Source: Gammaproteobacteria bacterium | Lineage (GTDB): Bacteria > Pseudomonadota > Gammaproteobacteria > UBA6429 > Thiohalophilaceae | DNA length: 35,545 bases | Direction of reading: 5' to 3' | Assembly (NCBI GenBank): GCA_029881995.1 | Contig: JAOULO010000035.1 | Coordinates: 1 to 35,545, forward strand | Shown here: positions 1-35,545 of the stretch, one piece after another | Layout of the letters: each line of letters opens with the position of its first letter | Numbering within the stretch: the first letter of the stretch is position 1 | Made by a program: the position numbers and the translations under genes | Notes under the pieces: model-generated | Database searches by the model: none | The model's input: only the letters and a program-made list of their open reading frames with translations | Told to the model about the DNA's origin: nothing

Positions 1-736
1 GTACTTTTAACGTTGAGGTCTCTATCTTGCGTAAGGTTGCTAGCCAGGTGCGTGTATTGGCATCACCTAAAAAGGGAATACGACCTTCAAAAATTATATC
101 ACCTGAAAACAGTACATTGTCAGGCTCAATGTATAAGGTTAGATCACCCTCGGAATGAGCAGCACCTAATAAATTAATTTGAAATTTCACGCCACCCAGT
201 TCAAAAGAAGTATTTTTATCAATCAATGTATCCGGTGTAACAAGATAGGTAGTGTCATTGACCCAGGGTTCCAGAGAAAATGCCCGCTCTTCAAGTCGTT
301 CTTTGGCCTGGGGGGAACTCAGGTACTCCATCGCTGCAGCCGGTGCAATGATTTCAGCCCCTTGTTCCTTAAAAACCTCCAGCCCATAAATATGATCTGC
401 ATGGTAATGACTGACAATGACTTTTAGTATTGGCTTATCAGTAATTTCACGAATTTTTGATAGTAAAAGATTAGCCAGCGACGGTGTGCCCAGGGCATCA
501 AATAGAATGACCCCCTGTTCTGTAATAATAATCCCTGCATTGGAAATAAAGCCTTCGTTGTCTGTTGCCATACCGGCCGCACCCTGCACATAGTAGGTAT
601 GCTGGGATACCTTAACCAGCTTCATTTCAACATTTGTCTTTGCATAGACTTTAGTCACTTTATTAGCTGAATTATCACAGGCAACCAATAACATCAGTAT
701 GCCAATACATATGTAATATTTTATTTTAAATAACAT
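1..736 (-). CDS. Metallo-beta-lactamase-fold lipoprotein (partial, 3' end outside window)
   Basis: The frame is open from an ATG at 736 to the left edge, about 245 residues, with the C-terminus missing. A GGGGGAAG ribosome site precedes the ATG. Residues 1-20 are a lipoprotein signal peptide ending in the lipobox L-V-A-C (Cys20), so the protein should be anchored in an envelope membrane. The metal-binding signature of the MBL fold is present as H110-x-H112-x-D114-H115, followed by H194 in GAAHSEGD and D213 in SGD, which can build a two-metal site. The family includes hydrolases for thioesters, lactones, nucleotides and beta-lactams, and the substrate cannot be read from this fragment. It lies 15 bp after tadA and is probably co-transcribed with guaA-tadA, although no functional link is obvious. 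The MBL-fold call is firm, the specific activity unknown. Confidence 0.85.
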   Translation of the reverse strand, partial: MLFKIKYYICIGILMLLVACDNSANKVTKVYAKTNVEMKLVKVSQHTYYVQGAAGMATDNEGFISNAGIIITEQGVILFDALGTPSLANLLLSKIREITDKPILKVIVSHYHADHIYGLEVFKEQGAEIIAPAAAMEYLSSPQAKERLEERAFSLEPWVNDTTYLVTPDTLIDKNTSFELGGVKFQINLLGAAHSEGDLTLYIEPDNVLFSGDIIFEGRIPFLGDANTRTWLATLRKIETSTLKV

Positions 737-751
737 AATAATCTTCCCCCA

Positions 752-1246
<495 letters not shown>

Positions 1247-2824
1247 TTATTCCCACTCAATCGTCCCAGGAGGTTTGCCCGTCACATCATAAACAACTCG
1301 AGAGATACCATCGATCTCATTCACGATACGACGTGAGACATGGTCTAGGAAATCATAGGGTAGATGGGCCCATCGGGCAGTCATAAAATCAATGGTCTCT
1401 ACTGCTCGCATAGCCACGACATATTGATAGCGGCGACCATCCCCGGTGACACCCACTGACTTGACTGGTAAAAAGACGGTAAAGGCCTGGGAAACCTTGT
1501 GATACAAATCAGCTTTATGCAGCTCTTCTATAAAAATATGATCAGCTAGGCGAAGTAAATCGGCATATTCTTTTTTCACTTCAGCCAGGATGCGTACCCC
1601 CAACCCTGGACCAGGGAATGGATGGCGATACACCATGTCATAGGGTAGTCCCAGCTCCACACCCAGCTTACGAACCTCATCTTTGAATAATTCACGCAGA
1701 GGTTCACAAAGCTTGAGTTTCATATGTTCCGGTAGGCCACCAACATTATGGTGCGACTTGATAAGATGGGCTTTACCACTCTTGGCCCCGGCCGACTCAA
1801 TAACATCGGGATAAATCGTCCCCTGGGCCAGCCACTTTGCAGCACTCAGCTTACCCGCCTCTTCTTCAAAAATATCAACAAACAGATTACCGATGATTTT
1901 ACGTTTCTTTTCCGGGTCGATCTCGCCTTTGAGAGCAGTTAAAAAACGCTCCTCGGCATCAACACGGATGACCTTGACCCCCATGTGTTCCGCAAAGGTA
2001 GCCATGACCTGATCACCTTCCCTGTATCGCAACAGGCCATTGTCAACAAATACACAGGTCAGCTGCTTACCTATCGCACGATGCAGCAAGGCGGCCACCA
2101 CAGAAGAGTCCACACCGCCAGACAGTCCCAGTACCACTTCCTCACTACCTACTTCTTCTCGGATTCGGCTGATACTGTCTTCAATAATATTATCTGCTGT
2201 CCAGAGGTTGGCGCAGCCACAGATGGTATGGACAAATCGTTCAATAATCCGCTGCCCCTGCTGGGTGTGGGTCACCTCCGGATGGAATTGCAGTCCATAA
2301 TAATTACGGTCTAAATCCGCGATCCCGGCAATGGGCGCGTTGTCGGTTGAAGCCATCAGGATAAAACCATCTGGCAGCATTTCCACCCGATCACCATGAC
2401 TCATCCATACGTCCAGTAGACCATAGCCTTCCGGACTGGTGTGGTCTTCGATGTCTTTCAGCAGGGGGGTATGGCCACGTGCACGAACCTGGGCATAGCC
2501 GTATTCATGATGATCGGCATTCTGTACCTTGCCACCTAGCTGTGCCGCCATGGTCTGCATGCCATAACAAATACCCAGCAGGGGGATGTCAAGTTCAAAT
2601 ACAACCGCAGGAGCCACTGGGGCTTCCGCAGCCGTCGTACTTTCCGGTCCACCAGAGAGAATAATCCCTTTTGGGTTGAATTCCCGAATTTCAGCCTCAT
2701 CCATGTCCCAGGCATGGAGTTCACAATAGACCCCGGCTTCACGTACCCGACGGGCAATCAGTTGCGTATATTGGGAACCAAAATCAAGAATCAGGATGCG
2801 ATCAGCATGAATATCGGCGGACAT
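1247..2824 (-). CDS. guaA: GMP synthase (glutamine-hydrolysing)
   Basis: The enzyme converts XMP, ATP and glutamine to GMP, the last step of guanine nucleotide synthesis, in the cytoplasm. Its 525 residues match the family. The N-terminal class I amidotransferase domain has the triad C86 (in GICYG), H181 and E183 (in QFHPEV). The ATP-pyrophosphatase domain has the PP-loop SGGVDSS at 235-241. The C-terminal dimerisation domain ends in the characteristic PPGTIEWE. The ATG at 2824 follows a GAGAGGG ribosome site. guaB, often the upstream neighbour, is absent. The gene begins its own leftward operon with tadA and the MBL lipoprotein, divergent from the sulfatase gene at 3058. Confidence 0.98.
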
Positions 2825-2862
2825 AAACCCTCTCTAGCGACAAGCAAACAGCGAAAGGCGGA

Positions 2863-2868
2863 ATTATA
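2863..2868 (-). promoter_or_regulatory. Possible -10 element of the guaA promoter
   Basis: Read on the minus strand this is a perfect TATAAT, about 39 bases before the guaA ATG, a sensible distance for a leader carrying the GAGAGGG ribosome site. No good -35 hexamer is visible at 16-18 bp; a TTGACT is present but 25 bp upstream. The rest of the 233-bp guaA/sulfatase divergent gap shows no further convincing signal. Confidence 0.4.
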
Positions 2869-3057
2869 TCACGCCCCAATCTGTAATATATCCAGTCAAT
2901 GCAACAATACAGCCTGGCGAAGGGAACTCATCAAGACCTAAACAAAATACCCTTTTCTGCATCCCGGTGGTAAATGTATTACTATTAAGCTGCATCTGGC
3001 ACAGACTGGATAACCTCAAAACCCCATACTATTACTGATAAAATATAAGCTTATTTC

Positions 3058-5007
3058 ATGACCCAAAGCACTTCTGTCTACACCCGTATCATACTGATTA
3101 GTGGGATTTTTCTTGGCGTTTTTCTTCTGGGACGACTGACCCTGCTAGTTATCTATAACCCAAGTTTTTCAGAACTGGGAATATGGGAAATCCTGTTCAG
3201 TTTTGTGCATGGAATACGGTTTGATGCATCAATCAGCATCACCTTTCTGGGTATCCCCTTTATGCTCATGATGATACCCCATGTCTGGGCCAGCTCAAGA
3301 TACTGGCAGGGCCTGATAAGCTGGTATGCCTATGTGGTCTTGGTTGGTTTTATTTTTCTTGGCATCGGTGATCTCATCTATTTTGGTTTTGTTCAGCGCC
3401 ACGCTGGGCCTGAAGTAACCCTGATGACGGGTGACATGGAACTCATGTTCGATATGCTGCTGAATGAACACCGTTATAAACTCATAGGTTTCTTCCTGGC
3501 AATTCTGGGAGGAGCTATTTTCTGGGCACGTTTGTTCAAAAGTAAAATTTCATTACCTGAAAAGATCTGGACTCGCTATGTCTCCATCAGTGTGATGTTC
3601 CTGCTGATAATAATTATTGGTCGCGGTGGGTTGCAGTACAAACCGGCCCGTATAGCTGATGCCTTTTTATCAGGCTCTACCGCCTCAGGTTATCTCACCC
3701 TGAACGGTCCTTTTGCCATATTTCATTCTGCCCGTGGTACACGACCTGTAACCAAACATTTTATGCCCATGACAGAGGCGATCAGCTTAGTTCGAGAAAA
3801 AATTACCTCACCGAATGAAAAATATGTTGATGATCACTACCCATTACTCAGGTCATCTGCCCCCTCCTTTAAACAGTCGGGAAACAAACCAAATATTGTC
3901 ATTTTTATGCTGGAAAGTGTTGATGCCATCCATCTTGATACCTTCCGCAAACAGAAAGGTCTCAGCCCCTACTCTGTAACGCCCAACATCGATGCCATGA
4001 TTCAGCAAGGCCGCCTCTTTACCCGGTTTTATGCCGCGGGGATGCGCAGTATGGATGGTATCGCGGGGGTATTGGCCTCGGTGCCAACCCTTCCCGGTAT
4101 GCCTTACATCGGTACCGGTATGGCCCAAAATCGTCTGTCCTACCTGGCAGAATTTGCCAAACAACAGTCTTACCAAACCCTGTTTATACAGAGTTCCAAT
4201 CGAGGTTCATTCCGACTGGACTCGGTGGCCAAAAAGGCTGGTTTTAATATTTACCTTGGGGCAGAAGACATCCCACCAGCCCATAAAGATGCCCCGGCAA
4301 AAAAACAATGGGGGGTCTGGGATTACTCCACATTCATGGAGGCACACCGCCAGTTTGCCAAACAGGAAAACCCTTTTCTGGGCTTTATTTTTTCATCCAG
4401 CACCCACAACCCATGGCGGGTTCCCGACTCACGTTGGCAAAAGTTTTCGGAAGATACGGAGCATAACAAATACCTGAATAGTCTTTATTACGCTGACTGG
4501 GCATTGGGTGAGTTCATGGCGGCTGCCAAAAAGCATGGTTATTATGAAAATACAATTTTTCTTATCACTGGCGATCACACCAGTGGATTTGAGCAGAAAC
4601 CTAATCACATACCAGACCGCTATCATATCCCCCTGCTGATTGTTGGCCCCAGCATTAAACCCGGCATTGATTCCCGGCTTGGCAGCCAGCTCGATATCAC
4701 TCCCACCATTCTTGATATGGCTCACTGGAAAACCACCCATAGCAGTGTCGGTCGTTCCCTGTTTGATAATACCGATCTCAATTCACGCTCCGTGTTCAGC
4801 ACTAATGGCAACATCATAGACATTATGACCAAGAATAACTGGCTGTCACACAATCTACATCGGCGCCTCGACCTGCAGATTCAGGACAAACTCACCTCCG
4901 CGGAAATGCTGGAAAAACAGATTCAGGCTATTCACCAGGTAGTTATGATGGGTATGCTGGAAAACCGGATTTACCAGGACAAGACGCGATTAAGCCAGCT
5001 TCGCTGA
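3058..5007 (+). CDS. LTA synthase (LtaS/MdoB)-family membrane sulfatase
   Basis: This is an inner-membrane protein with an N-terminal block of about five transmembrane helices (residues 8-200) and a periplasmic alkaline-phosphatase-fold domain from about residue 275. The fold signatures are visible: PNIVIFMLESVD with metal ligand E286, the nucleophile region GMRSMDG with S331 where LtaS has Thr, STHNPW with H450, and TGDHTSG with D506-H507. The family transfers phosphoglycerol or phosphoethanolamine groups from lipids to envelope polymers such as lipoteichoic acid or osmoregulated glucans. In a Gram-negative an MdoB-like role or lipid/LPS head-group modification is the reasonable inference, but no substrate is shown. 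There is no clear Shine-Dalgarno before the ATG, and the gene appears to be a single transcription unit. Confidence 0.88.
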   Translation: MTQSTSVYTRIILISGIFLGVFLLGRLTLLVIYNPSFSELGIWEILFSFVHGIRFDASISITFLGIPFMLMMIPHVWASSRYWQGLISWYAYVVLVGFIFLGIGDLIYFGFVQRHAGPEVTLMTGDMELMFDMLLNEHRYKLIGFFLAILGGAIFWARLFKSKISLPEKIWTRYVSISVMFLLIIIIGRGGLQYKPARIADAFLSGSTASGYLTLNGPFAIFHSARGTRPVTKHFMPMTEAISLVREKITSPNEKYVDDHYPLLRSSAPSFKQSGNKPNIVIFMLESVDAIHLDTFRKQKGLSPYSVTPNIDAMIQQGRLFTRFYAAGMRSMDGIAGVLASVPTLPGMPYIGTGMAQNRLSYLAEFAKQQSYQTLFIQSSNRGSFRLDSVAKKAGFNIYLGAEDIPPAHKDAPAKKQWGVWDYSTFMEAHRQFAKQENPFLGFIFSSSTHNPWRVPDSRWQKFSEDTEHNKYLNSLYYADWALGEFMAAAKKHGYYENTIFLITGDHTSGFEQKPNHIPDRYHIPLLIVGPSIKPGIDSRLGSQLDITPTILDMAHWKTTHSSVGRSLFDNTDLNSRSVFSTNGNIIDIMTKNNWLSHNLHRRLDLQIQDKLTSAEMLEKQIQAIHQVVMMGMLENRIYQDKTRLSQLR

Positions 5008-5174
5008 AACGGTTAGAAATTAGTGCCTGCTATTATTCAGGATACCCATGCCCGACATCCTACCCCTATGAATATTAAGATATTTATTCCTTTATCTATT
5101 TATGGTTTTTAATCAACAAAATAGCGCCTATGCCGATAAATAATCTGTTGAGGATACAAGATTATTTCCAATAG

Positions 5175-7280
5175 ATGTCATTTTACAATTACAGGTCAAA
5201 ACCAGAAAAATCGAACGTAGTCTATTACAGGCCTCCATTCCGCCTGTTACGCTACTTCACCATAATCAGCCTGGCTACCATGCTGACGGCCAATGTCGTG
5301 TTTGCAATCTGGTTTAGCTATATTTCTGCAGACAAATTAATTAACAACGAAGAACGAAATAACGTTGCGCTCGCCAATACCCTGTCAAACTGGATCTGGA
5401 CAAATTACGGTGGTTTTCTGTCCAGTGCAGCCAGACTGGGTAAAGAGGAAATTATTAACCATAAAATGACGGCGAAACTGGATCAGGGACTGGTTGAACG
5501 AACTGCTGCTCTCAATATTATTAAAATAAAAATTTACACACTTAATGGCTATACCGTTTTCTCTTCTGATATGTCACAGGTTGCTGCCAGTAAAAAAGGA
5601 CGGCATGCATTTGAGCAGGCCAAATCGGGACAGGTTATCAGTAAAATGGCATTCAGAGATAAAATTTATGCCAGAAAAGAATTGATCGAAAACCGAAATA
5701 TTCTTTCCAGCTACATACCAATCATTTATGGTAAGGACAAACAGATTGTTGCTGTTCTGGAAATGTATAAAGATGTTTCTAATCTGACATCTGACATACG
5801 ACAGACCCGAGAAAAAATTATCATCGCTGTCGCAACAGGACTGGCAATATTATTTACCATACTTTTTTTTGTAGTTAAGCGTGCCGACAGTATTATCCGA
5901 ATCTACAATAAAGAACAGCAATATAATACAGCAAAAATTGAACACCAGGCCTACCATGATGCCTTGACAGGTTTACCCAACAGAGTTCTTTTCCTGGATC
6001 GTCTTGAGCATGCCATGATACATGCTAAAACTGAAAATCTACTAGTGGCCTTATTATTTATTGATCTGGATCGATTCAAGCAGGTTAATGACAGACTGGG
6101 GCATGAAAGTGGTGACGCACTACTGGTCGAAATTTCCAAACGAATAAGAGATTGTACGAGACCTGCAGATACAGTTGCCAGATTATCCGGTGATGAATTC
6201 ACTGTTGTATTGGAAGGCCTACGAACCATTGATCTGGCAATGTCATTTGCGAGTCGCATCATTCAAGCACTAGAAAAACCTGTCACTATTGGATGTAATA
6301 AAGTCAGTATTTCCTGCAGCATAGGGATAGCGGTCTATCCATTTGAAGACGATACTTCACAAACTCTGATCCAGAAAGCAGATAGCGCAATGTATTATGC
6401 GAAAAAGAAAGGTAAAAACAATTATCACTTCTATTCGCCTGGAACACTTCAGACTTCCTCCCCAGAGACCAATCTTGAACAAGACCTGATAAATGCACTG
6501 GATAAAAATCAGCTCGAACTTTATTACCAGCCTAAAATAAACCTCAATGACTGGAAAATGCTTGGGATGGAGGCTCTGTTACGTTGGAATCACCCAACAA
6601 AAGGGTATATCTCACCCACAGAGTTCATTCCAATTCTTGAAGAAAATGGCTTAATTAACAAGGTAGGGCAATGGGTTATAGAAGAAGCCTGTAGACAAAA
6701 CAAAGAATGGATTGATAGTGGTTTACCACCTTTGAGAGTTGCCGTTAACATATCAAGTATCCAGTTAAATCGAATTGACTTTACAGACACCGTTTTTTCA
6801 ACTCTGGAGAAAACAGGCCTGGATCCAGGCCATCTGGAACTGGAATTGACCGAATCGGGTCTTTTAACAGATATTGATGCCAATATTGAAATGTTCAAAC
6901 AACTTCGCGAAAGGGGTATTCGCCTTGCGTTAGACGACTTTGGAACCGGCTACTCTTCTTTAAGTTACATCTGCAAATTACCTATTGACGTCATAAAAAT
7001 CGATCGAGAATTCATTAATCAAATATCCAGCAATCGGGAAACCCGTTCTGTTGTCACTGCCATCCTAAGTTTTGCCCATGGCCTGAGGCTTGATGTTGTT
7101 GCCGAAGGTGTTGAAACATCCGAGCAACTTTTGTTCTTAAATGCCATGCGCTGTACCTATGCACAGGGATTTCTGTTAAGTCATCCACTACCGGTGGATG
7201 AGTTTGAGAAATTATATCGTGCGGGTGGAAATTTCGAACATCTGGCTGAAAATATCAGAAAAGAGTGGCAAACGGGATAA
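5175..7280 (+). CDS. Membrane-anchored GGDEF-EAL cyclic-di-GMP protein
   Basis: The protein is predicted to make and/or break c-di-GMP in response to an envelope signal. One transmembrane helix (about 28-50) and a second (about 214-234) bracket a periplasmic sensor region of about 165 residues with no recognised motif. The cyclase domain follows, with active-site motif SGDEF at 338-342 (first Gly replaced by Ser, a tolerated variant) and an inhibitory-site RxxD (RPAD) five residues upstream. The phosphodiesterase domain has E466-A-L intact, NISS, an ELTES motif, D587-D588-FGTGYSS, IKID and VAEGVET, so it should be catalytically competent. The next gene, 17 bp downstream, is a degenerate EAL protein that resembles this domain closely. 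The ribosome site is weak and the exact start slightly uncertain. Confidence 0.95.
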   Translation: MSFYNYRSKPEKSNVVYYRPPFRLLRYFTIISLATMLTANVVFAIWFSYISADKLINNEERNNVALANTLSNWIWTNYGGFLSSAARLGKEEIINHKMTAKLDQGLVERTAALNIIKIKIYTLNGYTVFSSDMSQVAASKKGRHAFEQAKSGQVISKMAFRDKIYARKELIENRNILSSYIPIIYGKDKQIVAVLEMYKDVSNLTSDIRQTREKIIIAVATGLAILFTILFFVVKRADSIIRIYNKEQQYNTAKIEHQAYHDALTGLPNRVLFLDRLEHAMIHAKTENLLVALLFIDLDRFKQVNDRLGHESGDALLVEISKRIRDCTRPADTVARLSGDEFTVVLEGLRTIDLAMSFASRIIQALEKPVTIGCNKVSISCSIGIAVYPFEDDTSQTLIQKADSAMYYAKKKGKNNYHFYSPGTLQTSSPETNLEQDLINALDKNQLELYYQPKINLNDWKMLGMEALLRWNHPTKGYISPTEFIPILEENGLINKVGQWVIEEACRQNKEWIDSGLPPLRVAVNISSIQLNRIDFTDTVFSTLEKTGLDPGHLELELTESGLLTDIDANIEMFKQLRERGIRLALDDFGTGYSSLSYICKLPIDVIKIDREFINQISSNRETRSVVTAILSFAHGLRLDVVAEGVETSEQLLFLNAMRCTYAQGFLLSHPLPVDEFEKLYRAGGNFEHLAENIRKEWQTG

Positions 7281-7297
7281 AGTAAAAGGTAGCAACA

Positions 7298-8176
7298 ATG
7301 TTTTTATTTCGTGAAAAATCCAAATCTGAAGATTCCACTAATGGAAATAGCGCCTTTGCTGCTTTGCCATACAAGAAAAGGCTCAAACAACTTGAAACTG
7401 CTATTAATAAAAGTCAGTTTACAATTTATTTACAGCCCATAATAAACTTATCAAGCTGGTCAATACAGGGCGTAGAAGTGCTCCTGCGATGGAGGCACCC
7501 TGAGTATGGACTCCTGACACCTGACTATTTTCTCTCTGACCTGGAAAAATCCGGGCTTATCAACAAAGTCGACCCATGGGTTTTGAAGAAAGCCGGTCAT
7601 TTAAACATGTATCTGACAAAATGTGGCCTCAAACCTTTACGCCTGGCAGTCAATATATCCTGTGTCCATCTTGTTGAAAAATCCTTTCTACCGCAACTTG
7701 ACAGTCTGATAACTAAAAGTGGCATATCACCAGAATTTCTCGAATTGGAAATCACCGATCAATGCCTGTTTGATAATATTGACACCCAGGTAAATGTACT
7801 GCAAAAAATCCGCGACAAAGGGATAAAGCTAGCTTTAAAATATTCAATTTCTGGGCTTCCAATCACAATCGACCTCGACAGACTCCCGGTGGATATTATT
7901 AATATCGATAAAGAACTTACCCATCAGATAACCGGCAACAAAGAGAACCGGCAAATTATGTCGACAATTCTCACTTTCTCTAAAACTCATCAGCTTGAGG
8001 TGGTAGCCGAAGGCATTGAAACTGCAGAGCAATTGATTTTCCTAAATGCCATGCATTGTAACGCTGGCCAGGGATTTTTACTCAGTCACCCATCAACCAT
8101 AAAAGATTTTACTGAACTTTATCAGTCTGGTAAAAAATTTGATTATATTATTGATAAAGTATCAAATAAGTTATAA
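7298..8176 (+). CDS. Degenerate stand-alone EAL-domain protein (predicted inactive)
   Basis: The 292 residues are a single EAL domain with no signal peptide, membrane helix or GGDEF part. It aligns along its length with the EAL domain of the preceding gene: both share GLINKV, NAM.C, QGFLLSHP and VVAEG.ET.EQL. Key catalytic positions are altered: the EAL motif reads E60-V61-L62, the ELTE glutamate is Asp in EITD, and the DDFGTGYSS loop is replaced by K181-Y-S-I-S-G-L-P, removing both metal-binding aspartates. It is therefore probably not a phosphodiesterase, but may bind c-di-GMP or pair with its neighbour. An AAGG ribosome site precedes the ATG. The last 6 bp overlap the convergent Nudix gene tail to tail. 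Confidence 0.9.
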   Translation: MFLFREKSKSEDSTNGNSAFAALPYKKRLKQLETAINKSQFTIYLQPIINLSSWSIQGVEVLLRWRHPEYGLLTPDYFLSDLEKSGLINKVDPWVLKKAGHLNMYLTKCGLKPLRLAVNISCVHLVEKSFLPQLDSLITKSGISPEFLELEITDQCLFDNIDTQVNVLQKIRDKGIKLALKYSISGLPITIDLDRLPVDIINIDKELTHQITGNKENRQIMSTILTFSKTHQLEVVAEGIETAEQLIFLNAMHCNAGQGFLLSHPSTIKDFTELYQSGKKFDYIIDKVSNKL

Positions 8177-8662
8177 GCCTGTAAGATTGCGCCAATCACT
8201 CACTATCCTTGCCGTCAACTCCAAATTTTCTAGCTTCAAGTGATCTAGTTCAGAAAGCTCAATCATCTGCACCTCTGCCAATTCCTGTCCTAAAGCTATA
8301 TTGCCATTAGCAATAATCGCATAGGCAATTATTAATTGATTCTTTTTAGGAAATGGATAATGCCCAATAAACCGGACATTGGATGCAGTCAGGCCTAATT
8401 CTTCATTGAGTTCCCTCGAAATGGCAAGCTCAGGGGCCTCACTCCTTTCAAGATACCCGCTAATCATGGAGTACATACCCTCTGGCCATAGTGTATTTCG
8501 GGCAAGTAGTAATTTGTTATGATATACCACCAGCGCAGCTACAACAGGCACCGGATTTTGCCACTCTACAAAATCACAATCCTTTGCATCACAACATAAT
8601 CGCTCTATTCCATCTATATTTTTTGTAGCTAGCGATGATTTACATTCCGGACAATATTTCAT
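8171..8662 (-). CDS. Zinc-ribbon Nudix hydrolase (NudC-like)
   Basis: Nudix enzymes cleave nucleoside diphosphates linked to another moiety, and this cytoplasmic 163-residue protein has a full Nudix box. It starts at G69, with E75 at the GX5E position, then R83-E84 and E87-E88-L-G90, fitting GX5EX7REUXEEXGU exactly. A four-cysteine zinc ribbon (C4, C7, C23 or C24, C29) precedes it, as in NADH pyrophosphatases and related Nudix proteins. It is much shorter than NudC (about 260 residues) and the C-terminal NADH-specific part is not evident, so the substrate is open. Its start lies inside the end of the upstream secreted-protein gene (23-bp overlap), implying translational coupling in the smc-zipA-ligA transcript. 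Confidence 0.92.
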   Translation of the reverse strand: MKYCPECKSSLATKNIDGIERLCCDAKDCDFVEWQNPVPVVAALVVYHNKLLLARNTLWPEGMYSMISGYLERSEAPELAISRELNEELGLTASNVRFIGHYPFPKKNQLIIAYAIIANGNIALGQELAEVQMIELSELDHLKLENLELTARIVSDWRNLTGL

Positions 8663-9152
8663 GTGCAGCCATTCCCTTTACCTGCTTGAGTCGCCACCAA
8701 CCCGGGCCACCACTGGGTTCAAAAGTGGCTTCAACAGGTCTTTGTGTTTTTCTCGACAGCCCTTTTAACTTAATAAGGTTACCTTCAATCTGAGTTGTTG
8801 AAATATCCAGTTCTGGCTCACCAATATAAAACCGATAAAGATCAGACAGAAATATTTTTCTATTGGGGGTGACTAACTGATGAAAAGTTGGGCAATTAAA
8901 AAATCCAATAAATTGTGTGAAATTTGGCCCATGACTAAATCCTTCCATTTTAAAAGACGAGATCAGGGTACATTCTCCTTCTTTATCTTTATATAGTAAT
9001 TTTACTTTCAATGATTTCTTATCAAGCCGGGCATAACCATCAGCATACAGTGCGGCAATTTTAGGAAGTTCTTTTAAGACCCTTGCCTCAAGCGTTTCTG
9101 CATTGACATTAAAAGCCAACAACAATAACGCTAACAACCATGAAACCTTCAT
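8640..9152 (-). CDS. Small secreted protein of unknown function
   Basis: I do not recognise the family. The first 18 residues form a classical Sec signal peptide (MK, hydrophobic run, NVNA before Glu19), so the mature protein of about 150 residues should be periplasmic. It has no further membrane segment and only two cysteines in the mature part, which could form a disulfide. The C-terminal part has a beta-rich look with a WWRLKQVKG motif. The gene begins 9 bp after the ligA stop and overlaps the Nudix gene start by 23 bp, so it is almost certainly co-transcribed with both. The context gives no functional clue beyond membership of the ligA operon tail. Confidence 0.75.
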   Translation of the reverse strand: MKVSWLLALLLLAFNVNAETLEARVLKELPKIAALYADGYARLDKKSLKVKLLYKDKEGECTLISSFKMEGFSHGPNFTQFIGFFNCPTFHQLVTPNRKIFLSDLYRFYIGEPELDISTTQIEGNLIKLKGLSRKTQRPVEATFEPSGGPGWWRLKQVKGMAAHEILSGM

Positions 9153-9161
9153 AGATAACCC

Positions 9162-11947
<2,786 letters not shown>

Positions 11948-11971
11948 TTATGATGCATCCTGATTGTTAAT

Positions 11972-12146
11972 TTTAAAACGTCTCAGACGCTTTCAGACAA
12001 GGCAAAAATAAAATTTAAAAGCGGAGTTTTGTACATGGATGCACTTATTTCGCGAAGCCCATGGATGGGCGAGAGCGAATGTACCAATGTAAATGCTCCT
12101 TTAAAATTTTTTTAACGCCGTATGGAAGCGTCTGAGACGTTTTAAA
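11972..12146. mobile_element. MITE-like 175-bp inverted-repeat element between smc and zipA
   Basis: The element is bounded by perfect 21-bp inverted arms at 11972-11992 and 12126-12146 (core CGTCTCAGACG facing CGTCTGAGACG, flanked by TTTAAA at both ends). Imperfect inner arms follow (AT-rich AATTTAAA tracts, GTACAT near 12031 and 12081) and a central hairpin GCCCAT-GG-ATGGGC lies at 12057-12070. It has no coding capacity. The structure fits a non-autonomous miniature transposable element. The outer TTTAAA is palindromic, so it could be the target sequence. The smc stop codon TAA (12142-12144) lies inside the right arm, and the zipA ribosome site is just outside the left one. The element would fold into a long hairpin in the smc-zipA transcript. 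Confidence 0.8.
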
Positions 12147-15100
12147 CAGCTGCGAGTTTGACTGCTTCATCCACATCCACAGCGACCAGACGCGAAACAC
12201 CAGGTTCATGCATGGTCACACCCGTCAGGTATTCAGCCACTTCCATGGTGACCTTGTTGTGAGTGATAAAGATAAACTGCGTGCGATCTGACATCTCCTT
12301 GACCATCTCACAGTAACGACCCACATTGGCATCATCCAATGGTGCATCCACCTCATCCAGCATACAGAAAGGCGCCGGATTTAGTTCAAAAATGGCGAAT
12401 ACCATCGCCACCGCCGTCAGGGCTTTCTCACCACCAGACAACAGGTGAATGGTACTGTTACGCTTACCCGGTGGGCGGGCCATGACCGTGACACCGGTTT
12501 CAAGTAGATCATCACCCGTCATTTCCAGGTAGGCATGACCACCACCAAACAGGCGTGGGAAAATATTCTGCATACCTGTGTTGACCTTATCATAGGTCTC
12601 TTTGAAGCGGGTACGGGTTTCCTTGTCGATCTTGTGGATGGCATTTTCCAGTGTAGTCAAAGCCTCCGTCAGATCGTTATTTTGCTTATCAAGATATTCC
12701 TTACGCTCTGACTGTTGTTCAAACTCATCAATGGCCGCCAGATTAATCGGACCAAGACGTTGAATACGTCGTTCGATCTTCTCGACTGACTCAGTCCAGG
12801 CCAATTCTGTCGCTTCTTCAGGTAGCTCTTGCAGCAGGGTTTTGAGTTCAAAGCCGGTTTCCACTATCTGCTCTTCGATGGTCTGACGTCTTACCTTCAG
12901 TTCCTGGCCACCAATTCGGATATCGGCCAGCTCATCACGTACCTTCTGCACACCCTGCTCGGCCTGAGCACGGGCCTCATCCAGTTCACGCAACTGGTGT
13001 TCGATATTTTCCAGATCGGTTCTAGCCTTATTCAGTTCTGCTTCAATACTGACCCGCTTCTCAAGATGGGCTGCCAGTTCTGTTTCCAGTTCGTGAATGG
13101 GGGCATCACCTTCAGATAGTGCAGCCTTGAGTTCTTCACGACGGCCACCCAACTGCCTGAGCTGGTTGTCCATACGATCCAGTGCATTACGTGTCGAGGA
13201 CAATTCGGTTCTAAGTGTTTCTGCACGTAATTTAACCTGATGCGCAACCTCACGTTCAGCCTGGGCTGATTCTTTTGCTTCATCCAGTGATTGACGGAGT
13301 TCATCTCGGCGGTTAGACATCGCCACCCGCTGCTCACTCAATTCTGCAACCACTTTCTGTGCTTCAGCAAACGAAGACGCTGAGTTTCCTTTCTGGGCCT
13401 GCTCAGTTTCAAGTTGAGTATTTAGTTCGTCCAGTTCACGTTGCAGATCTGACTGACGTTTCTTGACCTGTTCCAGTCGCAATTCAAGCGCACCCAGTTC
13501 TGCCTTGTTCTCTGCATGAGTGCGATTGGCCTGGTTAAGTTCAGACTGGGCCGTTTCACTCTTTGCCTCAAGTTCACGCAACTGTTCACGTCCAGACTCA
13601 AGAGCGGCATAAAGCTCGTCGACCTTTTTACTTTCCTGTTCAATTTCCTGGGCCAGGGTTTTCAATTCCTGTTCACGTTTAAGAACACCAGCACGCTCAT
13701 CCTTATCACGGGTGACACGTAACCAGCCAGCACCGACCCAGAGGCCATCTCTAGTCACAACGGATTCGTGGGCCAACAGATTATTTCTTACGGCCATGGC
13801 ATCCTGCAAAGAATCAACGGCATAAACACCATCGAGCAGGCCTTCAAGATGCCAGGGAGCCTTCACCTTCTCCAGCAGTCGATTTGCTGTAGTACCATTG
13901 TTACTAACAGGTTGTACGCTGGTATCAAAGAAGCTGACGCTACCTTCGGTAAAATCGGTGACGGCACTGGCCAGGGGATCAAATCCATCTACACAGACCG
14001 CCTCAAGATAACTACCCAACACACATTCTACGGCCTGTTCCCAGCCATTTTCCACGTCCAGTTTTTCCGCCAGACGTGGCGCACTGGATAGATTCTGGTT
14101 ACTCAACCATTCACTGATGCCTTCCTGGTGTTTACCAAGGGCGGCCTGTTGCAGAGCTTCCAGTGAGGCATTGCGACCTCTAAGGTCCTGCAGGGTATTA
14201 CGTGCTTCATCCAGTTCGGCTGACTGGGTGTGGCTGGACTCTCTAAGGCTGGCAATCTGACCTTGCAGTTCAGTGGCCTGTTGCTGCTTGTTCTGTAAGG
14301 TCTGTTCGCTGAGTAACAGGGCCTGTTGTTTTTCGACTAATTGCGCATCCAGTTCCTCATGAGAATAGGTTGCCAGTTCATCACGGGTTTTATCGCGACG
14401 GCTTGTCAGTTGTTCGATGTGTTGCTCAAGATGGGCACTACGTGCCTGCTCCACATCCACCTTGCGATTGGCCTCGGCCAGTTTATGATTGAGTTCTTCC
14501 CAACCGGTCTGCCAGGTATGCATAGCCTGTTCGGCGGCTGTCATCTCCGATACGGAACGGGCCTCACCTTCCTGTGCCTGGTTTAAACTAGGTTCGATCT
14601 GTTGCAGTTCGTTTTCCAGTTCTTCGATACGTTTGCGGTCAGTTTCCAGGTGAGTCTGAGCATTCTGCCAGTCTTTTTCCAGCTGAGCACTGTCATGCTG
14701 TTGCTGCTGACGCTTTTCCCTGGCGTGTTGAATTGATTGTTCAACACGGGCAATATCAGAACCTACACTATAGAAGTGGGCCTGTACTTTATTAAAATTC
14801 TCATTGGCTTCAACGTGGGTCTCACGTTGTTTTTCGATATCCGCTTCTACTTTTCGCTGCGTGGCAATGGCGGCTTCAAGATCTGTCTCTTTGGTAGATA
14901 AGGCCAGATCGATTTCTGCGGCCTTATCATTCAACGCCTTCCAGCGCAGGCTTTGTAACTGGCCCTTTAACAGGCGTTCTTCTTCACGCAGCACTTTATA
15001 ACGCTCAGCCGTTTTGGCCTGGCGCTGTAAATGATTTATCTGTTTGCCCAGTTCGTCACGCAGATCGGTGAGACGATCCAGGTTATCGCGGGTATGACGA

Positions 15101-15651
15101 ATGCGGTTTTCGGTCTCGCGACGGCGCTCCTTATATTTGGAAATACCTGCCGCTTCTTCGATAAAGGTACGCAGTTCTTCCGGTTTGGCCTCGATAATAC
15201 GAGAAATGGTGCCCTGTTCGATAATGGCATAACTGCGAGGCCCAAGGCCGGTACCCAGAAACAGGTCGGTAATGTCCTTGCGACGACAGCGGGTGCCATT
15301 CAGATAGTAATGGGACTGACCATCACGGGACACACTACGTTTGACAGAAATTTCATTGTACTTGGCGAATTCTCCCCCAAGACGTCCCTCAGTGTTATCG
15401 AACACCAGTTCGATGGAGGCCTGACCAACGGGCTTACGGGTACTGGAGCCGTTAAAAATAACGTCCGCCATGGAGTCACCACGCAGGTGCTTGGCAGAGC
15501 TCTCCCCCATCACCCAGCGGACGGCATCGATGATATTCGATTTACCACAACCATTTGGCCCAACAACCCCGACCAGCTCACTGGGAAAGACAACTGTGGT
15601 GGGGTCAACGAAGGATTTGAATCCGGCTAGCTTTAATTTTCTTAATCTCAT
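12142..15651 (-). CDS. smc: Chromosome segregation ATPase Smc
   Basis: Smc is the core of the bacterial condensin and organises and segregates replicated chromosomes together with ScpA and ScpB. The 1,169-residue protein has the standard layout: N-terminal Walker A GPNGCGKS, coiled coil to about residue 500, a hinge rich in Gly and Val (about 500-660), a returning coiled coil, then the ABC signature LLSGGEKA (about 1,070) and Walker B MLDEVDAPLDD. I choose the ATG at 15651 because homologues begin MRL..LKLAGFKSFVDPT. An in-frame GTG at 15687 would add 12 unconserved residues. Neither start has a clear Shine-Dalgarno. The stop codon lies in the arm of the inverted-repeat element. The gene heads the operon smc-zipA-ligA. 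Confidence 0.97.
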   Translation of the reverse strand: MRLRKLKLAGFKSFVDPTTVVFPSELVGVVGPNGCGKSNIIDAVRWVMGESSAKHLRGDSMADVIFNGSSTRKPVGQASIELVFDNTEGRLGGEFAKYNEISVKRSVSRDGQSHYYLNGTRCRRKDITDLFLGTGLGPRSYAIIEQGTISRIIEAKPEELRTFIEEAAGISKYKERRRETENRIRHTRDNLDRLTDLRDELGKQINHLQRQAKTAERYKVLREEERLLKGQLQSLRWKALNDKAAEIDLALSTKETDLEAAIATQRKVEADIEKQRETHVEANENFNKVQAHFYSVGSDIARVEQSIQHAREKRQQQQHDSAQLEKDWQNAQTHLETDRKRIEELENELQQIEPSLNQAQEGEARSVSEMTAAEQAMHTWQTGWEELNHKLAEANRKVDVEQARSAHLEQHIEQLTSRRDKTRDELATYSHEELDAQLVEKQQALLLSEQTLQNKQQQATELQGQIASLRESSHTQSAELDEARNTLQDLRGRNASLEALQQAALGKHQEGISEWLSNQNLSSAPRLAEKLDVENGWEQAVECVLGSYLEAVCVDGFDPLASAVTDFTEGSVSFFDTSVQPVSNNGTTANRLLEKVKAPWHLEGLLDGVYAVDSLQDAMAVRNNLLAHESVVTRDGLWVGAGWLRVTRDKDERAGVLKREQELKTLAQEIEQESKKVDELYAALESGREQLRELEAKSETAQSELNQANRTHAENKAELGALELRLEQVKKRQSDLQRELDELNTQLETEQAQKGNSASSFAEAQKVVAELSEQRVAMSNRRDELRQSLDEAKESAQAEREVAHQVKLRAETLRTELSSTRNALDRMDNQLRQLGGRREELKAALSEGDAPIHELETELAAHLEKRVSIEAELNKARTDLENIEHQLRELDEARAQAEQGVQKVRDELADIRIGGQELKVRRQTIEEQIVETGFELKTLLQELPEEATELAWTESVEKIERRIQRLGPINLAAIDEFEQQSERKEYLDKQNNDLTEALTTLENAIHKIDKETRTRFKETYDKVNTGMQNIFPRLFGGGHAYLEMTGDDLLETGVTVMARPPGKRNSTIHLLSGGEKALTAVAMVFAIFELNPAPFCMLDEVDAPLDDANVGRYCEMVKEMSDRTQFIFITHNKVTMEVAEYLTGVTMHEPGVSRLVAVDVDEAVKLAAV

Positions 15652-15749
15652 GGCCGGGTAAGATACAGGATCGGCATTCGCGATCACAAGATTGATTTTT
15701 GGAAAATATGACAGCTTCGTAAACTATTTTTTTCATCTAGAAATTAGCC

Positions 15750-15780
15750 TGTGCATAACTTCTGTATAAGCTGTGAATAA
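15750..15780 (-). promoter_or_regulatory. Three DnaA-box-like 9-mers at 11-bp spacing upstream of smc
   Basis: Read on the minus strand, the 9-mers are TTATTCACA (15772-15780), TTATACAGA (15761-15769) and TTATGCACA (15750-15758). The first and third fit the DnaA consensus TTATNCACA perfectly and the middle one differs at one position. All three point the same way with exactly 2 bp between them, so they are helically phased. An AT-rich stretch follows to the smc start (about 15688-15745). This could be a DnaA-controlled smc promoter region or a DnaA-titrating or origin-like site; neither is proven. Confidence 0.55.
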
Positions 15781-15804
15781 ATCTTCAGGCACCACAAAAT
15801 CAAT

Positions 15805-15818
15805 TTAGACTTGTCTAA
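15805..15818. promoter_or_regulatory. Small inverted repeat upstream of queF
   Basis: TTAGAC-TT-GTCTAA is a 6-2-6 inverted repeat ending 30 bp before the preferred queF ATG and lying between the DnaA-like boxes and the gene. The size and symmetry suit a dimeric repressor operator, but no matching regulator is visible in the window. It could be fortuitous. Confidence 0.3.
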
Positions 15819-15848
15819 TATATGGTCAATCCTGTATCTTTGCCGCCC

Positions 15849-16238
15849 ATGAGTACAAAACCATCCAAGACCCTCGAAACCTTCGAGAACCCCATGCCGG
15901 AGCGCGATTACACCATCCGAATCGAGATTCCGGAGTTTACCTGCCTGTGTCCCAAGACTGGACAACCGGACTTTGCGACCCTCAATATCGAGTATGTGGC
16001 CGACAAACTGTGCGTGGAACTGAAATCCCTCAAGCTCTATGTCTGGGCATTCCGGGAGGAAGGCGCCTTTCATGAGGCCGTGACCAACGCCATCCTCGAT
16101 GATCTGGTCAAAGCCACCGAGCCACGCTTCATGCGCCTCACGGCAGAATTCAATGTGCGTGGTGGCATCTACACTACCGTAGTGGCCGAACACCACAAAC
16201 CCGGCTGGCAAGCCCCACAACGGGTCGAACTGCCCTAA
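15849..16238 (+). CDS. queF: NADPH-dependent 7-cyano-7-deazaguanine reductase QueF
   Basis: QueF reduces the nitrile preQ0 to the amine preQ1 in queuosine biosynthesis, in the cytoplasm. This is the short, single-domain (YkvM-like) form: 129 residues from the chosen start. The catalytic cysteine C34 lies in [10 protein letters not shown] with the partner D41, and the family motif ELKSLKLY is at 57-64. I prefer the ATG at 15849 because family members begin [12 protein letters not shown]; an upstream in-frame ATG at 15822 would add nine unconserved residues. It is followed after only 6 bp by the FGGY kinase, so the two are co-transcribed. No preQ1 riboswitch fold is apparent in the leader. Confidence 0.95.
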
Positions 16239-16244
16239 CGGCCC

Positions 16245-17546
16245 ATGCCCGAAGGGACGTCTCAAGAGCAGGATCTCTTCATTGGTATCGACCTTGGCAC
16301 CTCCGGTTGCCGGGCCATTGTCATCGATCAGCAGGCAAAGCCCATTGCCAACCAGGCCCTGAGCTGGCCTGCCCCGGACGTCCACGGAGCGGAAGTGCAA
16401 CAGGATGCCCGTATCTGGTGGGACACCCTTCAGAAACTCCTCTCCCAGCTTTGCCGAACTATTGATGTTGAGCACGTCCGTGCCATTTGTCTCGATGGCA
16501 CCTCGGGTACCGTCCTGTTGTGCGATAAAAGTGGTACCCCACTGGCCCCGGCCCTGATGTACAACGATGCCAGGGCCACCGCAGAAGCAGCTTCCCTGAA
16601 ACAGACCGCTCCACCCGACAGTGCCGTGCATAGTGCCAGCTCGGGCCTTGCCAAGCTGTTGTGGCTCAAGCAGCAGGACTACGCCGCTCATGCGCACCAC
16701 TTTCTGCATCAGGCCGACTGGATATATGGCCAGCTCTCGGGTCAATTTGGCACTAGTGACCACAATAATGCCCTCAAGACCGGCTATGACCCGGTCGGAA
16801 AATCCTGGCCAGTCTGGATGGACTCGCTGGACATTCCAGCAGGCTGGCTCCCCAAGGTCGTGGCCCCTGGCACCCCTATTGGCAGCCTGAGCCCTGAAAT
16901 CACCACCCGTTTTGGTTTTCCAGCTGATATCCAGCTTGTGACCGGGACCACCGACAGCACCGCAGCCTTCCTGGCCACGGGGGCCAGCCGGCCCGGTGAG
17001 GCGGTCACCTCCCTCGGCTCTACCCTGGTTCTCAAGATTATCTGTGAGCGGCCCATTTTCGATACCGAATCCGGGGTCTACAGCCAGCCCTGTGGCCAAT
17101 ACTGGCTAGTCGGGGGTGGCTCCAACAGCGGAGGTAAGGTGTTACGAGACTTTTTCAGTGATGAAAAGATGGCCGAAATGCAGACTGCTCTGGATTTTGA
17201 CCATCCAACCGGACTGGATTACTACCCACTGCCCCAGACCGGGGAACGGTTTCCTATCAATGACCCCGATTTATCGCCCAGACTCAGCCCCAGACCCGAT
17301 GATGATGTGATGTTTTTTCAGGGTCTACTGGAAGGTATCGCGCAGATTGAGCGCCAGGGTTATGAGAAACTCAGACAACTGGGTGCGTCCTGGCCAACAT
17401 CGATCCGCACTATGGGCGGTGGTGCAAAAAATGATAAATGGACCTGGATGCGACAGGCCTTATTAAATGTTCCCATCTCTGAACCGATACATACCGAAGC
17501 TGCCTACGGTGTGGCATTATTGTCAAAAAACAGCATGCAAAAATAA
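16245..17546 (+). CDS. FGGY-family carbohydrate kinase
   Basis: The protein is predicted to phosphorylate a sugar or polyol with ATP in the cytoplasm. The actin-like ATPase fold is evident: phosphate-1 motif GIDLGTSGCR at about residues 14-23, the phosphate-2 region VTGTTDSTAAF with the likely catalytic Asp, SLGSTLVL, and the C-terminal adenosine-binding GGGAKNDKW. At 433 residues it is shorter than typical xylulokinases or glycerol kinases (about 490-500), mainly in the C-terminal half. The substrate cannot be assigned from sequence. The start is 6 bp after queF without its own clear ribosome site, so translation is probably coupled. cysZ follows 12 bp later. No sugar-uptake genes are nearby. 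Confidence 0.85.
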   Translation: MPEGTSQEQDLFIGIDLGTSGCRAIVIDQQAKPIANQALSWPAPDVHGAEVQQDARIWWDTLQKLLSQLCRTIDVEHVRAICLDGTSGTVLLCDKSGTPLAPALMYNDARATAEAASLKQTAPPDSAVHSASSGLAKLLWLKQQDYAAHAHHFLHQADWIYGQLSGQFGTSDHNNALKTGYDPVGKSWPVWMDSLDIPAGWLPKVVAPGTPIGSLSPEITTRFGFPADIQLVTGTTDSTAAFLATGASRPGEAVTSLGSTLVLKIICERPIFDTESGVYSQPCGQYWLVGGGSNSGGKVLRDFFSDEKMAEMQTALDFDHPTGLDYYPLPQTGERFPINDPDLSPRLSPRPDDDVMFFQGLLEGIAQIERQGYEKLRQLGASWPTSIRTMGGGAKNDKWTWMRQALLNVPISEPIHTEAAYGVALLSKNSMQK

Positions 17547-17558
17547 CAGGACGACAAA

Positions 17559-18296
17559 ATGATCAGTAACCCGCTTTCCGGCGCCGCTTATTTCATCAAG
17601 GGCCTCAGTCTCATACAACGCTCTGGCGTCAAACGCTTTGTGGTTATTCCACTAGCAATCAATATTCTCATTTTTACCCTGCTGTTCTGGTTACTCGGTG
17701 GCTATGTCAGTGACTGGCTTGACAGTATGACCAGTAGCCTGCCTGACTGGCTGGCCTGGTTGTCGTATTTAATCTGGTTACTGTTTGCCTTTAGTGCAGG
17801 TATTGTTCTGTTCTTTGGCTTTTCCATTGTCGCAAACCTCATTGGTGCCCCATTCAACAGTTTTCTTGCCAGTGCCGTTGAAAAAAGTCTGACCGGCAAA
17901 GACCCCGTTGATGAATCAGGCCGTTCGATGACACAGGAAATCAGCTACGCCTTGAGCGGTGAGGTTAGAAAAATACTCTATTTTCTGATGTGGGGAATAC
18001 CGCTTTTAATTTTATCGTTTATCCCGGCCATTAATCTTGTCGCCCCCTTCCTGTGGGCCTTCTTCAGTGCCTGGATGATGGCCATTGAATATGGTGATTA
18101 TCCACTTGGCAATCACGGCATGAACTTTGTCGATATCCGCAATAAACTGGGTGAGAAAAAAATGTTATCACTGGGATTTGGCGGCGCCGTCATGCTGTGC
18201 ACCATGATTCCACTATTGAATTTTCTGGTGATGCCTGCAGCTGTGGCTGGTGCAACTGCCATGCGGATTGAGCAGTTCAAACTTGATTCTGAATAG
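17559..18296 (+). CDS. cysZ: Sulfate transporter CysZ
   Basis: CysZ is an inner-membrane protein that mediates sulfate uptake for cysteine synthesis. The 245 residues begin with the family's NPLSGAAYFIKGLSLI, followed by hydrophobic segments at about residues 27-47, 66-95, 138-175 and 205-230. The AFFSAWMMAIEYGDYPLGNHG region is the conserved CysZ core. Length and topology are normal (E. coli CysZ is 253 residues). An AGGACG ribosome site precedes the ATG. In E. coli cysZ lies beside zipA-ligA; here it is a few kilobases from zipA across the divergent smc gene, consistent with local rearrangement of the same neighbourhood. No cys operon partner is present. Confidence 0.9.
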   Translation: MISNPLSGAAYFIKGLSLIQRSGVKRFVVIPLAINILIFTLLFWLLGGYVSDWLDSMTSSLPDWLAWLSYLIWLLFAFSAGIVLFFGFSIVANLIGAPFNSFLASAVEKSLTGKDPVDESGRSMTQEISYALSGEVRKILYFLMWGIPLLILSFIPAINLVAPFLWAFFSAWMMAIEYGDYPLGNHGMNFVDIRNKLGEKKMLSLGFGGAVMLCTMIPLLNFLVMPAAVAGATAMRIEQFKLDSE

Positions 18297-18320
18297 TAAA
18301 ATAAAAAAAATTAACAATGC

Positions 18321-18353
18321 TGTGATACTTTTGTGAACATCAGGCCATATATT
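18321..18353 (+). promoter_or_regulatory. Possible promoter of the MipA/OmpV gene
   Basis: A TATATT (18348-18353) lies about 50 bp before the ATG. Upstream are two TGTGA words at exact 11-bp spacing (18321-18325 and 18332-18336), ending 11 bp before the -10. This is the geometry of OmpR/PhoB-class activator sites, but the repeated word is only five bases long, so the activator part is weak. Confidence 0.3.
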
Positions 18354-18402
18354 CTTTGACTGGTATGGGTATGGATGCCCTTTCAGCAAAGGATATATAG
18401 AC

Positions 18403-19188
18403 ATGAAATCATTTACGCCGCTTCTTTTTATTACACTATTCACCAGTCAGTCCGTTTTTGCCGCTCCCGCCCCCATCGTAAGCTCAACCCTGGAAACAGC
18501 GAGTCGGGAAGACCACTCGTTTGGGATTGGTGGCATTATCTCGGTCGCTGAACGGCCTTTTGTCGGCGTCAATAAACAATCCACCTCCTTGCCCTACCTT
18601 TCCTATAAATACAAAGGCTTTTATATAGAAGGGCTGGATGTCGGGCTTAACGTTCTTAACCAAAACCGTTTTACCCTCGGTCTACTGGCAACACCACGCT
18701 ATTATGAAGTCGAGGCCGGCTTCGCCAAAAATGGCGAGCTGGAAGGTATTGATAAAACCAATCCCACCTATTTTGCCGGCATCTCGACCCAGTACAATAT
18801 GGACATTGCCACTCTGACATTGCAGGTACTAGCTGACACTGATGAAAGTTCTGGAACTGAAACGGTGCTTTCGATAAGCAAGTCTTTTAAACCCGCCAGC
18901 AGTTTTAGCTTTTCTCCTTCTATAGGATTGACTCATCAGGATGCTGCGCTGGTCGATCATTTCTATGGTGTTCAATCTCACGAAGCAAAAGTCGATAGAC
19001 CTGTTTATCAGGGCAAGGCCAGTCTCAATTATCATGTTTCACTCAATGCCTCGTTTTATATTACTCGCTACCTGGAATTATTGGGACAAATTAAATATGA
19101 GAAACTGGGCGAAGGCATTACCGACAGTCCTATCGTGGACAAGGACACGATTGGTTCAGCGACCCTGGGGGCCGTGATACGCTTTTAA
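18403..19188 (+). CDS. MipA/OmpV family outer-membrane protein
   Basis: The 261-residue protein has a signal peptide cleaved after about residue 20 (SVFA before APAP). The mature part is a run of amphipathic beta strands ending in a terminal Phe (VIRF), typical of outer-membrane barrels. The LPYLSYKYKGFYIEG segment and overall strand pattern match the MipA/OmpV family, whose members are small porin-like proteins; MipA scaffolds murein-synthesising enzymes and OmpV-like proteins respond to envelope or metal stress. Which role applies here is unknown. An AAAGGA ribosome site precedes the ATG. It appears to be a single gene, convergent with the DUF2452 gene 11 bp beyond its stop, and no terminator hairpin is visible between them. 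Confidence 0.88.
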   Translation: MKSFTPLLFITLFTSQSVFAAPAPIVSSTLETASREDHSFGIGGIISVAERPFVGVNKQSTSLPYLSYKYKGFYIEGLDVGLNVLNQNRFTLGLLATPRYYEVEAGFAKNGELEGIDKTNPTYFAGISTQYNMDIATLTLQVLADTDESSGTETVLSISKSFKPASSFSFSPSIGLTHQDAALVDHFYGVQSHEAKVDRPVYQGKASLNYHVSLNASFYITRYLELLGQIKYEKLGEGITDSPIVDKDTIGSATLGAVIRF

Positions 19189-19199
19189 TTAAATTACGT

Positions 19200-19763
19200 T
19201 CATTCCTTTGTGAGAAAACCTTTTGCCTGGGTATAACTCAGTCCCTGTATGCCACTTTTTTGCATTGAGGTCTTTAAGGAATTTGCCAGTGCCGAAGCAT
19301 AGACCCGTTGATAGAAGGGTAATGACTCAAGATATACTGGTAAGACATCATCAATACTCCGTGCATCGTGCAAGGCCGTTTCCAGTTGCCGTCGCTGTTC
19401 TTCAATTAAACTCAACAGTTCCTGATCGCTTGCCGCATGCGTATCCAGTTCAAGGGTCCAGGTGATATCCTGTTGTAATACGCATTCACCAATATACTGG
19501 CCAAATCCAAAACCACCCCATTCATCCGGATCAATCATGGATAAATGAAAGCTATTGTCTCTACGGCGGTATAACCAGTATGACTTTCCGATTATTGGCT
19601 TGAAATGAAATCGGCTATGCAAAACAAACAGGGAGGTAAACAGTTCGCTACTGATCTGTTCAATATGTTTGGGAGCAACATCGATGACTGTCCGACTTGC
19701 TGCCAGACTATCCAGAACAGGAACTAGACCTTTACCCTGTGGATTGGGATTTTTCAAACTCAT
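19200..19763 (-). CDS. DUF2452-like protein of unknown function
   Basis: The 187-residue protein has no signal peptide or membrane helix and should be cytoplasmic. Its N-terminal NPNPQGKGLVPVLD and the WLYRRRDNSFHLSMI and PDEW segments resemble the uncharacterised DUF2452 family, as far as I can judge from memory. The C-terminal half is helical and charged. No catalytic signature is apparent. It is the last gene of the leftward set sbcB-chaN-DUF2452, starting 36 bp after the ChaN stop. Function is unknown, and the neighbours do not suggest one. Confidence 0.7.
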   Translation of the reverse strand: MSLKNPNPQGKGLVPVLDSLAASRTVIDVAPKHIEQISSELFTSLFVLHSRFHFKPIIGKSYWLYRRRDNSFHLSMIDPDEWGGFGFGQYIGECVLQQDITWTLELDTHAASDQELLSLIEEQRRQLETALHDARSIDDVLPVYLESLPFYQRVYASALANSLKTSMQKSGIQGLSYTQAKGFLTKE

Positions 19764-19799
19764 ATGGATTTACCAAACAAGTGCCTGAACACCATATAT

Positions 19800-20813
19800 T
19801 TAGTTCTGAGTACGATGTTTGTTTTTCATTTGTCTGGCAAATTCTGCGCAGAGATCTTTACGTTTAACCTGAGGCGTAAACCATACATAGTCGAAAGGCA
19901 GCTCTTCAGCAGCCCAGCGTCGAGTGTAATCAGCAATTTTATGTGAACTGTTTTCGACTTCGGTAAAACCCAAACTCAGCACCCTGGCCTGCGGTTTGTA
20001 CTTCATCAGATAAAGAGGCACACCTCGGTCCTTCCGTACATGTCCTGCCCCGGCGATGAGTACTTTGACAGGGCTATGAATTTTACTCAGACCATGGGCC
20101 ATTACCGCATCGCGTATACGCTGTGATAACACCAGTTTGGAAGCAATTTTATTACTTAGCATATTGCAATGGGATGCCATAATTTCTTTTTCTAAGGATT
20201 GAGTCTGCAAACTGGACAATGGAACCTGCTCAAGCATCTTTCGATAGGCTTTCGGTAAACCATTTTCACCTTTGGTGGATAATTGCCTGAGCTGTTTTCG
20301 ACTCAGGTTGGCTGGAATAACAGGAAAGCCCGCTTGAAGCGTAGCAGCAAATAAATTTCTGTAACGCTGTTCATAATACCAGTGCGTTTTAAACTGATTG
20401 AGTAGACCGATCATTTCATCAACTGTGCGCACTTTGTGTCTCGCCAGTAACTGACCCTGCTGAACATTTATCATTTCAAATGCTACGCCGGTCTTTTTAT
20501 TCGCGTTACTTAATTGTTCAATAACCCAGCTCTGGTAACGATGATGTATCAGGTTATCATGTCGTTCACCCAATAATATAAACTCACTTGCTAACATACT
20601 GGCTTTAAGAGATGAGCGACTAATAAAGCGTTTGTTTTTTATATCCCATATTTTATCGACTAAGGGGTGATCGTTCAGAATCAATTTAGGTGTATTATTT
20701 ACGGTGCAAGCCGTAAATAATACAAGGGTTGAAATCAGAGAGAGTAACTTAAGACAGGTGGAAAATTTTCTGTGGGTACGGAGTGTTAAACATAATTGAA
20801 AACTCATAATCAT
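19800..20813 (-). CDS. ChaN-family lipoprotein
   Basis: The N-terminus has a basic start, a hydrophobic stretch and the lipobox L-F-T-A-C (Cys at about residue 36), marking an envelope lipoprotein. The ChaN fold signatures follow: FILLGERHDNLIHH near residue 80, VAFEMINVQQ, an internal helical insert, and KVLIAGAGHVRKDRGVP near the C-terminus. ChaN-like proteins bind haem and have been linked to iron handling; the two His-containing motifs here are the ones that line that pocket. The 337-residue length is close to family size, with a longer N-terminus. It sits 50 bp after sbcB and 36 bp before the DUF2452-like gene, with no TonB receptor or haem genes nearby. Confidence 0.85.
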   Translation of the reverse strand: MIMSFQLCLTLRTHRKFSTCLKLLSLISTLVLFTACTVNNTPKLILNDHPLVDKIWDIKNKRFISRSSLKASMLASEFILLGERHDNLIHHRYQSWVIEQLSNANKKTGVAFEMINVQQGQLLARHKVRTVDEMIGLLNQFKTHWYYEQRYRNLFAATLQAGFPVIPANLSRKQLRQLSTKGENGLPKAYRKMLEQVPLSSLQTQSLEKEIMASHCNMLSNKIASKLVLSQRIRDAVMAHGLSKIHSPVKVLIAGAGHVRKDRGVPLYLMKYKPQARVLSLGFTEVENSSHKIADYTRRWAAEELPFDYVWFTPQVKRKDLCAEFARQMKNKHRTQN

Positions 20814-20863
20814 TTAAGTCAGCAACCCATCGGTGGCCACAGGCTTCTCGCTTTTCATTTAAA

Positions 20864-22318
20864 TCAAGCCTGTGATATATACGACTCAAGTTCCTCAGCA
20901 AAGGATTCCACTTCATTCAGAATTTGCAGTTTAGTTTCTTCTTCCGCCAGTTCGTCACGCAGTTCGGCAAGTTCTGTACGAAAGGCTTCAAAATTAAAAT
21001 GGCCCGCTTCACCATTCATCAACCTGGCTCGACAATGTTCCAGCCACTCGGCCTGCTCCTGTTCGTTGAGGGTCTCCGGGTAGTTACGTGCTCGAAAACG
21101 AAACAGCATTTCAGGCAGACGCTTGTCCTGAAAACTGAATGTCTGAGCAGCCAGTTCCTCTGGATTAGTGTCATGGATACGGGACATAGTTGCCTTGTCT
21201 TTATCATGAAAAAAACCACCGGCATAGATCATCAGGTCCGGATCGGTAACCGGCTCATATTCCTGGGGTTCAAAGATTTTGGCAATCTTCTGTTGAATAT
21301 CCTTGCGGGCTGCCAGCAAGATCTGACGGTGTTTCTGACATGTCATCAGATCTATGTTCAATCTTTTCGCTGCCTCCCCAGTCAGGGTTGAGGTGGGCGC
21401 TATTACCGGGCACTTGTTGATAATTAACTGTTTAAGGGCTGGGCGTTCACTTCCTTCCGGCAATTCACTCACAGGAGTATAAAGACGCTCTCGCAATTTC
21501 TTCGCCCCAAGCTCGAGTAGAATGCTGGGATCCTGAGAAAGATCGAACACGATAATACTGTTCTTATTCGTTGGGTGATTAGCAATTGGTGCCACCATGC
21601 GTGTGTTGCCATGATCACTACCATACATCCCTGAACTATGCAGGATCGGTGTCATCTCTTTAATATCGATATACTTCAACACCTCGTTCTTGCGTCGCAT
21701 TTTGTAACAGAATTCAAACAGCTTGGGTTGCTTGTCCTTAATCAGTTTCGCCATGGCAATGGTGGCATACACATCGGACAGGGCATCATGGGCCTGTTCA
21801 TGGCCAATACCATTGGCCACGGTCAATTCTTCCAGCTTAAAACTGCTGCGGTCGACATCTTCGCGCTTGGGCCAGACGATACCTTCCGGTCGAAGATCAC
21901 GACAGGCCCGTACCATATCGATAATATCCCAGCGTGAATTACCATTCTGCCATTCACGGGCATAGGGATCATAAAGATTTCGATACAGGGTATTGCGCGT
22001 TACCTCATCATCAAAACGTAGCGAATTATAGCCCACACCACAGGTACCGGCCTGGGACAGCTCTTCGTGAATTCGGGCAATAAAATCGGCCTCGGGCATT
22101 CCCCGTTCCAGGGCCTGTTGCGGTGTGATACCGGTAATCACAGAGGAGATGGGATGTGGCAGGGTATCCGGTGTAGGCCGGGCAAAAATATTCAATGGTT
22201 CACCGATGATATTCAGTTCTTCATCGGTCCTGACACCGGCAAACTGCACGGGCCGATCCCGTACAGGATCAATGCCAAATGTCTCGTAGTCGTGCCAGTA
22301 AAGGGTATTTTTTGCCAT
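20864..22318 (-). CDS. sbcB: Exodeoxyribonuclease I
   Basis: ExoI degrades single-stranded DNA 3' to 5' and acts in recombination and mismatch repair. The 484-residue length is standard. All five DEDDh catalytic residues are visible: D10 and E12 in HDYETFG, D103 in the LRFDDEV segment, and H177 and D182 in HDALSD. The SH3-like and C-terminal helical domains of the family follow, ending in an acidic coiled segment (LAELRDELAEEETKLQ). The ATG at 22318 agrees with homologues. The 147-bp gap to the divergent histidine-rich gene at 22466 holds no recognisable repeat or RNA and must carry the promoters for both. Confidence 0.97.
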   Translation of the reverse strand: MAKNTLYWHDYETFGIDPVRDRPVQFAGVRTDEELNIIGEPLNIFARPTPDTLPHPISSVITGITPQQALERGMPEADFIARIHEELSQAGTCGVGYNSLRFDDEVTRNTLYRNLYDPYAREWQNGNSRWDIIDMVRACRDLRPEGIVWPKREDVDRSSFKLEELTVANGIGHEQAHDALSDVYATIAMAKLIKDKQPKLFEFCYKMRRKNEVLKYIDIKEMTPILHSSGMYGSDHGNTRMVAPIANHPTNKNSIIVFDLSQDPSILLELGAKKLRERLYTPVSELPEGSERPALKQLIINKCPVIAPTSTLTGEAAKRLNIDLMTCQKHRQILLAARKDIQQKIAKIFEPQEYEPVTDPDLMIYAGGFFHDKDKATMSRIHDTNPEELAAQTFSFQDKRLPEMLFRFRARNYPETLNEQEQAEWLEHCRARLMNGEAGHFNFEAFRTELAELRDELAEEETKLQILNEVESFAEELESYISQA

Positions 22319-22465
22319 AAAACTGCTCTGTTTGTCCCAAATGCGTGAACCATACCACAGACGGCTAAGGCTTCACATATTGCCTGGCTGGATATATGGT
22401 TTAGCACTACCTATACTCCCCAAAATCACTAAACAAACGCTTCACTCTGGCCGATATTGCACTTG

Positions 22466-22870
22466 ATGATTTTCAGTAAACACCATAAGCCAACAAAAGC
22501 CTTTATCGGCCTGCTCATCCTGTCCCTGTGCTTGATGCCCCTGCTTGGCTTACATATTCATTTACCCGCCACGCATATTGGTGAGGAACTGCACTCTCAT
22601 GCAACTGAAACGCATGGCTTCCATATCCATGCCAGCCAGCATGACAATATTGACATTGAACCCGGTCACCCCAGTGACAGTCCACAGGTCGATCTGGAAC
22701 TGGAAACCCAGTTGCACAAGATCATCAAGATCCTGGCCCTGTTTGGCCTGGCCTTTATCCTACTTCCCGTTGGGATTGGTCGGATTATTATTCGACGTCA
22801 CAATTATGTCTCTCCCTTTTACAAGCATTTTGAAATCTATTGCGCCATGCGGCGTGGCCCCCCTGCCTGA
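22466..22870 (+). CDS. Histidine-rich small membrane protein
   Basis: I do not recognise a named family. The 134-residue protein (ATG at 22466; an in-frame TTG at 22457 is also possible) has one hydrophobic helix near residues 11-30 and a second near 93-113. Between them is a histidine-rich segment of about 60 residues (HIHLP, HSHATETHGFHIHASQHD). The arrangement predicts a His-rich periplasmic loop suited to binding a transition metal. It is followed 82 bp later by the HupE/UreJ permease gene and then a small periplasmic protein also containing HSH, so a metal-handling unit is a reasonable inference. No metal-responsive operator was recognised upstream. The start has no clear ribosome site. 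Confidence 0.65.
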   Translation: MIFSKHHKPTKAFIGLLILSLCLMPLLGLHIHLPATHIGEELHSHATETHGFHIHASQHDNIDIEPGHPSDSPQVDLELETQLHKIIKILALFGLAFILLPVGIGRIIIRRHNYVSPFYKHFEIYCAMRRGPPA

Positions 22871-22952
22871 TAAACAAACCCATTAGTAATTTTGAAAACA
22901 CTGCCACTTGCAGTGCTTTCATCTATCAATTTGTTTATATGAGGTAAGCTTT

Positions 22953-23738
22953 ATGCTGTTACGAAATAAAATAAGTTTATTTATTATCCTGTCCCTGTTG
23001 GGCACCAGTCTGGCCTTTGGCCACGGCATGTCCGAAGCAGAGAAACAGGCCATTATTGATGGCGGTAACATGAGTTATCTGTGGCTGGGTGCCACTCACA
23101 TGTTGACCGGCTATGACCATCTGCTGTTTGTGTTCGGGATCATTTTCTTCCTGACCACTTTCCGAGATATTGTTAAATACATTACGGCCTTCACATTGGG
23201 ACACAGTGTGACCCTGATCCTGGCCACCTTTAATGGCATTCAGATCAATTATTTTCTGATCGATGCCATCATTGGTTTGAGTGTTTGTTATATCGCCTTT
23301 ACCAACCTGGATGGATTTAAAAAGTACCTGAATGTTAAGGCACCAAACATGCTGGCCATGATCACCGGTCTGGGTCTTATCCATGGTCTGGGACTATCTA
23401 CACGACTACAGCAATTACCGCTGAACGATGATCAGTTGCTACTCAACATCATTACCTTCAACGTCGGTATTGAACTGGGTCAGTTGATTGCCCTGGCACT
23501 GATGTTACTGGCCTTAACTGGCTGGCGTAAGACGGCTTCCTTTGTCATGTTCAGCAAGTTATCCAATTTTGTTCTGATCTTTGCCGGTGTCTTCCTGTTT
23601 AGTATGCAGATACACGGTTACTGGCATGTCACTGCGCCAGATGATTTCGGCTTCAGCTCTGATAGCCATTACCACGATCACCTGCGTATGAATGAAGAGC
23701 AGGCCAGACAACAGTCAAACCATCAATCAATCGATTAA
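22953..23738 (+). CDS. HupE/UreJ-family metal permease
   Basis: HupE/UreJ proteins are inner-membrane permeases associated with nickel or cobalt uptake, usually next to hydrogenase or urease genes. The 261-residue protein has a signal peptide ending before His24, then about six membrane segments. Conserved polar motifs sit in the membrane: TGYDHLLF (H56), TLGHSVTL (H84) and GLIHGLGLS. The C-terminal tail is His-rich (DSHYHDHLR). The ATG at 22953 has a GAGGTAA ribosome site 7 bp away; a TTG at 22908 would add 15 implausible residues. No hydrogenase or urease gene lies in the window. The His-rich tail and partners suggest the metal might differ from nickel. The stop codon is inside a short palindrome. 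Confidence 0.88.
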   Translation: MLLRNKISLFIILSLLGTSLAFGHGMSEAEKQAIIDGGNMSYLWLGATHMLTGYDHLLFVFGIIFFLTTFRDIVKYITAFTLGHSVTLILATFNGIQINYFLIDAIIGLSVCYIAFTNLDGFKKYLNVKAPNMLAMITGLGLIHGLGLSTRLQQLPLNDDQLLLNIITFNVGIELGQLIALALMLLALTGWRKTASFVMFSKLSNFVLIFAGVFLFSMQIHGYWHVTAPDDFGFSSDSHYHDHLRMNEEQARQQSNHQSID

Positions 23739-23749
23739 TCGATTAATCG
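23732..23749. repeat. 18-bp perfect palindrome at the hupE-like gene stop
   Basis: CGATTAATCG overlaps a second copy to give an 18-bp self-complementary sequence, built of ATCGATTA units and preceded by ATCA repeats. It includes the TAA stop of the HupE-like gene and ends just before the GAGG ribosome site of the next gene. It could be simple slippage or a small regulatory hairpin. Confidence 0.6.
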
Positions 23750-23761
23750 CGAGGAAATATT

Positions 23762-24100
23762 ATGAAAAAGATAATTCTATCAATCATGTTCTGTGGCCTG
23801 ATGGGCCTAAACAGCAGTGCCGTACTTGCCGGTGCTGGCCACTCCCATGGCCCGATTTCAAAAGAAAAGGCCATCATCAAGGCAGAAAAACGCCTGGGTC
23901 GACTGGTCAAGAAAGGTAAGGTCGATAAAAGTTGGAAAGGCATCAAAGCCAATCGTGCAGAAAAAAAGACATATAACGGTAAAGAGGAATGGTTGGTAAC
24001 ATTCAAAAACCCAGGGCTGTCTGACAAATCAAAACAGACGCTGTATATGTTCTTTAAAATCGATGGTCATTACCTGGCAACAAACTATACAGGTAAATAA
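23762..24100 (+). CDS. Small periplasmic protein of the HupE cluster (DUF6488-like)
   Basis: The 112-residue protein has a signal peptide ending in VLA before Gly24, followed directly by GHSHGPIS, a possible metal-binding N-terminus of the mature chain. The rest is basic (KKGKVDKSWKGIKANR) with a beta-rich C-terminal half (EEWLVTFKN, TLYMFFKIDGHYLATNY) that recalls the PepSY-like layout of small periplasmic binding proteins. I think it belongs to the uncharacterised DUF6488 group, but this is from memory. It follows the HupE-like gene by 23 bp with a GAGG ribosome site and ends 10 bp before a hairpin terminator. The likely role is as an accessory factor of the adjacent metal permease. Confidence 0.72.
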   Translation: MKKIILSIMFCGLMGLNSSAVLAGAGHSHGPISKEKAIIKAEKRLGRLVKKGKVDKSWKGIKANRAEKKTYNGKEEWLVTFKNPGLSDKSKQTLYMFFKIDGHYLATNYTGK

Positions 24101-24110
24101 GCTGCTAAAG

Positions 24111-24145
24111 AGTGGCCACTGTTTCATACAGTGGCCATTTTATAT
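24111..24145 (+). terminator. Rho-independent terminator of the HupE cluster
   Basis: A perfect 9-bp stem TGGCCACTG (24113-24121) and CAGTGGCCA (24129-24137) encloses the 7-base loop TTTCATA, followed by TTTTAT. It lies 12 bp after the stop of the small periplasmic gene and just before the converging lipoprotein gene stop at 24153, closing the rightward transcript. Confidence 0.88.
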
Positions 24146-24152
24146 TTTACGC

Positions 24153-26297
24153 CTATTCATTGGTATAAATTTCTATATGGAAGTAGTCTTTATATAACTG
24201 TTTTGACAAAACATCACCACTGAATAATTCCTGCCTTAACAACATCATCGTGGGCTGGGTCTGATTAGACAAACAATCTGGTGTTTGCCAATCCATAACC
24301 TCAACATTGGCCTTAAAACCATCTGGCCAGCTATAGTCAAAAGTCTTGTTGCTGTGCCATGGAATACAATCGTCAAACAATAGCTGTCCCAATAAAGTGG
24401 TCAAACGTAATTCTTCTCGCAAAGTAGCAGCTCTTCCAGGTTTAACAACGTGACGTACAATCTTGGCAAGGTCGGTATCCCCAAAGAGCCCGATCACTTC
24501 CCCTGTATCGCCATTAACACGAACAGTAAGATCAGTCGGGATTTCCAACACACTACCCGGCGGTATTTCATAAAGATGTAGGCGATACGCCGGCTGCAGT
24601 ATATTGCCGGGTTCACCAATGTCATTATCGATTTCATATGCCAGACCGGCAGCCCAACGACCATCACCAGATAATGCGCCAAGAATCAGATCAGAGTCAT
24701 TGGCGGGTTGCGCATTTTCAGTGAGTACCTGAAAGGGTATAGGTGCACCATGATAAAAGGCATAAAGATGGCCGTCATGTTCATGTCCGGAAGTTACACC
24801 ATCAAAAAAATATTTCCTGGCCAGCATCAAATTGCCATCATAAGACATTTCCAGGTATTTCAAATCAGGTGAAATATATTTTGATGGCCATGAAAACGGA
24901 ATATGATAATCAAACCCGAGATAACCTTCCTCAAATAAAACTGGGTATGTATGAGGTTGGGGATCATCATCTCCAGGATATGACACATGGGTTTCACGTA
25001 TTTCATGACTCTGCCAAATAGGTCCGTTTCCTTTATCCATGTCAAAATACATCATCCCACGTGTAACGAAATCCCATTTCGTCACTGTCGATGAGATACG
25101 TTTACCGTTATCAGATACTTTAAACTCTTTATATTTCCATGGGACATTTCTATCCGGGCCATCGGGGCTGGTACCTTCAAAGTGTGATAATTCAATCCCA
25201 CCAGTTGCCTGGTAACGAACAATCTGCCCACCAGGTCCTGCTGCTGTGATTATCTCGCCATTCTCGCTAATTGCAATATCAAACGTCGGTTTTACCAGCG
25301 CGATAACGTCATCATCACACTTGTTACACTTGTGCATCAACCACTTTGTCCATTGCAATTTTCCATTTTCAAATAATATCACTCGACTATGACGATAGGT
25401 CCATTCATCAAGCACTTCCATTTGAGTACGCTCTATATCGTCTGGATTCTCCAATGAAGTGATTACCGCGATACGGCTTCCATCACTCGATACAGCTGCC
25501 TTGATACCCTGATTTCTTGAGTCGACTGTAATATGGACGACGGGTTTATTTTCATCCCTTTTAAACAGAAGAACATTTTGTTTATAAAGCTGGGTTTCAT
25601 CGATTCGACGCATAATGGTTAAGAGAAAATTACCGTCAGCGCTAAAGCTCAACGGCCCACCCTGGTGAATACGCTGATCCCCTCTAGCATCTGCCCCCTC
25701 TGCCCCATAAAGTTCTTCACGACCATCCCACTCCCACTTTGGTTCAGCCTGATCACACTCGAAGTACATCAACTTGTCACCCAGAAACACGGCAAGACTA
25801 CGACCATCGCGTGACATAGCCTGATGCATCATGAATGAACTGTCCACCAGACCACTGTCAAAGGGTACCGTTGTGGTGTAATTGAAAACAGGCTCTGTCT
25901 TATCAGGTGCAAAAACACTCAACGATCGAAATAAATCAGGATAAGTATTAATATTTAATAACAATGACACTCTGGCCCCATTTTCACTAATGGCCAGAGG
26001 GTTGCCCAGGATAGTCGAAGTTGTAATCGTGGAATCCGTTCCTCCTCCTTCGGGCAAAGGCATGTTGGTAAACTGGGAATGAAGGTAGTACGCTGATTGT
26101 GCTTGCGGTGCCTTAGGTGTATTACAGGGAATTACCCCTGTTCCCGAGCCAGTCCCCGGACTTCCCCCATTGCCAGAACCCAGGCATGAGGCTAAAGCAA
26201 GTATAAAAACAAGTGCCAGTACACGACACCCGTGACAAACTGACTTAAAAACCGTAAATCCACGACAGATGTTTGAAACTTCTGAGAGATGATACAT
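24153..26297 (-). CDS. Large lipoprotein with predicted beta-propeller repeats
   Basis: I do not recognise a specific family. The start is the ATG at 26297, which has a GGGGAG ribosome site; an upstream TTG at 26327 would fall at the predicted transcription start. The 714 residues begin with a lipobox L-A-S-C (Cys38) and a Gly/Ser-rich linker of about 20 residues. They then carry repeated blades marked by S-x-D/N-G turns (SENGAR, SRDGRS, SADGNF, SSDGSR, SENGEI, SDNGKR, SYDGNL, SGDGRW), as in TolB or PD40-type propellers. A C-terminal segment of about 100 residues looks separate. The chain should be anchored in the envelope and probably binds protein or polysaccharide. It is monocistronic, with an unusual promoter region. 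Confidence 0.75.
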   Translation of the reverse strand: MYHLSEVSNICRGFTVFKSVCHGCRVLALVFILALASCLGSGNGGSPGTGSGTGVIPCNTPKAPQAQSAYYLHSQFTNMPLPEGGGTDSTITTSTILGNPLAISENGARVSLLLNINTYPDLFRSLSVFAPDKTEPVFNYTTTVPFDSGLVDSSFMMHQAMSRDGRSLAVFLGDKLMYFECDQAEPKWEWDGREELYGAEGADARGDQRIHQGGPLSFSADGNFLLTIMRRIDETQLYKQNVLLFKRDENKPVVHITVDSRNQGIKAAVSSDGSRIAVITSLENPDDIERTQMEVLDEWTYRHSRVILFENGKLQWTKWLMHKCNKCDDDVIALVKPTFDIAISENGEIITAAGPGGQIVRYQATGGIELSHFEGTSPDGPDRNVPWKYKEFKVSDNGKRISSTVTKWDFVTRGMMYFDMDKGNGPIWQSHEIRETHVSYPGDDDPQPHTYPVLFEEGYLGFDYHIPFSWPSKYISPDLKYLEMSYDGNLMLARKYFFDGVTSGHEHDGHLYAFYHGAPIPFQVLTENAQPANDSDLILGALSGDGRWAAGLAYEIDNDIGEPGNILQPAYRLHLYEIPPGSVLEIPTDLTVRVNGDTGEVIGLFGDTDLAKIVRHVVKPGRAATLREELRLTTLLGQLLFDDCIPWHSNKTFDYSWPDGFKANVEVMDWQTPDCLSNQTQPTMMLLRQELFSGDVLSKQLYKDYFHIEIYTNE

Positions 26298-26331
26298 GGT
26301 TGTGTCTCCCCTGTTTGGGATACTCAAACCA

Positions 26332-26367
26332 TATATACCACACAGGAAGTTACATACAGCTTACATA
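26332..26367 (-). promoter_or_regulatory. Direct repeats and -10 element upstream of the propeller lipoprotein gene
   Basis: On the minus strand TATGTAA occurs twice at an 11-bp period (26361-26367 and 26350-26356). It is followed 12 bp later by TATATA (26332-26337), about 35 bp before the ATG at 26297. Seven-base repeats spaced 11 bp and ending 10-12 bp before the -10 are the geometry of promoters activated by OmpR/PhoB-family response regulators, where the repeat replaces the -35. The rest of the 257-bp gap up to 26554 shows nothing else recognisable. Confidence 0.4.
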
Positions 26368-26554
26368 ACATCGTTAACAACTCAGTTTACGTAATCAAGA
26401 TAATTGGTAAATACTAGGTCATAAGCCAATAGCTCATCCAGTTCCTCAACCTTTTGATTGCATTATCGTCTTTTTAAGCTATTCCACGCTTTGTTTTATT
26501 TGTATTTTAATGTCATTTTTCATTGCGTTCAGTCTATATTAGGATCACCTGCTA

Positions 26555-27097
26555 TCAACCGGTAAAGGCCTCGTCCGAACCCAACCAGTCTGTCTCTTCT
26601 TCTGTACTGGTTCGACCAAGTATCATATTGCGATGAGGGAATCGTCCAAAACGACGCACGATGTCTCGATGATGTTTGGCAAACTTAAGATTATGTTTCA
26701 GCCCAGCCGCTTCATACAGGGCAACGGAACGATCCTGATCACGCATATCCTCACTATGCATAAAGGGCATATATAAAAAAGCCTTGCCTGAATCTGTTAA
26801 CTGCAGATCAAAACCCTGCTCAATCGCCCGCTCAGCCACGGTACGGGCCTGTGCCTCGGTACTAAAACTCTCTGGCAAACCGCGATACATATTAAGTGGC
26901 ATTTGATCCAGCAAAACAACCAATGCCAGAGCTCCTTCCGCGGTTTGTTCCCAGTCAGTCTGCTGCCCCGCTTTTGCCATTATCCAGACTTGTTCAAACT
27001 GTTCATGTATCTGTTGATCAAATTCTGGTGTGGAATTAAACCAGCGTTTTTCCTGTTGAGGGGCGAACCAGAAGTTGAGTAATGTTTGCGGTGTCAT
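26555..27097 (-). CDS. DUF924-family protein
   Basis: This 180-residue cytoplasmic protein matches the DUF924 family, a TPR-like all-helical fold of unknown function. Family hallmarks are the opening LNFWFAPQQEKRWF, the ALALVVLLDQMPLNMYRG motif near residues 56-73, FLYMPFMHSED and RFGRFPHRN near the C-terminus. No signal peptide or catalytic signature of a known enzyme is present. The ATG at 27097 is 29 bp after the exonuclease stop, making it the last gene of a leftward set of four. The family is widespread in proteobacteria, but no function can be assigned from context here. Confidence 0.88.
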   Translation of the reverse strand: MTPQTLLNFWFAPQQEKRWFNSTPEFDQQIHEQFEQVWIMAKAGQQTDWEQTAEGALALVVLLDQMPLNMYRGLPESFSTEAQARTVAERAIEQGFDLQLTDSGKAFLYMPFMHSEDMRDQDRSVALYEAAGLKHNLKFAKHHRDIVRRFGRFPHRNMILGRTSTEEETDWLGSDEAFTG

Positions 27098-27126
27098 GAA
27101 TTGAGGCTACTCCAATGGTTATATTT

Positions 27127-27747
27127 TTATGTGGATGCATCATGAAGGAATACTTCTACCGATAACTTGGGCGTTTTAGCCAGCTTTTGCATAATAGCAA
27201 ACGGAATAGTCTGATAATTAAACTTGTCTGTGATTTTCGCCAGCATAGACAACCACAAATTGGCCGTCATCTCAGCATCAGACAATGCCCGGTGAAAATC
27301 ACCATTGATCTTGATGCGATTCAATCTAACCAGGGTTTCAAGTTTATGATTGGGTGCAGTCTGGTACAAACGTCTGGCCACCAACATCGAACAGGCAAAA
27401 TCACCGCTATAGTTACATCGAATACGCTTCAACTCGGCATCCAGAAAGCGCTTATCAAATGATGCATTATGAGCCACTAGATCAAAACCTGATATAAACT
27501 CGGCAAAATCCCGCATCACCTCTTTGCAAGGTGGTGCCTTAGTCAACATTTTGTTTGTGATACCCGTATAACTTTCAATAAAACCGCTGATGCGTTTACC
27601 CGGGTTCATTAAGGACTGAAATCGCTCTATAACAATTCCATTCTTAATCTTGACTGCACCTATCTCAATGGCCCGATCACCATTCCCTGGAGACAAACCA
27701 GTTGTTTCAAAATCCAGCACCACAACAGAATCGGCATTACGTTTCAT
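27127..27747 (-). CDS. DnaQ-like 3'-5' exonuclease
   Basis: The 206-residue protein is a DEDDh exonuclease of the DNA polymerase III epsilon superfamily and is predicted to remove 3' nucleotides from DNA or RNA. D12 and E14 lie in [10 protein letters not shown], the second Asp is in HNASFDKRF, and the His/Asp pair is in HRALSDAEM. No polymerase-binding C-terminal extension or other domain is present, so it is not obviously the replicative proofreading subunit. The ATG overlaps the stop of the upstream membrane-protein gene by 4 bp (ATGA), implying translational coupling. It could act in repair or RNA turnover; the neighbours do not decide this. Confidence 0.9.
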
Positions 27748-28136
27748 GTATTATTTTTCTTTTGCCAATACCAACCACCCGCCATAATTGACAGCAAGGC
27801 CAGCATAACCAGCACCATACCCGTCACAGTCATCACCATATAATCCAGCGCCGTTACTGTTGACAAGCTGACAGTAATAACACCTACAGCTAAACAATGC
27901 GCCAATACCTGCTTTTGAGACAGTTTCGCCGTGAGATAACCACCAACGAATAACACAAGAAGCAGGACAGGATACGCCACAAGATATCTGAAATAGATGC
28001 TTATCCCATGCAAGAAAGGATAGTCTTTGGCAAGGATGTTATATCCAACGGTCAAAAATACAATGGCCAATTGAATCATCACGATCGTGATAATAATAAA
28101 CAGGGTTCCTGCCAGTATTGCCTTGATACTTTTCAT
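27744..28136 (-). CDS. Small four-helix membrane protein
   Basis: I do not recognise a family. The 130-residue protein has four predicted transmembrane helices at about residues 8-31, 47-69, 78-97 and 102-123, short loops, a positively charged first residue pair and a basic C-terminus (WQKKNNT). No conserved polar motif suggests transport or catalysis. It lies 6 bp after the YjbR gene stop and overlaps the exonuclease start by 4 bp, so it is inside a compact operon. The coupling to an exonuclease gene is intriguing but gives no firm functional clue. Confidence 0.7.
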
Positions 28137-28142
28137 GAAAAA

Positions 28143-28508
28143 TTAGTCCTGATTGAGTCCAAGTTCTTTTTGCATTTTTTTCGTTAAACCTAATGACACA
28201 AGACGGTAAGACTCTGTCAGATAATACTTAAGCTCCTCATCCGCACTCTCCGGCAAATCATACTGTTGTATCCACTTCATACCACGAGAGGCCATATAGG
28301 GGGCCGGTCTGAATCCTGGTTGATCCTGCAAAACCTGAAAATTATGATCCGAGGTTTTAAACGTGAAGGCAGGTTTATCGGTATCCCCCCAACCACCAAT
28401 GGCGAATACCTTTCCTCCCACCTTCCAGACATGGGAACCACCCCATTGCACCACGTAAGATGTAGCCGGTAGCGCGTGACAAAATTCATTGTATTCATCG
28501 TACGTCAT
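28143..28508 (-). CDS. MmcQ/YjbR-family protein
   Basis: The 121-residue protein carries the YjbR/CyaY-like fold features: YDEYNEFCHALPATS near the N-terminus, HVWKVGGKVFAIGG in the middle strands, and a C-terminal helix pair with YRLVSLGLTKKMQKEL. Family members are suspected DNA-binding proteins, but biochemical function is not established. I place the start at the ATG at 28508, which has an AGGA ribosome site. The longer reading from 28529 adds MKQKEFE and has none. It is the first gene of the leftward set with the membrane protein, exonuclease and DUF924 gene, divergent from the ABC-F gene. Confidence 0.85.
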   Translation of the reverse strand: MTYDEYNEFCHALPATSYVVQWGGSHVWKVGGKVFAIGGWGDTDKPAFTFKTSDHNFQVLQDQPGFRPAPYMASRGMKWIQQYDLPESADEELKYYLTESYRLVSLGLTKKMQKELGLNQD

Positions 28509-28647
28509 CTCAAATTCCTTTTGCTTCATAAGCTATTCTAGCTAAGCCGATGTTCAGACCATTGATGGCTATTATTTCATGTACTCTATCTATATGGGAA
28601 TGAGAAATTAATCGAGTCTCACCCAATTGATCCGATATACTCCGCCC

Positions 28648-30543
28648 ATGCTGAATTTCAAAGAACTTTCCCTGCGTCGCGGTCCCCGCGAGCTATTACA
28701 CGATGTCAATGGCACCATCCATCAGGGCCAGAAGGTCGGTATCACTGGAGCCAACGGCACAGGCAAGTCCAGCCTGTTTGCCCTGATCCGCAATGAGTTA
28801 CAGGCCGATACGGGCGAGTTTTCCCTGCCACCCAAAACGGTGATCGCCCATGTTGCACAGGAAACCCCAGCCGTCGAGCACACCGCCATCGACTATGTGA
28901 TGAATGGTGATACCGAGATGCGAGCACTGGAAAAAGAGATAGCTCAGGCAGAACAACAAAATGAAGGCGAGCGCCTGGCTAATCTGTACATGCAAATGGA
29001 AAGTATAGATGGCTATCGTGCCAAAACTCGCGCCTCAGTATTAATGCATGGGCTGGGATTTACAACCGAGCAGGAAACCAATCCAGTAAAAAGTTTTTCT
29101 GGTGGCTGGCGCATGCGACTTAACCTTGCCCAGGCCCTGATGTGCCGTTCGGATCTGTTATTACTCGATGAACCCACCAACCACCTGGACCTCGAGGCCG
29201 TGATCTGGCTGGAAGACTGGTTACGGAGTTATCAGGGTACCTTGTTACTGATCTCCCATGACCGTGACTTTCTGGACAAGATCACCACCCACATTGCCCA
29301 CATCGAACAGGCCGAGCTGACCTTCTATACTGGCAACTACACGGCCTTCGAAAAACGTCGCGCTGAAAAGCTGGCCAACCAGCAATCCGCCTATGAAAAA
29401 CAACAGCGCGAAATCGCCCATATGCAGGATTTTGTACGACGCTTTAAGGCCAAGGCCAGCAAGGCCCGCCAGGCACAAAGCCGTGTTAAGGCACTGGAGC
29501 GCATGGAGCTCATCGCCCAGGCCCATGTCGATTCCCCATTTGATTTTGAATTCAAGCAACCAGACAAAATGCCGGACATGCTGATAAAGCTGGACAAGAT
29601 CGGTGCTGGCTATAATGACACACGCCTGCTGGATAATGTTGAGCTACTCATCCACGCCGGGGATCGCATTGGTCTGTTGGGGCATAACGGTGCAGGCAAA
29701 TCAACACTGATTAAACTCCTGGCGGGAGAGCTGGGCTTGCAGGCCGGTGAACGCAGTGACGCCAAGGATCTGAAGATCGGTTACTTTGCACAGCATCAAC
29801 TGGAACAACTCGATAGTCATGCCAGTCCCTTATTGCATCTACAACGACTCGACCCACGCGCCACTGAACAGAGCCTGCGTAACTTCCTCGGTGGATTTGC
29901 CTTCAACGGAGATTTTGCCGCCTCCCCTGTTGCGCCTATGTCAGGCGGTGAAAAGGCACGCCTGGTGCTTGCCATCCTGGTCTATCAAAAGCCGAATCTA
30001 TTACTGCTCGATGAACCCACCAACCATCTTGACCTGGAAATGCGCCATGCTCTCAGTGTGGCACTGCAGGACTATGTCGGTGCCATGGTCATCGTCTCCC
30101 ATGATCGACACCTGCTTCGCACCGTCACTGATACTTTGCTGCTGGTTGATAGTGGAAAGGTCAGCCCGTTTGAAGGTGATCTTGAAGACTATCGGCAATG
30201 GGTCAAAGACTCTCTCAAACAGGAGACCGACACTGATTCCTCGCAAAGCAATGGCGCAGGCAATAAAAAACAACAACGCCAGGATGCTGCCGAAAAGCGT
30301 AAACTGTTACAACCCTTGCGCAACAAGTTAAAGACACTCGATAAAAAGATCGAAAAACTCAATAGCGAAAAAACTTCGATAGAAAACCAACTGGCCGACA
30401 ACAGTATTTATGATGACAGTAACAAGCAACAACTCAAGACCCTGTTAGAACAACAGGTAAATGTTACTCAGTCATTAGAAGAAACCGAGGAAGAATGGTT
30501 ACTGATTAGTGAAGAAATGGAAGCCTTGCAACAGGATAGTTAA
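28648..30543 (+). CDS. yheS: ABC-F family ATPase (YheS-like)
   Basis: ABC-F proteins bind the ribosome rather than transport solutes; YheS-type members are thought to aid translation of difficult nascent chains. The 631 residues (ATG at 28648; an upstream TTG at 28627 is less likely) contain two ATP-binding cassettes and no membrane helix. The first has Walker A GANGTGKSS, signature FSGGWRMRL and Walker B LLLLDEPTNHLDLE. The second has GHNGAGKST, MSGGEKARL and LLLLDEPTNHLDLE. The inter-domain linker (about 240-310) is charged and helical, and a coiled-coil C-terminal domain (about 545-630) follows. Length and C-terminus fit E. coli YheS (637). The gene is followed 22 bp later by the S4-domain gene. 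Confidence 0.9.
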   Translation: MLNFKELSLRRGPRELLHDVNGTIHQGQKVGITGANGTGKSSLFALIRNELQADTGEFSLPPKTVIAHVAQETPAVEHTAIDYVMNGDTEMRALEKEIAQAEQQNEGERLANLYMQMESIDGYRAKTRASVLMHGLGFTTEQETNPVKSFSGGWRMRLNLAQALMCRSDLLLLDEPTNHLDLEAVIWLEDWLRSYQGTLLLISHDRDFLDKITTHIAHIEQAELTFYTGNYTAFEKRRAEKLANQQSAYEKQQREIAHMQDFVRRFKAKASKARQAQSRVKALERMELIAQAHVDSPFDFEFKQPDKMPDMLIKLDKIGAGYNDTRLLDNVELLIHAGDRIGLLGHNGAGKSTLIKLLAGELGLQAGERSDAKDLKIGYFAQHQLEQLDSHASPLLHLQRLDPRATEQSLRNFLGGFAFNGDFAASPVAPMSGGEKARLVLAILVYQKPNLLLLDEPTNHLDLEMRHALSVALQDYVGAMVIVSHDRHLLRTVTDTLLLVDSGKVSPFEGDLEDYRQWVKDSLKQETDTDSSQSNGAGNKKQQRQDAAEKRKLLQPLRNKLKTLDKKIEKLNSEKTSIENQLADNSIYDDSNKQQLKTLLEQQVNVTQSLEETEEEWLLISEEMEALQQDS

Positions 30544-30565
30544 ATATCAAACAGGTAAAAAAATA

Positions 30566-31285
30566 ATGAGCGAAGCAATACGACTATCCAAACGACTTAT
30601 CCAGTTAATCGGTTGCTCCCGCAGCGAGGCCGAAAAATATATAGAAGGTGGTTGGGTGCGGGTGGATGGCGAAGTAGTGGATGCACCACAGTTCATGGTG
30701 CAGGATCAAAAGGTTGAATTGCATGCCGATGCCACGCTCGAGCCGATTTTACCCATGACCATATTGCTCAACTCACCTGTCGGTTTTGATACCGACGATC
30801 CAGTTGCCACACGACAGCTAATTACACCAGAAACCCGCTGGGCCGATGACAACACCAGCATTCGCACCCTCAAACGTCACTTCGCAGCTTTAATGCCAAC
30901 CGCACCACTACAGGCAGGGGCAACGGGTCTGCTGGTATTTTCCCAGGATAAGCGCGTCGTACAAAGACTGGTGAAAGATACCAAAAAGAACGAACAGGAA
31001 TACACCGTAGAAGTCAGTGGTGAAATAGAAGCCGATGGACTTGAAAAACTCAACCGTGAAATAAAACATAAAGGCTGGCCCCTGCCCAAAGCCAAAGTAA
31101 GCTGGCAAAGTGAAAACCGCCTGCGCTTCGCACTCAAGAACATACAAGCAGGCCAGATCGAGTTTATGTGTCAGAGTGTCGGCCTGACGGTCGTCTCAAT
31201 GGTGCGGATACGTATTGGCAGTGTGCCCCTTGCCAAATTACCGCCAGGGCAATGGCGCTATCTGCCGGTGGGGAAGTTATTTTGA
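30566..31285 (+). CDS. S4/RsuA-family RNA-binding protein lacking the catalytic Asp
   Basis: The 239-residue protein (ATG at 30566 with an AGGT ribosome site) has an N-terminal S4 RNA-binding domain (RLSKRLIQLIGCSRSEAEKY, then GGWVRVDGEVV) and a C-terminal pseudouridine-synthase fold of the RsuA/RluB class. In active enzymes the motif reads GRLDxxTxGLLL. Here the corresponding stretch is PLQAGATGLLVF, with Q116 in place of the catalytic Asp, so pseudouridylation is unlikely. From memory, similar Asp-less proteins occur in other gammaproteobacteria such as Pseudomonas, so this may be a conserved non-enzymatic RNA-binding branch. It sits between an ABC-F ribosome factor and the HrpB helicase, consistent with an RNA or ribosome role. 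Confidence 0.85.
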   Translation: MSEAIRLSKRLIQLIGCSRSEAEKYIEGGWVRVDGEVVDAPQFMVQDQKVELHADATLEPILPMTILLNSPVGFDTDDPVATRQLITPETRWADDNTSIRTLKRHFAALMPTAPLQAGATGLLVFSQDKRVVQRLVKDTKKNEQEYTVEVSGEIEADGLEKLNREIKHKGWPLPKAKVSWQSENRLRFALKNIQAGQIEFMCQSVGLTVVSMVRIRIGSVPLAKLPPGQWRYLPVGKLF

Positions 31286-31314
31286 GATCAATTATTTTCA
31301 TTTAAGCTTATCCC

Positions 31315-33828
31315 ATGCCATTTCCTGTCGACGAACTTCTGCCCCAACTCATTGATACCCTGGTACAGCAACATAATGTGGTGTTACAGGCCCCACCGGG
31401 TGCCGGTAAAACCACTCGGGTACCGCTGGCCCTGCTTGGGGCGAAGTGGCTAGGTAAAAAGAAGATCATCATGCTCGAACCACGTCGTATTGCCGCACGT
31501 GCCGCAGCACGATTTATGGCAAAGAGCCTTGGTGAATCAGTCGGACAGACTGTGGGGTATCGTGTTCGTCTTGATAATAAAACGGGACCCAACACACGCA
31601 TTGAGGTTGTCACCGAGGGCATCCTGACACGCATGTTGCAGGATGACCCGGCACTGGAAAATGTCGGCATCGTTATCTTTGATGAGTTTCACGAACGTAA
31701 TCTCAATTCTGATTTGGGTCTGGCCCTCTGCCTTGATGCACAACAGGGACTACGTGATGATCTACGACTGTTAGTCATGTCTGCCACCCTTGATGAGTCT
31801 TCTGTGGCAAAACTGTTAGGTGATGCCCCAGTGCTGACCAGTGAAGGTCGCAGTTATCCTGTCGAGATCCATTATCAGCCAGTGCAGGCAAACTTTGCGC
31901 GTGATCGACGTGGTTTTTTGCAGGGGCTTACGCGACACATTCTTACCGCACTCAAGCAAGAAGAAGGCAGTGCCCTGGTTTTTTTACCCGGTGTGGGTGA
32001 GATTCGCCAGGTATACGATTCACTACAGGCATCACAACTGGATGATGACATTATCCTTGCGCCCCTGTTCGGACAACTGACCGCAGCGGAACAGGATGCG
32101 GCCATCCAGCCTGCACCCGCAGGTAAACGTAAGCTGGTATTAGCAACCGCCATTGCCGAGACCAGTCTCACCATCGAAGGGATTCGCATTGTGATTGACA
32201 GCGGTCTCATGCGCACACCGCGCTTTGATCCCAGTACCGGTCTTACCCGGCTCGTGACCCTGCCCGTGTCACAGGCCAACGCCGATCAGCGCAGCGGTCG
32301 TGCCGGGCGCACGCAAGCAGGCGTGTGTTATCGCCTGTGGTCTGCGTCAACGCATCTACTGTCACACAGCAACCCGGAAATTATCGACGCCGACCTCGCA
32401 CCCCTCATGCTTGAACTTGCCCAATGGGGTGTGGCCGATGCAAACATGCTGCGTTGGCTTAATGCGCCCCCTGCGCCACACGTGGCACAGGCAAGAGCAT
32501 TATTACAGCAACTGGGTGCACTGGATACGAAGGGCAAGATAACGAAACATGGTGAATCGATGGCACAGTGGGGTGCCCACCCGCGTCTTGCCCACATGAT
32601 GTTACGCGCCAAAGACATCAAAGCCGGAACCGTCGCCTGTGAAGTTGCAGCCTTACTTAACGAACGGGATGTCATGCGCGGTCGTATCCGTGAATCAGAT
32701 TTACGCCTTCGTATTGAGGCCCTGCGTGATCGGCCACGCGGCAATGAATTTGACCAGGCCGCTTTGCGACAGGTGCGTGAAATCGCAAAACAATGGCAAG
32801 CACAGTTAAAAGTAAAGACCGATTCCACACAGGACGACCTGGCACTAACCGGTGTCGTCCTCGCCTATGCCTATCCCGATCGCATCGGTCTTAATCGTGA
32901 TAACACAGGCGGTCGTGATAACTCAGGCACCCGCTATCTGCTCAGTAACGGTCGCGGTGCCATGCTTAACGAAGGTGACATGCTCAGTACGGAAGAATTT
33001 ATTGTCGCGGCCCATCTCGATGGTAGTCGTGAGGCACGCATCTTTCTCGCGGCGGGGATTCACCGCGAACAATTGTTACGCCATCACAGTGATCTTTTGC
33101 AGGAACGCTACTTTGTCAGTTGGGATGATCGCAGTGCCACTGTACAGGCGCGGCGTCAGCAGTGCATGGGTGAAGTCATTATCACTGACAAACCCTGGCT
33201 AGATGCCGATCCCGATGCTATCGAGCAGGCCTTACAGGAGGGCATTCGTACGCAGGGACTGACCTGCCTACCGTGGAATGATACAGCCCGTGAGTTACAG
33301 GCCCGGACCATCTTTTTGCATGATCAGTTGAGTAATGACTGGCCTGACTTTAGTAATGCGGCCTTACTGCAAACACTGGATAAGTGGTTATCGCCCTACC
33401 TCACCGGCATGTCTCGCCTCTCACACCTGCAACAACTTGATATGCATTCTATATTAATGGCCTGCCTGTCCTGGGAACAACAAAGCCAACTCAAGGCACT
33501 GGCACCCACACATATCACCGTCCCCAGCGGTTCAAACGTTCGTCTCGACTATAGCCATTCCCCACCTGTCCTTGCTGTGCGTCTACAGGAAATGTTTGGC
33601 CTCACCGACACCCCCCACATCGCCAATGGCAAAGTCGCCGTGTTACTACACCTGCTCTCACCCGCACGACGTCCCGTACAAATCACACAGGACCTGGCCG
33701 GATTTTGGCAAAGCTCCTATCACGAGGTAAAAAAAGATCTTAAAGGCCGTTACCCAAAACATCATTGGCCGGATGATCCACTGCAGGCACAGGCTACGGC
33801 AAGGGTGAAAAGGAAAGGGGGTGATTAA
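31315..33828 (+). CDS. hrpB: ATP-dependent helicase HrpB
   Basis: HrpB is a DEAH-box helicase related to the RNA helicase HrpA; its physiological role is not well defined. The 837-residue length is standard. Visible motifs are Walker A APPGAGKTT (residues 26-34), motif Ia LEPRRIAARAAA, Walker B D123-E-F-H126, motif III SATLD, and motif VI QRSGRAGRTQAG. The HA2 and HrpB-specific C-terminal domain runs from about 430 to 837. The ATG at 31315 matches homologues, which begin PVxxxLPxL. It follows the S4-domain gene by 29 bp. The gene ends with no hairpin terminator; a short inverted-repeat remnant follows. Confidence 0.96.
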   Translation: MPFPVDELLPQLIDTLVQQHNVVLQAPPGAGKTTRVPLALLGAKWLGKKKIIMLEPRRIAARAAARFMAKSLGESVGQTVGYRVRLDNKTGPNTRIEVVTEGILTRMLQDDPALENVGIVIFDEFHERNLNSDLGLALCLDAQQGLRDDLRLLVMSATLDESSVAKLLGDAPVLTSEGRSYPVEIHYQPVQANFARDRRGFLQGLTRHILTALKQEEGSALVFLPGVGEIRQVYDSLQASQLDDDIILAPLFGQLTAAEQDAAIQPAPAGKRKLVLATAIAETSLTIEGIRIVIDSGLMRTPRFDPSTGLTRLVTLPVSQANADQRSGRAGRTQAGVCYRLWSASTHLLSHSNPEIIDADLAPLMLELAQWGVADANMLRWLNAPPAPHVAQARALLQQLGALDTKGKITKHGESMAQWGAHPRLAHMMLRAKDIKAGTVACEVAALLNERDVMRGRIRESDLRLRIEALRDRPRGNEFDQAALRQVREIAKQWQAQLKVKTDSTQDDLALTGVVLAYAYPDRIGLNRDNTGGRDNSGTRYLLSNGRGAMLNEGDMLSTEEFIVAAHLDGSREARIFLAAGIHREQLLRHHSDLLQERYFVSWDDRSATVQARRQQCMGEVIITDKPWLDADPDAIEQALQEGIRTQGLTCLPWNDTARELQARTIFLHDQLSNDWPDFSNAALLQTLDKWLSPYLTGMSRLSHLQQLDMHSILMACLSWEQQSQLKALAPTHITVPSGSNVRLDYSHSPPVLAVRLQEMFGLTDTPHIANGKVAVLLHLLSPARRPVQITQDLAGFWQSSYHEVKKDLKGRYPKHHWPDDPLQAQATARVKRKGGD

Positions 33829-33847
33829 ATTTAGGGAGGAATTGGGA

Positions 33848-33900
33848 TGGGTCAGAGAATAGTAAATTTTAATATTAGAAACAATTGTTCTCCTGACCCC
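33848..33900. repeat. Short inverted-repeat remnant after hrpB
   Basis: The roughly 53-bp segment has GGGTCAGAGAA at its left end and, inverted, TTCTCCTGACCCC at its right end, enclosing an AT-rich interior. Ends of the GGGTCAG...CTGACCC type are common around small transposable or REP-like elements of gammaproteobacteria, so this is probably a remnant or miniature copy. It may also fold into a hairpin after hrpB. The further 59 bp to the next gene stop show nothing recognisable. Confidence 0.5.
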
Positions 33901-33959
33901 GTTTTACCGACTACCACAAGCAATTATCCGACCATCACCAAGGGCATGTTAAAACCATG

Positions 33960-34649
33960 TTATTGCGGCTTCCTATACGCAAGCACTTCATAAGAAGATA
34001 ACCTGAAATTGGAGTACCTAACCTGATTGCTCTGATTTCCTCCTAAAATTCTAATCAACTTGTCTGTTTTAGAAATATAAAAACCTACATGGTATCCTGA
34101 TGATGAGCCCGTTGACTGATCAGAACCAGTTTTTTTCTTTATAACAACAATACTACCATTAACAGGAACCGTGACAGAAACACCCCATTTCTCCCAGCTC
34201 TTTGCTGCGGCACTGTTTGTTCCCTTGTAACCAGACTGGTTTATTACCCAATTTACGAATGATGAACACCACGGCGTTTCATCATCTGATGCTTTAAGGG
34301 TTGTGGTTTTATGGTACTCAACAATTCTTTTATTATGCTGTCCTGGCAAGGAATCTTCGTGTACGCCTAACTCGGCTACTGCGACTTTCATCCAGGGTGC
34401 CCCTGCTGTAACAATTTGTGGTATCGGTGTAGCCGTTGGTTTTAAACCCAGTGCTTTACGAGTTCTAACTTCTACTATTCCATTCGATGCCAGGCGTTGA
34501 TTTTTTTGGAACTTCATTACAGCCTGTTGCGTTTTACTTTCAAAAATGCCTGTGATTCCAAGTGATGGCGATGGGGTTAATTTTGAATTCAGTAATATCT
34601 GAATTTTACTCACCTCTATTCCCTGATCATTCAACTTAATATGTTTCAT
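33960..34649 (-). CDS. Peptidoglycan-binding protein with CHAP/NlpC-like hydrolase domain
   Basis: The 229-residue protein has no signal peptide. Residues 1-70 form a peptidoglycan-binding type 1 domain (DQGIEVSKIQILLN, GIFESKTQQAVMKFQ, G.VE..T..AL). Residues 84-229 resemble the TIGR02594-type papain-like hydrolase fold: PWCSSFVNW with nucleophile C128, GYHVGFYI with H187, and LGGNQSNQV with N205. It is thus a likely amidase or endopeptidase acting on cell wall. An AAGGAGA ribosome site precedes the ATG. It lies 22 bp after a secreted-protein gene in an AT-richer region next to an IS end. It could be a phage-type endolysin remnant, a secreted effector or a remodelling enzyme; sequence alone does not decide. 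Confidence 0.82.
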   Translation of the reverse strand: MKHIKLNDQGIEVSKIQILLNSKLTPSPSLGITGIFESKTQQAVMKFQKNQRLASNGIVEVRTRKALGLKPTATPIPQIVTAGAPWMKVAVAELGVHEDSLPGQHNKRIVEYHKTTTLKASDDETPWCSSFVNWVINQSGYKGTNSAAAKSWEKWGVSVTVPVNGSIVVIKKKTGSDQSTGSSSGYHVGFYISKTDKLIRILGGNQSNQVRYSNFRLSSYEVLAYRKPQ

Positions 34650-34671
34650 TACACTATCTCTCCTTGTTCAC

Positions 34672-35121
34672 TCATTCCTCAATAAAGGCTTGTACCAGCA
34701 GCCAATCAGCATTTTTTTTAACAAAAACCCATGTACCAATTCGAAACTGGTTACCGTGTTTGTTACAGGCTTTTTTCTGTACCGTTTCTATATTCTGGAT
34801 GTAACTTTTCATCGTGCCTGGAATAGCACTCATACCTGGATCTGTGGCCAGTAACTTTGGAAGAATATTTTTAAACTTGTCTCTATTAATTTGGCGGGAT
34901 GGGCTGTCATCCATGGTTCCACGTACTTCGAGTGGAAACTGGACCATATTGGCTATTTTTTTTACATTTGACTGCATGGCGGCGGTACGAAACTCTTTCC
35001 AGAATTGTTGTGCATTATCTGGACAATGGCTATTTGTTTTAGCAAAACAGGCTGTTGGTATGGTAATGATTACCAGCAGTGTGCTCAGGCTAAATATTCT
35101 ATGAAGTGACCCGCAAGTCAT
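34672..35121 (-). CDS. Secreted protein of unknown function upstream of the hydrolase gene
   Basis: The 149-residue protein has a signal peptide ending in CFA before Lys28, so the mature chain should be periplasmic. The mature part begins with an FWKEFRTAAMQSNVKKIANMVQFPLEV segment and ends in WVFVKKNADWLLVQAF, which together suggest an NTF2-like alpha/beta cone fold, though I cannot name a family. Two mature cysteines are present. The ATG has a perfect AAGGAGG ribosome site. It is the first gene of a two-gene unit with the peptidoglycan hydrolase. A periplasmic protein paired with a wall hydrolase could be its inhibitor, but this is inference from arrangement only. Confidence 0.75.
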   Translation of the reverse strand: MTCGSLHRIFSLSTLLVIITIPTACFAKTNSHCPDNAQQFWKEFRTAAMQSNVKKIANMVQFPLEVRGTMDDSPSRQINRDKFKNILPKLLATDPGMSAIPGTMKSYIQNIETVQKKACNKHGNQFRIGTWVFVKKNADWLLVQAFIEE

Positions 35122-35455
35122 GTTCCAACCTCCTTATCTGCGCCTAATGTGATATACGCCCGTAATTACTTACTCTTATATCTTGTATGGCATTGCTTGT
35201 AAATTGCGATTTGACCGCAAATTTTCTGATCCTGTCATATTTGGCAGGTTTTAGAGTATGCCGCTATCGAGACAAGTATTGGGCTTCAGGGGAGGGAAAT
35301 ATAGTGGTTGAATTCTGTTCAACAAAAAAAGTCAGGATGATGATTCCCGGCTTTTGAGTTACTTCAAATTATGTCAGGCTGGATTTTTCCTCTCACCGCT
35401 CCTACTCCATCAGGTACTGTTATTTTCAATTCAGTAGAATTCAGTAGGGTCAGAC
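35122..35455. other. 334-bp intergenic stretch before the IS end
   Basis: I see no supported gene here. It must contain the leftward promoter for the secreted-protein/hydrolase pair. A GTTGAA-TTCTG-TTCAAC hairpin lies at 35307-35323, followed by A7 and not by T, so it is not a terminator on the plus strand. A tandem 10-bp repeat of AATTCAGTAG is at 35428-35447, close to the IS boundary. Confidence 0.6.
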
Positions 35456-35545
35456 TGAACCTCCCCCAGTTTAACGGACACTTTTAATCGGTAGCAAGCG
35501 CTACCCAAAAGGAGTGTCCCAATGAGCAGAACAGGTAAACGTAAG
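35456..35545 (+). mobile_element. Left end of an IS3-like insertion sequence (truncated by window)
   Basis: From 35456 the sequence reads TGAACCTCCCCCAGTTTAAC followed by GGACAC, the TG...CCCC...GGACA pattern of IS3-family terminal repeats. A short hairpin (GGTAGC-AAGC-GCTACC, 35490-35505), an AAAAGGAG ribosome site and the start of an ORF at 35522 follow at the spacing usual for the first ORF of such elements. The right end and transposase lie outside the window, so the family call rests on the terminus and layout only. Confidence 0.65.
35522..35545 (+). CDS. Start of probable IS transposase OrfA (partial)
   Basis: Only the first eight codons (MSRTGKRK) are in the window. The ATG follows an AAAAGGAG ribosome site at good distance and lies 66 bp inside an IS3-like terminal repeat, which is where the helix-turn-helix OrfA of IS3-family elements begins. 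The basic N-terminus is compatible. The hairpin just upstream of the ribosome site could limit translation initiation. No domain can be seen in so short a piece. Confidence 0.5.

Follow-up and report, generated by a model that had tools for sequence, protein, structure and literature searches.

Three phased DnaA-box-like sequences between smc and queF in a gammaproteobacterium: a candidate lineage-specific DnaA site

In this work we describe an array of three phased DnaA-box-like 9-mers between the divergent genes smc and queF of a gammaproteobacterial genome. Our best explanation, to which we give about an even chance, is that the array is a recent, lineage-specific DnaA-binding site in a divergent promoter region, possibly tuning smc and queF. 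What we observed directly is the array itself with its spacing, that it is unique in the assembly and resembles the DnaA-type sites recurring in the lineage, and that the relatives read lack it. The window analysed is the whole 35,545-nucleotide contig C81 of a 3.53 Mb gammaproteobacterial assembly in 132 contigs. The three 9-mers are the following:

15772..15780, minus strand: DnaA-box-like 9-mer 1, TTATTCACA, exact match to TTATNCACA
15761..15769, minus strand: DnaA-box-like 9-mer 2, TTATACAGA, one mismatch
15750..15758, minus strand: DnaA-box-like 9-mer 3, TTATGCACA, exact match to TTATNCACA

On the minus strand, positions 15750-15780 read TTATTCACA-GC-TTATACAGA-AG-TTATGCACA. The original prediction of two exact 9-mers and a third that is off by one base agrees with our box scan of the window, and the array has a total of one mismatch in 24 fixed bases. 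The 9-mers 1 and 3 are the sole two exact TTATNCACA matches within the 35.5-kb window. The predicted common orientation and exact 11-bp phasing are also found, with all three boxes on the minus strand and 2-bp gaps between them. The placement directly upstream of smc was loosely worded: the array does lie upstream of smc, but its nearest box is 98 bases away from the smc start codon (ATG, first base 15651), and the queF ATG (15849) is closer, at 68 bases. The AT-rich lead to the smc start is present but modest, the intergenic region of 197 bp having 38% GC. The genes and putative promoters of the neighbourhood are:

9162..11171, minus strand: ligA, NAD-dependent DNA ligase, 14 bp after zipA
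11186..11947, minus strand: zipA, with Pfam ZipA_C above the cut-off and TIGR02205 just below it, 194 bp downstream of smc
12142..15651, minus strand: smc, TIGR02168 at 1164.7 bits, starting with the ATG whose first base is 15651 and not with the longer GTG frame to 15687
15660..15690, minus strand: putative smc core promoter, CTTGT at 15686-15690 and GTATCTT at 15660-15666, kept in many relatives
15810..15840, plus strand: putative queF core promoter, CTTGT at 15810-15814 and GTATCTT at 15834-15840, the mirror-image arm
15849..16238, plus strand: queF, TIGR03139 at 172.9 bits, divergent from smc, starting with the ATG at 15849

The choice of the smc start rests on the alignment with relatives, and relatives also support the queF start at 15849, upstream of which there is another in-frame ATG at 15822. 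The CTTGT and GTATCTT words before the two ATGs have the look of core promoters whose mRNAs would be nearly leaderless. We suggest a nearly leaderless mRNA for smc because the putative core promoter is so close to the ATG, and the same may be true of queF. The array is upstream of both putative core promoters and overlaps neither of them, with about 60 bp between it and the putative smc -35.

The words around these starts are worth describing in their own right. The smc and queF starts (15647-15671 and 15829-15853) are 25-nt mirror images at 88%, including GTATCTT and the ATG. In 23 of the 79 named gammaproteobacterial loci (L004-L083) with sufficient upstream sequence, the smc ATG is preceded at 12-14 nt by a TATCTT-like hexamer (variants allowed), a count made without a control; many of these loci have CTTGT about 18-19 bp ahead of the hexamer. 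GTATCTT itself is found at the smc starts of at least 8 of 30 loci, which is an undercount since the start is set a few codons early in some. The smc-queF intergenic regions of L096 and L099 are packed with repeated GATACAAG/CTTGTATC words, as if the promoter words had multiplied.

Boxes with at most one mismatch number 30 across the window, against a shuffle mean of 38.9. There is no excess, and the signal is therefore one of clustering and not of count. A base-composition model predicts about 2e-7 to 1.4e-6 three-box arrays (2- or 3-bp gaps, no more than one mismatch overall) in a 35.5-kb window, and about 2e-5 to 1.4e-4 in a genome. This model treats bases as independent, leaves tandem duplication out of account and was set up once the array had been seen. 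Within that model, the original view that a chance cluster is unlikely stands. Among the three 11-bp units, variation hits all three unconstrained columns and one of the eight fixed columns, a pattern with a chance of 0.024 given four variable columns. A relaxed three-unit pattern made from the array finds no second copy within 3 mismatches elsewhere in the assembly, and at that threshold there is no genome-wide regulon of the same three-unit repeat.

According to the available text of PMC11317965, the ChIP-defined double boxes preferred by E. coli DnaA have the same direction, lie 2-3 bp apart and are needed for binding, and pairs weaker than those of the smc/queF array are tolerated. We used a corresponding double-box rule: two same-direction boxes with a 2- or 3-bp gap, one mismatch being allowed over the 16 fixed bases. 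Applied to the own genome, this rule yields five loci:

C104:80339: double box 134 bp from the dnaN frame, in an oriC-like cluster of four boxes
C61:7954: double box beside an adenosylcobalamin-type (nrdJ-type) ribonucleotide reductase
C123:8772: double box before priA
C25:55623: double box flanked by thrB and a TRAP transporter gene (DctQ), with polA about 1.5 kb away
C81: double box at smc/queF

Across 40 family genomes, the own genome included, there are 115 matches, 77 with 3-bp and 38 with 2-bp gaps. By nearest gene they divide into priA (28), dnaA/dnaN (25), thrB/TRAP/polA (32), nrd/degP (12), smc (2, at one locus) and unassigned (16, of which 5 lie on contigs of the genome G060). Reversed-pattern controls on the same genomes give 3 and 2 matches, one of them in the own genome. 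The double-box rule is specific for the four recurrent loci. Because 97 of the 115 matches fall at these other four loci, which adjoin replication-linked genes, and the controls give only 5, the smc/queF array can be said to resemble the DnaA sites of its lineage. Outside the four recurrent loci and the repetitive G060, 12 double-box loci (smc included) compare with the 5 control matches, so that an unconserved pair would by itself say little; having a third phased box, the smc/queF array makes a stronger case than a lone pair. Three-box arrays with at most two mismatches were found at eight places, namely smc, one G060 contig, nrd (3), priA, thrB and dnaA/dnaN, in a census that takes in all of the 40 genomes for up to one mismatch and the fetched loci for two. 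A simple rule thus recovers a recurrent set of DnaA-type sites in a gammaproteobacterial family, and this set can serve as a reference for spotting newly gained sites such as the smc/queF array.

With two or more same-direction boxes 2-3 bp apart, the array has the form of a DnaA-regulated promoter site. It shares with the double boxes of the E. coli DnaA regulon (PMC11317965) the common direction, the 2-3 bp gap and the location upstream of a replication-tied gene, but it has three boxes instead of two, is unconserved and is a predicted DnaA target only. The E. coli DnaA targets named in the available part of that paper do not include smc. The low-affinity arrays of E. coli oriC, as described in the accessible portion of PMC4451416, consist of consecutive boxes in one direction with 2-bp gaps. 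The smc/queF array has the same arrangement with exactly 2-bp gaps, but two of its three boxes are consensus, there are just three of them and the array is unlikely to be an origin. The nrd sites of G027, G035 and G016 (L132, L202 and L248) likewise comprise three boxes in phase and in one direction ahead of a gene; their gaps are 3 and 2 bp, and they are directed away from the reductase gene, unlike the boxes of the smc/queF array, which are directed towards smc.

Unlike the priA and thrB/polA sites, the smc/queF array does not recur across the family. The search for smc in 58 relatives left 7 without a match, and the upstream reading covers the 30 family smc loci fetched, own included; each of these has, no more than 900 bp from smc, a queF-like sequence in the divergent orientation. 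No double box was found in the 300 bp upstream of smc in the 29 other loci: a double-box scan allowing two mismatches covered 25 of them, and a single-box scan the other four (L088, L104, L109 and L110), where it gave at most one single box upstream of smc. The 300 bp before smc in 80 named gammaproteobacterial loci, two of them with short upstream sequence (4 bases in L041, 111 in L067), contain no double box at up to two mismatches either, and some (L030, L063, L068 and L076) have two unpaired single-mismatch boxes upstream of smc. The named loci and the family genomes overlap by coordinates (L005 with L094, L004 with L091), so the regions are not all independent.

The congeners G001 and G002 both retain smc/queF, and over the SMC N-terminus they match the own protein at 87 and 86% identity. 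Identity is 37/47 and 38/47 over the smc core promoter and 18/31 and 13/31 over the box stretch. The flanks give similar figures to the latter (17/35, 16/35, 10/29 and 9/29), which means that the box stretch diverges about as the flanks do. The array is absent from the aligned region of both congeners. In G001 the place aligned to 9-mer 3 reads TTATAAACA, and two single boxes with one mismatch lie unpaired at -204 and -107. What the original prediction named as its refutation, boxes not conserved in close relatives with the smc/queF arrangement, is thus what both congeners show, and they keep the smc core promoter too. Conservation in close relatives, which would support a DnaA-regulated site without being required for one, is not seen here. 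We take the relatives' lack of boxes to count against a conserved function, and not against a young lineage-specific one.

Several other explanations have to be considered. The array might be bound by DnaA and still have no regulatory role, being a minor titration site or a neutral by-product, such as an 11-bp tandem duplication of a chance box in a fast-changing intergenic stretch. We regard this as a real contender, although less probable than a lineage-specific regulatory site. The missing conservation and the divergence of the box stretch in step with its flanks would fit it, the exact 11-bp tandem boxes on G060 contigs demonstrate that such arrays can arise by repetition, and single exact boxes are frequent enough as a seed. 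Plain decay after duplication, however, predicts something other than fixed columns kept in 7 of 8 cases and free columns in 0 of 3 among the units (a tiny sample), and the array is found within a promoter region, with a cluster of replication-linked genes next to it. That the array is a product of chance or duplication without appreciable DnaA binding seems improbable to us. The lack of conservation, the mismatch in the middle box and the five control double-box matches in 40 genomes (one in the own genome), by which chance pairs do occur, would be in line with it, but the composition model predicts no more than about 1.4e-4 arrays of three phased boxes with one mismatch in a genome, the array is unique in the assembly and E. 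coli DnaA tolerates weaker pairs (PMC11317965).

It is very improbable that the array serves some other regulator, either one that uses 11-bp repeats or one whose operator overlaps it (PhoB/OmpR type, ArgR or CRP). In favour of this, direct repeats of 11 bp are also typical of PhoB-type regulators, and there is one ARG-box-like match with two mismatches at 15772-15789. The consensus scans nevertheless give no support to PhoB, ArgR or CRP sites: the ARG-box match is at chance level (1 against 0.97 expected) and there are no Pho-box matches within 3 mismatches, while 18 CRP-type matches compare with 20.0 expected and none is at the array. The three-unit pattern also has no second copy in the genome. 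The least probable reading, for which we see hardly any room, is an origin-like element, as in the original prediction, or a secondary initiation element. Phased one-direction boxes beside AT-richer DNA would suit it, but the boxes number just three, none besides them with at most one mismatch occurs within 2 kb, and an oriC-like four-box cluster is found beside dnaN on another contig (C104), the usual neighbourhood of such boxes in the family. An oriC would be recognised by a box cluster beside dnaA/dnaN or by a skew switch; the array has no such neighbours and GC skew makes no sustained sign change in the window.

Our preferred reading is the recent, lineage-specific DnaA-binding site. The mismatch of the middle box and the distance to the putative smc -35 count against it, together with the absence of the array from relatives. 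By our own estimate DnaA quite probably binds the array, and it could do so cooperatively, on one helix face, given three head-to-tail boxes with 2-bp gaps. Bound upstream of both putative core promoters, DnaA would modestly shift the transcription of smc (possibly together with zipA-ligA), of queF or of both, and the shift would follow the level of active DnaA. An effect of the array on smc or queF transcription is a more tentative proposal, which we consider somewhat less probable than its absence, and its direction and target gene are what we infer. The coupling of smc expression to DnaA and the titration of DnaA, both suggested originally, are possible. A bolder and rather doubtful idea is that the smc-zipA-ligA cluster (condensin, divisome, ligase) might be under direct DnaA control through this newly evolved array. 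The DnaA regulon of the family would then consist of a stable core (oriC, nrd, priA and thrB/polA) and lineage additions, smc here and perhaps dnaB in G018, and chromosome organisation would be dosed by the replication initiator. If the array does have a regulatory role, condensin expression would be linked directly to the initiator DnaA. Among the literature matches listed, which are far from exhaustive, none reports a link between DnaA and smc expression. The localisation of SMC in dnaA(ts) cells is the subject of PMC1188057, judging by its available text, and the phrase 'upstream of smc' in PMC4414408 concerns, in the portion available, the locus tag SMc00888 instead.

The recurrent element at priA and thrB/polA is perhaps more interesting than the smc/queF array itself and deserves its own study. 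Its own-genome copies are L114/L126 (G000:C25:55623-55643) and L148 (G000:C123:8772-8792), and counterparts exist family-wide. We inspected the geometry at 26 of 28 priA matches and 30 of 31 thrB/polA loci, leaving out L166, L225 and L219. An exact box precedes the 3-bp double box by 171-184 bp in all 30 thrB/polA loci, with all boxes in one direction. At priA the distal exact box is 166-190 bp from the double box in 25 of 26 cases, L242 being cut by the contig end, and an inverted box lies 26 bp after the double-box start in all 26, exact in 25. IHF-consensus matches, lying between the distal box and the double box, occur in 21 of 23 thrB and 13 of 25 priA stretches scanned, without a shuffled control. 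The available part of PMC4585315 describes E. coli datA and DARS2 as combinations of DnaA boxes and IHF sites, and the priA and thrB/polA elements resemble them in kind. The element looks like a datA/DARS-type control element. A site of that type would have a distal DnaA box and an intervening IHF site; at the smc/queF array no distal box with at most one mismatch was found within 2 kb.

Some further observations concern the DnaA-type sites of the family. In the own genome (L125, G000:C104:78000-88500) a stretch of about 6 kb containing other frames separates dnaA from dnaN. In most family matches both genes adjoin the box cluster, and in G001 and G010 just dnaN is found near it, as in the own genome. 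In G018 a one-off 3-bp double box (L181, G018:C2:923553-923573) lies between an rplI-like frame, assigned by eye, and the replicative helicase gene dnaB; it is a possible second lineage-specific DnaA target. The other lone double-box loci (11 less that of dnaB) are in or beside genes without a clear replication role, judged by eye from translations. Finally, the contigs C11 and C200 of G060 (L128, L135 and L137-L139) carry exact tandem TTATCCACAGG units near small frames of no assigned identity, perhaps a mobile element with iteron-like DnaA boxes.
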